DNA of 64,000 nucleotides from the NCBI RefSeq assembly GCF_015291745.1, contig NZ_CP030059.1, positions 5,049,501-5,113,500 on the forward strand. Direction: 5' to 3'. Below, piece after piece: positions 1 through 64,000 of this stretch. The notes under the pieces are model-generated. The model worked only from the letters and a program-made list of their open reading frames with translations, made no database searches and had not been told where the DNA came from. Within the stretch, counting starts at the first letter, position 1. Every line of letters begins with the position of its first letter. The position numbers and the translations under genes were made by a program. Source of the DNA: Bradyrhizobium sp. CCBAU 53351 (GTDB lineage: Bacteria > Pseudomonadota > Alphaproteobacteria > Rhizobiales > Xanthobacteraceae).

Positions 1-215
1 TTCTCGCCCTGCATGGCGGTGCCCTTGCCTTCCGGCAGGCCCTGGCCGTCCGGCCGCACGTCGATATCCCAGCCGCGGATCTCGTCCGCGGTCGGCGCGC
101 GGCCGATGTGGTAGCGCGGACCGCTCTTGGCATCCGCCTTCTGCTGCGCGAGCGCCGGCGCGCTCAGCGTGGAGGCGAGCAGCGCGGCTGCAATGAGCTT
201 AAGCGACTTCGACAT
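1..215 (-). CDS. soxD: SoxD, cytochrome c subunit of sulfane dehydrogenase (N-terminal part, cut by window start)
   Basis: Only the first 71 codons are inside the window. They encode a typical Sec signal peptide ending ALA-Q, followed by a segment ([20 protein letters not shown]) characteristic of SoxD. SoxD is the periplasmic c-type cytochrome that takes electrons from the molybdenum subunit SoxC during oxidation of the sulfane sulfur carried by SoxY. The ATG lies inside the last codons of soxC (17-bp overlap), the usual tight soxCD coupling. The heme motifs lie outside the window, so identity rests on the N-terminus and on context. Confidence 0.85.
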
Positions 216-1470
216 TCTCGACCTCACCATTGGCCTGCACATGCCAGGTCTGGATGCCATTGTTGTGATAGATGGAGTTGACGCCGCGGATCTTGCGCAG
301 CTCGGCCTTGCTCGGCTGCACGTAGCCGGTCTCATCCTGCACGCGCGATTGCAGCAGCAGTGGCTCGCCGTTCCAGTCGAACTCGTAGTAGAAACGCGTC
401 AGCGCCTTGTCGAGAACGGGACCGTCGAGGCGCGCCGGCCACCAATTGCGGCCGCCGTCGAGCGAGACGTCCACGCGCTTGACCTTGCCGTTGCCGCTCC
501 AGGCGAGCCCCGAGACGACGGTAAAGCCCTTGCCGTGCCTGATCGGCGCCTGCGGGCTCGGGCTCGTGATCACGGATTTCGCGTCCATCGACCAGGTGAA
601 ACGGCGTGCCTTGCCGTTCGGCATGAGGTCCGTGTATTTCGACGTTTCCTCGCGGGTGTGCCAGGGCTGGTCGCCGACCTTGATGCGGCGCAGCCACTTG
701 ACCCAGAGATTGCCCTGCCAGCCCGGCACCACGAGCCGCATCGGATAGCCCTGCTCGGGATAGAGCGCCTCGCCGTTCATCTTGTAGGCGATGATGCAAT
801 CGTCGAGCGCCTTCTCGATCGGCAGGCTGCGGTCCATCGCGGCCGCATCGGCGCCCTCGACCAAGAGCCACTTGCCGTTGGTCTTGACGCCGGCCTCCTC
901 CAAGAGGGTGCGCAGCGAGACGCCGGTATATTGCACGCAGTGGATCATGCCGTGGGTGAACTGGCAGCCATTGAGCTGCGCGCCACGCCATTCCATGCCT
1001 GAATTCGCCGCGCATTCCATGAAGTGGATGCGGTTGACGCGCGGATAGCGCTTCAGCTCCTCCAGCGTGAGGATGAGCGGACGCTCGACGAGGCCATGGA
1101 TCATCAGGCGATGATCGGCCGGATCGACCTCGGCAATGCCGCCGTGATGCCGCTCGAAGCAGAGACCGTTCGGCGTGATGATGCCTTCGAGCTCGTGCAG
1201 CGGCGTGAAGCTCACCGAGGATTCGCGCGAGGCGGTCAGCCATTCAACGTCGCGCCGCACGACGTCCTTCTCGAATTTCGACGGCTTTCCGTACGGGCGC
1301 ACAGCGACGCCCTCGCCCAGCGATTTCGTCCATTCGGGAACGTTGGGTGGCTGGTTGGCGGGATTGCCGGCTCCCGCCGCGGCGGGCTTCGCGAGCACGG
1401 ACGCCGCAACGCCGGCGCCAGCGGCCAGGAAACTACGTCGGGATTGCCGGGAACTGTCCATCTTCGACAT
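199..1470 (-). CDS. soxC: SoxC, sulfane dehydrogenase molybdopterin subunit
   Basis: This 423-residue protein has a twin-arginine signal ([11 protein letters not shown]) at residues 10-20, as expected for a cofactor-loaded periplasmic enzyme. The body is an oxidoreductase of the sulfite-oxidase fold: the motif MECAANSG supplies the cysteine ligand of molybdenum, and a C-terminal immunoglobulin-like dimerisation domain follows ([14 protein letters not shown]). With SoxD it oxidises the sulfane sulfur bound to SoxY, adding six electrons to the thiosulfate yield. It lies 6 bp downstream of soxB and overlaps soxD. Start at 1470; an in-frame ATG at 1461 is possible but would not alter the signal. 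Its presence predicts complete thiosulfate oxidation to sulfate without sulfur globules. Confidence 0.95.
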
Positions 1471-1476
1471 CGCTTC

Positions 1477-3168
1477 TTACGCTCCGGTAACTTTGACGGC
1501 CCGGTTGGGTTCGAGCCGAACGGTTTTCTGTCGCGCCAGATAGTTCGCGACGACATCCCAGATCGGCGGTCCTTCGGTGCCTTCGTTGACGCTGGCCCAG
1601 CCCGCGACCTGATATTCCCTGGCGGGATCGATCGGCGCGCCGGTCTTGACCATCTGCATGTCCGAGATGCGCTGCCCCTGCGGCTTGGCGACGTCGATCG
1701 CGTAAGCGAGCCCCCCGATGCGCACCATGTCGCCGCCCTGCTGGTAGTAGGGATCGACGTTGAAGAGATTGTCGGCGACGTCCTCGATGATCTCTTTCAG
1801 TCGCGCGCCCGTCATGCCCATGCGGTAGACGGCGGGATAGGTGATCGCGGTGGCGTTGGTGACGTCCTCGAAGGTGATGTCCTGCCCCGGCAGCACGCTG
1901 GTGCCCCAGCGGAAACCGGGCGAGAGCGCGATCTCGGCGTCGCGCTCCTGCAGCAGTGCCTGACAGATCAAATCGTCGAACGTGCCGTTGAAATTGCCGC
2001 GCCGGTACAGCAGCGAGTCCGTCTTGCCGAGCACCTTGGCGAGATCGGACGCGAAAGGCTTGCGTACCTCGGCGATCTTCGCGGCCATCTCGGCGTCCGC
2101 GCCGATCACGTCGGAGAACAGCGGAATGAGCTTGTACCTGTAAGCCTTGATCTCGCCGTCGCGGACGTCGAGATCGAGCCGCGAGACGAACTTGCCGGAC
2201 GAGCCCGAAGCGATCAGCAGCGTCTTGCCGACCTTGACGGCTTCGGGCAATGCGTCGTGGGTGTGTCCGGTCAGGATGACGTCGAGGCCTTTGACGCGGC
2301 TTGCGAGCTTGCGATCGACGTCGAAGCCGTTGTGGGAGAGCAGCACGACCAGTTGCGCGCCGCCCTTGCGCGCCTTGTCGACCTGCGCCTGCACGTCCTC
2401 CTCACGCACGCCGAACGACCAGGTCGGAATCATCCAGCGCGGATTGGCGACCGGCGTATAGGGGAAGGCCTGACCGAGCACCGCGATCTTGACGCCGCCG
2501 CGCTCGATCATGGTCGAGGCGTCGAACGCGGCCTCGTTCCACTCCGTGTCGCGGATGTTGAGGCCGAGGAACGGAAAGCCGAGGCCTTCGATCGCCTGCT
2601 TGACCCGCTCGGTGCCGTAGGTGAATTCCCAATGTCCGGTCATGGCGTCGGGCTTCAGCAGCGCCATGCAGTCGATCATGTCCTGGCCGCGCGTCTTCAG
2701 CGACGACCACGAGCCCTGCCAGGTGTCGCCACCGTCGAGCAGCGCGACCTTGTCGCCGCGCTCGGCGCGGATTGCCTTGATCACGGTGGCGGCGCGATCG
2801 AGGCCGCCGATCCGGCCATAGCTCTTGGCGAGCGACTCGAAATCCTCCGAGGTCAGCGCGTAGGCCGCCGACGAGCCCGGCGCGATGCCGAACCGCGTCA
2901 AGAACTCCTTGCCGGTGACGTGCGGCGGAAGGCCCTTGGCCTCGCCCACCCCGAGATTGGTCGAGGGCTCGCGGAAATACAGCGGCATCAGCTGACCGTG
3001 GATATCGGTCACATGCACCAGCGTGACGTTGCCGAGCGGCTCGAAGGCCAGCAATTCCTTTTCGGTGAGGCGCTGCTGGGCGACCGCACGCGTCAGGCCG
3101 GAGCCGACGCCGCTCGACAGCGCCGCCGTTGCCGCGGCAACCTGAATGAACTCGCGGCGAGAGATCAT
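1477..3168 (-). CDS. soxB: SoxB, thiosulfohydrolase (dimanganese metallophosphoesterase fold)
   Basis: 563 residues, the usual SoxB length. An N-terminal twin-arginine signal (ISRREFIQVAAATAAL) is followed by the metal-binding motifs of the metallophosphoesterase/5'-nucleotidase family: HVTDIHGQ near residue 55, GGDTWQGSW near 146, SHNGFD near 279 and GHTHD near 302. The C-terminal third is the 5'-nucleotidase C-type substrate domain. SoxB hydrolyses the sulfate group from the cysteine-S-sulfate formed on SoxY. The ATG at 3168 has GGAG eight bases upstream. It lies between soxA and soxC in one minus-strand operon. Confidence 0.96.
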   Translation of the reverse strand: MISRREFIQVAAATAALSSGVGSGLTRAVAQQRLTEKELLAFEPLGNVTLVHVTDIHGQLMPLYFREPSTNLGVGEAKGLPPHVTGKEFLTRFGIAPGSSAAYALTSEDFESLAKSYGRIGGLDRAATVIKAIRAERGDKVALLDGGDTWQGSWSSLKTRGQDMIDCMALLKPDAMTGHWEFTYGTERVKQAIEGLGFPFLGLNIRDTEWNEAAFDASTMIERGGVKIAVLGQAFPYTPVANPRWMIPTWSFGVREEDVQAQVDKARKGGAQLVVLLSHNGFDVDRKLASRVKGLDVILTGHTHDALPEAVKVGKTLLIASGSSGKFVSRLDLDVRDGEIKAYRYKLIPLFSDVIGADAEMAAKIAEVRKPFASDLAKVLGKTDSLLYRRGNFNGTFDDLICQALLQERDAEIALSPGFRWGTSVLPGQDITFEDVTNATAITYPAVYRMGMTGARLKEIIEDVADNLFNVDPYYQQGGDMVRIGGLAYAIDVAKPQGQRISDMQMVKTGAPIDPAREYQVAGWASVNEGTEGPPIWDVVANYLARQKTVRLEPNRAVKVTGA

Positions 3169-3195
3169 GCGCAGTGCTCCTGCAAGCTCATCGTT

Positions 3196-4017
3196 TCAGT
3201 TGCGCACCGACGGCGTCTCGACCGGCAGACCGATGCCGCGCCAGGCGACATAGAGTTCGAGCGCGAGAAACTCGTCCGAGAGCGGCTTGAACGGCTCGGC
3301 GCGCACGTCGAACATGCAGCCTTCGAAACGCTCATGCAGCGGCACCAGGCGCTGGTCGCGCAGCCGGTAGGTCGGAAAGCCGTTGGTCTGGCCCTGGCTC
3401 AGGAAATCGGCGCGCATGAACTTGCCGTTGTTGCGCTCGTGGCAGGATTCGCAGGCGAGATCGAGCTGGCCGTAGCGCGTGTAATAGATCTGCTTGCCGC
3501 GCTCGAACCAGGGCGACATCGGCCCGTCGGTCTTCACCGAGACCTTCATGCCGTGCGACTGATAGCGCACGAACGTCGTCATGTCGGTCAGCTCGCGGGA
3601 CTTGAACTTCCAGGGCTCGGCCTTCATCTGCTCGCTCCGGCAGATGTTGATGCGCTGCTCGAGATTGACCGGCTTCTTCAACTTGTCGTCCCATTTCGGC
3701 ATGGCGGCGCCGACGCCCTTCATGCTGGTCTCGGCTTCGCCGTGGCAGCTCATGCAGGACTTACCCTCGCTGCCCTCGACCTTTTTCCAGGCATCCGCCG
3801 CGCGTTCCACGGCGAGAAAGCCCGGGTTTTCGAGATCGTCGTCCTGCAGCGCGCGGGTCTCCTTGCTGCGGAACTCGTAGCCGGAGATGATGGTCTTGAA
3901 GACGTGGCCGGGCGGCGCCGCGATGCCCTTGCGCTCGGTTTCCTCTGCGCAGGCGAGCGTCGCAACCGATGCGGCGGCCACGATCGCAGCGGCCAAAGCA
4001 AGATATCGTGGCGCCAT
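3196..4017 (-). CDS. soxA: SoxA, diheme cytochrome c subunit of SoxAX
   Basis: This 273-residue secreted cytochrome has two CxxCH heme sites, at about residues 88-92 (CMSCH) and 189-193 (CESCH), so it is the diheme form; many SoxA proteins have lost the first heme. The conserved FEGC motif near residue 234 supplies the persulfidated cysteine ligand of the active heme. SoxAX couples thiosulfate to the SoxY cysteine and releases two electrons. I chose the ATG at 4017 because GGGAG lies six bases upstream. A TTG 15 bases further up would fall inside that ribosome-binding site. The signal peptide runs to about residue 23. The operon continues to soxB 27 bp downstream. Confidence 0.95.
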   Translation of the reverse strand: MAPRYLALAAAIVAAASVATLACAEETERKGIAAPPGHVFKTIISGYEFRSKETRALQDDDLENPGFLAVERAADAWKKVEGSEGKSCMSCHGEAETSMKGVGAAMPKWDDKLKKPVNLEQRINICRSEQMKAEPWKFKSRELTDMTTFVRYQSHGMKVSVKTDGPMSPWFERGKQIYYTRYGQLDLACESCHERNNGKFMRADFLSQGQTNGFPTYRLRDQRLVPLHERFEGCMFDVRAEPFKPLSDEFLALELYVAWRGIGLPVETPSVRN

Positions 4018-4045
4018 TCGAGTCTCCCTCAATGCGCGATGCGCA

Positions 4046-4372
4046 TCATGCCCTGAGCGCGATCTTCTCTTCGGCCGTGATCACCGTGCCGTCGTCGTCC
4101 GTCCAGGAGAACTTGAACGTGCCGGCCTCGTCGATCCTGGCGTCGAACTGGACGTAGGGATTGGCCGAGATCGCCGGCTCCAGCGCGCAAGAGAACACCG
4201 GCTTGCCGTTGAACTCGCACGCGAACTTGTTGATGATCTTGCGCGGAATGGTCTTGCCCTGCGCATCCTTGCGCTGGCCCGATTCCATGACATGCGAGAC
4301 CAGGGTCTTGATCTGGATGACCTCGCCCTTAGCGGCTTCCTTGGGAAGCTTGATGCGCGGTTTGTCTGCCAT
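4046..4372 (-). CDS. soxZ: SoxZ, sulfur-carrier complex subunit
   Basis: 108 residues without a signal peptide, starting MADKPRIKLPKEAAKGEV, which is diagnostic for SoxZ. It has the single immunoglobulin-like beta-sandwich that forms the SoxYZ heterodimer. SoxZ binds SoxY in the cytoplasm, and the pair is exported on the twin-arginine signal of SoxY. Two internal cysteines (FACEFNGK and VFSCALEP) are present. A clear AGGAG precedes the ATG. It lies 19 bp after soxY and 28 bp before soxA, consistent with one transcript. Confidence 0.95.
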   Translation of the reverse strand: MADKPRIKLPKEAAKGEVIQIKTLVSHVMESGQRKDAQGKTIPRKIINKFACEFNGKPVFSCALEPAISANPYVQFDARIDEAGTFKFSWTDDDGTVITAEEKIALRA

Positions 4373-4391
4373 CTGTTTTCTCCTGACGCCC

Positions 4392-4844
4392 TTAGCCGCC
4401 GCAGCCGCCGATGGTGACCTTGACGGTCTTCTGCTCGGTGAACAGCGAGCCGTCGCTCATCTTCGCGATCGCAACCACGTTCTGCGTGGACGCGAGCCGG
4501 ATCCGGATCGAGGCTTCCGCCTTGCCAGACAAGGGGGTGAACGAGAGCGTCGCCACGCCCGCATTCGGGTTGCCGTCCGCGATGATCATGACGTCCTTGA
4601 CGTAGGCCTCCGCGGTCATAGGGCTCTCGATGTTGATCGACAGCGGAACGGTGTTGCCGTTCTCCGCGATCTCCGGCAGGTCGAGCGAGATCTTGCCCTT
4701 CGCCGGCTGCTTGCCGCCGGTGAACTTCTCGATCCACTTCGCCGCATCGTTCGTCACTTCGGCATCGGCCGCCATCGGCATCAGCGTCAGCATGACGAAG
4801 CCGCCCCCGAGCGCAAATGCCTGCCGTCGATTGATGGCCTTCAT
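4392..4844 (-). CDS. soxY: SoxY, covalent sulfur-carrier protein
   Basis: 150 residues. The N-terminus NRRQAFALGGG is a twin-arginine signal, and the protein ends in GGCGG, the flexible arm whose cysteine (residue 148) carries the sulfur intermediates of the Sox cycle. All other Sox enzymes act on this arm. The ATG is preceded by GAGGAGGATCAGGA, a strong ribosome-binding site. It sits between soxX (18 bp upstream) and soxZ. The intact GGCGG terminus argues for a functional pathway. Confidence 0.97.
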   Translation of the reverse strand: MKAINRRQAFALGGGFVMLTLMPMAADAEVTNDAAKWIEKFTGGKQPAKGKISLDLPEIAENGNTVPLSINIESPMTAEAYVKDVMIIADGNPNAGVATLSFTPLSGKAEASIRIRLASTQNVVAIAKMSDGSLFTEQKTVKVTIGGCGG

Positions 4845-4862
4845 TCCTGATCCTCCTCGCCG

Positions 4863-5318
4863 TCAGTTCAGCGTCTTGAGAAAAGCGATGACGTCCTCGA
4901 CCTGCGCGGCCGTCAAAATGGATTTGCCGACAAATTCCGGTCGCACCCGGCTGAGGCCTTCGTTCCTGAAGAACGCCGGCATGACCGTGTTGGTGAAGAT
5001 GCGCTTGGGATCGGCGACGATGAGGCGCAATTGCGCCTCGCTGTAGCGGCCGGCGACACCGTCGAGCGACGGACCGAACTCGCCGTGGAATTCCTCGGAC
5101 TTCAGGCTGGTGACCTGGTGGCAGGCCAGGCAATTGCCGAGCGTGCGCGTCAGAAACACCTTCTTGCCGGCGGCGGCATCGCCGGGCGCACCGGTCAGGG
5201 ATTTCGGCAGGGAGTCGTCGACGATATCGAGCTTGATCGGCTCTTTGACAGCCTCTTGCGCGAGACCACCTCCGGCGGACAGACAAAGTGCAAACGCAGC
5301 CGCAAGCGAGCGCCGCAT
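4863..5318 (-). CDS. soxX: SoxX, monoheme cytochrome c subunit of SoxAX
   Basis: With the ATG at 5318 the product has 151 residues, a signal peptide ending at about LAQ (residue 21), one heme site CLACH at residues 63-67 and a likely axial methionine in NTVMPAF near residue 113. The reading frame stays open for 21 codons further upstream. That extension would put charged residues before the signal peptide and overlap the predicted promoter, whereas TAGGA precedes 5318. SoxX accepts electrons from SoxA and passes them to soluble cytochrome c. It is the first gene of the minus-strand sox operon. Confidence 0.93.
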   Translation of the reverse strand: MRRSLAAAFALCLSAGGGLAQEAVKEPIKLDIVDDSLPKSLTGAPGDAAAGKKVFLTRTLGNCLACHQVTSLKSEEFHGEFGPSLDGVAGRYSEAQLRLIVADPKRIFTNTVMPAFFRNEGLSRVRPEFVGKSILTAAQVEDVIAFLKTLN

Positions 5319-5381
5319 GTTTCCTACCCTTATCGCGGGGTGACGCCCGCCTTCGATCACGACGGACTCACGGTCCATCAA

Positions 5382-5424
5382 ATTCAGTTATTATGATATG
5401 TTCATGTGATCGGCGCGGCGTCAA
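5382..5424 (-). promoter_or_regulatory. Predicted soxX promoter with SoxR half-site
   Basis: On the minus strand a -35-like TTGACG (5419-5424) is separated by 17 bases from a -10-like ACATAT (5396-5401), about 78 bases before the soxX ATG. Overlapping it is ATTC-N8-TGAT (5382-5397), which matches one half of the ATTC-N8-GAAT site known for SqrR-type repressors. It also carries the element TTATGATAT (5391-5399) that recurs upstream of soxW. Sequence is seen directly; function is inferred. Confidence 0.5.
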
Positions 5425-5448
5425 GCGAAATTCGACAGACGTCTGCGC

Positions 5449-6063
5449 TCAGCCGTTCGCGGCCAGGAAATCCCGGAAGGAGCCGCGCTCATAAGCACGC
5501 TCTCGCACGAAGCGGAACATCGCCAGGAAGTGCGGCGGCTTGAGATAACCGGGGGCCCGCGCCATCTCGCGCACCATCGCGTCCTTCACGTCGAGGCCGT
5601 CGGCGGATGGCGGAAAGAACTGAAAGGTCGGCGTGAACCTGATGCCGTATTTGCGGGCGAGATCCTTTTCGGCCAATTCCTCGCGGTCGAAATCGGTCAC
5701 CTTGCGCGAGCCGATCAAATTGAGCTGCAACACCTCGAAATTGTCACGGATATAGCTCGCGATGCCGGCATCGGCGAAGTTCACCAGATGCGTCTCGCGG
5801 CAATAGGGGCAGCCGCGCAGCTCCCACATGATGGCGAGGCGCTTGCCGCCCGCCGCCGCGCTCTCCAGGTCCTCGCGCAGATCGAGGAAGCTCTGCAAGA
5901 ACCAGGGCTCGTGATAGAGCCCGTCTTCTCCGACCGTGGGCTCTGCGGCCGCAGCGCGGCGCCCGGCGAGGGCCGCGCCCACAGCGAGTGCAAGGAGGCC
6001 GCGCCGCGTCGGCAGAAGCGATAGCGGGGCTTGGTGCGTCGGAAGATCTTGCGCAATGCTCAT
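5449..6063 (-). CDS. soxW: SoxW, periplasmic thioredoxin
   Basis: About 204 residues with an N-terminal TRRGLLALAVGAALAG export signal and a thioredoxin-fold domain whose active site is CPYC (residues 85-88). SoxW is the periplasmic thiol-disulfide partner kept reduced by SoxV and thought to keep SoxY reactive. Start is uncertain: ATGs at 6063 and 6069 are in frame, neither with a convincing ribosome-binding site, and the frame stays open to 6198 over the divergent gene. I chose 6063 because it gives the most compact signal. It is transcribed towards soxX but separated from it by 130 bp with its own promoter. Confidence 0.85.
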   Translation of the reverse strand: MSIAQDLPTHQAPLSLLPTRRGLLALAVGAALAGRRAAAAEPTVGEDGLYHEPWFLQSFLDLREDLESAAAGGKRLAIMWELRGCPYCRETHLVNFADAGIASYIRDNFEVLQLNLIGSRKVTDFDREELAEKDLARKYGIRFTPTFQFFPPSADGLDVKDAMVREMARAPGYLKPPHFLAMFRFVRERAYERGSFRDFLAANG

Positions 6064-6068
6064 TTTCA

Positions 6069-6091
6069 TTATGATATTCGAATACACGAAT
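6069..6091. promoter_or_regulatory. SqrR/SoxR-type operator in the soxW divergent region
   Basis: The interval between the soxW ATG and the divergent TTG start at 6111 is only 47 bp (6064-6110). It contains a perfect ATTC-N8-GAAT (6076-6091), the site reported for the persulfide-responsive repressor SqrR. TTATGATAT (6069-6077), also found before soxX, overlaps it. One bound repressor could control both directions. Confidence 0.6.
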
Positions 6092-6110
6092 GTGACAAGG
6101 AGTTCCGATC

Positions 6111-6824
6111 TTGCGTTGCACCATCGTGCTGCTGGCGTGGCTGGCCTCGAATACGCTCGCGCTCGGCGCGGAGACCGACAGACGTGCCGAATTTGCATCG
6201 GCGATGGCGCCGGTTATGGCCAATCTTCGCACGGCCGCGAGCTATGCGCGCACCGGCAACGTCGCGCTGGCGCAGATCGAGACGGACGAGGCAGTCACCC
6301 GGTGGCGGCGGTTCGTGCAAGACAGCTCCCTGCCCGCCGACGTGCCAGCCGAATTGGCGGGATTTCTCGCGCGGGGGCGCGACCGACTCACGGCGATCAC
6401 GGGGGCGCTGGACCGCGGCGACAATGTCGCCGCCGGCCGCGAGCTGCTGGGGCTTCGACAGGCTCTTCACGCGCTGAGGCAAGATGCTGGCCTCTACGAT
6501 CTCGGCGATTGCATCTTCGAGATCGCGCCCGCCATGGAGAGGTTGCGGGTCGCAGCCGTCAGATTCGGCGAGCAGCCGGCGCCAGCGAACGCCGAGGAGA
6601 CGGTCGCGGCCGCAAGCGCGTTCCGCGATCGGCTTCAAAGCTGCAACGAACAGGCAAATGGCGAGATCGCCGCTCAGGGCGAATTCCGCCGCCTGATCGA
6701 TGGCGCCATCGCCAGCAGCGGCGAGATCGCCCAGGCCGCGAAGGCCGGCGACGGCCCCCTTGTGCATCGCTACCTCATCGAGTTGCAGTCCTTCGCCCAG
6801 TTGCTCGACTTCCGCTACGGCTAG
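6111..6824 (+). CDS. Unrecognised sox-linked periplasmic helical protein
   Basis: 237 residues beginning with TTG, supported by AAGGAG eight bases upstream. Residues 1-20 are a Sec signal. The rest is predicted almost all helical, with a weak internal repeat (APVMANLRTAA near residue 32 and APAMERLRVAA near 137). Two cysteines are present (GDCIFE and QSCNEQ); there is no CxxCH or CxxC. I do not recognise the family. It is divergent from soxW, its 3' end is 2 bp from the convergent end of soxV, and its only upstream space is a SoxR-type operator. This points to a role in sulfur oxidation or its redox balance. Confidence 0.75.
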   Translation: MRCTIVLLAWLASNTLALGAETDRRAEFASAMAPVMANLRTAASYARTGNVALAQIETDEAVTRWRRFVQDSSLPADVPAELAGFLARGRDRLTAITGALDRGDNVAAGRELLGLRQALHALRQDAGLYDLGDCIFEIAPAMERLRVAAVRFGEQPAPANAEETVAAASAFRDRLQSCNEQANGEIAAQGEFRRLIDGAIASSGEIAQAAKAGDGPLVHRYLIELQSFAQLLDFRYG

Positions 6825-6826
6825 CC

Positions 6827-7558
6827 TCAGCCGATGCTGGTCAAAGCAGGGAAATGCTCGAGCAGCCATTCCGAGACCGCAGGCATCAACCCGGTCAGGA
6901 ACATCAAGCCGGTCGCGACCAAGAAGACGCCCATCGTCTTCTCGATCAAGCCGAGATGCCGGCGCATACGGCCCAGCGCTGAGATGAAGCGGCCGGTGAA
7001 GGCCGCTGCGATCAGGAAGGGAATGCCGGTCCCGACCGAATAAGCGAGCAGCAGCAGCGCCCCTCGCCCGGTCGTGTCCTCCGAGCCCGCCATCAGCAGC
7101 ACCGCGGCGAGGATAGGGCCCGCGCAGGGCGTCCAGCCGAACGCAAATGCCAGGCCCATGACGAAGGCCCCCGCTACGCCGGCCGGACGGTTGTCGACCT
7201 GAACGGTCGCGCTGCGATAGAGCAGCGGAATCCTGAGCAGCCCGAGAAAATGCAGGCCCATGACGATGATCAGCCCGCCCGCGACGATGCCGAGCGTCGA
7301 CAGATGCGCGGAGACGAAGCGCCCCGCGATCGAGGCGGTCGAGCCGAGCGCGACGAAGACCAGCGAGAAACCTGCAACGAAGGACAGCGCGGAGACCAGG
7401 ATACGGGGCCGCAGATCCGGCCTGTCGCCGGACAGATTCGTGACGGAGACGCCGGCCATGTAGCACAGGAAGGGCGGGACCAGCGGCAGGATGCAGGGCG
7501 ACAGAAACGACAACAGGCCCGCGACGAAGGCCGCACCCAGCGTGACGTCCAAGGTCAT
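6827..7558 (-). CDS. soxV: SoxV, CcdA/DsbD-type membrane thiol transporter
   Basis: 243 residues with six predicted membrane helices. The CcdA signature cysteines are present: SPCILPLVPP (C22) and FGWTPCAGP (C145), both in proline-containing membrane motifs. SoxV moves electrons from cytoplasmic thioredoxin to periplasmic SoxW and SoxS. The gene is divergent from soxS across a 102-bp region that carries a SoxR-like element. A general CcdA role in cytochrome c maturation cannot be excluded, but the position within sox favours SoxV. Confidence 0.92.
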   Translation of the reverse strand: MTLDVTLGAAFVAGLLSFLSPCILPLVPPFLCYMAGVSVTNLSGDRPDLRPRILVSALSFVAGFSLVFVALGSTASIAGRFVSAHLSTLGIVAGGLIIVMGLHFLGLLRIPLLYRSATVQVDNRPAGVAGAFVMGLAFAFGWTPCAGPILAAVLLMAGSEDTTGRGALLLLAYSVGTGIPFLIAAAFTGRFISALGRMRRHLGLIEKTMGVFLVATGLMFLTGLMPAVSEWLLEHFPALTSIG

Positions 7559-7584
7559 TTCCGCCCCATCCCTAGCACATATAC

Positions 7585-7598
7585 GAATTTAATGATAT
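7585..7598. promoter_or_regulatory. Candidate SoxR site between soxV and soxS
   Basis: The 102-bp divergent region holds GAAT (7585-7588) directly followed by TTAATGATAT (7589-7598), an AT-rich patch in otherwise GC-rich DNA. The ATGATAT core is shared with the soxX and soxW regions, but the second half of the ATTC-N8-GAAT palindrome is degenerate here. SoxR binding at the equivalent soxS-soxV and soxW-soxX regions is known in Pseudaminobacter. Confidence 0.4.
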
Positions 7599-7660
7599 AA
7601 AGCGCCAGGCACGTTTGCAATGCAAGCCCGTCAGGCAATCCAGAAGACCGGTCACGCAGC

Positions 7661-8032
7661 ATGACAAGAATCATCGTTTTGCTCGCCCTCGCCTTCGGAC
7701 TGGCGCTGCCGGCGACCGCCTCGCGCGCCGCCGAGCTCGTCATGTTCGAACGGGCCGGTTGCGCCTGGTGCGCGCGCTTCAACGCCGAGATCGCGCCGAT
7801 CTACGGCAAGACCTGGGAAGGCAGGACCGCACCGCTGCGCCGGGTCAACCTGAACGGCCCCGTTCCCGCCGATCTCGCCGGAATCGATCCGGGTGCCTTC
7901 ACGCCGACTTTCGTCGTGGTACAAGAGGGCCGCGAGATCGGACGCATTCGCGGCTATCCGGGGGATGCCTTCTTCTTCGGCCTCTTGGACCGAATCCTGT
8001 CAAATGCGGGTTCGGAACCCGAGAGGTCGTGA
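7661..8032 (+). CDS. soxS: SoxS, periplasmic thioredoxin-like reductase
   Basis: 123 residues with a signal peptide (cleavage near residue 23) and a thioredoxin-like domain with active site CAWC (C34, C37) and a downstream TPTFVV cis-proline loop. In Paracoccus SoxS reactivates SoxYZ by reducing its cysteine. It is the first gene of a plus-strand soxS-soxR-soxT run, 37 bp before soxR. No good ribosome-binding site precedes the ATG. Confidence 0.88.
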   Translation: MTRIIVLLALAFGLALPATASRAAELVMFERAGCAWCARFNAEIAPIYGKTWEGRTAPLRRVNLNGPVPADLAGIDPGAFTPTFVVVQEGREIGRIRGYPGDAFFFGLLDRILSNAGSEPERS

Positions 8033-8069
8033 TTGGTCTTGCGGATTTTGGTGAGAGGAACTTGACGCG

Positions 8070-8420
8070 ATGCCGTTGCCGAAGCTGAAGGAGATTGAAG
8101 GCTCCGCCGAACTCGAGCAGATGATCGAGAAGGCGCGCGAGGCCAGCGACATGCTCAAGGCGCTGTCGCATGAATCCCGCTTGCTGCTGCTTTGCATCCT
8201 CGCCGAGGGCGAGAAGTCCGTGACCGAGCTCGAGCAATTCCTCGGCGAGCGGCAATCGACGGTATCCCAGCAGCTCGCGCGGCTGAGGCTCGACCGTCTG
8301 GTCACCACGCGCCGCGACGGCAAGACCATCTACTACAGCCTCGCCAGCGAGGACGTCCGCAAGATCCTGACCGCCGTCTACGACGTATTCTGCGAGCCGG
8401 TGCGCCGGCGGCGCAGGTAA
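8070..8420 (+). CDS. soxR: SoxR, ArsR-family persulfide-sensing repressor (SqrR/BigR type)
   Basis: 116 residues with one winged-helix domain; the recognition region is ELEQFLGERQSTVSQQLARL and the wing is RRDGKTIYYSL. Two cysteines, C42 (LLLLCIL) and C108 (DVFCEPV), fall at the positions of the redox pair that forms a polysulfide bridge in BigR (C42/C108) and SqrR (C41/C107). The protein is therefore expected to release DNA when sulfane sulfur accumulates. Its likely targets are the three operator-like elements between soxX/soxW, soxW/6111 and soxV/soxS. AGAGGAAC precedes the ATG. Confidence 0.9.
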   Translation: MPLPKLKEIEGSAELEQMIEKAREASDMLKALSHESRLLLLCILAEGEKSVTELEQFLGERQSTVSQQLARLRLDRLVTTRRDGKTIYYSLASEDVRKILTAVYDVFCEPVRRRRR

Positions 8421-8491
8421 TTGTCCGCTCTGGATTTCCACAACCCTCCGGCACAAACTGCCGGAAGGAAGAATGAACATCCCCGGGAGGA

Positions 8492-9571
8492 ATGCTGAAC
8501 CCCTCGACCATAGCGTTCGCATGCGGGCTTGCGGCCGGCGCCATGCTCGGTGTCGCGGGTCGCGCGGGACGATTTTGCACACTGGCGATGCTCGAGGATG
8601 CGTTCTTCGGAGCGGATCTGCGCCGGCTGAAATCCTTTGCGCTGGCTGCGGCCGTGGCGCTGCTTGCGACCCAGGCGCTCGCCGAGTTCGGCATCGTCGA
8701 TCTGTCGCGGTCGATCTACCTGACGCCGTCGATCGGACTTGGCGGTGCGATTCTGGGCGGGCTGACGTTCGGCATCGGCATGGCGCTGGTCGGCACCTGC
8801 GGCTTCGGCACGTTGGTCCGTGTCGGCGGCGGAGACCTCAGGGCCATCGTGGTCTTTCTCGTGCTCGGCCTCTCGGCGCTCGCGACCATGCGCGGGATCA
8901 CGGGCATGCTACGCGTGACGCTGATCGAACCGTTGTCGCTGCGGCTCTCCGAGGGCAATAACCAGACGCTGACCTCGCTGCTGGGTGCGGGAGGTGGGTT
9001 GCGCGCGCTCCTCGTCGTGTCGATCGCCGCGGCGCTTGCCGTCTGGGCGCTCGCGGACGGCAGGCTGGTCCGATCGCCCAGGCTGCTGGCCTCCGGCCTT
9101 GCCGTCGGCGGCGCGGTCGCATTCGGCTGGTTCGCGACCGGATGGCTCGCCGATGACGAATTCGATCCCGCCCGCGTCTCGTCGCTCAGTTTCGTCGCAC
9201 CGCTCGGCGACAGCATCCTCTACATCGCGACCTTCTCCGGGGCGCGGCTGAATTTTGGCATCGGCTCCGTCGCCGGCGTCGTGGCCGGCTCGTTCGCCGC
9301 AGCGATGCTCGCGCGCGGCTTCCGTTGGGAGGCCTGCGACGACGCGCGCGAACTGAAGCGTCACATGACCGGAGCGCTGCTGATGGGCATCGGGGGCGTC
9401 ATGTCGATGGGGTGCACGATCGGCCAGGGATTGACGGCGTTCTCGACGCTCGCCGTCTCGGCACCGATCACCCTGCTGGCGATTGCCTGCGGAGCCCGGC
9501 TCGGGCTCGAGTTCACGATGACCGGCGAGTGGTGGCCGGCGCTGCGCAGGCTGTTCGGCGCCTCGACGTAG
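8492..9571 (+). CDS. soxT: SoxT, YeeE/YedE-type thiosulfate permease
   Basis: 359 residues, about nine membrane helices. The three cysteine motifs of the TsuA/YeeE family are present: GRFCTLAM (C29), GTCGFGTL (C103) and SMGCTIGQG (C308). In characterised members these cysteines relay thiosulfate through the membrane. A SoxT next to soxR is common, and in some organisms it also affects signalling to the repressor. It lies 71 bp after soxR in the same direction. GGGAGGA sits unusually close to the ATG, so the start could be slightly off. Confidence 0.9.
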   Translation: MLNPSTIAFACGLAAGAMLGVAGRAGRFCTLAMLEDAFFGADLRRLKSFALAAAVALLATQALAEFGIVDLSRSIYLTPSIGLGGAILGGLTFGIGMALVGTCGFGTLVRVGGGDLRAIVVFLVLGLSALATMRGITGMLRVTLIEPLSLRLSEGNNQTLTSLLGAGGGLRALLVVSIAAALAVWALADGRLVRSPRLLASGLAVGGAVAFGWFATGWLADDEFDPARVSSLSFVAPLGDSILYIATFSGARLNFGIGSVAGVVAGSFAAAMLARGFRWEACDDARELKRHMTGALLMGIGGVMSMGCTIGQGLTAFSTLAVSAPITLLAIACGARLGLEFTMTGEWWPALRRLFGAST

Positions 9572-9710
9572 CCAAAACGCCCGCGATCCTCGCGAATCGC
9601 AAACCGCGTTGAAAATCCCAAAACTGTCCTGAATAGCGATCTGCCTTACCCCTGAGGTAATCGAATTGGCCCCTGGGCCGGCGCATCTTCTGTTGCAACA
9701 GGAGATGACC

Positions 9711-9941
9711 ATGATCGCGCTGCTGCTCTACCGGACCGTCGCAGACCACCTTGTTCCCTGGGCCGTGACGTTCGCGACCCGCATGCTGGCGCGCAGCCTC
9801 AACATGCCCGAGCCGCTGGTGCATTCGACCGGCGATTATGTGGTCGCACAGGTCATCGCCTTCGAGCACGGCGTCGGCAAGAGCCTCTGTCCGTTTCGCC
9901 TCGCCCGCCTGCTCCGCGCCCGCTGGCGCGGATGGCGCTGA
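9711..9941 (+). CDS. Small hypothetical protein (76 residues)
   Basis: The ATG at 9711 has AGGAG seven bases upstream; an in-frame ATG at 9705 is too close to it. The product has a short hydrophobic N-terminus, a middle containing AFEHGVGKSLCPF, and an arginine-rich end (RLLRARWRGWR). I do not recognise the family. It is followed 36 bp later by a small membrane-protein gene in the same direction. Confidence 0.5.
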   Translation: MIALLLYRTVADHLVPWAVTFATRMLARSLNMPEPLVHSTGDYVVAQVIAFEHGVGKSLCPFRLARLLRARWRGWR

Positions 9942-9977
9942 GTTTCACCCCGAGCCCCCCAAGCAAGGAGACCTACG

Positions 9978-10376
9978 ATGATCGACGCTTCCACCTTCCT
10001 GCGCCGCGCCCTGCTCGCAGATAGCATCTTCAGCGGCGTCGCCGCGCTCGGCTTCAGCTTCGGCGCGAGCGCGTTCGCAACTCTATTCAACCTGCCGGAA
10101 GCGCTGCTGCGCGAGACCGGCCTGTTCCTGATTGCCTACGCCGCGCTGGTCGGCTGGCTGGCCTCGCGCGCCTCGGTGGCGAAGGCGCTCGTGCTGCTGG
10201 TCGTGGTCGGCAATGCGGCCTGGACCGTCGGCAGCATTGCGCTACTGCTCTCAGGCGCGGTGTCGCCGAATCTCACCGGCGAACTCATGGTCGTCGCGCA
10301 GGCGATCGCGACCGGCGTGTTCGCAGAGCTGCAATATGTGGGATTGCGCAGGAGCGAGCGCGCAGCGGCGGCGTGA
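9978..10376 (+). CDS. Small four-helix membrane protein
   Basis: 132 residues with four hydrophobic stretches (about residues 12-35, 44-64, 67-90 and 97-120) and a short charged C-terminus. AAGGAG lies nine bases before the ATG. It is probably an inner-membrane protein of unknown function. It could form a short transcript with the 76-residue gene upstream. No catalytic motif is visible. Confidence 0.75.
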   Translation: MIDASTFLRRALLADSIFSGVAALGFSFGASAFATLFNLPEALLRETGLFLIAYAALVGWLASRASVAKALVLLVVVGNAAWTVGSIALLLSGAVSPNLTGELMVVAQAIATGVFAELQYVGLRRSERAAAA

Positions 10377-10383
10377 GGCCTTT

Positions 10384-10454
10384 CGTGTCCCGGACGCGCT
10401 GCAAGGCTTTCGGCGTTGCGGCGCGTCGCCAAGGGGCGCTGCGTCCGGGGCACG
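10384..10454. repeat. Palindromic repeat, CCCGGACGC family, copy 1
   Basis: CGTGTCCCGGACGC (10384-10397) pairs with GCGTCCGGGGCACG (10441-10454), one mismatch, around a GC-rich loop. It fills the gap between two convergent genes. A second copy with the same ends lies at 17638-17751. Confidence 0.75.
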
Positions 10455-10464
10455 AGAGCAGAGG

Positions 10465-11046
10465 CTACGCCCGCACGCGACCGTTCGCCTTGACCACGGC
10501 ATGACCGTTGAGCTTCTTCTTTTTGGCGGCCTTGCTCTTCGAAGCCTTCGCGAGCAGGTTCTTCGCCACCACTTTCTTCGCCTTGCGCGCCTTCACCTTG
10601 GCGGCTTCCGCCCGTGCCTCGGCGCGCAGCTTCTTGCGCTTCTTCTCGCAGGACTCGCATTTGCAGCCGATCGGCTTCAGATAGGCTTTGAAATAGTCGG
10701 TGCCGTAATCGTAGTTGATCTCATCGCCGGGCTCGATGTTCCTGATGGCGCGGATGAACACCTTGCGCTCGCGCGGGCGGACATCGGATTCCGCATTGGG
10801 CCGGCAGGAATGATTGATGTAGCGGGCGAGATTCTTGCGCACCGAGCCGTCGATGGTCCAGCGGCCGTTGAGCTCGAACAGGTATTTGTTCTCGATGTCG
10901 TCCTGCTCGGGAATCCGCGAATCCAGGATCGGTCCGAAATAGCGGATGATCCGGGTACCCTTCTTGATTGGCTTGGTGGCGAAGAGGCCGAGCCCGGTTT
11001 TGGAACGGCCGACGCGATAGGATTTGCTGGAAGCGATGGCTGGCAT
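10465..11046 (-). CDS. SET-domain protein lysine methyltransferase
   Basis: 193 residues. A complete SET domain occupies about residues 8-125: the SAM-binding GLGLFA, the NHSCRPN motif that closes the active-site knot, and EINYDYG with the catalytic tyrosine. A post-SET zinc cluster, CKCESC, follows. The last 60 residues are very rich in lysine and alanine, resembling a DNA-binding histone tail. The SET family transfers methyl groups from SAM to protein lysine. I start at the ATG at 11046; a TTG two codons upstream is also possible. It faces a secreted-protein gene and then a lysine-rich H1-like gene. Confidence 0.9.
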   Translation of the reverse strand: MPAIASSKSYRVGRSKTGLGLFATKPIKKGTRIIRYFGPILDSRIPEQDDIENKYLFELNGRWTIDGSVRKNLARYINHSCRPNAESDVRPRERKVFIRAIRNIEPGDEINYDYGTDYFKAYLKPIGCKCESCEKKRKKLRAEARAEAAKVKARKAKKVVAKNLLAKASKSKAAKKKKLNGHAVVKANGRVRA

Positions 11047-11207
11047 GATCAAGAGAAATGAGGACGCGAACGAGGCACGATGCCTCAGGCGAAGCCGCTC
11101 TTCTAGAACGATTCCGCGCCGCTGTCAGGCCTATCCCATCCCTGTTTGAACCTTGCCCACAATGAAGACGTCTGATGGTACGGAGTTCCCGCAGCGTCAA
11201 AGCCCTC

Positions 11208-11816
11208 ATGATGAACCTTATCACCCGCATTGGCCTCGCCGCCCTGATCAGTTGCATCGGCTTGAACAGTGCAGACGCCCAATCCGTGGGCAGCACCTAC
11301 ACCTCGACAGCGCCAAAGAACTGCCGCTCCATCGGCAAGCCCAGCGAGCTCGACGGCAGCACGACGCGCCTCTGTCCGGGCAAGAACGGCTTCCTGGTGC
11401 TGATTGCCGAGGACGATCTCCGCGAAATCGTCTCGGTCGGCCGCAATCGCAAGCAAGCGGCCGAGGAACCTGCCGCCAAGGTCTGGTTCGCCCCGTTCAA
11501 TTCGTCGGAGACCACGATCGAGTGGCGCGCAATGGGCGCAAAGCCGTTTGCGATCATCCAGCGCTGGCACATCGCCGACAACACGGATCCCGACAAGCAG
11601 GGGCGGCCCAACACCAAGGCCATGCTGGTCGTGACCCGGCTGCCGCCGGGCCCGGTCTGCCACGTCGCCTATGTCGATGCGATCGCCAACCCCACCGCCA
11701 ACGAGCTGGCGCGCAAGGCCGCGGACGATTTCGCCCGCAGCTTCACTTGCGGCAAGGACGAGGTGAAGATCATCGGCACGCGCGGCCGCGCGGTCGAGCT
11801 TGCGACGATGCGCTAG
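11208..11816 (+). CDS. Secreted hypothetical protein
   Basis: About 202 residues with a signal peptide ending near ADAQ, then a mature domain with four cysteines (KNCRS, TRLCPG, GPVCHVAY and FTCGKDE) likely forming two periplasmic disulfides. I do not recognise the family. Two adjacent ATGs (11208, 11211) are possible. The 3' end overlaps the convergent lysine-rich gene by 4 bp, so it separates the SET gene from that gene. Confidence 0.75.
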   Translation: MMNLITRIGLAALISCIGLNSADAQSVGSTYTSTAPKNCRSIGKPSELDGSTTRLCPGKNGFLVLIAEDDLREIVSVGRNRKQAAEEPAAKVWFAPFNSSETTIEWRAMGAKPFAIIQRWHIADNTDPDKQGRPNTKAMLVVTRLPPGPVCHVAYVDAIANPTANELARKAADDFARSFTCGKDEVKIIGTRGRAVELATMR

Positions 11817-12448
11817 GCTCTCACCTTGGCGCGCCGATAGCGCGCCAGCAGCCGCTCGCCCTTCGCGGCAATGCGCCGTGCCGCCGCCACCGTCTTCGGA
11901 ACCGGCTCGCCCCAGGCATGGGCCGACAGCGCGTGCCGGGTCGGCTGCCCCTTCCCATCGACCAACGGCGGCAGTTTCGCGCGGCCATAGAAGCGAACGG
12001 CCCAGCTGCCTTTGCGTCGCATCTCCTGCGGCGTCATCTCTGATTCTGGCTTGGTGACGCCCGGCCGCAAATGAGCGCCCTGCTTGCGGGCGAACGCCTT
12101 GCGGCCCGCCGCGGTCAGACCGCCGCGCGGATCCTTTTCGCGCGCGGATGCGCGGTGCTTCCGGGACTTGGCCTTCTTCGCGTTGCGCTTGCGGGTCTTC
12201 TTCGCGGATGTCGTCGACTTTGCCTTTGACGCCTTCGACTTTGAAGTTTTCTTCGAGCTCTTCTTCTTGGAGGACTTCTTCTTTGCTGCCATGCGCATGT
12301 TGTCCACGAGGTTGGGATAGCGGCGGCCGGCGCGGTGGGCGCGCGCTTTCGCCGCTGATTTCTGCGCGGGACTGAGATGCTTGGAGGACTTGCCGGCCCG
12401 CTTGCGGGGATTTGAGCGTTCCCAGGGAGCGCGCGTTGATTTTGCCAT
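11813..12448 (-). CDS. Lysine-rich histone-H1-like protein with DUF6321-like C-terminus
   Basis: 211 residues. Residues 1-100 are dominated by lysine, serine, alanine and arginine, including runs such as AAKKKSSKKKSSKK, the composition of histone H1 tails. The C-terminal half contains DPRGGLTAAGRKAFARKQ and a later SEMTPQEMRRKGSWAVRFYG. This pattern recurs in rhizobial proteins I associate with DUF6321. It is probably a nucleoid or nucleic-acid-binding protein; the family has no defined function that I know of. Its neighbour 770 bp downstream is a SET methyltransferase, whose natural substrates are lysine-rich tails. Confidence 0.8.
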   Translation of the reverse strand: MAKSTRAPWERSNPRKRAGKSSKHLSPAQKSAAKARAHRAGRRYPNLVDNMRMAAKKKSSKKKSSKKTSKSKASKAKSTTSAKKTRKRNAKKAKSRKHRASAREKDPRGGLTAAGRKAFARKQGAHLRPGVTKPESEMTPQEMRRKGSWAVRFYGRAKLPPLVDGKGQPTRHALSAHAWGEPVPKTVAAARRIAAKGERLLARYRRAKVRA

Positions 12449-12496
12449 GCGGCGTCAACGCGCGACCACCGCAAGAGTTGCGCTCGCTCTTGATGA

Positions 12497-13228
12497 TCAG
12501 GAGCCGAGCGGCTTCACGGCGATCGGCGCGGTCAGCATCGCCTCGAGCAGGCGTTCGGCCGTCGTTCCCTCGGGCAGCCGCTCCAGGATATCCTTGAGGC
12601 GCCCATCGAGCAGCAGCGTGGTGAAGCCGTGCACCATCGACCAGGCGCGCGCGATCGCGGCGCCCTGGTTCAGCGTCAGCGCATCCTCGCTGATCTGCTC
12701 CTGCCGCATCGCGCCGATGGCATTCGCCAGGCCGGCAAACGAGGCTTCAGCCGCCTCGTGCAGCGAGGGTCTGGAATAATCCAGCCGCTCGGTGCGAAAC
12801 ATGATGCCGTACATGCCGGGATGAGCCTGCGCATAGGCGACATAGGCTTTCGGCCGCGCCAGGGCGCGTTCGAGCGGCGTGCTGGCAGCGTCAGAGGACG
12901 AGGCCATCGCGGCATTGAACTGACGGAAACCGACGGCCGCGAGTTCGCTGAGCAGGCCAGTGAGATCGCCGAAATGATGGGTGGGCGCGGCGTGCGAAAC
13001 GCCCGCCTCGCGTGCCACCGCACGCAATGTGAGGCCCGCGAGCCCGTCGCGTTCCAACACCCGTTCGGCGGCCTGGAGCAGCGCATCGCGTAGGGCGCCG
13101 TGATGATACGGCGTCTCGGCCTTCGCGCTCGCCGTGCGGCGCGAGGTGCGCGATGCCGCGGTCGACGTCGTTCTTTTGGGGGCGCGCGAGCTTCGCGCGG
13201 TTTCGCTCTTGGTGTCGGTCTTCGTCAT
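12497..13228 (-). CDS. TetR-family regulator
   Basis: 243 residues. After a basic, serine-rich leader of about 38 residues comes a TetR DNA-binding domain (HHGALRDALLQAAERVL, then LRAVAREAGVSHAAPTHHFG) and a helical ligand-binding domain typical of the WHG-type TetR C-terminus. It is divergent from the carotenoid oxygenase gene. The shared region holds a 19-bp palindrome that recurs before 15142, so I infer that this protein binds both. The extended basic leader is longer than usual and may reflect an alternative start. Confidence 0.9.
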   Translation of the reverse strand: MTKTDTKSETARSSRAPKRTTSTAASRTSRRTASAKAETPYHHGALRDALLQAAERVLERDGLAGLTLRAVAREAGVSHAAPTHHFGDLTGLLSELAAVGFRQFNAAMASSSDAASTPLERALARPKAYVAYAQAHPGMYGIMFRTERLDYSRPSLHEAAEASFAGLANAIGAMRQEQISEDALTLNQGAAIARAWSMVHGFTTLLLDGRLKDILERLPEGTTAERLLEAMLTAPIAVKPLGS

Positions 13229-13250
13229 TTACAAGCTATATGACGCAATA

Positions 13251-13319
13251 TTGACAGTGTAAAGATTTCACTTGACCGGAATGGCAAGTGGCGCTATCTG
13301 ATCTTTACGCTGTAAAGAT
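13251..13319. promoter_or_regulatory. Promoter and TetR-type operator before the carotenoid oxygenase
   Basis: A 19-bp inverted repeat ATCTTTAC-N3-GTAAAGAT lies at 13301-13319. A single half-site GTAAAGAT lies at 13259-13266. TTGACC (13272-13277), a 17-bp spacer and TATCTG (13295-13300) form a promoter whose -10 abuts the palindrome. The same order and spacing are found at 15063-15122. Confidence 0.75.
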
Positions 13320-13333
13320 AGGGAGGATATGCC

Positions 13334-14731
13334 GTGCAGCACGACGCCATCGCCGAGCGCCGCAACAATATCGCGCCGATCCCGTTCGAAGCGGACGCAC
13401 CATTCTTGCCGGTCATCGGCGAATTGCCGCGCGATCTGAACGGGGTGCTCTATCGCAACGGTCCCAATCCGCAGTTCTCTTCGCCGGGCGCGCATTGGTT
13501 CGTCGGCGACGGGATGCTGCACGCCTTCCACCTCGAGAACGGCCGCGCCAGCTACCGCAACCGCTGGGTCCGCACGCCGAAATGGCTTGCCGAGCACGAT
13601 GCCGGCCGCGCTTTGTTCGGCGGCTTCGGCCGCAAGCTGCCCGATGCCCCGGCGGATCTCACCGACGGCGGCGTCGCCAACACCAACATCGTCTTCCATG
13701 CCGGCAAGCTGCTGGCGCTGGAAGAGGCGCATCTGCCGACCGAGATCGAGCCGGGCACGCTGGCGACGCGCGGCTATCACAATTATCAGGGCCGTGTCGC
13801 CGGCAGCTTCACCGCGCATCCGAAGATCGACCCCGTCACCGGCGAGCTCGTGTTCTTCGGCTACAACGCCGCGGGTCCGTTGACGCCCGCCCTCTCCTAC
13901 GGCTCGATCGATGCCTCCGGCAAGGCGACGCGCTTCGAACGGTTCGAGGCGCCCTATGCCAGCATGGTGCACGACTTCATCGTCACCGCGAACCATGTGC
14001 TGTTTCCGATCCTGCCGATCACCGGCAGCATGGAGCGCGCCATGAGCGGACGGCCGCCCTACGCCTGGGAGCCGGACAAGGGCGCCTATGTCGGGGTGAT
14101 GAAGCGGAACGGCACGGCCAAGGACATCGTCTGGTTCCGCGGTGAAGCCTGCTACGTCTTCCACGTCATGAATGCGTGGGAGGACGACAACCGCATTGTC
14201 GCCGACGTCATGCAGTTCGAGGAAGCGCCGCTGTTTCCGCATCCCGACGGACGGCCGACCGATCCGGAGAAGTCGCGCGCCCGACACTGCCGCTGGACCT
14301 TCGACCTCTCGGGCAATACCGATCGCTTCCAGCAGACCTATCTCGACGATCTCACCGGCGAATTCCCGCGCATCGACGACCGCCGCGCCGGGCTGAAGAA
14401 TCGTCACGGCTGGTACGCCTGCGCCAATCCGAAACTGCCGATGTTCGGCGCCCTCGCCGGCGTCGTCCATGTCGACGACAACGGCAGGCGGCTCGGCCAT
14501 TATCTGCTGCCCGCCGGCGACACCATCTCCGAGCCTGTGTTCGTCGAGCGCTCGAAGGATGCGAGCGAGGGCGATGGCTGGCTGCTCGCGGTGGTCTGGC
14601 GCGCGCGCGAGAACCGCAGCGACCTCGCGGTGTTCAACGCCACCGATGTCGAAGCGGGCCCCGTCGCGCTGGTGCAGCTCGGCCATCGCGTGCCCGACGG
14701 GTTTCACGGCAATTGGGTGGGCGCGCAGTAA
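13334..14731 (+). CDS. Carotenoid oxygenase (RPE65/lignostilbene dioxygenase family)
   Basis: 465 residues, matching the family. The early motif LPRDLNGVLYRNGPNPQF is diagnostic. Candidate iron-binding histidines lie in TAHPKID, MVHDFIV, YVFHVMNAWED and the C-terminal GFHGNWV. These enzymes cleave double bonds of carotenoids, apocarotenoids or stilbenes with a non-heme iron in the cytoplasm; the substrate cannot be told from sequence. GTG start, with GGGAGGA about seven bases upstream. It is followed by small membrane-protein genes. Confidence 0.92.
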   Translation: MQHDAIAERRNNIAPIPFEADAPFLPVIGELPRDLNGVLYRNGPNPQFSSPGAHWFVGDGMLHAFHLENGRASYRNRWVRTPKWLAEHDAGRALFGGFGRKLPDAPADLTDGGVANTNIVFHAGKLLALEEAHLPTEIEPGTLATRGYHNYQGRVAGSFTAHPKIDPVTGELVFFGYNAAGPLTPALSYGSIDASGKATRFERFEAPYASMVHDFIVTANHVLFPILPITGSMERAMSGRPPYAWEPDKGAYVGVMKRNGTAKDIVWFRGEACYVFHVMNAWEDDNRIVADVMQFEEAPLFPHPDGRPTDPEKSRARHCRWTFDLSGNTDRFQQTYLDDLTGEFPRIDDRRAGLKNRHGWYACANPKLPMFGALAGVVHVDDNGRRLGHYLLPAGDTISEPVFVERSKDASEGDGWLLAVVWRARENRSDLAVFNATDVEAGPVALVQLGHRVPDGFHGNWVGAQ

Positions 14732-14802
14732 CGCCCGTCATGCCGCGGCGCGCCATTTGGCGCGCCCGGAGCCACAGCACAGTCGTGTTACGAAGAGGTC
14801 GT

Positions 14803-15066
14803 ATGCAGATGCCCTCAATCACCGCAGACTTCCTCGCCGTCCTCGCCCTGATCTGCGCCGCGCTCGCACTCGAGGTGGCCCATCTGCGGCGGAGCGGCCA
14901 GGTCATTTTCAATGGCGGCATCCTGCTCGCCCTCGGCCTCGCGATCATCTGCGCGCTGCCTCTCTTGTCGGGGCTGCCCTGGGCGGAATTGGCTGACGAG
15001 GCATTCGACCAAGCCATTGCAACGCTTCAGCTTTTGCACATCGCCTACGTCATTTTGACACTGTAA
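14803..15066 (+). CDS. Small membrane protein (87 residues)
   Basis: The ATG at 14803 follows AAGAGG. The product has two hydrophobic segments (about residues 7-24 and 35-55) and an amphipathic end. Unrecognised family. It lies 71 bp after the carotenoid oxygenase gene and is probably co-transcribed. Its stop codon overlaps the GTAAAGAT half-site of the next promoter, so the next control region starts exactly at the gene end. Confidence 0.55.
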   Translation: MQMPSITADFLAVLALICAALALEVAHLRRSGQVIFNGGILLALGLAIICALPLLSGLPWAELADEAFDQAIATLQLLHIAYVILTL

Positions 15067-15122
15067 AGATTTTGCTTGACCCCGCTCCACGCCTGAATTA
15101 TTTATCTTTACATCGTAAAGAT
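15063..15122 (+). promoter_or_regulatory. Second promoter/operator of the TetR-type set
   Basis: A GTAAAGAT half-site (15063-15070) is followed by TTGACC (15076-15081), a 17-bp spacer and TATTTA (15099-15104). Then comes the palindrome ATCTTTAC-N3-GTAAAGAT (15104-15122). Only the palindrome's three central bases differ from the copy at 13301-13319. The following gene starts at 15142. Confidence 0.75.
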
Positions 15123-15141
15123 CGGCCTTACCGAGGTGGCC

Positions 15142-15717
15142 ATGGCGATTTTCCTGATTCTCGCGCCCTACGGCGCCTACACGTTCCTGATGCTGGTGAC
15201 CTCGGCCACGGTGAGCGTGTTCGCGGCCTCCGCGATCTGCCTCACCACCGTCGCGATCGATGTGGCACGCGGCCGCTCGGTGAAGACCCTGGCCGCAGGG
15301 TCGGCGGTCGTATTCGCCGCCATCGGGCTCTATCTCGCGCTGCTCGATCCGCAGCTCGGCACGCTCGGCGTCAAGCTGTCGGTTGATATCGGCATCTTCA
15401 TCATCTCGCTCGGCTCGATGCTGATGCGCCGCCCCTTCACGCTGCAATATGCGCTGGAAGCGGTGCCGGCCGAGACCGCGGCGATGCCCGGCTTTCTCTA
15501 TGCCAATTACGTCATCACCGGCGCCTGGACGGCGGCCGCGCTGTTGATGGCGGCCGCCAATCTGGTGCTGCTCTACGTCCCTGGCCTGCCGCTCTGGTCA
15601 AGCCTTGCCGTCGCCTTCGCCGCCCGCAACAGCGCGATCTACTTCACAAAGTGGTATCCCGAGTATCGCCAGATCAAGTACGGTACGCCCGCCCGCGCAT
15701 TGCCCAACGCCCGCTGA
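15142..15717 (+). CDS. Membrane protein distantly related to IspZ/YciB
   Basis: 191 residues with about five membrane helices. The segment DPQLGTLGVKLSVDIGIFIISLG aligns loosely with the IspZ-like core of the next gene (both have DP, then K-x-S, then an E-x-VP end). I start at ATG 15142 with GAGGT five bases upstream; an in-frame GTG at 15136 lies inside that signal. It has its own operator-bearing promoter, pointing to control with the carotenoid oxygenase. Function unknown. Confidence 0.7.
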   Translation: MAIFLILAPYGAYTFLMLVTSATVSVFAASAICLTTVAIDVARGRSVKTLAAGSAVVFAAIGLYLALLDPQLGTLGVKLSVDIGIFIISLGSMLMRRPFTLQYALEAVPAETAAMPGFLYANYVITGAWTAAALLMAAANLVLLYVPGLPLWSSLAVAFAARNSAIYFTKWYPEYRQIKYGTPARALPNAR

Positions 15718-15729
15718 ACAGGATTGACG

Positions 15730-16284
15730 ATGAAGGACGTATTCGCCCGCCTCGCCTCCGATCTCTTCTCCGCCATCCTCTTCCTGGTCATCTATCTCGT
15801 CACCGACAACGTCATCCTGGCAACCTCGGTGGCGGTCGCCGGCGCGGTCGCGCAGGTGATCTACGCCCGCATCAAGGGGCAACAACTCAATTACATGACC
15901 TATGCGAGCCTCGCGCTCGTCGTTGGCCTCGGCACGATCACGCTGCTGACCAACGATCCTCGCTTCATGATGGCAAAGCCCTCGATCGCGCATTTCGCGA
16001 TCGGCGCGATCATGCTCAAGCGCGGCTGGATGCTGCGCTACATGCCGCCGCTCGTCGTCGAAACCGTTCCGGAATATGTGACGGCTGCGGGCTATGCCTG
16101 GGCGGTGCTGATGTTCGTGATCGGCGCCGGCATGATCGTGGTCGCCTCCACCGGCGATCTGAAACTGTGGGCATTCTACCTCACGGTGGTCGCGGGCGGC
16201 GCCAAGATCCTCGCCTTTGCCGTGCAATATGTCGTCCTCCGGCTCATCGTCACCAGCCGCCGGCGGGCTGCCGCCCGCGCCTAA
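15730..16284 (+). CDS. IspZ/YciB-like inner-membrane protein
   Basis: 184 residues with about five membrane helices. The central DPRFMMAKPSIAHFAIGAIM resembles the conserved FxKxKPTI region of IspZ (YciB), an inner-membrane protein linked to septation and envelope synthesis. It differs enough that it is probably a paralogue rather than the housekeeping gene. The ATG has AGGA six bases upstream. It starts 12 bp after the preceding related membrane protein, so the two are a tandem pair. Confidence 0.75.
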   Translation: MKDVFARLASDLFSAILFLVIYLVTDNVILATSVAVAGAVAQVIYARIKGQQLNYMTYASLALVVGLGTITLLTNDPRFMMAKPSIAHFAIGAIMLKRGWMLRYMPPLVVETVPEYVTAAGYAWAVLMFVIGAGMIVVASTGDLKLWAFYLTVVAGGAKILAFAVQYVVLRLIVTSRRRAAARA

Positions 16285-16389
16285 ATGCCCTATTCCAGGG
16301 TTAGGCAGGAACTGCGAGTTGGGCTATAGGCTCGCTTGGGACTGGCCGCGGATCGTCGCGGTCCGCCGGGATTTGTTCGGGAGACGGGA

Positions 16390-16686
16390 ATGGCCGTAGA
16401 CGGCAACTGGAATCTGACGATGACGACGCCGATGGGCGAGCGCCAGGCGACGCTGAGCCTGAAGGCGGCGGGCGGCACGCTCACGGGCACGCAGGGTGCG
16501 GAAGGTAATACCACCGAGATTTTCGACGGCACCGTCTCTGGCGACAACGTCTCCTGGAAGGTCTCGATCGACAAGCCCATGCCGCTCACGCTCGAATTCA
16601 CCGGCACCGTCTCCGGCGACAGCATCAACGGCGAGATGGGGATCGGCCCGATGGGCAGCTTCCCGTTCACGGGCGCCCGCGCCTAA
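16390..16686 (+). CDS. Small beta-rich hypothetical protein (98 residues)
   Basis: ATG at 16390 with GGGAGACGG just upstream. The product alternates short strands and turns with repeated TxTGTxSGDxxxGxxGxG-like motifs (TLTGTQGAEGN, FDGTVSGDNVSW, FTGTVSGDSINGEMG). This suggests a small beta-barrel. No signal peptide. Function unknown to me. It lies 14 bp upstream of the SH3-domain gene. Confidence 0.7.
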   Translation: MAVDGNWNLTMTTPMGERQATLSLKAAGGTLTGTQGAEGNTTEIFDGTVSGDNVSWKVSIDKPMPLTLEFTGTVSGDSINGEMGIGPMGSFPFTGARA

Positions 16687-16699
16687 CGCCTCACGTTGA

Positions 16700-17625
16700 A
16701 TGACCATGCGTGCGCTCCGTTTCGTCGCGGCAACGATCCTGTGCGTCGTGACGCAAGCTGCGCGTGCGGACGACACCGAACCGGCGTGGCGCGCAAGCGC
16801 GCTCGCTCTGGTGCCGGCGGGCTACGTCGCAGGCCACGCCTATCGTACTGAAGGTGCGACCGGTTACCTCGCCGTCTATCCCGCGACATCGAACGATCCG
16901 AAGACACCGGCCAGCGTGTTCGCCGCGCGTCTGGCCCTCGTCGTCACGCTGACCCCAGATGCGACGCGCGCGGTCTCGGCCGAATTGAAGCCGCGCGCCG
17001 AGCCGGCCCCTGACGACGACGAGACCGATTTCGCCAAGCTGCATGCCGATCTCGCCGCAAAGCGCTCAACACTGCCCGAGGGCACCGAGCCCTGCAGTCT
17101 CGGCGCCTGGTCCATCGACAAGGATGCGAGCGGCCTCAACGTGCGTGCCGAGCCATCGGTGCAAGCGCGCGTGCTCGGCACGTTGCCGCCGCCTTATATG
17201 CTGAAGCTCGGTGGCGCCGAGAACACGCCCGATGGCGGCTGGCTCACCGAATTCCGCATCATCGGTTTCAAGAGCGGCTGGTTCCTGATCGAAGGTGCCA
17301 AGCCTCCGGGCAAGGACTACGAGGACGAGAAGCGATATCCGCGCAGCGCACCGAGCCCTATGCCGGTCGCGGCTGGGTCGCGTCCAACAAGGTCGGCGCG
17401 AACTACGCCAATGGCGGCACGCGCGCCGGCGGCCTGTTTCAGGCGCCCTTCGTCGACGCCAAATGGATGCCGGCCCAGCGCGAGCTCGGCGGCCCGATCG
17501 ACGGTGACGGCGGGCCGAAGCGCCTGCTCGCTTGCAGCGGCTTCTGGGGCCTGGTCGAGAGCTATGACGGCGTGCGCGGCTGGTGGCGCGCGCTGTGCTC
17601 CAACCAGGTCACGACTTGCAGCTGA
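16700..17625 (+). pseudogene. Secreted SH3-domain protein, interrupted by a frameshift
   Basis: The first frame gives a signal peptide, a helical/beta region and an SH3b segment (SGLNVRAEPSVQARVLGTLP near residue 150) up to about position 17335. Downstream, the coherent sequence (EPYAGRGWVASNKVGANYANGG, ending at a TGA at 17623-17625) is in another frame. The first frame continues to 17779, but with arginine/serine/alanine-rich shadow sequence. Restoring one base near 17335-17352 joins both halves into a protein of about 308 residues. Such proteins bind the cell wall or act in the periplasm. It may be a real mutation or a sequencing error. Confidence 0.75.
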
Positions 17626-17637
17626 GCGGGTAAATCT

Positions 17638-17751
17638 CGTGTCCCGGACGCGATGCAGCGCGAAGCGGTGCGTCGCAGAGCCGACCCATGCCGCCATGTG
17701 GACCCCGGATCAGCAGCGCATCATTCCATGCTGCGCAGCGTCCGGGGAACG
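17638..17751. repeat. Palindromic repeat, CCCGGACGC family, copy 2
   Basis: CGTGTCCCGGACGC (17638-17651) pairs with GCGTCCGGGGAACG (17738-17751). Its outer arm matches the copy at 10384. It lies between the broken SH3 gene and the convergent fumarase gene. Confidence 0.7.
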
Positions 17752-17756
17752 TCACC

Positions 17757-19412
17757 TCAACCCAGATTCAACTCCTTGAAGAAGTCGTTGCCCTTGTCGT
17801 CGATGATGATGAACGCCGGGAAGTCGACGACCTCGATGCGCCAGATCGCTTCCATGCCGAGCTCGGGATATTCGAGCACCTCGACCTTCTTGATGCAGTG
17901 CTCGGCGAGGTTCGCCGCGGCGCCGCCGATCGAGCCGAGATAGAAGCCGCCATATTTCTTGCAGGCCTCGCGCACGGCGGGCGCGCGGTTGCCCTTGGCC
18001 ACCATCACCATCGAGCCGCCCGCGGCCTGGAACTGGTCGACGAAGGAATCCATGCGGCCCGCGGTGGTCGGACCGAACGCGCCGGAGGCGTAGCCCTCGG
18101 GCGTCTTGGCGGGGCCGGCGTAGTAGACCGGATGGTTCTTGAAGTAATCCGGCAGCGGCTCGCCCTTCTCCAGCCGCTCGCGCAGCTTGGCGTGCGCGCT
18201 ATCGCGCGCGACGATCATGGTGCCGGTCATCGAGACGCGCGTCTTGATCGGGTGCTTCGAGAACGTCGCCAGGATGTCCTTCATCGGCTGGTTGAGGTCG
18301 ATCTTGACGACCTCGCCGCCGAGCGACTGCTCGACCTCAGGCAGATATTGCGCCGGATTATGCTCGAGCTCTTCGAGATAGACGCCGTCCCTGGTGATCT
18401 TGCCGAGCACCTGGCGGTCGGCCGAGCAGGACACGCCAAGCCCGATGGGAAGCGATGCGCCATGGCGCGGCATGCGGATCACGCGCACGTCGTGGCAGAA
18501 ATACTTGCCGCCGAACTGCGCACCGACGCCGAGCGACTGCGTCATCTTGTGGATCTCCTGCTCCATCTCGACGTCGCGGAAGGCGTTGCCGTCGGGCGAG
18601 CCGTGGGTCGGGAGCGCATCGAGATAGCGAGCAGAAGCGAGCTTCACCGTCTTCATGCAGAGCTCGGCCGAGGTGCCGCCGATCACGATCGCGAGGTGAT
18701 AGGGCGGGCACGCCGCGGTGCCCAGCGTCAGGATCTTCTCTTTCAGGAACGCGAGCAGCCGATCCTTGGTCAGCACCGAGGGCGTGGCCTGGAACAGGAA
18801 GCTCTTGTTGGCGGAGCCGCCGCCCTTCGCCATGAACATGAACTTGTAGGCATCATCGCCCTCGGCGTAGATCTCGCACTGCGCCGGCATGTTGTTGGCG
18901 GTGTTCTTCTCCTCATACATCGAGAGCGGCGCGACCTGTGAGTAGCGCAGATTGCGGCGGAGGTACGCATCGCGCGCGCCTTCCGACAGCGCCGCCTCGT
19001 CGTCACCGTCGGTGATGACGTTGCAGCCCTTCTTGCCCATGATGATCGCGGTGCCGGTGTCCTGGCACATCGGCAGCACGCCGCCGGCCGCGATATTGGC
19101 GTTCTTCAAAAAGTCCAGCGCGACGAACTTGTCGTTGGGGCTCGCCTCGCCGTCCTCCAGGATGGCGCGGAGCTGCTTCAGATGGCCCGGCCGCAGGTAA
19201 TGGTTGATGTCGCCGAAGGCCGCCTCCGACAGCGCCCGCAGCGCCTCGCGCGATACCACCAGCATGTCCTTGCCCAGGACCTTCTCGACCCGGACGCCCT
19301 CGGCCGTGATCTTCTTGTAGGGCGTCTCGTCCTTGCCCAGCGGAAACAGCGGGGTGTGCTTGTAGGGCGGGACGGGCTTGGACTGGTCGGGGAAGGCGGT
19401 GGGAGCGTTCAT
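17757..19412 (-). CDS. fumA: Class I fumarate hydratase (4Fe-4S)
   Basis: 551 residues, one-piece class I fumarase with the alpha-like region first and the beta-like region last ([15 protein letters not shown] onward). Cluster cysteines are expected in [19 protein letters not shown] and GLGVSCSAD. It interconverts fumarate and malate in the citric acid cycle and is oxygen sensitive, unlike class II FumC. The frame stays open for over 120 codons upstream, but family length and the N-terminus [20 protein letters not shown] place the ATG at 19412. No operon partners are evident. Confidence 0.93.
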
Positions 19413-19623
19413 GGGCGAATCCAGGGGGTTTGGGGCCACGCGCAGGCCCTCGCGTAGAAGCGTTCTAAGCCCATTTTGGACGGAAAAGGAAGGGACTGGT
19501 GTGCATGAGACAGGGCCGCCAGGGCTCGGGAAAGCATTGGCGCAGCACGTGGAAAGCCCAGATCCCACTCTTGCGCTTCGCGGCCGCCGACGCTTGAATG
19601 CGCGCCCTAAGGGGCTTTTCATC

Positions 19624-20097
19624 ATGACATTGAACTTGAACGTCCGCGGCGCGATCCTCCTCGCCGCCGCCATCACCGGCCTTGTGACCCTCACCTCGCC
19701 CGCGCGCGCCGATCGCTGCGACGACAGCGCCAAGGAGCTGGCGAACCAGGTCGACCGCCTGAAGGTGAATTTCCGGGCCGCCAACGTCGTCTACCTCACG
19801 CATCCCGCTGCCAAGGAGCTCTCGGTCGGCTGCCGCGGCGACAAATATTCGATCGAGCTCTACGCCAAGGGTGATCGCAAGCCGAAGCCGGAGTTCTATG
19901 CGCTGGTGGGTTCGATGGCCGCGATCGTCTTCACCGTGACCAAGGACGACACCACGACAGGCGCGACACGCTGCCTGAAGCGGATGGGCCTGCTCCGCGG
20001 CGACAAGGTCACCATGCGCTACCGGCGCCTCAACATGGAATGCACGCGCACCAAGACGGACGCGTCGATCGCGATCACGCGCGGCAAGGACGAATAG
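19624..20097 (+). CDS. Secreted hypothetical protein
   Basis: 157 residues with a signal peptide (cleavage near ARAD, residue 29). The mature part is small and basic with four cysteines (DRCDDS, VGCRGD, TRCLKR and NMECTR), probably paired. A long in-frame extension upstream lacks a ribosome-binding site and is not typical coding sequence. Divergent from fumarase. Function unknown. Confidence 0.7.
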
Positions 20098-20160
20098 AAG
20101 ACGGCCCCTCGTTCCGCATGCTGGCGGCACACGCATCGCGACGCCGCTCGCCATACACTC

Positions 20161-20248
20161 CGTCATTGCGAGCGTTGCGAAGCAATCCAGAAATCTCTCC
20201 ACCGAGGGACACTGGATTGCTTCGTCGCAAGAGCTCCTCGCAATGATG
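20161..20248. repeat. Palindromic repeat, CATTGCGAG family, copy 1
   Basis: CGTCATTGCGAGCG at the left end pairs with CTCCTCGCAATGATG at the right. Inner arms GCAATCCAG and CTGGATTGC pair as well. The element fills most of the 304-bp gap between genes ending at 20097 and starting at 20402. A second copy is at 23861-23982. Confidence 0.85.
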
Positions 20249-20401
20249 GGGAGAGGCGCCTCGTGTGCCTTGGCACCGCGCGGATGCGACGCAAACACGG
20301 CCCTCCCTGCACCAATTGCCTCGCATTTTAACGATTGGCTTGAAGGAATTTTCGCTCCTCACGGCGCAGGCTCAATTGTTTCCATGTGTGAGGATTTGCG
20401 G

Positions 20402-20575
20402 ATGAAGGTTTCTACCGTAGCACCGCCGCCGATCGCGATCGTGGTTCCGAGCTACGACACGACCAAGCAGCAGGACGACCAGACCAAGACCAAGGACGCC
20501 GACCCGACCTACAAGCCGCAGCCGCCCGCGCCGCTGCCGCCGGGTCAGGGCACGCGGATCGATCAGCTCGCCTGA
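20402..20575 (+). CDS. Small proline-rich protein (57 residues)
   Basis: ATG with GAGGA eight bases upstream. The product starts MKVSTVAPPPIAIVVPSYDT and is then rich in lysine, aspartate, glutamine and proline, so likely disordered. Function unknown. It is followed by 391 bp (20576-20966) in which I see no convincing gene; that stretch probably carries the promoter of the LuxR-type regulator. Confidence 0.5.
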   Translation: MKVSTVAPPPIAIVVPSYDTTKQQDDQTKTKDADPTYKPQPPAPLPPGQGTRIDQLA

Positions 20576-20966
20576 TCGATCCCCCCGCGGGCGGATTCGC
20601 CCGGTGCGATCGATCAGACCTGTTTCGCATCCAGCCGCATCTTTGCCGGATAGCGGGATCAATATCGTGCGCGGCCAGCCCGGGACCTGCGCATGATCGC
20701 AACACTGCAACTGCCCGAACACGGTCTTCGCCGCCGGGGCGGCGCGGCTGCTTGCGTTCGCGCGAAAGTTGCACTGGCCCTGGATACTCCCCGCCGCGGC
20801 ATTGTCCCCTTGGCGCACGATGGGCTCGCAAACCGCCGCCTTTCGAATCGGCGCACGCCTTCAAGTGTGATCCGGCTCATCAAGTTTCCGCATTCGGCGT
20901 GCTCATCTGCGAGGCCGAACGAGCCCATCCGAACGTCTGGCGGGCAAGCGTCTGTGGGACACGCCA

Positions 20967-22088
20967 ATGGAACTGAATGAAAGGCTGCTGTCGCTGGTGG
21001 CGGACATCTACGATGCAGCGCTTGACGATTCGCGATGGTCCACGACACTTTCAGGTATTGTCGACCTGGCGGGCGGCCAGAGCGGCGGGCTGGTCCGGAT
21101 CGGAGCTGCCGGCGAGGCGGTGATCTCGCATGCCGTCAGCGTCGATCCTGCCTATATTCAGTCCTACATCGAGACCTACGAGCCATTCGATCCGTCGCGT
21201 GGCGTGCTTCACGCACCGGTCGGCCAGATCCAGACCATCAGGGACTGGATCGACGTCGACGAATTCCGGACCACCATGTTCTACAACGAATGGACGCGGC
21301 CGCAGGGCCTCGAAGACGCCGCCAATATCCTGCTCGACAAATCAGCCGAGGGAATATCCCGCCTCTCGATCATGAAGGCCGGCGGTCCTGTCGACCGCAG
21401 GATGTACCAGGTAATCTCCCACCTCACGCCGCACGTGCAACGGGCCATGCTGGTCAGGCAGAAGCTGCAGCAGCAGAACGAGCTGGAGACGAATTCGGTC
21501 AGCACCCTCGACGCCCTGCGAACCGCCGTGCTGCTGCTCGATGCCGAGGGTCATATCACCCACGCCAATGCGAGCGCGCGCGACTTCCTGGGCGAGGGCG
21601 AAATCCTTCGGTCGGTTCGTGGCCGGCTGGTGACGAACGACCTGAATGCCGATCGCGTGCTGCGGCAGGCGCTGGCGGGCACGGTGGTCGGAGACCGGGC
21701 GATAGCGAGCGCGAGCATCTCGCTGCATATGACCGCCCGCGACGGCTCGCATTATGTCGGACATCTCCTGCCGCTGACCGCCGGCCGCCGGCAAAGATTC
21801 GGCGCCAGCTACGACGCCTGCGCCGTGCTGTTCGTCAGCAAGGCAGCACTCGATACGATCGTCGCGCCCGACCTCATCCGCAAGCTGTTCAAGCTGACGC
21901 CGACCGAACTGCGGGTCTTCCTGTCCATCGTCGAGATCGGCGGGGTGCCGGACGTGGCCAGGAGCATGGGCATCGCCGAAACGACCATCAAGACCCATCT
22001 TGCACGGATCTTCGTCAAGACCGGAACCAAACGGCAGGCGGATCTGGTTCGGCTCATCGCGGCCTTTACACCGCCGATCAAGGTCTGA
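20967..22088 (+). CDS. LuxR-type helix-turn-helix regulator
   Basis: 373 residues. A C-terminal LuxR/GerE-type DNA-binding domain (about 305-370) carries LTPTELRVFLSIVE, GIAETTIKTHLARIFVKTG and a final RQADLVRLI. The N-terminal 300 residues include a PAS-like segment (LLLDAEGHITHANASARDFLGEG). No phosphorylation receiver is present, so the signal is probably a bound ligand. It lies 19 bp upstream of a methyltransferase-like membrane protein and may be co-transcribed with it. Confidence 0.85.
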   Translation: MELNERLLSLVADIYDAALDDSRWSTTLSGIVDLAGGQSGGLVRIGAAGEAVISHAVSVDPAYIQSYIETYEPFDPSRGVLHAPVGQIQTIRDWIDVDEFRTTMFYNEWTRPQGLEDAANILLDKSAEGISRLSIMKAGGPVDRRMYQVISHLTPHVQRAMLVRQKLQQQNELETNSVSTLDALRTAVLLLDAEGHITHANASARDFLGEGEILRSVRGRLVTNDLNADRVLRQALAGTVVGDRAIASASISLHMTARDGSHYVGHLLPLTAGRRQRFGASYDACAVLFVSKAALDTIVAPDLIRKLFKLTPTELRVFLSIVEIGGVPDVARSMGIAETTIKTHLARIFVKTGTKRQADLVRLIAAFTPPIKV

Positions 22089-22107
22089 CACCCGGACGAG
22101 ATCGACC

Positions 22108-22782
22108 ATGATCGCCAGACTGCTGCTGCAGAACACGATCACCACCGTCGCGATGGGCGCGCTGCTGTTCGCATCCGCAGGGACCTTGCGCTGGCCCGCA
22201 GCCTGGGCGTTCCTCGCGGCATGCATCCTGCTCGGCCCGCTCTGCGGCTGGTGGCTGTACCGGATCGATCCGGCGCTGCTCGCCGAGCGTCTGCGACCAC
22301 TTCTGCAAAAGGATCAGCCCGCCGCCGACAAGGTGTTCATGGGCGCCCTCATCGTTGCGATGCTGGCCTGGCTGGTGCTGATCGGCATCGACCGGCGCGT
22401 TGAAGGGTCCGACATGCCGGTCGCGTTGCAGGTAGCCGGCGTCGCACTGTTCCTGCTGTCGACGCTGTTCACGCTGTGGGTCTTTCGCGAGAACTCGTTC
22501 GCCGCCCCCGTGGTGAAGCTGCAAGCCGAGCGCGCGCAACGCGTGATCTCGACCGGGCCCTACGCCCATGTGCGTCATCCCATGTATAGCGGCATGGTGC
22601 TGTTCTTCACCGGGTTGCCGCTGCTGCTGGGCTCGTGGTGGGGACTCGCGATGGTCCCGGTCTTCATCGCCTTGTTCGCGATCCGTATCGGCATCGAGGA
22701 ACGCATCCTGCGCGACGGCCTGCCGGGCTATGCCGACTACGCGGCCCGGGTGCGCTATCGCCTGGTGCCGGGCGTCTGGTGA
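22108..22782 (+). CDS. Isoprenylcysteine methyltransferase-like membrane protein
   Basis: 224 residues with about five membrane helices. The C-terminal half has the ICMT/PEMT-type signature TGPYAHVRHPMYSGMVLFF followed by EERILRDGLPGYADYAARVRYR, the SAM-binding region of integral membrane methyltransferases. The substrate in bacteria is usually unknown. The ATG at 22108 lies just after the regulator's stop; the open frame upstream overlaps that regulator and is not used. The 282 bp to the next gene contain no convincing CDS. Confidence 0.85.
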   Translation: MIARLLLQNTITTVAMGALLFASAGTLRWPAAWAFLAACILLGPLCGWWLYRIDPALLAERLRPLLQKDQPAADKVFMGALIVAMLAWLVLIGIDRRVEGSDMPVALQVAGVALFLLSTLFTLWVFRENSFAAPVVKLQAERAQRVISTGPYAHVRHPMYSGMVLFFTGLPLLLGSWWGLAMVPVFIALFAIRIGIEERILRDGLPGYADYAARVRYRLVPGVW

Positions 22783-23064
22783 AGGCGCCACTGCACAGAA
22801 AATCGTGCCCCCTCCTCCGATCGACTGACGTCGCGGCCAGCGAGCCCCGCTAAGGGAACCCGCACCTTTGCGACGGAGACGCGACGATGTTCTGCAAGCC
22901 CCCCTGCCCCGACGAGCACGACCTCTCTCCCGTCCCCGATGATTCGGACGAGCGATACCGGAGCGTTCACGGACGTTCCCCGGCCACGACGCGTTCGGGC
23001 GACTGATCGCGCCCGAAGCGGCCGGTCCGGAACGGAGGCTGCCGCCAGTCTTCGTCCGGACCGG

Positions 23065-23772
23065 CTAATTATCCAGCTCGCGATACCGGCGGAAGATGCC
23101 CTGCTCGTTGAAGGGAATGCGGCGCGGGCTTGCGAGATAGGCCTTGATGTTCGGCCGCGCGGCGATCCGATCGTGCAGGCCGAGGAGGCCCGGAACGTCT
23201 GTCTCGAACGCCTTCATGCGCTTGGGAAAGGCATAGCGCAGCCCCGCGACGACCTGGAACAGCGAGAGGTCGACATAGGTCAGCCTCCGGCCGGTGACAT
23301 AGGCGCCGCCATTGGCCGCGAGAAGCTGCTCGAAATAGCCGAGATATTTCGGCACGCGCTCGTCCCAGAAATCGGCCGTGCGCTTCTTCGCCGGCGGCTT
23401 CTGGTCCTCGTAATAGAGCGAGGGTCCGAGCGGATGATGGGTGTCGTGAATCTCGACCACGAGGTCGGTGATGGTGAGCTGGAGCTGATGCACCCAGAGC
23501 TTTGCTGCCTCCGTCTTCGGTGCGAGTCCGTGTCGGCTACCGAGATAGAGCAGGATATTGGCGGTCTGGCCGATGACGAGCTTGCCCGCTTTCAGGAATG
23601 GCGGCGCAAAGGGCGGCGTGCCCTTCTGCGCGTCCATCATCTTCATCATCGCAGCCGTGCCGCGCGCTCCCCGCGCGACATCGACGTAAGCCGCGCCCGC
23701 CTCCTCCAGCGCCAGCCGCACATATTCGCCGCGGCCCTGGATCTCGGGCCAGTAATAGAGCTCGTATTTCAT
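23065..23772 (-). CDS. Glutathione S-transferase
   Basis: 235 residues. The N-terminal thioredoxin-like domain begins MKYELYYWPEIQGRGEYVRL, with a sigma-class-like tyrosine and the glutathione-binding QTANILLYLG near residue 70. The C-terminal helical domain follows from about residue 90. It conjugates or reduces substrates with glutathione in the cytoplasm; the substrate is unknown. It stands alone, with a palindromic repeat upstream. Confidence 0.9.
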   Translation of the reverse strand: MKYELYYWPEIQGRGEYVRLALEEAGAAYVDVARGARGTAAMMKMMDAQKGTPPFAPPFLKAGKLVIGQTANILLYLGSRHGLAPKTEAAKLWVHQLQLTITDLVVEIHDTHHPLGPSLYYEDQKPPAKKRTADFWDERVPKYLGYFEQLLAANGGAYVTGRRLTYVDLSLFQVVAGLRYAFPKRMKAFETDVPGLLGLHDRIAARPNIKAYLASPRRIPFNEQGIFRRYRELDN

Positions 23773-23860
23773 GGGAGGGGTCCGTGAGCGTGGATGCTAG
23801 CGGACCAATGTAACATGCGGCCTCGGGTTCCGTCAGGGTGATACGGAACCCTCTCTCAAC

Positions 23861-23982
23861 ACGCGTCATTGCGAGCGCAGCGACTTGTCCGCCAAAGCCT
23901 TGGCGAAGGCGGAAGCAATCCAGAGTGTCTCTGCGGCAAGATTCTGGATTGCTTCGTCTCTTCGCTCCTCGCAATGACGCGT
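23861..23982. repeat. Palindromic repeat, CATTGCGAG family, copy 2
   Basis: ACGCGTCATTGCGAGCG pairs with CGCTCCTCGCAATGACGCGT across about 120 bp. Inner arms GCAATCCAG and CTGGATTGC also pair. This copy carries an insertion (CTTGTCCGCCAAAGCCTTGG) in its left arm compared with the copy at 20161. Confidence 0.85.
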
Positions 23983-23998
23983 GGAGAGAGCTCAGCCC

Positions 23999-24679
23999 TC
24001 AATTCGCAGCGAAACAATACAGCAGCCCGTCGCCGCCGGTGCTCTTCAGATCGGCCTGCGAGCAGCCGCCGTCGGGGCCGCGCGAGGGGTGCGAGCTGTT
24101 CCAGGATTTTGACGGTTCGTCATCGCGCAAGCCTAGACGATCGGCGTGGCCAACGATCGCCACACCTTGCGTGCTCGATGTCCAGTTCTTGCAGGTCTTG
24201 TCGTCGCCGGCGGCGAATGCGGTGCCGTCGGGCTGCGTTCCCGTCAGGATGTCATGCCGGTTCGGCGTGTCGCCGCGGCCGTTGGTGACCTCGCCCTTCT
24301 CGCTGAGGGCGGTCTGCTTGGTGAGGTTGTTGGCGGGGCCGTGCAGGTCAGCCACGTCCTTGGCGATCACCGCGCCCTTCGCGTTCTGCCACGGTCCCTT
24401 GCCGATGCGGTCCTTGGCATTGACGGCCGGCTTGCCGTCGGCAGCCTGCGCCGAGAGATAAGCGCGCCAGGTTTTGGCTGCTGCGCCGGCGGCCTGCGCC
24501 AGCCTCGCGCAGTGCGCATCGGCGCCCTCCAGGCCGCCGAGATCGGCGCCCTTGCCCGGGCCGCTCGAGGTCACGAAGAACGTCATGTCGGCCGATTGCG
24601 CCTGCGCGGATGGCGCCGCCGCCAAGGCCAGTGCCAGCGCGAGCCCTGAAATCGTCACGGATCTCTCGATACGGATCAT
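23999..24679 (-). CDS. Secreted DUF1554/lectin-like protein
   Basis: 226 residues with a signal peptide ending AQAQS. The mature part starts with MTFFVTSSGPGKGADLGG and GADAHCARLAQAAG, then WRAYLSAQ, and ends GGCSQADL..YCFAAN. This arrangement is typical of the C-type-lectin-like DUF1554 family. Four cysteines probably form two disulfides. Ligand unknown. It lies downstream of the Tim44-like gene but behind a terminator, so it is likely expressed separately. Confidence 0.75.
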   Translation of the reverse strand: MIRIERSVTISGLALALALAAAPSAQAQSADMTFFVTSSGPGKGADLGGLEGADAHCARLAQAAGAAAKTWRAYLSAQAADGKPAVNAKDRIGKGPWQNAKGAVIAKDVADLHGPANNLTKQTALSEKGEVTNGRGDTPNRHDILTGTQPDGTAFAAGDDKTCKNWTSSTQGVAIVGHADRLGLRDDEPSKSWNSSHPSRGPDGGCSQADLKSTGGDGLLYCFAAN

Positions 24680-24766
24680 CTTGTCCCCCCAATCGTGTTT
24701 GTCGTTGGCCGCCAGAATTTCAACCCAAGGCGCATCCGCTTATTCCAATGCCGCGTGAGGCGCCCA

Positions 24767-24803
24767 AAGAAAAAGGGCGCCGTGCGGCAAGCACGACGCC
24801 CTT
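24767..24803 (-). terminator. Rho-independent terminator after the Tim44-like gene
   Basis: On the minus strand GGGCGTCGTGC pairs with GCACGGCGCCC (one mismatch) across a 5-base loop, followed by TTTTTCTTT. It begins about 20 bases after the stop at 24825. Confidence 0.85.
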
Positions 24804-24824
24804 CTCGTCTCGATCGCGTTGCGA

Positions 24825-25823
24825 TCAGTTGGTCTGCTGGATCGCCGACAATTCCCAGCCGCTGCCGGGCCGGCGGGCGAAGGTCCAGACCTCGGTGACT
24901 TCGCCCGGCTGTTCGCTGCCGGCGACCACCGTGCCGCTGTTGCGGTCCAGCGTCTTGTCGGTGAGCGCGAAGCGCAGCGCCACCGTAGCGTAATCGGTCT
25001 CGCCTTCGCGCCAGGCCTCGGCAAGGTCGCCCTGCAGCAGCTTGACGTTGGTCACCTTGTTGACGACGTTGCGCGCGCGGTTCTGGGCGAGGTCCTGCTC
25101 GAAATAGGAGACCATCTCCGGCGTCGCGAGCGTGTGCAGCTTGGCCACGTCCTCGTTCGACCAGGCGGTCTGGATCTCGCCGAGCAGGCGCTCGAACGCT
25201 TCATAGTCGTCCGGCTTGATCTCGAGCGGCGCGTTATTGGCATTGGCGCCGAAGCCGAAGCCGCCGAGACCACCACCAAGGCCGCCACCGAGACCGCTGC
25301 GCTGGTTCGGCTGCGGTCCCGAAGCTGCGCCTGCGTCGGCATTGGCATAAGCCGCCTGCGGCGTGTGACGGCGCTGCCACCAAGACATCGCCAGCCGCAC
25401 CACCAGCACCACCAGCACGATCTGGATGATCAGGCCGAGGATCGAGGACAGGCCGCCGAGGCCGCCGAACAGGCCGCCGCCGAACAGCATGCCGAGCAAG
25501 CCGGCGCCGAGGAAGCCGGCCGCAAGGCCGCCCATGAAGCCGCCGGCGCGGCCGCCGAACAGGCCGCCACGCGCGGGCGCGGACGCAGCCGAGTTCATGC
25601 CTGCACCCGGCTGGGTGTAGGTGCGGTTGAATTGCGAGGCCGAGCCCGGCGCCGTGGAGGTCGAGGGCGGTGCCGAAAAGGTGCGCGAGCCGCGTGAGCC
25701 CGACGAGCCGCCGCCGCCGACGCGCGCGTCGGCGGACGAAATGACGAGCGCTGTCGGCAGCGCAAGCGCCAGCATGACGGCGAGCGTCTTGAAGAGGTTG
25801 CGGGAGCGTAGCGAGAAATTCAT
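24825..25823 (-). CDS. Tim44-like domain membrane protein
   Basis: 332 residues. A signal or anchor sequence (about 5-30) is followed by a glycine/serine-rich linker, glycine-rich helices (about 85-110) and a hydrophobic segment (about 120-145). The C-terminal Tim44/Tim22-like domain runs from IKPDDYEAFERLLGEIQ (about 215) to the end. In bacteria such proteins are membrane-bound and mostly uncharacterised. I start at ATG 25823; eight more in-frame codons upstream are not needed. Three TTCCCAAA elements lie just upstream. Confidence 0.85.
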   Translation of the reverse strand: MNFSLRSRNLFKTLAVMLALALPTALVISSADARVGGGGSSGSRGSRTFSAPPSTSTAPGSASQFNRTYTQPGAGMNSAASAPARGGLFGGRAGGFMGGLAAGFLGAGLLGMLFGGGLFGGLGGLSSILGLIIQIVLVVLVVRLAMSWWQRRHTPQAAYANADAGAASGPQPNQRSGLGGGLGGGLGGFGFGANANNAPLEIKPDDYEAFERLLGEIQTAWSNEDVAKLHTLATPEMVSYFEQDLAQNRARNVVNKVTNVKLLQGDLAEAWREGETDYATVALRFALTDKTLDRNSGTVVAGSEQPGEVTEVWTFARRPGSGWELSAIQQTN

Positions 25824-25829
25824 GTGCGT

Positions 25830-25902
25830 TTCCCAAATCCCCGGCATGGGGACGTGCCCCTAAGATGGGCAGACTTCCCAAAAAGTGAAGTGTGTTTGGG
25901 AA
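25830..25902. promoter_or_regulatory. Repeated TTCCCAAA half-sites before the Tim44-like gene
   Basis: TTCCCAAA occurs at 25830-25837 and 25875-25882, and its inverse TTTGGGAA at 25895-25902. The last two form a perfect 8-bp inverted repeat with a 12-base loop. They could be an operator or a hairpin; no protein can be assigned. Confidence 0.35.
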
Positions 25903-26058
25903 CTTGCGGCTGCGGCCCTCAGTCGCGGGGATGTGGCAAAAGCCCATATTTGGCGGGGGCTTGGCCGGGTGGCGAGGGAACCGTGGTCACCGGCTACCGG
26001 CGGTTTCGGGGGAAGATTTCCACCCTTTCCCCCCTCATTGCGAGCTTCTCGCGAAACC

Positions 26059-28635
26059 TCACCCCTGCTTCGTCATCGTCTCCTTCACCGCCGCCACGAG
26101 CTGGCTGAGCGTGAACGGTTTCGGCAGGAAGTCGAACTGCTGGCCCTCTGGCAGGCTCTTCTCGAAGGCGTCCTCCGCATAGCCGGAGACGAAGATGAAC
26201 TTGATGTCGGGGTTCTTTTCCCGCATCGCCTTCAGGAGCGTCGGGCCGTCCATCTCGGGCATGACGACGTCGGAGACGACAAGATCGATCCCGCCGCTCT
26301 GCTCCTCCAGCATCTCCATGGCTTCGACGCCGTTCTCGGCCTCGACCACGGTATAGCCGCGCGAGCGCAGGCCACGTGCGTTCAGCGCGCGTAGGCCCTC
26401 TTCGTCCTCGACCAGCAGGATGGTGCCCTGCCCCGTGAGATCGGTGCGCGGCTTGGCCTCGACGGCCACAGCTTCCTTCGCGGCGCCATTCGTCGCGGTG
26501 GCAACGGCCGGCTGCTCGACCTGCACCTCCGGCTCGGCGTGATGGCGCGGCAGGAAGATGTGGAACGAGGTGCCCTGCCCCGGCTCGGAATCCACGTAGA
26601 TGAAACCGCCGGTCTGCTTGACGATGCCGTAGACCGTCGAGAGGCCAAGGCCGGTGCCTTTGCCCACTTCCTTGGTCGAGAAGAACGGCTCGAAGATCTT
26701 GTCGCGGATATCGGCGGGAATGCCGGTGCCGGTGTCGGCGACCTCGATCCGCACATAATCCGCGGCCGGCATGCCCTTGTAGGCGAGCTTGCCCGCGTCC
26801 TCGGTGGTGACGTTGGCGGTGCGGATGATCAGCTTGCCGCCGTCGGGCATGGCGTCGCGCGCGTTCACCGCGAGATTGACGATCACCTGCTCGAACTGGG
26901 AGACGTCGACCTTCACCGGCCAGAGATCGCGGCCGTGAACGAGGTCGAGCTTGACCTTCTCGCCGATCAGCCGGCGCAGCAGCATGGTGAGATCGGAGAG
27001 CGCATCGCCGAGATCGAGCACCTGCGGCCGCAGCGTCTGCCGCCGCGAGAACGCAAGCAACTGCCGCACCAGCGTCGCGGCGCGCGTCGCGTTCTGCTTG
27101 ATCTGCATGATGTCCTGGAACGACGGGTCGGTCGGCTTGTGCGCGTTCAGCAGGAAGTCGTTCGCCATCATGATGGCGGACAGCACGTTGTTGAAGTCGT
27201 GGGCGATGCCGCCGGCAAGCTGGCCGACCGTCTCCATCTTCTGCGACTGGTTGATCTGGTTCTCCAGCGCGCGCCGCTCGGTGGTCTCGAGCATGTGCAC
27301 GATGGCGGCTTCCGTCTCGTTCTCGGCGGAATCGACCGGCGTGACGAAGAACTGGCCCCAGCGCTCCTTGGTCCCTTCCAGCGCCACCTCGACCGGCGCG
27401 ATGTCGGCCTGGCCTTCGGCGGCCTGGTTGATGGCCGCGATCAGGAGATGCCGGTCGCGCGAATTGACCGCGCGGAAGATCGACTTGGAGGCGCTGTCGA
27501 GCCCCAGCGCCTGGCCGAGCTTGGCGTAGCGCGCATTGGCGCGCACGACGTTGCCGCCGCGGTCGACGGTCGCGATCGCCATCGGCGTGTGGTCGAAGAA
27601 GCGCATGAAGCGCACTTCTGCGGCGCGATCGGGGTCGCTGCGCTCGTCGCGGGCGCGGCTGATGACCAGCGTGCGCGAGGGGCCCGGCGCACCGTCGGCG
27701 CCGAAGGCGAGCTTGTGATAGAGCCGCACCGGCATGGTCTTGCCGGTGCGCATGCGCAGGTCGATGTCGAAGACCTCCGTCTTCACCTCGCCCGGCACGG
27801 CCACGATCGAGGTCAGCAGCGATGCGCCGTCGCCGGAGACGATGTCGGTCAGCTTCAGGCCGCCCGAGCCGATCTCGGCGAGGTCGTAGTCGAGCCAGTT
27901 CGCCAGCGTCGCGTTTACATAAGCAAGCTCCCCGGCCGGATTGACCGAGAAGAAGCCGCACGGGGCATGATCGAGATATTCGATGGCGTGTTGCAGCTCC
28001 TGGAACACATCTTCCTGGCGCTCGCGGTCGCGGGTGATGTCGGCGATCGACCATACCGCGTATTTGGACTCACGCTTGCCGGTGCCAAGCGGGCGCACCC
28101 GCATGCGCAGCCAGCGGCCCTGGCTGCCGTCCTGGCCGGAGATGCGCACCTCCTCCTGCTGGCGCTTGCCTTCGCGGGCCGCTTTCAGCAAACGGAATAC
28201 GGCTTCGGAAACGTCGGGATTGCCGATGAAGACGCGTTCCACCGGGCGCACGTCCTGCGGGCCGGCGGCGCCGGTCAGCGTCAGATAGGCTGCATTGGAA
28301 TAGACCACGTGGCCGCGGGCATCGGTGACCGCCAACCCGTCGAATCCATGATCCGCGATCCGCCCCACCACGGGATCATCGAGATTGCGGTCGGCGAAGC
28401 GGATGATGCCGGCGGCGAAGGCGAACAGGTTGAACAGGCCGACCATCGCCAGCACGGCGAGGATGCCGAGGATATAGGGCTGCGCCTGCGCGCGGCCGAG
28501 CGTCATCAGCCCGACGGCGACGGCGACGAGGCCGGCGGCCACCAGCAGCACCAGCGCAATGCTGCCCGAGCGCTGCGACGGCTCGTGCGCCGCAACGGGC
28601 TCGCGTGTGAGGTCGTGGTCGGTCTCGGCGGTCAT
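26059..28635 (-). CDS. cckA: CckA, hybrid histidine kinase of the CtrA phosphorelay
   Basis: 858 residues. Two membrane helices (about 24-45 and 53-78) are followed by PAS domains (about 95-200, 215-330 and 345-450). The histidine-kinase dimerisation helix is [15 protein letters not shown] with phospho-accepting H479. The ATPase domain carries [17 protein letters not shown] and [10 protein letters not shown] receiver domain (735-858) has phospho-acceptor D789 in [10 protein letters not shown]. This is the full CckA architecture. CckA feeds phosphate through ChpT to CtrA, a master regulator of cell cycle and motility in alphaproteobacteria, and CtrA boxes occur in the flagellar part of this window. 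Confidence 0.93.
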
Positions 28636-28789
28636 CTCAAGCTGGCGCGGCCTGTCGGCAGAGAATCAACGCGCCACGGGGCGCATGGGGTCCTCCCTGC
28701 CTGAATCGGACCCCGAGGTGCAAGGGCAGCGGGAGCGAAAGGTAAGCTGATTCCCAGATTACAGCCATTTCCGGACCTTTTCGGGTGTT

Positions 28790-29869
28790 TTAGCCGCGTC
28801 CGGCACGGAATCCCTGCTTCAGCCGCATGACGTAACCGATCACCTCGGCGACCGCGTGATAGTGCTCGGTCGGGATTTCCTGGTCGATCTCGACGGTAGC
28901 GTAGAGCGCGCGGGCCAGCGGCACGTTCTCCACGATCGGGATGTCGTGCGCGCGCGCGATCTCCCGGATCTTGAAGGCGAGGTTGTCGACGCCCTTGGCG
29001 ACGCAGATCGGCGCCGACATGCCGCGCTCGTAGGACAGCGCGATCGAATAGTGGGTCGGGTTGGTGATGATCACCGAGGCCTTGGGAACCGCCGCCATCA
29101 TGCGCTTCTTGGAGCGCTGCTGCCGCAACTGCCTGAGCTTGCCCTTGATGTGCGGATCGCCTTCGGACTGCTTGAACTCTTCCTTGATCTCCTGGAGCGA
29201 CATCTTCTGCCGCTGGAACCAGCTGCGATACTGGAAGAAATAATCGGCGATGGCGACGACCGCGAGCGCCGCGACCACAGCGCCGAGCAGATGAATGGTC
29301 ATGCTGGTGCTGGCGCCGAGCATGGCGGCAGGATCGAGCCTGACCATCGCTTCCATGCGATGCCGCTCCGGCCACAGGATCATGGTCATGACCACGCCGA
29401 GCAGCACCAGCTTGCCGATGCCCTTGAGAAAATTGGCCGCCGCCTGCTTGCCGAAGATGCGCTCGAAGCCGGCGCCGGGCGAGATCTTGCTGAACTTCGG
29501 TGTCAGGGATTCGGTCGACCACACCAGCCGGTGCTGCAGCATGTTGCCGGCGACCGCCGCCAGCATCAGCATCAGCAGCGGCACGCCGATCGCCGCGAGA
29601 ATGGCGAATTCGACGTGCTGCATCAGCGCCAGCAGCGCCTTGCCGTCGGTCTTGATCATCCAGGAATTGGCGAGCAGATTGCGCATCGGAGCCAGCAGCC
29701 CGCTGCCCACCGAACCCGAGAAGGTCGAGACCACGAGCGTGCCGCCCGCCATCATGAACCAGGTGTTGATCTCCTGGCTCTTGGCAACGTCGCCGCGCTC
29801 GAGCGCATCGTCCAGACGCTTTTGTGTCGGGTCTTCTGTTTGACTCTCTGGATCGTTGTCTTCCGCCAT
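28790..29869 (-). CDS. flhB: FlhB, flagellar export switch protein
   Basis: 359 residues. Four membrane helices lie in the first 215 residues, followed by the cytoplasmic autocleavage domain with NPTH at residues 270-273. FlhB is part of the flagellar type III export gate and switches substrate class after hook completion. It is the last gene of the minus-strand run flgB-flgC-fliE-fliQ-fliR-flhB and follows fliR by 10 bp. Confidence 0.96.
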   Translation of the reverse strand: MAEDNDPESQTEDPTQKRLDDALERGDVAKSQEINTWFMMAGGTLVVSTFSGSVGSGLLAPMRNLLANSWMIKTDGKALLALMQHVEFAILAAIGVPLLMLMLAAVAGNMLQHRLVWSTESLTPKFSKISPGAGFERIFGKQAAANFLKGIGKLVLLGVVMTMILWPERHRMEAMVRLDPAAMLGASTSMTIHLLGAVVAALAVVAIADYFFQYRSWFQRQKMSLQEIKEEFKQSEGDPHIKGKLRQLRQQRSKKRMMAAVPKASVIITNPTHYSIALSYERGMSAPICVAKGVDNLAFKIREIARAHDIPIVENVPLARALYATVEIDQEIPTEHYHAVAEVIGYVMRLKQGFRAGRG

Positions 29870-29879
29870 CGATCCCTCG

Positions 29880-30650
29880 TTACCTGAGCGGCATCAACTG
29901 GTGCATGACACCGATGAAGTAATCCAGATAGGTGCCCATCATCGCCGTGAGCACGACGGCGAGCACCAGGAAGCCTGCGAAGATGGAGAGCGGCACACCG
30001 ACGAAATAGACCTGCATCTGCGGCATCAGCCGCGCCAGCACCCCTAAGCCGATGTTGAAGACGAGGCCGAACACCAGGAACGGCCCCGAAAGCTGCAGCC
30101 CTAAGCGAAACGCGGCGGCGAAGGCGCGGGTTGCGAGCGCGGCGACGTCGCCGCTCGACACGGTCTCGCCCGGCGAGAAGATCGTATAGCTGTCGTTCAG
30201 CGCCGCGATCACCAGATGATGGCTGTCGGTGGCGAACAGCAGCGTCACGCCCAGCATGGTCAGGAAGTTGCCGACCAGCACGCCCTGCTGTCCCTGCGTC
30301 GGATCGACCGAGGTGACGAAGCCGAGCCCCATCTGCTGCGCGATCACGGATCCCGCGACCTGCAGCGCCGACAGCGTCACGCGCGCGGTCGCGCCCAGCA
30401 CGATGCCGATCGCGATCTCATGCAGCATCAGGACCAGCAGCGGCGCCAGCGAGCCCATGTCGACCTGGTAGGCGTTGCGGTGCAGCGGCAGGATGATCAT
30501 CGTCAGCAGCAGCGCGATCGAGAGCTTGATCCGGGTCGGAATGTTGGTCTCGCCGAGCCCCGGCAACAGCATCACCATCGCGCCGACCCGGGCGAAGACG
30601 AGCATGAAGGAAGCGGCGAGCGCCGGCAGCAGCGAGACGTCGATGCGCAT
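29880..30650 (-). CDS. fliR: FliR, flagellar export gate protein
   Basis: 256 residues with about six membrane helices, beginning MRIDVSLLPALAASFMLVFAR, the usual FliR N-terminus. With FliP and FliQ it forms the export gate in the centre of the MS ring. It lies 17 bp after fliQ and 10 bp before flhB. Confidence 0.95.
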   Translation of the reverse strand: MRIDVSLLPALAASFMLVFARVGAMVMLLPGLGETNIPTRIKLSIALLLTMIILPLHRNAYQVDMGSLAPLLVLMLHEIAIGIVLGATARVTLSALQVAGSVIAQQMGLGFVTSVDPTQGQQGVLVGNFLTMLGVTLLFATDSHHLVIAALNDSYTIFSPGETVSSGDVAALATRAFAAAFRLGLQLSGPFLVFGLVFNIGLGVLARLMPQMQVYFVGVPLSIFAGFLVLAVVLTAMMGTYLDYFIGVMHQLMPLR

Positions 30651-30667
30651 AATTGCCGCATCTTGCC

Positions 30668-30931
30668 TCAGCCGCCGATGATTCGCGACGAGATCCGCAG
30701 CATGTGGGAATGCAGCGCGTCGGCCATGAACGGCAGCGCCAGCAGCATCGTGGCAAAGATGGCGAGGATCTTCGGCACGTAGATCAGCGTCTGTTCCTGG
30801 ATCTGCGTCAGCGCCTGGAACAGCGACACGATGACGCCGACCACGAGGCCCACCACCATCAGGGGTGAGGACACGATCACGATCGTCCAGATCGCATCGC
30901 GCGCAACGTCGAGGGTCTCGGGTCCGGTCAT
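30668..30931 (-). CDS. fliQ: FliQ, flagellar export gate protein
   Basis: 87 residues with two membrane helices; the signature ISLFQALTQIQEQTL (here VSLFQALTQIQEQTLIYVPK) is conserved in FliQ. It is a subunit of the FliPQR export channel. Between fliE and fliQ lies a palindromic repeat of about 78 bp. Confidence 0.95.
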   Translation of the reverse strand: MTGPETLDVARDAIWTIVIVSSPLMVVGLVVGVIVSLFQALTQIQEQTLIYVPKILAIFATMLLALPFMADALHSHMLRISSRIIGG

Positions 30932-30958
30932 TTGGGAATTCTCACTGTAAGTATTTCC

Positions 30959-31036
30959 GTCATTCCGGGGTTCGCGAAGCGAGAGCCTGGAATCTTAAGG
31001 TTCCGGGCTCGGTGCTTCGCACCGCCCCGGAATGAC
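30959..31036. repeat. Palindromic repeat, CATTCCGGGG family, inside the flagellar operon
   Basis: GTCATTCCGGGG (30959-30970) pairs perfectly with CCCCGGAATGAC (31025-31036), and inner segments pair partly. It occupies the gap between fliE and fliQ. It may stabilise or attenuate the transcript. Confidence 0.8.
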
Positions 31037-31045
31037 CGGTGCAAA

Positions 31046-31366
31046 TCAGATCGGCATCTTCATGATGTCTTCATAGGCCGCGATCATGCGGTCGCGGACC
31101 GAGACCAGGGTGGACACCGCGACGTCGGTGTCGGCGACCGCGGTCACCACGTCCATCACATTGGCCTTGCCGGAGGCCATCGCGACCGTCTGCGCATCGG
31201 ACTTGCGGCCGGACTCCATGACGCTGCCGACGGCGTCCTTCAGCAGCGAGGCAAAGGACTGCCCGCCGGCCTCGGTGCCCTTACCGGCACCGGCACCGGC
31301 GCCGGTGTTGTCCAGCACGCGGGCGAGGTTGGCATATGCATTGGCGGCGACTGACGGTGATGCCAT
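31046..31366 (-). CDS. fliE: FliE, MS ring-rod junction protein
   Basis: 106 residues. The C-terminal part (SFASLLKDAVGSVMESGRKSD, then TAVADTDVAVSTLVSVRDRMIAAYEDIMKMPI) is the conserved FliE region. FliE joins the rod to the MS ring and is an early export substrate. A short glycine/alanine-rich insert (TGAGAGAGKG) precedes it. It lies 16 bp after flgC. Confidence 0.94.
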   Translation of the reverse strand: MASPSVAANAYANLARVLDNTGAGAGAGKGTEAGGQSFASLLKDAVGSVMESGRKSDAQTVAMASGKANVMDVVTAVADTDVAVSTLVSVRDRMIAAYEDIMKMPI

Positions 31367-31382
31367 GGCTCAATTGTCCTGT

Positions 31383-31808
31383 TCAGCTCTTGAGGATGTC
31401 GAGCGTGCGCTGGATCATCCGGCGCGTCGCACTGATGATGTTGAGGTTGGCCTCGTAGGACCGCTGCGCATCGCGCATGTCGGTCATCTCGACCACCGAG
31501 TTCACGTTGGGATATTTGACGTTGCCGCTGGCGTCCGCGACCGGATTGTTCGGCTCGTATTTGACGCGGAAGTTCGACTGGTCGGGCTTGATCTTGCCGA
31601 GGGTGACGACCTGCGCGTCGAGCGAGCGGTCGAGCGCGGAGGAGAAGGTCGGAACCTTGCGCCGGTAGGGATCGCCGCCTGACGTCTGCGCGGTCGAATC
31701 CGCGTTCGCGATGTTTTCCGAGATCACCCGCATGCGGCCGGCTTGCGCCCGCAGACCGGAGGTCGCGATCGCCATGGAGCGGGCAAAGTCGCTGCTGTCA
31801 TTGGCCAT
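31383..31808 (-). CDS. flgC: FlgC, proximal rod protein
   Basis: 141 residues. The N-terminal rod motif SGLRAQAGRMRVISENIANADST and the C-terminal VEMTDMRDAQRSYEANLNII are the two coiled-coil ends shared by axial proteins. FlgC forms part of the proximal rod. It sits between flgB (41 bp upstream) and fliE. Confidence 0.95.
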   Translation of the reverse strand: MANDSSDFARSMAIATSGLRAQAGRMRVISENIANADSTAQTSGGDPYRRKVPTFSSALDRSLDAQVVTLGKIKPDQSNFRVKYEPNNPVADASGNVKYPNVNSVVEMTDMRDAQRSYEANLNIISATRRMIQRTLDILKS

Positions 31809-31849
31809 GATGCGCCTCCTCTAGCCGTTCTGTTCCGTCGATCATGCGG

Positions 31850-32254
31850 CTAGCCCTTGCCAATCGCGGTCTTGAGCAGATGCAGGCTCTTCGAATAGAG
31901 CGAGGTCGCTGCCGCGTAGTCCATCTGGTTGCTGGCGGCCTTCATCATCTCCTCTTCGAGATTGACGGCGTTGCCCGCGGGGCGGGTTTCGAAGCCCGCG
32001 TTCTTGTTCTGGTCGAATCCGGACGCCGCGCCCGACGGGGTCATGTGAGAGCCGCTGGTGCGCATCATCGCCAAGGGTCCCATCGAGCCGGTGACGGCCC
32101 CGGACTTGTCGAGTTTCGGCTCGACCAGGTCGCGCGGCCGGAATTTGGGCGTATCGGAATTGGAGACGTTCTCGGACAGGACGCGCTGGCGTTCCTGGTG
32201 CCACTGCATCTTGGTGCGAAGCGCCGACAGTACCGGGAGGTCGTTGATGGACAT
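31850..32254 (-). CDS. flgB: FlgB, proximal rod protein
   Basis: 134 residues starting MSINDLPVLSALRTKMQWHQERQRVLSENVSNSDTP, the FlgB N-terminus, with a C-terminal NQMDYAAATSLYSKSL. It is the innermost rod protein and the first gene of the minus-strand operon. Its 5' region (32255-32608) carries a CtrA box and two FlbD-type repeats. Confidence 0.95.
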   Translation of the reverse strand: MSINDLPVLSALRTKMQWHQERQRVLSENVSNSDTPKFRPRDLVEPKLDKSGAVTGSMGPLAMMRTSGSHMTPSGAASGFDQNKNAGFETRPAGNAVNLEEEMMKAASNQMDYAAATSLYSKSLHLLKTAIGKG

Positions 32255-32301
32255 CGTCGCGGCTCCTTCCGCCTCTCACGGACCCCTGAGGTCCGCAGCT
32301 A

Positions 32302-32512
32302 GGCAGAATTTGCCGTGTGTATGGTTAACAGCTGGTTAAGAGGATCCCCGACACATGTCCCCGTGCGGGACAGTCAACTACGCCCCCCGTGTTTCTACGT
32401 CTCCAAAAGTGGCATTAACCCAACCGTTTGGCGGCGCCGGCACGGGCCAAGAAGTCGTTTTGGATCGAGCGATTCATGGGTTATTAAGAGTTGGGGACGG
32501 CAAAACTTGCCG
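32302..32512. promoter_or_regulatory. flgB/fliO divergent control region: CtrA box and FlbD-type repeats
   Basis: The 354-bp gap 32255-32608 has no gene. TTAA-N7-TTAA, a consensus CtrA box, lies at 32325-32339. Two inverted repeats resembling the Caulobacter FlbD (ftr) site are GGCA-N5-TGCC at 32302-32314 and CGGCAA-N3-TTGCCG at 32498-32512. No clear sigma-54 promoter was found. Confidence 0.65.
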
Positions 32513-32608
32513 TGGGACGTTAAGAAATCGCAGTTTGGGGCATCGTAGGCCGGTGGTTGGCGCATCCGACCATGGGCACGACAGAAGCGCCATTTGTCGG
32601 GGACAAGT

Positions 32609-33589
32609 ATGCAAGGCAGCCCTATCACCTTCATCGTCGCGTTCATCGTCGTCCTGGCGTTGATCGGCGTCGCTGCTTGGCTGGTTCGCCGATTCGCCAC
32701 CAGCCGGCTCGGCGCCAACACCCAGCGCGGCAGGATGCCCCGCCTTGCCGTGATCGATGCCGCCGCGGTCGACGGAAGGCGCCGCCTGGTGCTGGTCCGG
32801 CGTGACAATGTCGAGCACCTCCTGATGATCGGCGGCCCCACCGACATCGTCGTCGAGCCCAACATCGTTCGCGCCGCGCATGGCCGCGATCAGCTGCCGC
32901 AGCGTCCCAACGCCGCCGAGCCGCCGCGCCTCGCCCCGATGCCCGATGCCGGCGGCTGGGCCGACGAAGCGCCGCGGCCCGAGCTGCTCGATCATCCCGA
33001 GCCGCAAATGCCGGAGCCGCCGCCGCGGCCCGCACGCCCGTCCTTCGCCGACGAACTGCGCCGGCCCGCTCCCGCGCTGGCCGAACGCCGCAGCGAACCA
33101 CCGATGGGCGGCTTTCCGCCCGAACCGATCGCGCCGCGTCCCGAGCGCGAACCGCGCCCCGAGCCGCTGCCGCCGCGCGTCCCGCGCAGCGAGCCGCCGC
33201 TGATGCCGCGTCCGCCGCGTCAGAGCGAGCCGGCCAAGATGCCGCCACCGCGCGCCGAGCGCGCCGCCACACCGCCGCCTCCTCCGCCCGTGCCGCAGGC
33301 GCCGCCCGTTCCGCCGCCGGCGCCCGCTCCCGCGAGCCCTTCGAGCGCCGAGCAGAACCTCGCCGAAATGGCGCAGCGGTTAGAGGCTGCGCTACGCCGC
33401 CCCGCCGGCGAAACGGTCGCCCCTCCCGTCGCGCCGGAGCCCCCTGCCGCGCCGCCCCCGCGGGCGGCACGCAGCGAGCCGGCGGCGCCACCGGCTCCGC
33501 CGCCGAAGCCGGCCGCGGAAAAGACCAGCTTTGAAAACCTCGAAGACGAGATGGCCTCGCTGCTCGGCCGTCCGAAGCCGTCTTCGTGA
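32609..33589 (+). CDS. fliO: FliO-like protein with long proline-rich tail
   Basis: 326 residues. Residues 1-85 hold one membrane helix (PITFIVAFIVVLALIGVAAWLV, about 5-26, in two overlapping parts) and a short beta domain (RLAVIDAAAVDGRRRLVLVRRDNVEHLLMIGG) typical of FliO. The remaining 240 residues are proline- and charge-rich and probably disordered, far longer than in enteric FliO. FliO assists FliP assembly. ATG 32609 follows GGGGACA; it overlaps fliP by 4 bp. Confidence 0.85.
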   Translation: MQGSPITFIVAFIVVLALIGVAAWLVRRFATSRLGANTQRGRMPRLAVIDAAAVDGRRRLVLVRRDNVEHLLMIGGPTDIVVEPNIVRAAHGRDQLPQRPNAAEPPRLAPMPDAGGWADEAPRPELLDHPEPQMPEPPPRPARPSFADELRRPAPALAERRSEPPMGGFPPEPIAPRPEREPRPEPLPPRVPRSEPPLMPRPPRQSEPAKMPPPRAERAATPPPPPPVPQAPPVPPPAPAPASPSSAEQNLAEMAQRLEAALRRPAGETVAPPVAPEPPAAPPPRAARSEPAAPPAPPPKPAAEKTSFENLEDEMASLLGRPKPSS

Positions 33590-34347
33590 GGCTGCTGTCC
33601 CTCCCGCGTAGAGTTGTTTTCCTTTCTGTCCTGATCGCCGCGGCTTCGCTCGCGGGCCCTGCGCATGCGCAGGACATCAGCATCAATCTCGGCGGCGGCG
33701 GTGCTGGCGGTGGCGGCGTCACCGAGCGCGCGATCCAGCTCATCGCGCTGCTCACCGTGCTGTCGATCGCTCCGTCGATCCTGATCATGATGACGTCGTT
33801 CACGCGCATCGTGGTCGTGCTGTCGCTACTGCGCACCGCGATGGGCACGGCGACCGCACCACCGAACTCGGTGATCATCGCGCTCGCGATGTTCCTCACC
33901 TTCTTCGTGATGGGCCCGGTGCTGCAGAAATCCTACGACGACGGCATCCGGCCGCTGGTCGCCAACCAGATCGGCGTCGAGGACGCGCTGCAGCGCGCCT
34001 CCGTCCCCCTGCGCGGCTTCATGCAGAAGAACGTGCGCGAGAAGGACCTCAAGCTGTTTCTGGATCTCTCGGGCGAAGCGGCACCGGCCACCCCCGACGA
34101 CCTCGCCCTTCGCATCCTCGTCCCGGCCTTCATGATCTCCGAGTTGAAGCGCGCCTTCGAGATCGGCTTCCTGTTGTTCCTGCCCTTCCTGATCATCGAC
34201 CTCGTCGTCGCTTCCGTGCTGATGTCGATGGGCATGATGATGCTGCCGCCTGCGACGATCTCGCTGCCGTTCAAGCTGATCTTCTTCGTGTTGGTCGACG
34301 GCTGGTCGCTGGTGGCGGGGAGCCTGGTGCAGAGTTACGGCGGGTGA
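33586..34347 (+). CDS. fliP: FliP, flagellar export gate protein
   Basis: 253 residues with a cleavable signal peptide and four membrane helices. Conserved FliP stretches include TSFTRIVVVLSLLRTAMG, MFLTFFVMGPV and the C-terminal FKLIFFVLVDGW. FliP forms the core of the FliPQR gate. It starts at GTG 33586 inside the fliO stop (GTGA overlap), which implies translational coupling. Confidence 0.96.
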   Translation: MRLLSLPRRVVFLSVLIAAASLAGPAHAQDISINLGGGGAGGGGVTERAIQLIALLTVLSIAPSILIMMTSFTRIVVVLSLLRTAMGTATAPPNSVIIALAMFLTFFVMGPVLQKSYDDGIRPLVANQIGVEDALQRASVPLRGFMQKNVREKDLKLFLDLSGEAAPATPDDLALRILVPAFMISELKRAFEIGFLLFLPFLIIDLVVASVLMSMGMMMLPPATISLPFKLIFFVLVDGWSLVAGSLVQSYGG

Positions 34348-34412
34348 GGGGAACATCGCCCCTTCCACAAGGAAAGCCGGCCTTGTCCCGCATCAACAAC
34401 GGAGTTGCACTC

Positions 34413-34434
34413 CCTCTCCCGCTTGCGGGAGAGG
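34413..34434. repeat. Short palindrome CCTCTCCCGC-TT-GCGGGAGAGG
   Basis: A perfect 10-bp inverted repeat with a 2-base loop lies between convergent fliP and the TPR gene. The same hairpin type is widespread in rhizobial genomes. It has no T-tract, so it could be a repeat or a weak bidirectional terminator. Confidence 0.6.
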
Positions 34435-34479
34435 TGCCCCCAGCCAGCAGTGATTGGTTTCAACCTGAAGCCGTCGGTG

Positions 34480-37400
34480 TTACCGCGTCATCTTGATCTG
34501 CCGCACCACCGGGATCGTGGGCAGCGAGCCGGTGTGCTCCGCTTCGTCCTTGGCGTGGGGGGCGGCCGGTGCGCGGGCGGTGGCGTCAGGGAAGCGCTGC
34601 TTCATCTCGCGCAGGAAGCCGTCGAGCGTGTCGACGCTGGCAGCGAGCTTGGCGATCTCGGCGAATTCGGCGCTGGAGGCCGCGGCCGGCTTGCTGGCGA
34701 TGTCGAAGGCGAGACGGTCGGCGCTCTCGCTCATCAGCGGCGCGTATTTCTCGCGGAAGCGCGACAGGCCGATCGAGTCGTCGGCGAGCGCATAGCCGAC
34801 GGCGGCGCGGATGATGTCGCTCTTCTCCACCGCGTTGAGCGGCTTGAAGTCACGGAAGCGCTCGCCGTAATAGAGCTCGATCTGCTCGGCGGACTCGCGC
34901 CAGCGCCGTGCCGCCCAGAAGATGTCGGAGCGCAGGCGGAGCACCTCGCGCCCGGAGACGTTGGAGACGATGTCGAGCGCGAGATCGTGACGGCCGACGT
35001 CGCTCTGCGCGCGCGCCTCCAGCAGCAGGCGCTGCTGCCTGAGCTCGCCGGAGAGATCGCTGATGCGGCTGGCGCGCAGCGCGGTGATCGCCATGTCGGG
35101 CTTGCGGTTGGCGAGATAGATCATGGAAAGGCGTGCGGCGACCTGGGCACGCGCGGCGCCTTCGAGGCGATGGTCGACCTGGTACTGCAGGAGCTCGGCA
35201 GCCTGATCGAGCAGATCGATCGAGGCGAGACGGTCGGCGAGCCGGCGGATCAGTTCGTCGCCGCGACGGCCGATCGGCGTCAGCTCGCGAAACTCGTAGA
35301 ACATCCCGAGCGCTTCGACCGGCGGCAGCTCGTCACCCTTCGGTCCCAGGAAAATCTGCGTGAACAGCTCGGAGGCGAGATCCTGTGCCTGACGGGAGGC
35401 TTCCGCGTTCGGCTGCAGCCGCGTCGCGGTGCGCGCCGCGGTGAGCGCGTCGCGGTAGCGACCGCTGTCGGCATACATCCGCGACAGCATCTGCAGCGTC
35501 CTGACCTCGATCGTGTCGCCGCGCCAGGTCATGGACAGGGTCTCGAGCTCGCGCAGCGCGTCTTCCTTGCCGATCTCGTCGCGCTTCTGCCGCAGCGCGA
35601 CTTCGAGCTGCTTGGCCTCGGCGGCCGCCGGCCGGTCCGCCGAGGCGGCAGCGAATTTGTAATCGTCGAGCGCGTCCTTGTCGTGGCCGAGCGCCTCGGC
35701 GAGCCGGCCGCGCAGCACGGCGAAGCCGGGCGCAGCCTCGGGCGAGACGCCGACCACCTCGAGCTCGCTGCGGCGCTTGGAAGCGCCGGCATAATCCTTC
35801 ACCTCCAGCGACGCGCGCATCGCATCCATCGTCACGATGCGCTGGATGTCGAGCGGCAGCGAGGCGATGGCAAATTCGACGTTCTTGAACTTCTCGCGCG
35901 CATCCGCCCATTTGCCCTGACGCGCAAAGGCGAGCGCCTTCCAGAGCTGGGAATCGTGGCTGTTGCCGATCACGGGATTGGCGAGGTCCTTCAGGCCCTG
36001 CGTCGGGCGGCCGATCAGGATGTTGGCGATCGCATGCATGATCAGCGCGCCGCTCTCCTCCTTGTTGAGGGGATCGGTCAGCATGACGTCGGTGACGGCC
36101 TTGGCCTCGTGATACATCGCACGCGACATGTAGAACTGCGCGAGGTCGAGCCGCGGCAGCGAGCGCAGCGCCGGCTCGACGGCCGAGATCGCCGTCAACA
36201 GCTCGCTCTGGCGTGCCATGAAGTTTTCCGACTGGCCCTTGCGCCAACCTTCGGGACTGAAGACCGGGCGGACCGCGGTCGGCGCGCGCTCGGCCGAGAT
36301 GTCGACCGGCGACAGCGTCAATCCGCCCTTCTTGCCGAGGATCACCTTGTCGGAGCCGACCTCGACGCCGACCTCGTCGGAGTTCGGCCGGATCGCGATG
36401 CCATGCGCGGATTCCAGCAGCGAGAGATCGACGAGGTCCTGCCGCTTGATGAAGCCGCGCACCGGCCGCTGCGCGGTGACGACATAGAGCGTGTCGCCGG
36501 CGTCGGGATCGGTGAGCTTGTGCAATTGGCCGGGATTCGCGAAGGGGATCGCGATGTTGGCGAGCGCGGGGTCAGTGATGTTGCGCGACATCATCAGCGG
36601 CAGCGGCGTCGCCGAGATCTTGTCCGCGAGCGTCAGAAGCCAGTTGGTCTCCTTGCCGACCTCCTCGCTCGCCAGCGAATAGACCAGCGGACGGGTGAGA
36701 CGGATGCGCACCGCCTGCCCCTTGTCGAGCGGGATGCGGCCGACCTCCCCGATCATCGCGCCGCCCCTGGCGCGGATCGCCTCGACATCGATCGGCTTCG
36801 GCGTATCGAACACCAGCCACACCGTGTCGCCGCGGCGGAACGCGGCCGCGGGCGTTGCGACGGGAATCGGGAACGTCACGCGCAAGCCGTCGCTGTCGCG
36901 GCGCGCATCGACGCTGGCGATGCTCGGCTGCGGCGCGGCCGGCGCAGCCTTTGCGGTTTCCTTGGCACCTTCCTTGACCGGCTCCTTCGCGGCCTCTTTC
37001 GGCGCTTCGGCAGGCGCGGGCTTGGCCGGCGGGGCCGCAGCTTCAGCGACGGGGGCTACGGGCTTCGGGGCTTCCTTCAAAGCGTCTTTGGGCGCTTCCG
37101 GAGCATGCGCCACCTCAACCGCGGGCGCCGGCTTCGGCGCTTCAGCGGCCGGCATCGCGGCGGGCGCCTCCGGCTTGACGTCGGGCTTGGCGTCCATCCT
37201 GGCTTCGCGCGCGATCGTCTCGGAGGTCGGCGGCGCGATCTCGCGATGGGCCTCCTTCGGCTTCTCGGCCGCGGGCTTCTCGGGCGCCGGCTGAGGTCCG
37301 TGACCGGCGGGCTTCATCTGCGCGATCGCCGCCTCGGGCGTCGCAGCCATCTTGCCCTTGTCGGGCTGGAAAGACACGTCGACGACGTAGTTCTTCTCGT

Positions 37401-38217
37401 CGCGGAACGAATGCACGTCGGAATCGCCGATCAACGCGATCTCGACATTGGTCTGGTCGATGTCGGCCTTCTGCTTGATCGAGGCGACGTTCGGCGGCGC
37501 CGCGACGACCGCGTCCGCCAGGTCGAAATTGAGGTTGGCGTTGAAAGCGAGCGTGAGCTTCTGCTCGTTGAGCACGGAGGACACGCCGACACCGTCGGGC
37601 ATCTCGAACACGAAGCGCACGAAGGTCGGCTGCACCGAGGCGCGCACGCGGATCGGCGGACGCTTCTTGGACTCGGCCGCGGCGCGCTGGGCACGCAGCG
37701 CGCGCTCGGCGACGCGTGCGCGCTCGGCAAGCTCCTTGACGACGTCCATCGGCAGGCTCGGCGGCGGTCCCTTCCAGCCCTCGGGCAAGAGGTCGATGAA
37801 GGTGCGCTCGCCGGCGTTCATGGTGTTGACGGTGACGCGCCGCGCCAGCGACAGGCGGATGGCGCTGCCGTCGGGATCGCGGCGCGCGGAATTGATGTAG
37901 TCAGGCGCGCCTGCCGGCACGCGATCGACGGGAACGTCGACGGGCCGGTCGAACCGGATGACGAGGATGGAACCCGCGGTCGTCACCTCGGAGGGAACGT
38001 CCTCGCCGAGCTTGATGACGAGACGGGCAAAGCCGCCGCCGGCCGAAAAACTCGCCTCGCCCCTGACCGGATCAGCCGCCCGGGCAGGGGTACCAAGGCC
38101 GATCAGCAGGCAGACCGCCAGCATGGCCGCGCTTCGGACATGACGCGACAGGCCCGGCGCGAAAGCGCGGGCGCGCGACACAAATCCAGCGGCAGCCTCT
38201 CGCCCCATTGGCGGCAT
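34480..38217 (-). CDS. Large secreted TPR protein in the flagellar cluster
   Basis: 1245 residues from the ATG at 38217 (a GTG at 38247 is in frame). A signal peptide ends near PARAAD. An AMIN-like beta region follows (EASFSAGGGFARLVIKLGE, IRLSLARRVTVN). Then come an alanine/proline/lysine-rich linker (about residues 290-430), a second beta region, and from about 600 to the end helical tetratricopeptide-like repeats. It is likely a periplasmic scaffold. I do not recognise a named motility gene; it may relate functionally to MotC-like proteins. Two CtrA boxes precede it. Confidence 0.85.
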   Translation of the reverse strand: MPPMGREAAAGFVSRARAFAPGLSRHVRSAAMLAVCLLIGLGTPARAADPVRGEASFSAGGGFARLVIKLGEDVPSEVTTAGSILVIRFDRPVDVPVDRVPAGAPDYINSARRDPDGSAIRLSLARRVTVNTMNAGERTFIDLLPEGWKGPPPSLPMDVVKELAERARVAERALRAQRAAAESKKRPPIRVRASVQPTFVRFVFEMPDGVGVSSVLNEQKLTLAFNANLNFDLADAVVAAPPNVASIKQKADIDQTNVEIALIGDSDVHSFRDEKNYVVDVSFQPDKGKMAATPEAAIAQMKPAGHGPQPAPEKPAAEKPKEAHREIAPPTSETIAREARMDAKPDVKPEAPAAMPAAEAPKPAPAVEVAHAPEAPKDALKEAPKPVAPVAEAAAPPAKPAPAEAPKEAAKEPVKEGAKETAKAAPAAPQPSIASVDARRDSDGLRVTFPIPVATPAAAFRRGDTVWLVFDTPKPIDVEAIRARGGAMIGEVGRIPLDKGQAVRIRLTRPLVYSLASEEVGKETNWLLTLADKISATPLPLMMSRNITDPALANIAIPFANPGQLHKLTDPDAGDTLYVVTAQRPVRGFIKRQDLVDLSLLESAHGIAIRPNSDEVGVEVGSDKVILGKKGGLTLSPVDISAERAPTAVRPVFSPEGWRKGQSENFMARQSELLTAISAVEPALRSLPRLDLAQFYMSRAMYHEAKAVTDVMLTDPLNKEESGALIMHAIANILIGRPTQGLKDLANPVIGNSHDSQLWKALAFARQGKWADAREKFKNVEFAIASLPLDIQRIVTMDAMRASLEVKDYAGASKRRSELEVVGVSPEAAPGFAVLRGRLAEALGHDKDALDDYKFAAASADRPAAAEAKQLEVALRQKRDEIGKEDALRELETLSMTWRGDTIEVRTLQMLSRMYADSGRYRDALTAARTATRLQPNAEASRQAQDLASELFTQIFLGPKGDELPPVEALGMFYEFRELTPIGRRGDELIRRLADRLASIDLLDQAAELLQYQVDHRLEGAARAQVAARLSMIYLANRKPDMAITALRASRISDLSGELRQQRLLLEARAQSDVGRHDLALDIVSNVSGREVLRLRSDIFWAARRWRESAEQIELYYGERFRDFKPLNAVEKSDIIRAAVGYALADDSIGLSRFREKYAPLMSESADRLAFDIASKPAAASSAEFAEIAKLAASVDTLDGFLREMKQRFPDATARAPAAPHAKDEAEHTGSLPTIPVVRQIKMTR

Positions 38218-38285
38218 GTCTTCCGTTTCGATGGTCCAGCACGGCACTGATGCCGGCCCCTGCCGTCGACTGTAGGTCTCGCCAA

Positions 38286-38405
38286 TTAAGGACTTGTTAA
38301 TGCTATATCTTGATTTGCTCTGGAGGCAGCACGCCGTGCCGCAATCGAGCGTCGACGGATCCGCCGTATTTGAATTTGAGACGCCGATGGTTAAGGATTT
38401 GTTAA
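38286..38405 (-). promoter_or_regulatory. Two CtrA boxes upstream of the large TPR gene
   Basis: TTAA-N7-TTAA occurs at 38286-38300 and again at 38391-38405. Both have the spacer pattern GGA(C/T)TTG. They are 105 bp apart and lie 69 and 174 bp before the ATG at 38217. Confidence 0.7.
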
Positions 38406-38442
38406 CACCTGCATAACGGTCCTGCCGGGGTTGGCCAGCCCC

Positions 38443-39294
38443 TCACGGCATCCCATAGCGGACAAAGGCTTCGTCGATTCGAGCGTCGATCTTCTTGGCC
38501 GCCGACATATCGCTTTGGCCACCATCTGTGTCGCCGAGCTTGAAGCGGGCAAGCCCTCGGCCGTACAGCGCGCTAGCAAGCTTGGGCGCGAACCGCAGCG
38601 CTGAGTTGTAATCATCTATCGCCGCGGAGAATTGCCCCATTTTCAGGTTTATAAGAGCTCGCGAGTCGTATGCTGCCGCGTTGTTCGTTTCCGATCGAAG
38701 CACAATATCGCAGTCTTCCAGCGCAGCCTGCAAAGCGCCAAGGACGGCTCGGGTCCAACAGCGGCCGCTCCGCGCCGCCTCCAGCTTCGGATCAAGGCGA
38801 ATTGCCTCGTCATAGTCCCGCGCTGCACGGTCGTACGCGTTCGCCTTCAGGTACGCCGCCGCGCGGTTGGCATAGGCAGCGCCATAGTTCGGGTTGAGCT
38901 TGAGCGCCTCCTCAAAAGCGCTGATCGCGAGATCGTGCGCGCCCGTTCTCAGATAGGCCACGCCGAGGTTGTTGAAGGCTTTCGCATAATTCGGATCAAG
39001 CCTGGTCGCTTCGAGGAAATCCTTGATCGCGCGTTCGTAGTCGGCTTTAGCGCTATAGGCATTCCCCCTGTTGTTGTAGGCGACAACGAAGCCGTTCAGC
39101 GCCCCCTCGCCCGCTTCGATGAACGCCGTGCAGCCATCGATCCGAGCTTCGGGTGAGACGTGGTCTGAGCCGTTACACAGCTCAACCGTCTTGAGGGAGC
39201 TGCCCTTCTGCTTCTGCGCCCAGCCCGACGAACTGGACAGGACAAGCATAAGAGCGAGCATCACGGCCTGGATGAAACTGGCTCTTGCGGTCAT
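38443..39294 (-). CDS. Secreted TPR protein
   Basis: 283 residues: a signal peptide (cleavage near GWAQ, residue 24) followed by six or seven tetratricopeptide repeats of 34 residues. Examples are NNRGNAYSAKADYERAIKDF, NNLGVAYLRTGAHDLAISAF and YGRGLARFKLGDTDGGQSDM. Such repeats bind partner proteins. ATG 39294 is chosen by the signal peptide. It lies 100 bp downstream of the FecR-domain gene on the same strand and may share its transcript. Confidence 0.88.
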   Translation of the reverse strand: MTARASFIQAVMLALMLVLSSSSGWAQKQKGSSLKTVELCNGSDHVSPEARIDGCTAFIEAGEGALNGFVVAYNNRGNAYSAKADYERAIKDFLEATRLDPNYAKAFNNLGVAYLRTGAHDLAISAFEEALKLNPNYGAAYANRAAAYLKANAYDRAARDYDEAIRLDPKLEAARSGRCWTRAVLGALQAALEDCDIVLRSETNNAAAYDSRALINLKMGQFSAAIDDYNSALRFAPKLASALYGRGLARFKLGDTDGGQSDMSAAKKIDARIDEAFVRYGMP

Positions 39295-39394
39295 TTCCAC
39301 ACCACGTGTCGAGTCCGACAGTGAATGAAGCGCCACTGCTCATTCTCCCCGGCCGGCGCTGCAGCGCTCGGCGGCTTCGGACCAAGCGAGTTTC

Positions 39395-40045
39395 TCAGCA
39401 GCCTCGACAGATGTTGAGCCTTCGACTGCTGCTTCGATCGGGCTCCGGCGCCGCGGATGTCGGTGGCTTCTTCAGGAGCTTGCTCTTGCCCTCTTCGATC
39501 AAGGTAGAGAATCTGACCGACCCATCATCCAAAATCTCGATGTGCGGCGTCGTGCCCCGGATCCCGAGCGTGGCGACGGGGGTATCGACCTTCATGTCGC
39601 CTGTCTTTGCGACGCTGCCTGCGACAAAAGTGAACGTTCCCTTGGCGAGATTGAATAGGCTCGCATTGGACTTGCCGGCCGGCTCATACACATAATGATC
39701 CAATACCATACGGGCGTTGCTCGATAGATTGAACGAGCTGCCGTCGGTAAAGTTGATGGCGACCCGGCCATCGACCCCCGTCTGCACCACATCACCAAGA
39801 TAGACGGGATCACCCGTATTGGCCCGGATGGGGTCACCCGAGACATTCGCCTGAACGATCACTGCGCCCGCATGTTCGATTGTGACCGAGCCGGTGGCAA
39901 CCACCACCTTCCCAATCGGTTTCGATGACGAGGTAGCGACGGCGGGCTTGGCGGAATCGATTTGCGCTCGAGCCGCACCCGGTAAGAAGCAGGCAAGCGC
40001 CACAACGAGGACGGTCGCCAGAGCGGCTATCGCAGGTCTGCACAT
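39395..40045 (-). CDS. Secreted FecR-domain protein
   Basis: 216 residues. Signal peptide to about residue 28 (ending GAARAQ), then a FecR-type beta domain from GKVVVATGSVTIEHAG to VRFSTLIEEGK. Its core (PVYLGDVVQTGVDGRVAI, NFTDGSSFNL) aligns with the N-terminus of the divergent RTX protein. There is no sigma-factor or TonB neighbour, so it is unlikely to be a classical FecR anti-sigma factor. AAGGGGGG precedes the ATG at 40045. Confidence 0.85.
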   Translation of the reverse strand: MCRPAIAALATVLVVALACFLPGAARAQIDSAKPAVATSSSKPIGKVVVATGSVTIEHAGAVIVQANVSGDPIRANTGDPVYLGDVVQTGVDGRVAINFTDGSSFNLSSNARMVLDHYVYEPAGKSNASLFNLAKGTFTFVAGSVAKTGDMKVDTPVATLGIRGTTPHIEILDDGSVRFSTLIEEGKSKLLKKPPTSAAPEPDRSSSRRLNICRGC

Positions 40046-40412
40046 GATCCCCCCTTTCTGAGAAGATCTTGCCGCTAATCGGCGGTCTATTCTCTGACCC
40101 GCGCGACGGAGCCACAATAAATATAATATTGTTTAATTTTATTAACTGGACTACCTTATCTCCGGCGCGGTGCAAGCACCATCAATTAAATAAATCTCGT
40201 TTGTCAATTTAATCACATTGGCGGGAGGGGCACGGCGGGGAATGGGCGGTAAGCTTCGCTGTCCCCGGCGCAATGCGTCTCCCTCTCAGACTTGATTTCT
40301 TTCGGCGGGCAAGCCTTCGGGGCTGCCAGCGCCAGGAAATTTTGTGCCTTGGCGAGGACCCGAGCAAGGCAGCACGCCGAGCCTGAAACGATCACCCAGG
40401 CGAGGGCGAGCC
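40046..40412. promoter_or_regulatory. AT-rich divergent region between two FecR-domain genes
   Basis: This 367-bp gap has no convincing gene. Positions 40115-40215 are strikingly AT-rich (runs such as ATAAATATAATATTG and CAATTAAATAAAT) against the high-GC background. The strands offer several -10-like hexamers for either direction. It probably holds both promoters and perhaps a site for an AT-binding silencer. Confidence 0.5.
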
Positions 40413-43400
40413 ATGCTAGTTGCTTCCGGCATCCAGGTTGATAACGGGGCCGCCATGGCCCTGCCCGCCGAACTCATCGGCCATATTCCGACAGTGATCG
40501 GTCGCTGCACGCTGACGCGAGCGAGCGGCATCGCCACGCAGGCAGTGGCTGGTGCGCCTATCTACCGGGGCGACGTGCTGGAGACCGATGCCGACGGACA
40601 GATCACAATTCGCTTCATCGACGGTACTTTCTTCAATATCGGCTGCGGCACTCGCGTTGAGCTGAGCGAGTTCGTCTTCGACGCCGAAGGCATGCCACTT
40701 GCAGCCCTGTTCGACGTGACCCGAGGGAGCTTCAGTTTCGTACCAGGCCGGCTGGCACAAGCCGGAGCGCTCCAGCTGAATACCCCCATTGCAGGCATTC
40801 GCGCCCGAGGGCACGCGGGCGGTTTCGGGATGCTGACGCTTGCAGCATTGACTTTCTCGGCCGCGCAAGACGCCGAGGCGGCGGATCCGGATGTCACATT
40901 CCTGGATGACGATTCCATCACCTACAAGGACCTTGCGCACGGTGCATTCGAGCTCGTGACCAAGGAGCGGATCCCGCGGCACATCATCGTCGAAGATCCC
41001 GGCGAGACGATCGTCATCAAGAAGGTGGGATCAACCATCAGCGTCAACCAGGTCACGAACACGTCCGCTCGCATGGACGAATTGCGCGCCGCTCAGCAGG
41101 ACGTGCTCGCCAATCTCTCCGACGGGCAAGGTCCACACGGATCGAGCACACCACCCTTTGTCAAATCCCTGTCGCTGCAGCCGATCAATTTCATTCCGTC
41201 CGATGCGCCCACGCCGCAGAACCTGCTGGCCCCAGTGACACCATTCGCTATTCCCGTTTTCGACCCTGTGCCGCCGACGCTCAGCACGGGAGCGGGGCCA
41301 ACCGAACTCGATACGGTGGTGTTTGATACATTCACTCCGACGAGCGGAGTTTTTGCCGCCAGCAGCACCAGCAGCGGCGCCAAGCTGACCTTTGGTGTCA
41401 TAGGGGCGGCCGCCGGCGAGACGATCCTCGACGGAGTGACATACGATCTGTCAAAGCCAAGTCCGTACGGGACGCTCTACGTCAACAGTGCGAGCGGTGC
41501 CTACACGTTCGTGCCTGACAGCGCCGCGATCAATGCGTTGAAGGCACCCTCGACCGACGATTTCGTCATCACGGTTTCCGACGGCCTCAATTCTGCGAGC
41601 AAGACGTTCACAATCATCATCAACGGTGTCAACGACGCTGCAATCATCTCTGGCAATACGACCGGTTCGACCATCGAGGCTGGCGGCATAGACAATGGAG
41701 CGCCCGGCACGCCGATTGCGACCGGCACCCTTTCCGATACCGACGTCGACGATCCGCCCAATACGTTCACGGCGGTGAGTTCGCCAACCACCAGCACCGG
41801 TGGCTATGGCACCTTCACGATGACAGCGTCCGGCGTGTGGACCTACACTTTGGACAACGCCAATCCCGCAGTGCAGCGACTCAATGCCGGCGACACGCTC
41901 ACCGACAACTTTACGGTGACCACGAGCGGAGGCACCGCCCAAGTGGTGACGATCACGATCCACGGAGCCAGTGATGCCGCGATCGTTTCCGGCGCAACGA
42001 CCGGCGCAGTGATCGAGGCTGGCGGCCTCGCCAATGCAAACCCCGGCACGCCCACCGCGACCGGCATCCTCACCGATACGGACGTCGACACGACCGCAAA
42101 TGCTTTCACGGCGGTCGCCTCGCCAACGGCGAGCACCGCCGGCTATGGCACCTTCACCATGACGACAGCCGGCGTGTGGACCTATGAGCTCGACAATATC
42201 AACGCTGCGGTGCAGGCGCTCAACACCGGCGAGACATTGACCGATATGTTCACAGTGACCACCCTGGACGGAACTGCCCAGGTCGTGACGGTCACCATCC
42301 AAGGCACCAACGATGCTGCCATCGTTTCAGGCACCCCGACCGGCTCGGTGACTGAGGCCGGCGGCATCGCCGATGCGACACCCGGCAGCCCGAGCGCAAC
42401 GGGCACGCTCTCTGCCGCCGACGTCGACAATGCGCCTAACACCTTCACCGCGGTGAGTTCGCCGAGGGCAAGCACGAATGGGTATGGCACTTTTACGTTA
42501 ACCGCCGCCGGCGTGTGGACCTATACGCTCGACAACGCCAGCGGCGCGGTGCAGGCGCTCAATGCCGGCGGTACGCTCACCGACAGTTTCACTGTCACAA
42601 CCCTCGACGGCACGCCGCAGGTGGTGACGATCACCATTCAGGGCAGCAACGACGCGGCCCTCATTTCTGGCACCACGACCGGCTCGGTGACCGAGGCAGG
42701 AACTTTCTCGCCTGGCGCTCCCATCGCGACGGGCACGCTCACCGATACAGACGTCGACAACCCGCCGAACACGTTCACCGCAGTCTCTTCGACAGCAAGT
42801 GACGGCGGATACGGCACCTTCACGATGACCGCGGCCGGCGTATGGACTTACACCCTAGATAACAACAACAGCGTGGTTCAGGCGCTCGACGTCGGCGACA
42901 CGTTGACCGACACGTTCACGGTAACGGCCATCGACGGTACGACGCAGACGGTGACCGTCGCCATTCATGGCGCCAGCGATGCAGACCCCAACGATTTTGA
43001 TAACTTGGCCACGGGATCTGCAGTGATCTCCGATCCTCCGAACGTGTATGGAACACCGGGGAGCGAAACCATCGCCGGCGGCGGCGACCGAGGTCAGATC
43101 ATCTACGCGGGAGCGAGCAGCGATACCGTCAACGGCACGGGCAAATCCGACGTTCTCTATGGCGGCTCAGGCGATGACACCATCAAGGGCAACGATGGGA
43201 ATGACGTGATCTATGGCGGCTCAGGCAGCGATACAATCAACGGCAACAACGGCAATGACGTCATAACCGGTGGTTTTGGTGCGGATCAACTCACCGGCAG
43301 CAATGGCAACGACCGCTTCGCTTATTTGTTCGTAGCCGATTCCAACGCAAACCAGTACGACACCATCACGGACTTCGCCTCGGGGGCTGACAAGATCGAC

Positions 43401-44558
43401 CTGACTGCCTTTGGCGCGCTTGGGTTTGTCATATTGGCCTTGAGTTCAACCAGCACCGTCGTGCCGGCACATACGATCGCCTGGCTCTACGACAGCGCGG
43501 CCAATCAAACGATCGTGTACGTCAATCCGACGGATCAGACCCTGCATGTCGGCGATTCCGGTCTGCTCGAAATTCATTTGCAGGGGGTTGCAACCATCGA
43601 CGCGTCGGACTTCATCACGGCGCCGGCGGCGGCACCGGTGATGGCGGTAGCCGGCGATCTGCTCGACCTCACCGCAACCGCGCAAAATGACGCGACCGCC
43701 GTGATGACGACCACTTCCGAAGTCTCGTCCGATGTCGGCGGCGGCGACGGCACGCTTCTCGCTGCGGGGAGTTCGGCAATCCAACCAACCGAGCCGGCCT
43801 CAAGCCTCGATTCGAGCTGGGACCAGATCGCAGCGAGCGGATATTCCAGCTTGCCCGGTTCAGACGAGGTGCAAACGCTCGTGATCGAAACGCCCCGCAG
43901 CGACGCCGCACCTGCCCCAGCCGGTGCGCTGGCGGTGATCATGCAGCACATGGTCACACCCACGGAGACCAGCTTTGTCTTCGACAACCTGACCGGTTTC
44001 GACGCCGCCTCAATGGCTGGCAAAAGCGGCACGATTGCCGCGAGTGGCCAGGTGCCCGACATTCCGATCGCCATGCTGAATTTTGCCCATGACGCTGCCG
44101 AACACCACGCTGGAGGCAGGTTTGCGCCGGGGAGCGATGCTGACGACGGCACCTTGCCACCGGGACGCGCCGCCAAGGCGGCTCATGCCCATGATCAAAC
44201 CGGCGATGAAACGGCAGACACGACGCTCAACCCAAGCCTCCTGAAGTCAGCGACCGGCGGCGTCAACCATTTGCCGACCGGCGAGGCGGAGCAGCACAAC
44301 CTGTCCCAGGGAGCGTCTGGATCCCACCCCGCCGGTCCGCAGCAACTCGGCGGCTCGTTCGAGTTTAGAGGTGACGCTTCGCCTGGCTCACTGCACAGCG
44401 CAGTGTTGGATCGTCTCTCGGACATCGTCGGTCAGCACGAGCAGGATAAGGGATTCCATGCGTCCGAGCTGGCGTCCATGCCTGAAACATCCGGTGTTGA
44501 GTCGCCTCACGGCGCAGGAACAATTCACGGCCATGTGTTGCACGATCTGATCGTATGA
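40413..44558 (+). CDS. FecR-VCBS-RTX surface protein
   Basis: 1381 residues with no Sec signal, as expected for type I secretion. An N-terminal FecR-like domain (about 25-140) is followed by a cadherin-like segment (about 310-405) and four VCBS repeats (407-854; three of 113 and one of 109 residues). Next are glycine-rich calcium-binding nonapeptides (about 900-970; YGGSGDDTIKGNDGNDVI) with the typical TITDFASGADKIDL after them. About 380 low-complexity residues end the protein. It is likely a secreted, calcium-stabilised adhesin or biofilm protein. No type I secretion genes are in the window. Confidence 0.87.
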   Translation: MLVASGIQVDNGAAMALPAELIGHIPTVIGRCTLTRASGIATQAVAGAPIYRGDVLETDADGQITIRFIDGTFFNIGCGTRVELSEFVFDAEGMPLAALFDVTRGSFSFVPGRLAQAGALQLNTPIAGIRARGHAGGFGMLTLAALTFSAAQDAEAADPDVTFLDDDSITYKDLAHGAFELVTKERIPRHIIVEDPGETIVIKKVGSTISVNQVTNTSARMDELRAAQQDVLANLSDGQGPHGSSTPPFVKSLSLQPINFIPSDAPTPQNLLAPVTPFAIPVFDPVPPTLSTGAGPTELDTVVFDTFTPTSGVFAASSTSSGAKLTFGVIGAAAGETILDGVTYDLSKPSPYGTLYVNSASGAYTFVPDSAAINALKAPSTDDFVITVSDGLNSASKTFTIIINGVNDAAIISGNTTGSTIEAGGIDNGAPGTPIATGTLSDTDVDDPPNTFTAVSSPTTSTGGYGTFTMTASGVWTYTLDNANPAVQRLNAGDTLTDNFTVTTSGGTAQVVTITIHGASDAAIVSGATTGAVIEAGGLANANPGTPTATGILTDTDVDTTANAFTAVASPTASTAGYGTFTMTTAGVWTYELDNINAAVQALNTGETLTDMFTVTTLDGTAQVVTVTIQGTNDAAIVSGTPTGSVTEAGGIADATPGSPSATGTLSAADVDNAPNTFTAVSSPRASTNGYGTFTLTAAGVWTYTLDNASGAVQALNAGGTLTDSFTVTTLDGTPQVVTITIQGSNDAALISGTTTGSVTEAGTFSPGAPIATGTLTDTDVDNPPNTFTAVSSTASDGGYGTFTMTAAGVWTYTLDNNNSVVQALDVGDTLTDTFTVTAIDGTTQTVTVAIHGASDADPNDFDNLATGSAVISDPPNVYGTPGSETIAGGGDRGQIIYAGASSDTVNGTGKSDVLYGGSGDDTIKGNDGNDVIYGGSGSDTINGNNGNDVITGGFGADQLTGSNGNDRFAYLFVADSNANQYDTITDFASGADKIDLTAFGALGFVILALSSTSTVVPAHTIAWLYDSAANQTIVYVNPTDQTLHVGDSGLLEIHLQGVATIDASDFITAPAAAPVMAVAGDLLDLTATAQNDATAVMTTTSEVSSDVGGGDGTLLAAGSSAIQPTEPASSLDSSWDQIAASGYSSLPGSDEVQTLVIETPRSDAAPAPAGALAVIMQHMVTPTETSFVFDNLTGFDAASMAGKSGTIAASGQVPDIPIAMLNFAHDAAEHHAGGRFAPGSDADDGTLPPGRAAKAAHAHDQTGDETADTTLNPSLLKSATGGVNHLPTGEAEQHNLSQGASGSHPAGPQQLGGSFEFRGDASPGSLHSAVLDRLSDIVGQHEQDKGFHASELASMPETSGVESPHGAGTIHGHVLHDLIV
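41631..42974 (+). repeat. Four tandem VCBS-coding repeats
   Basis: Units at 41631-41969, 41970-42308 and 42309-42647 are each exactly 339 bp; the fourth, 42648-42974, is 327 bp. Each begins (A/G)(A/G)(C/T)GA(C/T)GC and encodes NDAA(I/L)(I/V)SG..TG. The in-frame near-identical lengths suggest expansion by duplication. Confidence 0.9.
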
Positions 44559-44578
44559 CGCTCAGGTCGATTGCGTCT

Positions 44579-44776
44579 TCAGTGTTGCTTGTCGGCGCCT
44601 TCTGGCGCCGAGGAGTTCTGTACGCCGAGGGGAGATCCATCATCGTTACCGTCGTCAACTTCTGGCGGCGCTACATGCTGATGGCTAAGGGCGGACGTCC
44701 ACGCTGATGTCATCGCCGCTATGAGCAGCCGGTTGACGGCCTCAATGACGCGCTCCGCTGCGGACGAGTAGTTCAT
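44579..44776 (-). CDS. Small protein (65 residues)
   Basis: ATG 44776 has an excellent ribosome-binding site (AGGAGGAGG). The product starts MNYSSAAERVIEAVNRLLIAAM, an amphipathic helix, and ends acidic (PEVDDGNDDGSPLG). Unrecognised. It is convergent with the RTX protein gene, 20 bp from its end. The 268 bp upstream (44777-45044) hold no clear gene. Confidence 0.5.
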   Translation of the reverse strand: MNYSSAAERVIEAVNRLLIAAMTSAWTSALSHQHVAPPEVDDGNDDGSPLGVQNSSAPEGADKQH

Positions 44777-45044
44777 GGCCTCCTCCTGCGCTGCCGATTG
44801 CGAACGGCCGAAGCGTAGGACCGCGGCTTGAGCGCAACTGTACGCCACTTCACACCTGCGCGCGTCAACTCATCGCAGTCCCAGAGGGTGCCGCCTGGTT
44901 CGACTGCATCCGCCGCGGGAGTTCGATCGAGTTGCTGGGCGCGCGCTCTCACAACCTTCGGCACGTTGCGGTTCGCGCGCGACTCTGAATCAGATGTGAC
45001 CTCGGCGATGCGAATCGCATTGGTTAGCTTTTGGGGGGTAATCA

Positions 45045-45284
45045 ATGAACGGAGAAGCCGGTTGCATTGTGTGTAGCAGGGCAAGAGCGGTCGTAGCGAT
45101 CGTTCCGATCGCCAGCGGATACGCCCTGAAAACATTTGAGTGCTCCTGTTGCCATAGCACCCTGCAGCTCGTGACTCGCGTCACAGAGGCGCAGCTGATC
45201 AAGCAGCAGCTAGATACTCTTCCTCGGGTGGAGAAGCAGTTGCGCCCGCCTGTTCGCAGGGTGCAACAGGTCTTCGCGATTTAG
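45045..45284 (+). CDS. Small zinc-ribbon-like protein (79 residues)
   Basis: ATG preceded by TTGGGGGG. Two cysteine clusters, CIVC at residues 7-10 and CSCC at residues 33-36, could bind one zinc. The order CxxC-(x)22-CxCC resembles small rhizobial zinc-ribbon proteins of unknown role. It is at the right edge of the non-flagellar segment, upstream of the convergent motE end. Confidence 0.6.
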   Translation: MNGEAGCIVCSRARAVVAIVPIASGYALKTFECSCCHSTLQLVTRVTEAQLIKQQLDTLPRVEKQLRPPVRRVQQVFAI

Positions 45285-45367
45285 GCACGCAAGGCTCTTG
45301 TTGGGCTCCAGTCGAACGACCACGCTGCAACGCGTCCGGTCGCGCTAGCTCTGTTCGCCTTGTGCCC

Positions 45368-46132
45368 TCAATTCGGCTTTTGCGTCGGCTTGCCCTCGAT
45401 CTTGGGCAGCTCGGCGGCCGAGGCGGACTGATCGCCGCCGCCATTGGCGCGGCGGGCCATCTCGACCGTCAGCTTCTCCGCCGCTTCCGGCGACATCAGT
45501 CCCATGATGTCCGACATCTTCCGCGGCGCGATCGCCGAGGCGATCTCGATCAGCACGCCCATCTCGAGGCGGTCGAACACCCGCGCGGCGTCCTTGGGCT
45601 TCATGCCCTCGTACATGGTGACGAGGCCCTTCATGCGCTGGGCTTCGGCGGCCTTCTGCTCGGCCTGCGTCGCGGAGATGCGGGTTTCCACCGCCTTCAT
45701 CTCCTCGACCTTGCCTTCGATGCGCTTCTCGGCCGATTTGAGCAGGCTTTCGCGGATGTCGATCTCGCGCTGACGGGCCTCGATCTCCTGGCGGCGCGCC
45801 TGCAACCGCTCGAGGATCGCGCGCTCGGAGGCCGAGACCTGCGGCTGGCCCTCCTCGACCTTGACCACGGTGCCTTCCGGCTTGGTCTCGGGCGCGGCGG
45901 GCTTCGGTGCCTCCTTCGGCGCGCCATGGGTCGAGCCGGTGATGATCTCGGGTTCCTCGCGGCCGGTCGGGAAGTTCAGGTTCTCCTGCGCCCAGGACTT
46001 CTTGGTCTGGTTCGGCTTGTAGTCGAAGACATAGCCGCCATTGATCACGAGGCCCGCGACCTTCAGCGTGGCGAGGCCAGCGACGGCAACCAGGACGACC
46101 GGAATGACGCGGATGTTACGAAAGGATTTCAT
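45368..46132 (-). CDS. motE: MotE-like flagellar motor chaperone
   Basis: 254 residues: one membrane helix (about 8-28), a linker, a coiled coil (about 100-165; ERAILERLQARRQEIEARQREID) and a C-terminal MgtE-N-like domain (YEGMKPKDAARVFDRLEMGVL). This is the architecture of rhizobial MotE, which in Sinorhizobium stabilises MotC. The last gene of the fliL-fliM run, 25 bp after the DUF6468-like gene. The symbol rests on architecture. Confidence 0.85.
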   Translation of the reverse strand: MKSFRNIRVIPVVLVAVAGLATLKVAGLVINGGYVFDYKPNQTKKSWAQENLNFPTGREEPEIITGSTHGAPKEAPKPAAPETKPEGTVVKVEEGQPQVSASERAILERLQARRQEIEARQREIDIRESLLKSAEKRIEGKVEEMKAVETRISATQAEQKAAEAQRMKGLVTMYEGMKPKDAARVFDRLEMGVLIEIASAIAPRKMSDIMGLMSPEAAEKLTVEMARRANGGGDQSASAAELPKIEGKPTQKPN

Positions 46133-46157
46133 ATCCTGGCTTCATGCGGCAAGGATT

Positions 46158-46604
46158 TCATGCGGCAAGCCCGTTGGATCGCCGGCGCTCGGAGAAGGCT
46201 TCGGCGGCCGCCGCCACCGCCTTCGCCGTCGATGGCTTGGCTGCGGGCGCGACGACCGTTTCGGGGCCGGCGACGGGGCGCGCGGCGATCGCGATCTTGG
46301 ACAGCCGCCGCACCACGTTGTCGGCTTCGCCGAGCTGCTTGTGGAGCTGGTCCGACATCTGCGTCGCCGCGGCGAGCTGGCTGCCGAGGTTCTCGTTGAC
46401 GTCGCGCACGGCGAGCTTCAGCCCGCCGATCGCGCGCTCGGCGATCTCTGTCGCCGTGATCAACTCGCCGATCACCGCCTTCAGCGAATGCTCGTCCGCC
46501 TTCAGCCGCGTCAGCCGCTTGTTGAGCATGACGCAATAGACGATCGTCAGCATCAGCAGGATAGCCACCAGCGTCTCGATCGCCATTCCCAGGGAGTGGT
46601 TCAT
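46158..46604 (-). CDS. DUF6468-like membrane protein
   Basis: 148 residues. A membrane helix (about 5-25; IETLVAILLMLTIVYCVML) is followed by a coiled coil (RLTRLKADEHSLKAVIGELI onward to about residue 100) and an alanine-rich tail. It overlaps the fliM stop by 4 bp (ATGA), so it is translated with FliM. Proteins of this form (DUF6468) are found next to fliM and motE in rhizobia; I know of no assigned function. A part in motor assembly is inferred. Confidence 0.8.
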   Translation of the reverse strand: MNHSLGMAIETLVAILLMLTIVYCVMLNKRLTRLKADEHSLKAVIGELITATEIAERAIGGLKLAVRDVNENLGSQLAAATQMSDQLHKQLGEADNVVRRLSKIAIAARPVAGPETVVAPAAKPSTAKAVAAAAEAFSERRRSNGLAA

Positions 46605-47803
46605 GGGGCCTCCATCATCTTGTTCTGCTCGTCCACCTTCTCGAACATCGCAAGTGTCGTACTTGGCTTGCGCAAGGGTTTCGTCACGCGGATCGCGACG
46701 CGGTCGCCGACCCGGCCCATCCGCCCCTCGGTCAGCGTGACGTCGCCGCAGCGCACGGTGACGTTGGCATCCGCACGCATGTCCAGCGGCAGCGTGTCGC
46801 CGACCTTGAGCCGCATCAGCTGCTTGAGCGGGATGTCGGCCTCGTAGAGCACGGCATCGACGGCGATCTCGGCCTGCACGATCTCGGTGGCGAAATGGCC
46901 TTCCCAGACCGGGTCGCGGCCGAATTTTTCGCCCATGAACATCTGGAGCAGGACGCCCCGGATCGGCTCGATGGTCGCGTAAGGCAGCAGCAGTTCGATG
47001 TTGCCGCCGCGGTCTTCCATGTCGATGCGCAGGCGCACCAGGATCGCGGCATTGGCGGGACGGCTGATCGCGGCGAAACGCGGGTTGGTCTCGAGCCGGT
47101 CGATCGTGAAGGTCACCGGCGACAGCGGCCGGAACGCCTGCTCGGCGTCGGCCAGCACCACCTCGACCAGCCGCTTGACCAGCTCGGTCTCGATCGTGGT
47201 GTAGGGCCGGCCCTCGATGCGGAGCTGGCTGGTGCCGCGGCGGCCGCCGAGCAGCACGTCGATCATCGAATAGATCAGGTTGGAATCGACCGTCGCCATG
47301 CCGAAGTTTTCCCACTCCTCGGCCTTGAAGACGGTGAGGACGGCGGGCAGCGGGATCGAATTCATGTAGTCGCCGAAGCGCACCGAGGTGATGCGGTCGA
47401 GCGAGACTTCGACGTTGTCGGAGGTGAAATTGCGCAAGGACGTCGTCATCAACCGCACCAGGCGGTCGAAGACGATTTCGAGCATCGGCAGACGCTCGTA
47501 GGAGACCATCGCCGAATCGATGATGGCGCGAATGCCGGAATGGTCGTCGAGCGTGACGTCGCCGACGGTGAAGCCGAGGAGATTGTCGATCTCCTCCTGC
47601 GACAGCACCCGCTCGCCGGAGTTCTTGCCGCTGCCGAGGTCGCGGCTGCCGTCCTCGACCATGGCCGCCCATTGCAGGGCCATGGTCTCCGACAATTCAT
47701 TTTCGGCGGCAGCCTTTGCGGCCTCCGCGGGATCCTCGGAATCGAGCGACGCCTCCCATTGGGCGGCAATCGCATCCTGGTCCATTTGCTCGTTGCCGGC
47801 CAT
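46601..47803 (-). CDS. fliM: FliM, flagellar motor switch protein
   Basis: 400 residues, longer than the enteric protein because of an acidic N-terminal region of about 60 residues. LSQEEIDNLLGF (residues 66-77) is the CheY-binding motif. The middle CheC-like domain (YERLPMLEIVFDRLVRLMTTSLRN) and the C-terminal SpoA domain (KVGDTLPLDMRADANVTVRCGDV) follow. FliM is the switch protein of the C ring. It lies 30 bp after fliL. Confidence 0.96.
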   Translation of the reverse strand: MAGNEQMDQDAIAAQWEASLDSEDPAEAAKAAAENELSETMALQWAAMVEDGSRDLGSGKNSGERVLSQEEIDNLLGFTVGDVTLDDHSGIRAIIDSAMVSYERLPMLEIVFDRLVRLMTTSLRNFTSDNVEVSLDRITSVRFGDYMNSIPLPAVLTVFKAEEWENFGMATVDSNLIYSMIDVLLGGRRGTSQLRIEGRPYTTIETELVKRLVEVVLADAEQAFRPLSPVTFTIDRLETNPRFAAISRPANAAILVRLRIDMEDRGGNIELLLPYATIEPIRGVLLQMFMGEKFGRDPVWEGHFATEIVQAEIAVDAVLYEADIPLKQLMRLKVGDTLPLDMRADANVTVRCGDVTLTEGRMGRVGDRVAIRVTKPLRKPSTTLAMFEKVDEQNKMMEAP

Positions 47804-47833
47804 GACGCTAGCCCATTGCCTCCCGCAGCGCCA

Positions 47834-48334
47834 TCACTGGACCACGACTTCCTTGAACAGCACCGCGCTGACCTGAATCGGGGCGACCGCCGCGTTGACG
47901 CGCTTGGTCAGCTCCTCCTTGAGGCGGAAGATGCCGGCGGAACCGTTGAGGTCGGAGGGGCGCAGCTCGCGCACATAGGTCTGGAAGATGTCGGTGACGC
48001 GCGGCATCGTCGGCTTGATCGCCTCGATTTGCTTCTCTTCCTTCAGCTCCAGCACGATCTTCAGCCGCAGATATTGCACGCGCTCGCCCGGCGCACCGGC
48101 GAGGTTGACCATCATGTCGGGGACGTCGACGAAGGCCGGCGGCTTCGGCGGCGGCGCGGCCTCGGCATGATGCTCGTCGTCGCCGTGGCGGAAGAAGAAG
48201 AACCAGGTCGCAGCACCGCCGCCGAGGATTGCGAGCAGGCCGACGGCCATGATGATGAGCTTCAGCTTGTTCTTGGGCGGAGCGGCTTCCGCGCCTTCGG
48301 CGGCTGCGCCGCCTTCTGCTTCATTCTCTGCCAT
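47834..48334 (-). CDS. fliL: FliL, flagellar basal-body-associated protein
   Basis: 166 residues with one membrane helix (about 24-46) after an acidic, alanine-rich leader, then the periplasmic FliL domain (FVDVPDMMVNLAGAPGERVQYLRLKIVLEL and the terminal VNAAVAPIQVSAVLFKEVVVQ). FliL strengthens stator function. First gene of the fliL-fliM-(DUF6468)-motE run. The 378-bp region upstream is shared with flgF. Confidence 0.94.
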   Translation of the reverse strand: MAENEAEGGAAAEGAEAAPPKNKLKLIIMAVGLLAILGGGAATWFFFFRHGDDEHHAEAAPPPKPPAFVDVPDMMVNLAGAPGERVQYLRLKIVLELKEEKQIEAIKPTMPRVTDIFQTYVRELRPSDLNGSAGIFRLKEELTKRVNAAVAPIQVSAVLFKEVVVQ

Positions 48335-48451
48335 GGTCGCCGCGCCCGGATCTCTGAAAGGGGTCGAAAGAGCGAAGCCTCAAGACAGTGACGCGATACA
48401 AATGCCCCGGCGCAATGCGCTCCTCTTCATGGCAAACGCTACGGTAATAAT

Positions 48452-48600
48452 GGTTAACGGAATCTTTCAATTGGGCTTCCGCTAGGAAAAATCTGCCGGG
48501 CAGACATGGCTAACAGAACCTTTCTGCCGCCCTCCCGGACCCCTCGAAAATCGCCAAACAATTGAAATAACACAATTTTCCGAGTTGGCACGGCTTTCGC
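48452..48600 (+). promoter_or_regulatory. fliL/flgF region: sigma-54 promoter and upstream sites
   Basis: TTGGCACG-N4-TCGC at 48585-48600 matches a sigma-54 promoter (TTGGCACG-N4-TTGC) with one change, 112 bp before the flgF ATG. About 85 bp upstream, TCTGCC-G-GGCAGA (48487-48499) is an FlbD-type repeat. TTAA-N7-TTTC at 48452-48466 is a half-conserved CtrA box. The rest of 48335-48712 shows no gene. Confidence 0.65.
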
Positions 48601-48712
48601 TGAGAGAGGGCCGAGACCCCAAGGTTTGGGAGAACCTGAAGGTCTCGTTCACGGGGGCGGCCAAGGCGCTTGGGAGAGCGAAATGGCAGGCCTCACTCAG
48701 GGGAGATTTCCG

Positions 48713-49474
48713 ATGCAGAACGCGCTTCTGATCGGCCTGTCACGGCAGATGACGTTGGAACGGCAGATGGATGTCATCGCCAACAACGTCGCCAATGCCA
48801 ACACCAACGGCTTCAAGGCCGATCATTCGCAGTTCGAGGAGTTTCTCAACTCGAACGCACGCGAGGACAATTTCATCGGCGCCGACCGCCGGGTCTCCTA
48901 TGTGCAGGACCGCGGCACCTTCCGCGACGTCGGCCCGGGGCCGATGGAGATGACCAAGAACCCGCTCGACATGGCGATCAGCGGCGACGCCTATTTCGCC
49001 GTGCAGGTCAATGGCGGCGAGCGCTACACCCGCGACGGCAAGTTCTCGCTCAACTCGACCGGCCAGCTCGTGACCTCCGACGGCAACCTCGTGCTCGGCA
49101 CCGGTGGCCCGATCACCTTCCAGCCGACCGACCACGACATCAACATCGCCCCCGACGGCACCATCACGGTGCTCGAGGGCACGGCGAAGACCGACTCGAT
49201 CCGCGGCAAGATCAAGATGGTGTCGTTCGACAATCCGGCCAAGCTGACCAAGCTCGGCGCCAATCTCTATGACACCGGCTCCGCGACCGTGCAGCCCGCC
49301 ACCAAGTCCACCGTGGAGCAGGGTTACATCGAGAAGTCGAACGTGAATTCGGTCGGCGAGATGACCCGCATGGTCGAAGTCATGCGCAGCTACACCGCCA
49401 TCGCCAATCTGCTGCAGCAGCAGAGCGACCTCCACAAATCGGCGATCGAAAAGCTCGCCGACGTTCCGGCCTGA
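48713..49474 (+). CDS. flgF: FlgF, proximal rod protein
   Basis: 253 residues. The axial-protein N-terminus (LERQMDVIANNVANANTNGFK) and C-terminus (VEVMRSYTAIANLLQQQSDL) are present, with the middle GDAYFAVQVNGGERYTRDGKF. ATG 48713 has GGGGAGA seven bases upstream; the open frame further up lacks both signal and homology. First gene of flgF-flgG-flgA-flgH. Confidence 0.95.
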   Translation: MQNALLIGLSRQMTLERQMDVIANNVANANTNGFKADHSQFEEFLNSNAREDNFIGADRRVSYVQDRGTFRDVGPGPMEMTKNPLDMAISGDAYFAVQVNGGERYTRDGKFSLNSTGQLVTSDGNLVLGTGGPITFQPTDHDINIAPDGTITVLEGTAKTDSIRGKIKMVSFDNPAKLTKLGANLYDTGSATVQPATKSTVEQGYIEKSNVNSVGEMTRMVEVMRSYTAIANLLQQQSDLHKSAIEKLADVPA

Positions 49475-49490
49475 TTGAGGGAGAACTGAG

Positions 49491-50279
49491 ATGCAGGCAC
49501 TTCACACCGCAGCGACCGGAATGGCGGCACAGGAACTCAACGTTCAGGTGATCTCCAACAACATCGCCAACCTGCGCACCACCGGCTTCAAGAAGCAGAC
49601 CGCGGCATTCCAGGATCTGATCTACGAGCACGTGCGCCGCGTCGGCGCGCAGGCCTCGGACCAGGGCACCATCCTGCCCGTCGGCGTCGACATCGGCGGC
49701 GGCGTCAAGACCGTCGGCACGCCGCGCAGCATGACGCAGGGCACGCTGTCGCAGACCGGCAACGATCTCGACCTTGCGATCTCGGGCGAAGGCTTTTTCA
49801 AGATCCTGATGCCCGACGGCAGCTACCAGTACACCCGCGACGGCACCTTCCAGATGGACAATCAGGGCCGCGTCGTCACTGCGCAGGGCAACCCGGTGCA
49901 GCCGACGATCACGATCCCGCAAAACGCCTCGGGCCTCACGGTCAACGTGCAGGGCCAGGTTTCGGTGACGCTGCCGGGCTCGTCGACCTCCACCATCCAG
50001 GGCCAGCTCGGCCTGACCCGCTTCATCAACAAGGCGGGCCTGCAGCCGGTCGGCAACAATCAGTTCGTCGAGACGCCCTCCTCCGGCCCGCCCCAGGACG
50101 GCACGGCGAGCGCGGAAGGCTACGGGAACATCACGCAAGGCAGCCTCGAGCAGGCCAATGTCGACGTCGTGTCGGAGATGAGCGACCTGATCGCCGCCCA
50201 GCGCGCCTACGAGATGAACGCCAAGGTGATCAGCGCCGCCGACCAGATGATGCAATCGACCACGGCGCTGTTCCGCTGA
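49491..50279 (+). CDS. flgG: FlgG, distal rod protein
   Basis: 262 residues, the standard length. The N-terminus MQALHTAATGMAAQELNVQV, the YTRDGTFQMDNQGRVVTAQG loop and the ending EMNAKVISAADQMMQSTTAL are the FlgG signature. It forms the distal rod that spans to the outer membrane. It follows flgF by 16 bp. Confidence 0.97.
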   Translation: MQALHTAATGMAAQELNVQVISNNIANLRTTGFKKQTAAFQDLIYEHVRRVGAQASDQGTILPVGVDIGGGVKTVGTPRSMTQGTLSQTGNDLDLAISGEGFFKILMPDGSYQYTRDGTFQMDNQGRVVTAQGNPVQPTITIPQNASGLTVNVQGQVSVTLPGSSTSTIQGQLGLTRFINKAGLQPVGNNQFVETPSSGPPQDGTASAEGYGNITQGSLEQANVDVVSEMSDLIAAQRAYEMNAKVISAADQMMQSTTALFR

Positions 50280-50309
50280 GGCCAAGTCTGAAGCAATGAC
50301 ACTGAAGCA

Positions 50310-51449
50310 ATGACGATGATCCGCGCCACACTCGCCACGATCTCCACCCTGCTCGCGCTGGCCTTGCCGGCAGCCGCCGCGGACGATTTCATCGCCTCGC
50401 CGACACTGCGCGCAAGCGTCACCGTGACCTCGGACGTGGTGCGGGTCGGCGATCTCATCGACAATGCCGGATCGGCCGCGCTGATCCCGGTCTACCGCTC
50501 GCCCGATCTCGGCACCACCGGCGCGCTGCCGGTCGCGCACGTCCTGAGCGTGCTCCGTGCCAAGCAGGTGATCGGCGTGATGACCGGCGACATCAAGGAG
50601 GTCCAGGTCACCCGCCTCGCCCGCACGCTCGCGAGCAAGGATATCGAGAACGCGGTCGCTTCGGCACTCGAGCGCCGCTTCGGCCTCGGGGACGCCGCCA
50701 ACATCACCGTCACGTTCGACCGCGGCGGTGCCGAAATGCGGCTGGATGCCTCCAACAGCGGCGCGCTGCAGCCGGTCGCGACCCGCTACGACGCGCGCAG
50801 CGGCCGCTTCGACATCGCCTTCGAGATCGCCAACGACAACAATCCGAGCCCGACCAAGCTGCGCTTCTCGGGCACCGCGATCGAAACGGTGGAAGTGGCC
50901 GTGCTGACGCGCGACATCGACCGTACCGACACGCTGAAGGCCTCCGACGTCGCGCTGGAGCGCCGGCCGAAGGCCGAGGTCACCGGCGAGCCGGCCTCGC
51001 GCGATCGCAGCGTCGGCATGCAGCTGCGCCGGGCGATGCGGGCGGGCACGCCGCTTCGTGCCGCCGACGTCGTCAAGCCCGATTTCGTTGTGCGCGACCA
51101 GGCCGTGACCGTCATCTTCCAGGCGCCGGGCCTCTACCTCACCACACGCGGCAAGGCGATCGAGAGCGGCGCCGAGGGCGACACCGTCAGCGTCCTCAAT
51201 CTGCAATCCAAGCGCACCCTGACCGGGGTCGTCACCGGCCGTGGCCAGGTGACGATCCAGGGCGCGAGCCAGTCCGCGCCGATGGCGCCCGCGGTCGAGC
51301 AGACCTCCTCGCTCAAGCGCGATGAAGCGCCGGCCCCCGTCGACACCGCAGCACTCCTGCGGAACCTGGTGCAGGCCCCCGCCTCGCCCGCCCAGATCGC
51401 AGAAGCCCAGATCCCGCAAGCTCGCGTCTCGCAAGCTCAAGCAAAGTAA
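50310..51449 (+). CDS. flgA: FlgA, P-ring assembly chaperone
   Basis: 379 residues with a signal peptide (cleavage near PAAAAD). The SAF-domain region at the C-terminus (LTRDIDRTDTLKASDVALER and GTPLRAADVVKPDFVVRDQAV) marks FlgA. It helps FlgI polymerise in the periplasm. It is longer than enteric FlgA (about 220 residues) because of an extra N-terminal domain, usual in alphaproteobacteria, and an alanine/glutamine-rich tail. ATGs at 50310 and 50316 are both possible. Confidence 0.92.
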   Translation: MTMIRATLATISTLLALALPAAAADDFIASPTLRASVTVTSDVVRVGDLIDNAGSAALIPVYRSPDLGTTGALPVAHVLSVLRAKQVIGVMTGDIKEVQVTRLARTLASKDIENAVASALERRFGLGDAANITVTFDRGGAEMRLDASNSGALQPVATRYDARSGRFDIAFEIANDNNPSPTKLRFSGTAIETVEVAVLTRDIDRTDTLKASDVALERRPKAEVTGEPASRDRSVGMQLRRAMRAGTPLRAADVVKPDFVVRDQAVTVIFQAPGLYLTTRGKAIESGAEGDTVSVLNLQSKRTLTGVVTGRGQVTIQGASQSAPMAPAVEQTSSLKRDEAPAPVDTAALLRNLVQAPASPAQIAEAQIPQARVSQAQAK

Positions 51450-51458
51450 GAGTTCGTC

Positions 51459-52223
51459 ATGTCCTCGTTCAGTTCGGCTTACCGTCTTCGTCGCATCGCG
51501 ATCTGTGCCCTGCTGCTGACCTCCTGCGCGCTGGGCGGCTGCTCCTCGATCGACCGCCTGTCGCAGATCGGCGAGCAGCCGAAGCTGTCGGCGATTGACA
51601 ATCCGACGACGCAGCCCGGCTACAAGCCGGTGCAGATGCCGATGCCGAAGCCGGAAGTCGCCTCCTACAATCCGAACTCGCTGTGGCGCAACGGCAGCCG
51701 CGCCTTCTTCAAGGACCAGCGCGCCCGCCAGGTCGGCGACCTCCTGACCGTGACGGTCAACATCACGGACAAGGCCAACATCGCCAACGAGACCCAGCGC
51801 AGCCGCACCAATTCGGAAGATTCCGGCATCACCGACTTCATCGGCGCCAAGACGCTCGGCGCGCAGGCGCAAAAAGTGCTGCCCGGTCGCATCCTCACGG
51901 CGGACTCCTCCGCCTCCAGCGACGGCAAGGGCTCGGTCAACCGTACGGAAGCCTTGCAGACCAACGTCGCCGCGGTCGTCACCCAAGTGCTGCCGAACGG
52001 CAATCTCGTGGTCGAGGGCAAGCAGGAGATCCGCGTCAACTACGAGATCCGCGAGCTCGTGGTCGCCGGCATCGTCCGCCCCGAGGACATCCAGAGCGAC
52101 AACACCATCGATTCCACCAAGATCGCGCAGGCCCGCATCGCCTATGGCGGCCGCGGCCAGATCATGGACGTGCAGCAGCCGCGCTACGGCCAGCAAGTCA
52201 TGGACGTGCTGCTGCCCTTCTAA
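51459..52223 (+). CDS. flgH: FlgH, L-ring lipoprotein
   Basis: 254 residues. The lipobox LGGC sets the lipidated cysteine at about residue 27. The mature protein shows the FlgH pattern NSLWRNGSRAFFKDQRARQVGD followed by a C-terminal beta domain (VLPNGNLVVEGKQEIRVN). It builds the L ring in the outer membrane. It follows flgA by 9 bp and is followed by a terminator. Confidence 0.96.
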   Translation: MSSFSSAYRLRRIAICALLLTSCALGGCSSIDRLSQIGEQPKLSAIDNPTTQPGYKPVQMPMPKPEVASYNPNSLWRNGSRAFFKDQRARQVGDLLTVTVNITDKANIANETQRSRTNSEDSGITDFIGAKTLGAQAQKVLPGRILTADSSASSDGKGSVNRTEALQTNVAAVVTQVLPNGNLVVEGKQEIRVNYEIRELVVAGIVRPEDIQSDNTIDSTKIAQARIAYGGRGQIMDVQQPRYGQQVMDVLLPF

Positions 52224-52281
52224 ATTCTCCCGAGCTCCCACATCGTGTTCGCGAACCTAGGCGCGAACGACGATGTACAAC

Positions 52282-52325
52282 GCGGCCCTCGCTAGCTCCC
52301 CTGGCGAGGGCCGCATGTATTTTGA
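52282..52325 (+). terminator. Terminator after flgH
   Basis: GCGGCCCTCGC (52282-52292) pairs perfectly with GCGAGGGCCGC (52304-52314), followed by ATGTATTTTG. The T-tract is weak but the stem is strong, and the position, 59 bp past flgH, fits the end of flgF-G-A-H. Confidence 0.7.
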
Positions 52326-52413
52326 GCAGTGGTCATCGCGCGGTCGCAGGTCCGGCCCGTATATCGACGCGGCTGCGCCGACTCCGCAATGACGCCGAAG
52401 CGACTTCTGCCCC

Positions 52414-53193
52414 TCAGGTAAACTCCGCCTCCACCACGCCGAGCCCGTCCAGCTCCATCCGCACCTTGTCGCCGGCCTTCAGCCACAGCGTCTTGACCAG
52501 GCTGCCGGTGAGCACGAGCTGCCCCGCGTGCAGTCCCTTGCCCTCGGCGGCGAGATGGTTGGCGAGCCAGGCGAGCGCGTTGTGGGGATGGCCGAGCACG
52601 TCGGCGCCGGTGCCCTGGCTGACCTCCTCGCCGTTGACGATGGCGCGGCCCTTGACCGCCTTCAGGTCCGGCACGGACGAGCGCGGAACCGACGGGCCCA
52701 GCACGCAGCCGGCGGCGAAGAAATCGTCGGCGATCAGGGTCGGGGCGCCCATGGTCTCCCACTTCACATAGCGGTCGTCGACGATCTCGATGGCGGGCTG
52801 ATAGCTTTCAACGGCCTCGCCGACCCATTCGGCCGTGAACGGCGCCTCGCCGGCGGCAAGGTCGCGCTTCAGCCGGACCGCGATCTCGCATTCAACGCCG
52901 ACCCGGACATAGTTCGAGGCGGCGAGCTTGGCCCCGCTGTCATGCACGCCCTTCTGGAACACGCCGCCGCCACAGGGGTGGGGGATGCCGATATAGTCCT
53001 GCATCACCTGGCTGGTGCAGCCGATCTTGTAGCCGACCAGCGGCCCGGCATGCGCCAGCAGCAGATCATGCAGCGCACGCTGGACCTGATAGCCTTCGGC
53101 TTCATCCCTCGGCGGACGTTCCAGCGCCGCAAGCGGCGCATGGTTGCGGCGCGCCAGCGCGATTGCCTTCGCGGCTGCGAGAATCTTGTCCAT
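52414..53193 (-). CDS. 2-keto-4-pentenoate hydratase family protein
   Basis: 259 residues of the FAH/MhpD fold. LVGYKIGCTSQVMQDYIG, EIAVRLKRDL and the later GADVLGHPHNALAWLANHLA with LVLTGSLVKTLW are typical of 2-oxopent-4-dienoate hydratases, which add water to dienoates in meta-cleavage pathways. The acidic metal ligands are in ECEIAV. No other aromatic-degradation gene is nearby, so the substrate is open. It interrupts the flagellar cluster. Confidence 0.87.
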   Translation of the reverse strand: MDKILAAAKAIALARRNHAPLAALERPPRDEAEGYQVQRALHDLLLAHAGPLVGYKIGCTSQVMQDYIGIPHPCGGGVFQKGVHDSGAKLAASNYVRVGVECEIAVRLKRDLAAGEAPFTAEWVGEAVESYQPAIEIVDDRYVKWETMGAPTLIADDFFAAGCVLGPSVPRSSVPDLKAVKGRAIVNGEEVSQGTGADVLGHPHNALAWLANHLAAEGKGLHAGQLVLTGSLVKTLWLKAGDKVRMELDGLGVVEAEFT

Positions 53194-53635
53194 CGGCGCC
53201 GCCTCCCACGCTACGCAATTGTGGGCGACACTTCAGCATTCCAACCCGGGCCTGACAAGCGCCGCTCGGCGCTCGGCCGGGTCGATTACGGGGGGAGCCC
53301 GCCGCTTAAGAAAAAATTGAGTTGGTCCGGTCTTTATGGAGCCACGCGGCAGGTCTACGCGCCCGCGCGGTACGAGATCCCTGATTGCAGCGATGCGTGA
53401 AGCCGCTGCGCCGCCGTCTCAAGATGCCGGTCGATCTCCTTGATGCGACTCGCAAAACGGCCCGCACCTGAAGTGAAAGCTTTTTCTCATGCGAACTCAC
53501 GTGAGCACGGAGGATTTGACTCTAGCCCATTGATCGCGATTCATTTTTCGCGATCAAACCAACCGTCGTCACACGATAGGGGCGTTGTGGCACAGGGAAC
53601 GCGCCACAACGCTGAGAGCAACGAGATCCCGTCCC
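53194..53635. other. 442-bp intergenic stretch, no gene recognised
   Basis: The stretch separates the hydratase start from the dioxygenase end. A minus-strand frame around 53350-53480 reads RIKEIDRHLETAAQRLHASL before a stop but has no usable start codon. It may be a decayed short gene. No terminator or operator was identified. Confidence 0.4.
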
Positions 53636-54436
53636 TCAATTGCGTCCGAGTGCGATGCGGATGGCGACCTCGACCGGCGAGTAGTCGCCCTCGCTTCGCT
53701 CCAGCCGGTATGGCTCGGCGAGATGCAGCGGCGGCTGCGCCAGGAAGCGCGGTCGCGTTCCCTGATGCTTCTGCGCGGCATGAACCAGGAAGGGATGGCA
53801 GAGATAGACCGTGCCGGCCGCACCGGTCGCAAGGGCAACCGGACAATCGGCCCCCATCTCCTCCAGCATCATGTGCGCTCGCCCCGCATCGCCGGCCGGT
53901 GCCAAATAGCGCGCCATCGGCAGATGCGAGCCGACCCGGATCCGCGTCGGCGCATCGTCGTCACCGATGTCGGAGAACAGGAACAGCAGCAGCAACGCCC
54001 GCCCGCGCGAGGTGACATTGACGCGCCAGGCCATGTGATCCTGCGCTTCGTTTGGGTTGTCATCCTCGCCGGGAAAGCTGAGATCGACGTGCCAGCCGGC
54101 GTCGCCCGGATCGTCCGGATGCGGGAAGCGCACCGGAAAGGTGCCAATGTCGCGCCGCGGCCGCCATCGCCCCTGCCCGACGATCTGGTCGAAGGCCGTA
54201 TGGAGCAATGCGGTGTTGATGGCATCGCGGAACGGCGGGTCGCCATAATAGGGCAGCCGCACCACGGGCCGGGTCCAACTCGCGGGGTCGTGCTCGCTGC
54301 ACGGCAGATCGCGCCACATGATGGCGCGGGCCGCCTCGGCGAGCTCACGGGGGAAAGCATTGTCGATCCGGACAAAGCCGTCGCGGATGAATTGGGCAAT
54401 TTGCGCGTCGTCCAACGCGCGGGGAACGGCGGTCAT
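53636..54436 (-). CDS. Phytanoyl-CoA dioxygenase (PhyH) family protein
   Basis: 266 residues. The Fe(II)/2-oxoglutarate facial triad is visible: GWHVDLSF (H and D) and YLCHPFLVHAAQ (distal H), with a downstream arginine for 2-oxoglutarate. The family hydroxylates small molecules or lipids. ATG 54436 is chosen because the protein starts MTAVPRALDDAQIAQFIRDG; the upstream extension is arginine-rich noncoding. Single gene, substrate unknown. Confidence 0.88.
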   Translation of the reverse strand: MTAVPRALDDAQIAQFIRDGFVRIDNAFPRELAEAARAIMWRDLPCSEHDPASWTRPVVRLPYYGDPPFRDAINTALLHTAFDQIVGQGRWRPRRDIGTFPVRFPHPDDPGDAGWHVDLSFPGEDDNPNEAQDHMAWRVNVTSRGRALLLLFLFSDIGDDDAPTRIRVGSHLPMARYLAPAGDAGRAHMMLEEMGADCPVALATGAAGTVYLCHPFLVHAAQKHQGTRPRFLAQPPLHLAEPYRLERSEGDYSPVEVAIRIALGRN

Positions 54437-54698
54437 GATGATCTCTCGATGCCTCGCCCAGCCCTCATGGTCCGCTCGCTGCGGAACCGGCTGGGTCGAT
54501 CGGTGGGGAATCCGCAAGCCGGGCTCGCGGGACGCAATGCCTCCGCGGCGGAGGCGCCTGCGCTCAACCCAGGAAGAAGACCGATGCGATGTTGAGAGTG
54601 CAAATCATCATGGCGGCGCGAATCTACGCGCCGGAGAGGCGGCATTCAAGCGGCAGGCAAACGCCGAGCGCGGCGCGAAACAGCGCACCTTACGCCAC

Positions 54699-54728
54699 AA
54701 AAACAAAAGAGCCGCATCGCTGCGGCTC
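54699..54728 (-). terminator. Rho-independent terminator after dksA
   Basis: On the minus strand GAGCCGCA pairs with TGCGGCTC over a 4-base loop, followed by TTTTGTTTT. It lies 6 bp after the dksA stop codon. Confidence 0.9.
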
Positions 54729-54733
54729 CGTCT

Positions 54734-55144
54734 CTATTCGTCGCGATAGACCTTCTCGCGTTTCTCGTGGCGCTCCTGCGCTTCCACCGAGAGCGTCGCG
54801 ATGGGCCGGGCCTCGAGCCGCTTCAACGAGATCGGCTCGCCGGTGTCCTCGCAATAGCCGTAGGTGTTGTCCTCGATGCGCTGGAGCGCGGCGTCGATCT
54901 TGGCGATCAACTTGCGCTGGCGGTCGCGGGCGCGGAGTTCGATGGCGCGGTCGGTTTCGGACGATGCCCGATCGGCGAGATCGGGGTGGTTCACGTTCTC
55001 CTCCTGCAGAGCCTGCAGGGTGAGCTTGGACTCTTTGAGGATCTCATCCTTCCAGGCAAGGAGCTTCAAACGGAAGTACTCCTTCTGCCGGTCGTTCATG
55101 AAAGGCTCTTTTTCGGTCGGTCGGTAGTTTTTCAACTTTTCCAA
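54734..55144 (-). CDS. dksA: DksA-type RNA polymerase-binding regulator, one-cysteine rhizobial form
   Basis: 136 residues. The coiled coil carries DLADRASSETDRAIELRARDRQRKL with the acidic tip typical of DksA. The zinc-finger region is YGYCEDTGEPISLKRLEARPIATLSVEAQERHEKREK, in which only one of the four cysteines remains, as in other rhizobial DksA proteins. DksA with ppGpp reshapes transcription during starvation. The start is TTG 55144: a TAG lies six codons upstream, and the ATG at 55099 would remove conserved N-terminal residues. A terminator follows. Confidence 0.9.
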   Translation of the reverse strand: MEKLKNYRPTEKEPFMNDRQKEYFRLKLLAWKDEILKESKLTLQALQEENVNHPDLADRASSETDRAIELRARDRQRKLIAKIDAALQRIEDNTYGYCEDTGEPISLKRLEARPIATLSVEAQERHEKREKVYRDE

Positions 55145-55314
55145 GGGCGGCCTATCTGTCTAAGCAACGACTCGCAACGGAAACGGGGTCCGTTGAGCGG
55201 GGCGTTATATAGCGGCCTCCTGTGACAGACAATCTTTCCCTGAAGGTCCGGCCGGCACCCCCAAGCCCTTGCACAGGAAGGTTTATCCTGGAGGGCCCGG
55301 GGGCGCCGGAAGGC

Positions 55315-55926
55315 CTAGTATCCGACCGTGAAACGCTGCCGCAGATGGGCCGGCCGCTCGATCTCGTCGGCGAGCGCAATGGCGTAGTCGGCGAACGTGA
55401 TCCAGCTCTTGCCGTTCGCATCTGCGAGAAGCTGATCGGTCCCGAGCCGGAACTTGCCCGTGCGTTCCCCCTCGACGAACAGCGCGGACGGCGAAATGAA
55501 GGTCCAGTTCAGCTCCTTGTCCTGCCGCAACAGGTCGAGGAAGGCCGAGCCTGCCTCGGCTTCCGCCTTGTACTGGGCCGGAAAATTGGGAGTCGTGACC
55601 AGCTTCACGCCCGGCGCGACCTCGAGACTGCCGGCACCGCCGACCACGAGATAACGGCCAACCTTGGCGTCCTTCGCGGCACCGATCAGCTTGCGCGCGT
55701 CGCTGGCCAGGAAGTGCACGGAACTCACAGCGACGTCGTGGCCGGCCCACAGCTTGGCAAGGCCGGCCTGGTCGAGCACGTCTCCCTTGGTCGGCGTGAC
55801 GTTCGGCAGCGCCGCGATGTTCTCCGGGTTCCGGGCGATGGCGGTGACCGCGTGGCCGCGGCGGGACAGTTCCTTGGTGATCTCCGACCCGGCCCGGCCC
55901 GAGGCTCCGGCAACTGCGATTTTCAT
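55315..55926 (-). CDS. NAD(P)H-binding protein (atypical SDR, NmrA-like)
   Basis: 203 residues. MKIAVAGASGRAGSEITKEL contains the Rossmann GxxGxxG motif. Later VVSG-like strands (RYLVVGGAGSLEV) and NWTFISPSALF match the YesF/NmrA-type atypical SDR family, which bind NAD(P) as redox sensors or reductases. ATG 55926 follows AAGGAG. It is divergent from an HxlR regulator, the usual arrangement in which that regulator controls the reductase gene. Confidence 0.87.
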   Translation of the reverse strand: MKIAVAGASGRAGSEITKELSRRGHAVTAIARNPENIAALPNVTPTKGDVLDQAGLAKLWAGHDVAVSSVHFLASDARKLIGAAKDAKVGRYLVVGGAGSLEVAPGVKLVTTPNFPAQYKAEAEAGSAFLDLLRQDKELNWTFISPSALFVEGERTGKFRLGTDQLLADANGKSWITFADYAIALADEIERPAHLRQRFTVGY

Positions 55927-55994
55927 GGAAGGCTCCTTCGATTCTGTGGTAACCAATAGCGACTAGATATCAAAAAGAATGCTGGTGTTAAGAG

Positions 55995-56007
55995 AGCACT
56001 TTGTGCT
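55995..56007. promoter_or_regulatory. Candidate HxlR operator
   Basis: AGCAC-TTT-GTGCT, a perfect 13-bp palindrome, lies near the middle of the 177-bp region shared by the NAD(P)H-binding and HxlR genes, flanked by GTTAAG and TTACC. HxlR proteins bind such sites in divergent promoters. Confidence 0.35.
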
Positions 56008-56103
56008 TACCTGATTACGCGGGGGTAACCCGGGCGCTTCACCCAGCGCCCTCCCGACCGACGCCCGGACCGCAAGCGACCGAACGAACTCCGAGGACCG
56101 ACG

Positions 56104-56475
56104 ATGAAACCCGACGTCTACGCAGCAAACTGCCCCACCCGCCAGATCCTCGACCGCGTCGGCGACAAATGGGCGGTGCTGATCCTCCTGCTGCTGCGCG
56201 AGGAGCCGATGCGCTTCAATCAGCTGCGCCGCACGATCGAAGGCATTTCGCAGAAGATGCTGAGCCAGGTTCTCAAATCGCTCGAACGCGACGGCCTACT
56301 CAAGCGCCACGCCATCGCGACCGTACCCGTGACGGTGGAGTATTCGATCACGCAGCTCGGGCTGACGCTCGCCGGCGCCGTTGATCCGCTGCGCGATTGG
56401 GCCGAGCAGAATCTGAAAGACGTTCTCGCCGCCCAGCGCCGCTACGATGCGCAGCAGAAGGAGGAAGCGGCATAG
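56104..56475 (+). CDS. HxlR-family regulator
   Basis: 123 residues with one winged-helix domain. CPTRQILDRVGDKWAVLILL and FNQLRRTIEGISQKMLSQVLKSLERDGLL are the family pattern. A cysteine near the N-terminus (residue 10) lies where redox-sensing HxlR proteins such as YodB have their sensor. It probably controls the divergent NAD(P)H-binding gene and itself. Its end is 13 bp from the convergent fliX end. Confidence 0.93.
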   Translation: MKPDVYAANCPTRQILDRVGDKWAVLILLLLREEPMRFNQLRRTIEGISQKMLSQVLKSLERDGLLKRHAIATVPVTVEYSITQLGLTLAGAVDPLRDWAEQNLKDVLAAQRRYDAQQKEEAA

Positions 56476-56488
56476 GCGCGGCGGGAGG

Positions 56489-56902
56489 TTACGCCTGCCC
56501 GGCCTTCGCCAGTTCGACCTCGACGCGCAGCTCGATCTCGGCAAGCACCGCATCGAGACCCGCATCGCCCGAGGACGATTTCAGATTCGCCGCGGCATCC
56601 CGCAGCCGCATTACGGTCGAGGCGTCGAGATTGCCGGACAACAAGCCCATCTTGAGATCGTCGAGCACGTCGAGCGCGGTCCTGCCGCGCGTGACCGAGC
56701 GCTTGCGACGCTCGACCGGATCCTCCTCGACACCTTGCAAGGCAAGCAGCCCGTCGATGTTGGCGGCAGCCTTCGGTGCGGCGGCGCTCCGCGTCTCCTG
56801 CGCCGACGAGGCGTCGGGCAGCACGAAGGTGCCGGAGCCGGTCCGCCTGGCCTGGCTGGCCGGCGTTCCAAGCGTGGTGCCATTCGGTCCGTAGATGCGC
56901 AT
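56489..56902 (-). CDS. fliX: FliX, flagellar assembly regulator
   Basis: 137 residues with the FliX ends MRIYGPNG and a conserved C-terminal helical half (RGRTALDVLDDLKMGLLSGNL and LAEIELRVEVELAKA). In Caulobacter FliX links basal-body assembly to the activity of FlbD on sigma-54 promoters. It is divergent from flgI, as in Caulobacter. ATG 56902 lacks a strong ribosome-binding site. Confidence 0.9.
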   Translation of the reverse strand: MRIYGPNGTTLGTPASQARRTGSGTFVLPDASSAQETRSAAAPKAAANIDGLLALQGVEEDPVERRKRSVTRGRTALDVLDDLKMGLLSGNLDASTVMRLRDAAANLKSSSGDAGLDAVLAEIELRVEVELAKAGQA

Positions 56903-56948
56903 CGGAAGGAATCCGGGTGATCGATGCCTCACCTTCGCCGTCTTATGG

Positions 56949-57097
56949 TTAACGGCGCGTAAACGGCCCGGCAAAATCTGCCGACAGGCGGCATTTTCGC
57001 TCCTCAGGGCGAACGCCGGGCTGACACCGGTCGAGACAGATTTATTCAACCTATTCAGCCACCTAGCCTCGCCGGCCTGGGTTGGCACAGCCCTCGC
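56949..57097 (+). promoter_or_regulatory. fliX/flgI region: CtrA-like box, FlbD site and sigma-54 promoter
   Basis: Within the 286-bp gap, TTAA-N7-TAAA (56949-56963) is a one-mismatch CtrA box and CGGCA-N5-TGCCG (56969-56983) is an FlbD-type repeat. TTGGCACA-N4-TCGC (57082-57097) is a sigma-54 promoter pointing to flgI. The spacing of about 100 bp from enhancer to promoter is the same as before flgF. Confidence 0.7.
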
Positions 57098-57188
57098 AAG
57101 GACAGCGTCGGACCAGCTCGTCATGGGAGTGTCGTGCAGGTCTTTCCGATTTGAGGCGCCCCTTTTAGGGACCTTTGGGGAGCAGGGG

Positions 57189-58313
57189 ATGTCAGGCGTT
57201 CGTTGGGTGAGGATTGTTGGGGTGGCCTGCGCTGCGCTATCGGCGCTTGCGCTCTCGGTCGCGCCGGCGGCTGCGACCTCGCGCATCAAGGACCTCGCCA
57301 ACATCGAGGGCGTGCGGCAGAACCAGCTCATCGGCTACGGCCTCGTCGTCGGCCTCAACGGCACCGGCGACACGCTCAACAACATCCCCTTCACCAAGCA
57401 GTCGCTGCAGGCGATGCTCGAGCGCATGGGCGTCAACATCCGCGGCGCCACCATCCGCACCGGCAACGTCGCCGCCGTGATGGTCACGGGCAATCTGCCG
57501 GCGTTCGCCACCCAGGGCACGCGCATGGACGTCACCGTCTCCGCGCTCGGCGATGCCAAGAACCTCCAGGGCGGCACCCTGCTCGTCACCCCCCTGTTAG
57601 GCGCCGACGGCAATGTCTACGCGGTGGCGCAGGGCTCGCTCGCGATCTCCGGCTTCCAGGCCGAGGGCGAGGCGGCCAAGATCGTGCGCGGCGTTCCGAC
57701 CGTGGGACGCATCGCGAACGGCGCCATCATCGAGCGCGAGATCGAATTCGCGCTCAATCGCCTGCCGAACGTGCGCCTGGCGCTGCGCAACGCCGACTTC
57801 ACCACCGCCAAGCGTATCGCGGCCGCCATCAACGACTATCTCGGCGTGAAGTCCGCCGAACCGATCGATCCCTCGACGGTGCAGCTCTCGATCCCGCCGG
57901 AGTTCAAGGGCAACGTCGTCGCGTTCCTCACCGAGATCGAGCAGCTGCAGGTCGATCCCGATCTGGCCGCCAAGATCATCATCGACGAACGCAGCGGCAT
58001 CATCGTGATGGGCCGCGACGTCCGCGTCGCCACCGTCGCGGTGGCGCAGGGCAACCTCACCGTCACCATCTCCGAGAGCCCCCAGGTCAGCCAGCCCAAC
58101 CCGCTGTCGCGCGGCCGAACCGTGGTCGCGCCACGCAGCAGCGTCACGGTCACCGAGGACGGCAAGAAGCTGGCCGTGGTCAAGGACGGCGTCTCGCTCC
58201 AGCAGCTCGTCGACGGCCTCAACGGCCTCGGCATCGGCCCGCGCGACATGATCAGCATCCTCCAGGCGATCAAGGCAGCCGGCGCCATCGAAGCCGACAT
58301 CGAGGTGATGTGA
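57189..58313 (+). CDS. flgI: FlgI, P-ring protein
   Basis: 374 residues. The signal peptide ends near AAAT. The mature protein starts SRIKDLANIEGVRQNQLIGYGLVVGL, the FlgI hallmark, and continues to GPRDMISILQAIKAAGAIEADIEVM at the C-terminus. It forms the periplasmic P ring around the rod, assisted by FlgA. ATG 57189 has GGGGA just upstream; the open frame further upstream is the promoter region. Confidence 0.96.
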   Translation: MSGVRWVRIVGVACAALSALALSVAPAAATSRIKDLANIEGVRQNQLIGYGLVVGLNGTGDTLNNIPFTKQSLQAMLERMGVNIRGATIRTGNVAAVMVTGNLPAFATQGTRMDVTVSALGDAKNLQGGTLLVTPLLGADGNVYAVAQGSLAISGFQAEGEAAKIVRGVPTVGRIANGAIIEREIEFALNRLPNVRLALRNADFTTAKRIAAAINDYLGVKSAEPIDPSTVQLSIPPEFKGNVVAFLTEIEQLQVDPDLAAKIIIDERSGIIVMGRDVRVATVAVAQGNLTVTISESPQVSQPNPLSRGRTVVAPRSSVTVTEDGKKLAVVKDGVSLQQLVDGLNGLGIGPRDMISILQAIKAAGAIEADIEVM

Positions 58314-58681
58314 TGCAGACCAGCACGATCAACACCCCGCGTGTCGCCAACTCCTCGGCCTTCTCGGTCGAGAGCCGCAACGGCCGGCCCGATTTCGATC
58401 TCGCTAGCGCTCTGCAAAAGGTCTCGCCGAAGCAGCAGGCCAAGGCGCAGAAGACGGCCACCGATTTCGAGGCGATGTTCCTCAACAGCATGTTCTCGCA
58501 GATGACGTCGGGCCTGAAGGGCGAAGGCCCGTTCGGCGATACGCCCGGCACCGGCGTGTGGCGCTCGATGCTGACCGAGCAATATTCCAAGACCTTCGCC
58601 AATGCCGGCGGCGTCGGCATCGCCAGCGAAGTCTACCGCACCCTCATCATGCAGCAGACGAAAACGATCCGCACGGCATAA
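58313..58681 (+). CDS. flgJ: FlgJ-like rod-binding protein (rod domain only)
   Basis: 122 residues containing the rod-binding domain (KTATDFEAMFLNSMFSQMTSGL, VGIASEVYRTLIMQQ) without the C-terminal muramidase of enteric FlgJ, as usual in alphaproteobacteria. It caps or scaffolds the growing rod. The ATG overlaps the flgI stop by one base (TGATG). Confidence 0.88.
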   Translation: MQTSTINTPRVANSSAFSVESRNGRPDFDLASALQKVSPKQQAKAQKTATDFEAMFLNSMFSQMTSGLKGEGPFGDTPGTGVWRSMLTEQYSKTFANAGGVGIASEVYRTLIMQQTKTIRTA

Positions 58682-58692
58682 GGTCAATCGAG

Positions 58693-59190
58693 ATGAACCA
58701 TTTCAACGCCTCACGTCAGCCGATGCAGGCCCAGCGTCCGAACACCGCGCCCGGCAGCGCCGAGGCGCGCAAGCTCGCCGAAGACCTGATGGATGCGATG
58801 AGCGCCCTGCTCGGACTGATCGAGCGCGAGACCGAGCTGGTTCGCGCCGGCAAGGTTCGCGAGGCGATGATGCTCGAGAGCAAGAAGCAGGAGCTCTCGC
58901 GAAACTATGTCGGTGCCGTCAGCCAGCTGAAGGCCAATCAGCCTCAACTCGCGAAGTCCGCGCCGGAGCTGCTCTCGACGCTGCACCGCCACCACGATGC
59001 ATTCCGCGCGATGCTCCAGGTCAATCTCACCGTGCTCGCGACCGCGCACGCGGTTTCCGAAAGCGTCGTGCGCGGCGTCAATGCCGAGATCCAGAAGCGC
59101 AACGTGCCGAATACCTATACGGCCGCAGGTCGTCGCGCAGCTCCAGGCCCGCGCCACATCACCCCGCTCGCGGTCAGCCGCTCGCTCTGA
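58693..59190 (+). CDS. flgN: FlgN-like flagellar chaperone
   Basis: 165 residues, helical. The middle (LAEDLMDAMSALLGLIERETELVRAGKVREAMMLESKKQELS) matches the FlgN family of export chaperones for hook-filament junction proteins. ATG 58693 follows GAGATG-like sequence and lies 11 bp after flgJ. Last gene of flgI-flgJ-flgN. The family assignment is by pattern and context. Confidence 0.8.
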   Translation: MNHFNASRQPMQAQRPNTAPGSAEARKLAEDLMDAMSALLGLIERETELVRAGKVREAMMLESKKQELSRNYVGAVSQLKANQPQLAKSAPELLSTLHRHHDAFRAMLQVNLTVLATAHAVSESVVRGVNAEIQKRNVPNTYTAAGRRAAPGPRHITPLAVSRSL

Positions 59191-59223
59191 GCGCACGCGA
59201 AAACAACCGACAATTTTACGAAA

Positions 59224-59251
59224 AACCGCGCGGCGATTTCGTCGCGCGGTT
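59224..59251. terminator. Weak terminator-like hairpin after flgN
   Basis: AACCGCGCG pairs perfectly with CGCGCGGTT over a 10-base loop, 34 bp after flgN. The T-rich flank is on the minus-strand side; the plus side has only scattered Ts, so it may act weakly in that direction. Confidence 0.45.
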
Positions 59252-59349
59252 AGGCACGTTTCCTTACCGGGTCTTCAGTCCTGGTGTTCCATGGTTGCGT
59301 TATGAGAGGGGTTGGGATTTGACTCACGTGAGGCAACCAGGAGGCTGCC

Positions 59350-59709
59350 ATGAGTACAGATTTCAGCATCAGGCCGGTGGGGATCCCGGCCCCCGTGCAG
59401 ATCGTAACGACGTCCAGCGTGGCGGCGAACGAGGCTGTGCAAACTGATCTTCCGGTGAGCCAGACGGTCGCCGCGGCGGATACGAGCGCGCCCGTGCGCA
59501 ATGATCTGCCGAACCACGAGAACATCTCGCGCCAAGTCGTGTTCGACCAGGCGGCCGCATCCTTCGTCTTCCAGGTCGTCAACGACAGGACCGACGCGGT
59601 GGTCAATCAGTTCCCCGACGAAGCGATGCTGCGCCGGCGAGCCTATTTCCACGCAGAGGATCTGAAGTCCCAGCCCTCGCGTCCGCTCAGCACGGATGTC
59701 AGCGCCTGA
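59350..59709 (+). CDS. FlaG-like protein
   Basis: 119 residues. After a disordered 50-residue leader comes VVFDQAAASFVFQVVNDRTDAVVNQFPDEAMLRRRAYF. It matches the pattern of FlaG, in which a V(I/V)D-x(6)-V-x-Q-(I/F)P-x-E-x-(M/L) stretch is conserved. FlaG proteins influence filament length. It is near flaF and the flagellins, which supports the call. Confidence 0.65.
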   Translation: MSTDFSIRPVGIPAPVQIVTTSSVAANEAVQTDLPVSQTVAAADTSAPVRNDLPNHENISRQVVFDQAAASFVFQVVNDRTDAVVNQFPDEAMLRRRAYFHAEDLKSQPSRPLSTDVSA

Positions 59710-59843
59710 CGATCACGCGTCGCGATCGCGGGATCGGTGACGATGTTCTGCCCTGCGTCTGACCGGCACCGGTCAGCGTCAAATTGTCATTGCTGAAAGA
59801 CGACAAGTCCAATGCTCGTGACGTCGACCATCACGAGTTCCCG

Positions 59844-60212
59844 TCACGGCCGTCCGGACAGGCCCGCGGCGATGTTGCGGTTGATCTCGATCAGCGGACG
59901 GAAGTGATCGAACTGCGGGCTCATCTGGAGCGCGGCGGTCTGGCTCAGCACGAACACGCTGATGTTGGCGATCTTCTGCCGGACGTCGATCGGCTGCGGG
60001 TTGTTGTCGCGCATCGCCTCGCTCAGAAAGATGGTCCAGAGCTTGCGGTTGAACATCAGGGCCTGCATGGTCTGCTCGCTGAGCGGATCGGCATTGTTCA
60101 CCGCATCCTGGAGCTTGTTCGCGGCCTTCAGCAGAGTCTGCGCCTCGATGTCGCGAGGAGATGCGGTGGTCGTTGCAACACGCGCATAAGCCGAGGCAGC
60201 GGAATTCGACAT
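59844..60212 (-). CDS. flaF: FlaF, flagellin biosynthesis regulator
   Basis: 122 residues, starting MSNSAASAYARVATTTASPRDIEAQTLLKAANKL and with NRKLWTIFLSEAMRDNN in the middle, the FlaF pattern. In Caulobacter FlaF promotes flagellin secretion and works with FlbT, which is not in this window. It lies 293 bp downstream of the first flagellin on the same strand. Confidence 0.92.
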   Translation of the reverse strand: MSNSAASAYARVATTTASPRDIEAQTLLKAANKLQDAVNNADPLSEQTMQALMFNRKLWTIFLSEAMRDNNPQPIDVRQKIANISVFVLSQTAALQMSPQFDHFRPLIEINRNIAAGLSGRP

Positions 60213-60505
60213 CAATCACACCCTGGAGGTTACCTAGCGCGTTGTAAGCGCTTAAGGATTTCTTTCCCAACCCTAGGCAGCACCGCTTAAGATTTGCTTA
60301 CGTGTGTGCTTGGAAGCACTCCGGATAATTACGGGTCGCGGAGCTCTTCGTCAGCGCAACGCTAGATCCACGCACGCACGATGTAAACGCGCTTCGCGCG
60401 AGGCGTGCTGATCTCAGCTAATCCTGTCTTAGCGATCTCCCTCAAAAGAACGGCGGGGCGTTAGCCCCGCCGCGAAATCTCGAAGAGCGAGCCTGGCGCT
60501 CGAAA
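60213..60505. other. Intergenic between flagellin and flaF
   Basis: The 293-bp stretch contains the terminator of the upstream flagellin at 60444-60472 and, nearer flaF, presumably that gene's promoter. No gene or clear CtrA or sigma-54 site was seen. Confidence 0.5.
60444..60472 (-). terminator. Rho-independent terminator after the first flagellin
   Basis: On the minus strand CGGCGGGGC pairs with GCCCCGCCG over 4 bases, followed by TTCTTTT. It starts 34 bp after the flagellin stop. The same stem sequence follows the second flagellin. Confidence 0.9.
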
Positions 60506-62800
60506 TTAGCGGAGCAGCTGCAGCACGCTCTGCTGCGACTGGTTGGCCAGCGACAGCGCGGAGACCGCGATCGACTGGCGGGTCGACAGCGCCTGGCTGT
60601 TGGCCGCTTCCTCGTTGGTGTCGGCGAGCGTCAGGTTGGACGAGCCGGTCTGCAGCACGTTGATCAGGTTCTTGGAGAAGTCCTGACGCACCTGCACGAT
60701 CGAGAGATTCGAACCGAGCGAAGAGCCCTCCGAGCGCAGCCTGCTCGAGGCGGCATTCAGGCTGGCCAGCACCTTGTTGGTGGCGCCGTTGTCGATGAAG
60801 TCCGTACCGGGAACGAGATTGCTGAGACCGAGACCCGCCGCGTTGAACACGACGCCGTTGATGCCGAGCGTGGAGCTGCCGGTCTCGTTGAAGACCAGCT
60901 TCAGCGTATCGCCGTTGAGCAGGTTGATGCCGTTGAAGGACGAGTCCTGCGACGTCGTGTCGATCTGCGCCAGGATGTTGTTGAACTGGCTGACCAGGCT
61001 CGAACGCGCCGTCTGCGCGACGGGATCCTGGATCGGTGGCTGCGCGGTGGTAAAAGCGAGCACGCCGGTGAGCGTACCACCGACCGCGCCGCCGGCAGCA
61101 GTCGAACCGAGGGTCGAGGACGCGTACTCGTTGACGGTGGTGACCGTCAGCACGCCGTTGGCATCGATCGTCGCCGTCAGGTGGTTCGCCTGCAATTGCA
61201 CGTTCAGCTGATCGAGCGTCTTGACGGTGCCGTTGGTGCCGTCGCCGAAGGTGACGTTGACCGGCGTACCGCCGTTGAAGGACGAGAAGGTCAGCGTCTT
61301 GCCGCTGACGCCGCCGACGCCCGAGGTGCGCGCCGCGGTGAAGGCGGTCGCCGTTCCCGTGTTGCCGCTGAGGCCGAAGGCGCTCAGGGCATTGCCGGTG
61401 CCGGTGATCGACAGGTCGGAATTGATGCCGGTGGAGAGCGCAAGCTGACCGCTGCTGTTGACCGACGAGGGGATCTGGCCCGCGGTGGTCGACAGCGTCG
61501 CCGCGCCGTTGAAGATGCCGGCCGTCTTGACGCCGGTGGCAAGGTCGATCGAGTTGAGCAGGTCGGTCAACGTCGCGCTCTGGAGATAGACGGTCGAGTT
61601 GCCGTTGCCGTCGGTGACGACGTTGCCGCTGACGCCATAGCCGGTGGCCACGCTCGCCGCCGATTGCGGCGTCTGCGCGTTCTTGAAGGTGATGGTGTGG
61701 CCGTCGATGTTCAGCGTCGAGCCGTCCTGGACGAGAGTGCCGAGCGAGCCGGCGGTCGTCGACCGGTTCGCAGTGACGCTCGCATTGCCCGCGCCGGTGG
61801 CCGCAGTCAGACCGAGCTTGTTGAGAAAGTCGGCCTTGCCGGTCAGGCTGAGATCGGCGCCGGTCGAGCTCTTCAGCGTGATCTGGCCGCCGCCCGAGAT
61901 GGATGACGCCGTCTGGAGCGTGCCGACGGGTCCGGCCGCGCCGCTGATGGCGATGGTCGCCGCGCTCGCGCTGATGGTTGCAGTCTTGACGCCGCTGGCG
62001 AGGTCGATCGCGGTGAGGACGTCGTTGATGGTCGCACCGGGCGCAGTCGGCGTTCCCTCGTAGACGATCGAATTGCCGTTGCCGTCCGTGGCGATGTGGC
62101 CGCTGGCGTCGAGGCCCCAGCCGGTCGGCTGCGTGCTCGGGGCAATACCGGTGCGGAAGGTGATGGATTTGCCGTTCACGGTGATCGTATCGCCGTCGGC
62201 GGGCGCGGCGCCGAAGGTGGTGGACGCGGTTGTGCCGACGAGCGTGGCGGTGCCGCTGAGTACCGTGGTGCCGTCAGCCGCGGTCGCAGCGAACCCGACC
62301 ACCGTGCCGGCGCTCGAGCCCAGCGAGGCGCCGAGTGCGGCGGTTCCCGTAACCGGGGTCACGCCGCCGGCGGCGCCGGTATAAAGCACGTTGCTCTTGG
62401 CGGTAGCGCTCGCATAGGAGGTCGTACCGCGCAGGTCGGCAGGCGTCGCGCCGGGAATCGTGGTCGAGACGTTCGACTTGGTGGAGTAGCCGACCGTGGT
62501 CTGCAGCGCCTGGTTGGCGATCGATTTCGCGCTGTCGATCAGCTTCTGCAGCGAGGTGATGCCGGTGTTGGCGGCCTGCAGCACCTGGACACCGTTATTG
62601 ATGCCGTCGAGCAGGTTGCTGATGTCGCTCGCCCGGTTGTCCAACCCCTGCGCCGTGAAGAAGTTGGTGGGATTGTCGAGCGCGGTGTTGACCTTCTTGC
62701 CGGTCGACAGCCGCTCCTGCGTCGTGGCCAGCAAGTCGGCCGTCGACTGCAGCGACAACAGGTTCTGGCGAACGGACGCCGAGAGAACGATGTTGGACAT
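60506..62800 (-). CDS. Flagellin, long form (764 residues)
   Basis: The conserved helical ends are intact: N-terminus MSNIVLSASVRQNLLSLQST to about residue 115, and C-terminus (about 665-764) ending QSIAVSALSLANQSQQSVLQLLR. Between them is a variable domain of about 550 residues, far larger than in enteric flagellin. It contains a duplicated unit of about 150 residues (about 205-350 and 363-500; both with TDGNGNS and IDLA(S/T)GVKTA). This length is typical of the thick subpolar filament of Bradyrhizobium. A consensus CtrA box lies upstream. Confidence 0.95.
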   Translation of the reverse strand: MSNIVLSASVRQNLLSLQSTADLLATTQERLSTGKKVNTALDNPTNFFTAQGLDNRASDISNLLDGINNGVQVLQAANTGITSLQKLIDSAKSIANQALQTTVGYSTKSNVSTTIPGATPADLRGTTSYASATAKSNVLYTGAAGGVTPVTGTAALGASLGSSAGTVVGFAATAADGTTVLSGTATLVGTTASTTFGAAPADGDTITVNGKSITFRTGIAPSTQPTGWGLDASGHIATDGNGNSIVYEGTPTAPGATINDVLTAIDLASGVKTATISASAATIAISGAAGPVGTLQTASSISGGGQITLKSSTGADLSLTGKADFLNKLGLTAATGAGNASVTANRSTTAGSLGTLVQDGSTLNIDGHTITFKNAQTPQSAASVATGYGVSGNVVTDGNGNSTVYLQSATLTDLLNSIDLATGVKTAGIFNGAATLSTTAGQIPSSVNSSGQLALSTGINSDLSITGTGNALSAFGLSGNTGTATAFTAARTSGVGGVSGKTLTFSSFNGGTPVNVTFGDGTNGTVKTLDQLNVQLQANHLTATIDANGVLTVTTVNEYASSTLGSTAAGGAVGGTLTGVLAFTTAQPPIQDPVAQTARSSLVSQFNNILAQIDTTSQDSSFNGINLLNGDTLKLVFNETGSSTLGINGVVFNAAGLGLSNLVPGTDFIDNGATNKVLASLNAASSRLRSEGSSLGSNLSIVQVRQDFSKNLINVLQTGSSNLTLADTNEEAANSQALSTRQSIAVSALSLANQSQQSVLQLLR

Positions 62801-62894
62801 TGGCGAGTCTTCCTCTTGAACCGGATACGAATCGGCCGCGCGGTCTGCAAAGCGGGCTTTTGTCCAGTTTTAGGAGGTGTCCTTTAAAGTATGG

Positions 62895-62909
62895 TTAACG
62901 CCGGTTTAA
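62895..62909 (-). promoter_or_regulatory. CtrA box before the first flagellin
   Basis: TTAA-N7-TTAA with the flanks GG and GG, 95 bp before the flagellin ATG. Very close to the box at 32325 (both are preceded by ATGG). Confidence 0.65.
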
Positions 62910-62955
62910 GGGACAGGGTTAATGGCGAGTGAACGCCCCTGCCCGCCCAGGACGC

Positions 62956-62986
62956 AAAAAGAACGGCGGGGCAAATGGCCCCGCCG
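62956..62986 (-). terminator. Rho-independent terminator after the second flagellin
   Basis: On the minus strand CGGCGGGGC pairs with GCCCCGCCG over 5 bases, followed by TTCTTTTT. It starts about 30 bp after the stop at 63018. Confidence 0.9.
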
Positions 62987-63017
62987 CTCGATTTTATCCA
63001 GTTATTTCAGTCGCTTA

Positions 63018-64000
63018 TTACCTGAGTAACTGAAGCACGCTCTGCTGCGAGGTATTGGCCAGCGACAGCGCGGAGACCGCGATCGACTGCCGGGTCGACA
63101 GCGCCTGGCTGTTGGCGGCCTCCACATTGGTGTCGGCCAGGGTCAGGTTGGACGAGCCGGTCTGCAGCACGTTGATCAGGTTCTTGTTGAAGTCCTGACG
63201 GATCTGAACGACCGAGAGGTTCGAGCCGAGGCTCGAGGCTTCCGAGCGCAGCGTGCTCGACGCGGCGTTCAAATTGGTCAGCACGCGGTTGGCGGCGGCG
63301 TTGTCGATGAAGTCGACGCCGACGGTCAGCGCGGCAAGACCGAGACCCTTGGAGTTGTAGGTCACGCCGGTGATGTTCAGGCTCGACTTGCCGGTCTCGT
63401 CGAACACCAGCTTGAGCTGGTCGCCGTTCAAGAGGTTGACACCGTTGAACGAGGAGTCCTGCGAGGTCGTGTCGATCTGGTTCAGGATGTTGTTGTACTG
63501 AGACACCAGATTGGCACGCGCCGTCTGGGCAACACCGTCCTGGACGGGGTTGGAAGCCGTCGAGAAGGTCAGCGCCGAAGTGAGCGTGCCGCCGATCGCA
63601 CCGCCAGCCGCGGTCGAGCCGAGCGTCGAGGACGCGTAGTCGTTGGACGCGGTGATGGTCAGCAAGCCGTTGGCGTCGATCGTTGCCGACAGGTTGTTGG
63701 CCTGCAGCTTGGTGTTGAGCTGATCGAGCGTCTTGACCGTGCCGTTGGTGCCGTCGCCGAAGGTGACGTTGACCGCCGTGCCGCCGTTGAAGGAGGTGAA
63801 GGTCAAGGTCTTGCCGGCGATGCCGCCGATGCCGGAGGTGCGGGCGGCCGAGAACGCCGTCGCGCTGCCGGTGTTGCCGGCGAGACCAAGCACGGAGAGC
63901 GCATTGCCCGTGCCGGTGATCGACAGGTCGGCGTTGATGCCGGTCGACAATTTGAGCTGTCCAGACGTGTTGATGGTCGATGCAGCCTGCCCGACCGCTG
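63018..64000 (-). CDS. Second flagellin (C-terminal part, cut by window end)
   Basis: At least 327 codons are present; the gene continues past the window end. The last 100 residues are nearly identical to those of the flagellin at 60506-62800, and the preceding segment (SGQLKLSTGINADLSITGTG) matches the corresponding variable-domain unit of that flagellin. It is a tandem duplicate in a flagellin array. Frame stays open to the edge, so the true start is outside. Confidence 0.95.
   Translation of the reverse strand, partial: AVGQAASTINTSGQLKLSTGINADLSITGTGNALSVLGLAGNTGSATAFSAARTSGIGGIAGKTLTFTSFNGGTAVNVTFGDGTNGTVKTLDQLNTKLQANNLSATIDANGLLTITASNDYASSTLGSTAAGGAIGGTLTSALTFSTASNPVQDGVAQTARANLVSQYNNILNQIDTTSQDSSFNGVNLLNGDQLKLVFDETGKSSLNITGVTYNSKGLGLAALTVGVDFIDNAAANRVLTNLNAASSTLRSEASSLGSNLSVVQIRQDFNKNLINVLQTGSSNLTLADTNVEAANSQALSTRQSIAVSALSLANTSQQSVLQLLR

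Follow-up and report, generated by a model that had tools for sequence, protein, structure and literature searches.

A local, ligand-controlled TetR regulon is, to judge from comparative sequence analysis, very probably the best explanation for a short stretch of the Bradyrhizobium sp. CCBAU 53351 genome, in which a TetR-family repressor would control its own gene, a carotenoid cleavage oxygenase-family enzyme and a pair of membrane proteins (M1 and M2) through two promoters of the same design. Positions refer to the window, i.e., the whole stretch of 64,000 nucleotides that was analyzed.

Two Operators at Each Promoter

Two palindromes of the form ATCTTTAC-N3-GTAAAGAT occur exactly at 13301-13319 and 15104-15122, and their sole difference lies in the central three bases (GCT vs. 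ATC). Each is preceded by a promoter, proposed from sequence reading and conservation, of the kind already recognized in a preliminary description of this DNA: TTGACC-17-TATCTG for the oxygenase (elements at 13272/13295; 13272..13300, plus strand) and TTGACC-17-TATTTA for the membrane genes (15076/15099; 15076..15104, plus strand). When up to three mismatches were allowed, four palindrome matches were found in the window against 0.01 expected, and 100 shuffles never produced more than one; for GTAAAGAT, six matches were found against 0.26 expected.

Further upstream, another GTAAAGAT box accompanies each promoter (13259-13266 and 15063-15070), their ends lying 34 and 33 bp upstream of the respective palindromes. 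These boxes had been taken for lone half-sites, a view that must be revised, as each forms the right half of a complete palindrome that has two mismatches (13248-13266 and 15052-15070) and is kept as such in relatives. Read in this way, each promoter has two operators, not one and a half, arranged as a sandwich: a weak operator (O1), the -35 element, 17 bp, the -10 element and a strong operator (O2). At the oxygenase promoter, O1 is ATATTGACAGTGTAAAGAT (13248..13266, with the mismatches altering its left half) and O2 is ATCTTTACGCTGTAAAGAT (13301..13319); at the membrane-gene promoter, they are ATTTTGACACTGTAAAGAT (15052..15070) and ATCTTTACATCGTAAAGAT (15104..15122), all four sites being defined by site search and conservation, and none being assigned to a strand. 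The distance between O1 and O2 is 53 or 52 bp, approximately five helical turns.

Distribution Across Genomes

The sandwich pattern is present in 148 of the 391 genomes of the family, namely 103 of 107 Bradyrhizobium genomes vs. 45 of 284 others, and in none of 286 genomes of the order that belong to different families. Controls with the pattern reversed gave no matches. The scan of the genome and its relatives, put forward in the preliminary description as a check, located sites before both genes across the genus, so that the absence of the site upstream of orthologous genes, named there as grounds for rejection, is not what is seen. Decayed sites with four mismatches stand at two orthologue loci (L186 and L189), and none were found at another (L286). 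All 45 positive genomes outside the genus fall among the 55 with a TetR match above 180 bits, and the pattern is missing from the other 229 non-genus genomes of the family, in all but 15 of which TetR was examined.

Among 244 unique promoter segments, gathered under a mismatch limit that favours conserved sites, O2 has C at position 3 and G at position 17 in every case (244/244), and the left half of standard O1 has A at position 3 in 83. Spacing between the operators is 51-55 bp in 260 of 262 gene-assigned pairs (duplicates included) and 42 bp, one turn less, in the remaining two. Only TA is general across relatives in the -10 element. Within the genus, the oxygenase promoter is conserved equally to that of M1, and the O1 before M1 is retained where no tetR adjoins.

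A wider regulon was considered and rejected, given at most two sandwich matches per genome across the 391 genomes. A search for perfect palindromes also yielded a third perfect site in the genome that contains the window, beside no relative of the system genes, and, in another genome (G017), a sandwich ahead of one of two adjacent M20-peptidase-family genes.

The Regulator and Its Link to the Sites

The product of tetR (243 aa; 12497..13228, minus strand) belongs to the TetR family, as first assigned, carrying both the TetR_N helix-turn-helix (HTH; PF00440, 36.9 bits, cut-off 24) and the C-terminal ligand domain TetR_C_33 (PF13305, 53.1 bits, cut-off 26.8). A lysine/arginine-rich tail of about 40 residues lies ahead of the HTH, and the recognition helix, EAGVSHAAPTHHF, is kept in orthologues. 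From sequence reading, a tetR promoter is proposed (TTTACA-17-TATAGC; 13235..13263, minus strand) with its -35 element within O1; TATA is found at this position in 124 of the 136 unique segments that adjoin a TetR gene vs. 6 of the 108 others, and tetR is probably autoregulated through the O1 beside it.

M1 and its operator pair are kept together at 91 of 101 unique loci and lost together at the other 10, which need not be independent; two of the M1-less loci (L088 and L130) retain one O1-like site, and at two (L130 and L142) a fragment of M1 remains. In two diverged TetRs (those of G211 and G080), which may share one origin, Lys-Asn replaces the residue-His pair of the recognition helix. The same sandwich accompanies them, with O1 and O2 52 and 53 bp apart, and position 3 of their half-sites is A in six of eight and G in two, never C; A at this position is also seen, as noted above, in the left half of standard O1. 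The operators, their pairing, their conservation and their tie to TetR are shown by comparison of sequences. Because the sites are linked to TetR, are lost with M1 and change along with the helix, control by TetR of both transcripts, the core of the preliminary description, and of tetR itself is well supported and very probable.

The Genes Under Control

The oxygenase (465 aa; 13334..14731, plus strand), identified by PF03055, alignment to 6xm6 and conservation, had been correctly named from sequence: PF03055 is over cut-off (451 bits) and the four His contexts (TAHPK, MVHDF, VFHVMN and GFHGNW) are conserved, which together place it in the carotenoid cleavage oxygenase family. Behind it, an 87-aa ORF (14803..15066, plus strand), whose stop codon falls inside the O1 of the membrane-gene promoter, has no PF01124 match in the window and is full length in some relatives, one of which (L063:10152-10562) scores 67.9 bits against the MAPEG profile PF01124 (cut-off 23.4). 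At 32 of 163 loci, the oxygenase gene has a MAPEG gene behind it. Judging from these relatives, a MAPEG gene was once part of the oxygenase operon, and in this genome it has been truncated to the remnant described.

The two membrane proteins are M1 (193 aa, or 191 aa from the ATG at 15142; 15136..15717, plus strand) and M2 (186 aa; 15724..16284, plus strand). Both had been considered IspZ-like. This stands for M2, an IspA/IspZ/YciB-family member (PF04279, 52.9 bits, cut-off 28.7) that scores under the IspZ equivalog cut-off (TIGR00997, 47.3 of 165.2 bits), but not for M1, which has no Pfam match, PF04279 included, and shows only a sub-threshold, weak VC0807-family similarity in NCBIfam. In some databases, M1 homologues are named intracellular septation protein. 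The idea that M1 is a paralogue of M2 found no support (profile comparison probability 0.7%, with 8 and 8 sequences), and a 98-aa gene downstream of M2 (16390-16686) was set aside as an operon member, since some relatives carry it separately from M2.

A Proposed Mechanism and Its Alternatives

From this architecture we infer TetR binding, repression, autoregulation and induction. In the absence of ligand, TetR dimers would occupy O1 and O2 of the two near-identical promoters, O2 starting at the -10 end and covering the start region and O1 lying just above the -35 element; with about five helical turns between the operators, the two dimers would sit on one face of the DNA, boxing in RNA polymerase. 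Since the O1 beside tetR covers the tetR -35 element, the repressor would also limit its own synthesis. A ligand would loosen TetR, and tetR, the oxygenase and M1-M2 would then be expressed together, along with the MAPEG enzyme in the many relatives where its gene stands behind the oxygenase.

Shared control leads us to infer that the oxygenase and the membrane pair serve one process, which could be the handling of a lipophile partitioning into membranes: the oxygenase would cleave a C=C bond to give carbonyls, MAPEG, where intact, would conjugate or reduce the products, and the IspZ-like proteins would protect the envelope. An isoprenoid or apocarotenoid is a possible ligand, held tentatively, and an oxidized lipid a slightly less likely one, while some other lipophile is also conceivable; an Ohr neighbor in one genome (G080, see below) raised the latter and somewhat lowered our earlier estimate for the former. 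No crtI-family desaturase passes the cut-off in this genome (best score 84.9 of 238.1 bits), so that any carotenoid substrate would probably have an external source. More speculatively, the system may be a switch dedicated, in rhizobia and their kin, to polyenes dissolved in the membrane and to what their oxidation yields. In this speculative proposal, TetR would sense the compound, which could be an oxidized lipid, an apocarotenoid or another isoprenoid of plant or microbial origin; the oxygenase would cut it, MAPEG (or Ohr, in one diverged system) would clear the reactive products, and the IspZ-kind proteins would mend or stiffen the membrane.

On a tree of 61 TetR loci, TetR is accompanied more steadily by the membrane genes than by the oxygenase: 20 have the membrane genes without the oxygenase, 35 have both, three the oxygenase only, two neither and one a diverged module (G211), with at least eight changes of oxygenase state. 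This distribution would suit a switch for membrane stress, in which a membrane-active amphiphile would be the signal for TetR and M1-M2 the true output, the oxygenase being an accessory that lineages gain or lose. Such a switch is conceivable, though doubtful, as the TetR-oxygenase neighborhood recurs in the G211 module, where the membrane protein is a different one (DUF6790), and the genus conserves the oxygenase promoter as much as that of M1.

Slightly less probable is a response to lipid oxidation, with TetR sensing organic hydroperoxides or reactive carbonyls. Some MAPEG enzymes have peroxidase activity, and the succession of oxygenase and MAPEG genes would fit. Furthermore, in G080 a diverged TetR with a pair of sites in the same sandwich faces a gene for an Ohr-family peroxiredoxin (organic-hydroperoxide reductase; TIGR03561, 159.6 bits, cut-off 88.85), followed by one for a DUF2306 membrane protein, a neighborhood hinting at oxidized lipophiles. 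Nevertheless, this is a single genome, its TetR is just about 52% identical and the Ohr gene starts some 250 bp from O2.

That the system answers to a phenolic stilbene, lignostilbene or flavonoid, with the oxygenase as a stilbene-cleaving enzyme, is unlikely. Its best NCBIfam profile is indeed lignostilbene dioxygenase, and genistein-tied TetRs are discussed for B. japonicum in PMC4070704; however, it stays far under the equivalog cut-offs for that enzyme (422.6 of 800 bits for NF053778; 342.8 of 650 for NF053780), as it does for the 8'-apo-carotenoid 13,14-cleaving dioxygenase (309.4 of 675 bits). Among the stilbene-recognition residues, with equivalences counted by hand on the 6xm6 alignment, the Phe is kept, while Phe98 and Glu130 occupy the places of LSD Tyr-101 and Lys-134, and Glu is found at the latter in 123 of 124 unique oxygenase sequences. 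The Tyr-101/Lys-134 pair holds the stilbene 4-hydroxyl in LSD (PMC8191317), and Y136/K169 are essential in MapADO (PMC12308385). As the oxygenase lacks this pair, a stilbene enzyme was dropped as the preferred reading, and the stilbene ligand contemplated in the preliminary description is weakened.

Binding of the palindromes by a different regulator, with the neighboring TetR as a bystander, would accommodate the third site, around which a search with a positive control found no TetR relative in 19 kb, but it is very improbable given that all 45 promoter-bearing genomes outside the genus carry TetR and that altered-helix TetRs occur at altered sites. Even less credible is a TetR that controls itself only, with constitutive downstream genes, as the overlap of O1 with the tetR -35 element might suggest, for M1, at a distance of 1.8 kb from tetR, has a full operator pair of its own, which is lost along with it.

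Significance and Comparison With Known Systems

A local TetR regulon of this kind would be sharply defined, with usually two promoters and four mapped operators per genome, in Bradyrhizobium and part of the family. IspZ/YciB-like proteins are poorly understood, and a ligand-controlled pair would offer a handle on when cells need them; we know of no earlier ligand-controlled switch for such proteins, and this would be the first. Knowing the inducer would show which class of substrate an orphan group of carotenoid-type oxygenases acts on. It might also bring to light a compound made by plants or microbes, or a kind of membrane damage, with which rhizobia deal.

In the openly licensed literature searched, as far as its accessible text goes, no description of a TetR/oxygenase/M1-M2 system was found; nor was any pairing of MAPEG with a carotenoid oxygenase found in the openly licensed literature searched. 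FrrA and the TetRs of the BjG30 locus, tied to genistein and RND efflux pumps, are likewise Bradyrhizobium regulators with a link to plant compounds, but adjoin RND pumps, according to PMC4070704, whereas the TetR described here would act on an oxygenase and on IspZ-like proteins. The lignostilbene dioxygenases (LSD/NOV) share family and His contexts with the window oxygenase, and differ from it in the equivalog scores and replaced residues noted above. M2 resembles septation protein A/IspZ/YciB while remaining under the IspZ equivalog, M1 matches none of the Pfam families, and the pair would be under TetR. Finally, the tet operators of Tn10 are two at a divergent promoter, through which the repressor controls itself and its target; unlike Tn10, the window has a second, distant promoter at which the arrangement of two operators is repeated but no gene runs divergently.

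Operator pairs and promoter architecture

In the source genome of the window (8.34 Mb, two contigs), tetR (12497-13228, minus strand) lies beside a carotenoid oxygenase gene (13334-14731, plus strand), which is followed by the genes of two small membrane proteins, M1 (15136-15717, plus) and M2 (15724-16284, plus). Both perfect palindromes, the promoter hexamers and the GTAAAGAT boxes upstream of them, as reported for this region in the preliminary description, were all confirmed in position, far beyond chance. The upstream boxes had been regarded as lone elements; their positions hold, but a palindrome scan shows that each belongs to a complete palindrome, at 13248-13266 and 15052-15070, that carries two mismatches, so that every promoter has two predicted TetR operators. 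At both promoters, the presumably weak one (O1) lies directly above the -35, and the presumably strong one (O2) starts directly after the -10 or one base within it.

Operator pairs were collected by a script from the window, 114 comparison loci (34 chosen by place and 80 by TetR search, with some genomes in both sets) and 40 further loci picked by TetR match, permitting O1-O2 distances of 30 to 75 bp. This yielded 271 pairs, 262 of them assigned to a gene (131 to the oxygenase, 131 to M1) and nine unassigned. The distance is 51-55 bp in 260 of the 262, and 42 bp, one helical turn less, in the other two (loci L058 and L148), which are not sisters in a TetR tree poorly resolved at that point; a pair outside this set, in L284, has 56 bp. 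Five spacing groups contain eight or more unique sequences, with averages of 1.75-1.96 bits per base for O1 and O2 compared with 0.19-1.26 over the preceding 40 bases. In these groups TTGAC is almost fully conserved, and the spacer varies in sequence and hardly in length. O1 is asymmetric: its right position 17 is G, and its left position 3 is T, A or G, each in 243 of 244 unique segments, whereas the equivalent positions of O2 are G and C, respectively, in all 244. We read this asymmetry as a sign that O1 is held weak.

On the tetR side, the minus strand carries a proposed tetR promoter, TTTACA-17-TATAGC, with the -35 within O1, and TATA occurs at that place in 124 of 136 segments adjoining tetR versus 6 of 108 others, pointing to probable autoregulation of tetR. 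Since O1 is also retained before M1, where no tetR adjoins, it is more than a tetR operator. In the mechanism that we propose, two TetR dimers on the same DNA face, one over the start region and the other above the -35, would shut out RNA polymerase, and the combination of a strong O2 with a weak O1 would produce a steep release with rising ligand. The basic N-terminal tail of TetR (net +4 to +9 over the 30 residues that precede the HTH, in the 17 orthologues listed) might provide an extra DNA contact.

Distribution and association with TetR

The composite pattern (O1, -35, -10 and O2 at one promoter, hereafter the sandwich) occurs in 148 of 391 genomes of the Xanthobacteraceae, at most twice per genome: in 103 of 107 Bradyrhizobium genomes and 45 of 284 from the rest of the family. 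A reversed-pattern control gave zero in every row of this search. The four genus genomes without it are G270, G346, G362 and G425; in G270 the pair before M1 exists (L291) and was missed by the pattern. Among 297 genomes of the Rhizobiales, ten carry the pattern, all within the family, and none of the 286 from outside the family does. The exact palindrome is present in 34 of 36 genus genomes, this one included, and in none of 24 other genomes of the order. The best 80 of 162 loci in the TetR search, with 74-93% identity, are labelled Bradyrhizobium except for one labelled Bradyrhizobiaceae (L087).

A TetR survey of 296 family genomes, 269 of them outside the genus, found a match above 180 bits in 55 of these 269. 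All 45 non-genus genomes with the pattern fall among those 55 (lists compared by hand), and the pattern occurs in none of the remaining 229, a figure that includes 15 genomes outside the survey. Ten genomes have the TetR orthologue without the pattern: four hold the pair in a form that escapes it (L183, L284, L288, L289), the pair is altered in one (L285) and decayed in two (L186, L189), two are cut by a contig edge (L193, L287), and for the last (L286) a search around the TetR match found no site. Furthermore, in 101 unique genus loci that have both TetR and the oxygenase (nine duplicates and four incomplete or other loci left out), M1 and its operator pair are both present in 91 and both absent in 10, and the pair adjoining tetR is retained in all 101. 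The ten M1-less loci are possibly not independent; residues persist in some, namely one O1-like site in L088 and L130, and a piece of M1 in L130 and L142.

A few sites lie away from the main locus. A third, single perfect palindrome of this genome (L005:9366-9384 = C1:141365-141383) overlaps TTGACA-17-TAAAGA before a small ORF, near a phage-integrase-family gene (10515-12266, minus strand; PF00589, 30.0 bits), and no relative of the regulon proteins was found in the surrounding 19 kb; this is possibly an operator co-opted by a mobile element. In genome G017, a full sandwich (C1, L068:7306-7377; O1 with three mismatches, O2 perfect, 53 bp) precedes one member of an adjacent pair of similar M20-peptidase-family genes, remote from the main locus; here a new gene has apparently captured the promoter.

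Oxygenase and membrane genes

The oxygenase belongs to PF03055 (451 bits) and falls under all three NCBIfam equivalog cut-offs listed. Tyr-101 and Lys-134 of lignostilbene dioxygenase bind the 4-hydroxyl (PMC8191317), and their equivalents in MapADO are essential (PMC12308385). Aligned to the dioxygenase structure 6xm6 and counted by hand, the window enzyme has Phe98 and Glu130 at these positions. Of 124 unique sequences, 123 have Glu130 (the one without it is probably the distant L217 copy) and at least 115 have Phe98, judging by the six commonest motifs listed. No crtI-family protein over the cut-off was found in this genome.

A second carotenoid-oxygenase gene lies on the 979-kb contig (L276:7458-8849 = C2:629493-630755); its reading frame is apparently interrupted in the conserved 5′ part, its neighbours look catabolic by eye, and that contig holds no palindrome at up to two mismatches. 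L208 has, near its main M1-M2 locus, another divergent gene pair (1108-2841), made up of a distant second TetR_C_33 regulator (31%) and a second oxygenase (42%).

Among 163 loci searched, in which some genomes occur twice, 32 carry a full-length MAPEG gene 42-166 bp after the oxygenase, and all of these are in the genus; the MAPEG gene of L063 scores 67.9 bits against PF01124. In the window, an 87-aa ORF, whose stop is located within the next O1, resembles the first ~35 residues of the full-length MAPEG and then diverges, for which reason we read it as a putative truncated MAPEG remnant. M2 is IspA/IspZ-like and M1 has no family assignment. In another genus (L180:9054-9448, L181, L184, L185), a short IspA-like ORF, as read in L180 (9054-9377; 22.9 bits, below the cut-off of 28.7), separates M1 from the second operator pair, and a degenerate extra site with 2-4 mismatches lies right before M1 in four of five loci. 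A 98-aa protein without Pfam family (window 16390-16686), encoded after M2 in nearly all genus loci, is probably an independent neighbour.

In a TetR tree of 61 loci, a chosen sample, 35 loci have both the oxygenase and the membrane genes, 20 the membrane genes alone, three the oxygenase alone (one at a contig edge), two neither (one at a contig edge), and one the G211 module described below. The oxygenase state changes at least eight times on this tree, which does not tell the direction; remnants mark some losses, as the oxygenase fragment in L190 and the leftover O1 in L291. On these counts, changes and remnants, the membrane genes are the steadier target.

Diverged systems

TetRs at standard sites share the recognition helix EAGVSHAAP[T/A/M]HHF, at least 97% constant at every position except the variable one (152 aligned rows). 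The TetR of genome G211 (48-49% identical; closest other match 57% among 248 family genomes) has the helix TVGVSHTAPKNHF, and its sites, ATATTTACACTGGAAATAT and ATATTTCCACTGTAAATAT, lie 52 bp apart with an ATTGAC -35 between. These two altered operators form a sandwich that faces a DUF6790 membrane protein and a carotenoid oxygenase (L277:9850-12747). In G080 (L285:5008-6450), a TetR about 52% identical carries EAGVSHAAPKNHF (helix ending APKNHF), with the sites ATGTTGACGATGTAAATAT and ATGTTGACATCGTCAATAT flanking another ATTGAC, 53 bp from each other. Its altered two-operator sandwich faces, at about 250 bp, an Ohr-family peroxiredoxin gene (5578-6006, minus strand; 159.6 bits against TIGR03561, whose cut-off is 88.85), after which comes the gene of a DUF2306 membrane protein (5008-5436, minus strand). 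At position 3 of the eight half-sites of both genomes, A occurs six times, G twice and C never; A at this position is also seen in the left half of the standard O1. The covariation of helix and site is suggestive, coming from two cases perhaps of one origin. Moreover, all three systems join an oxygen- or peroxide-handling enzyme to a small membrane protein. As a lead drawn from two genomes, this pairing suggests that the compounds handled are lipophilic ones of the membrane, perhaps in oxidised form.

Altogether, from its sequence record this is a real, conserved and uncharacterised TetR regulon. No description of its gene set and layout was found in the literature searched, and to our knowledge there is none; the regulation itself is of a known kind.
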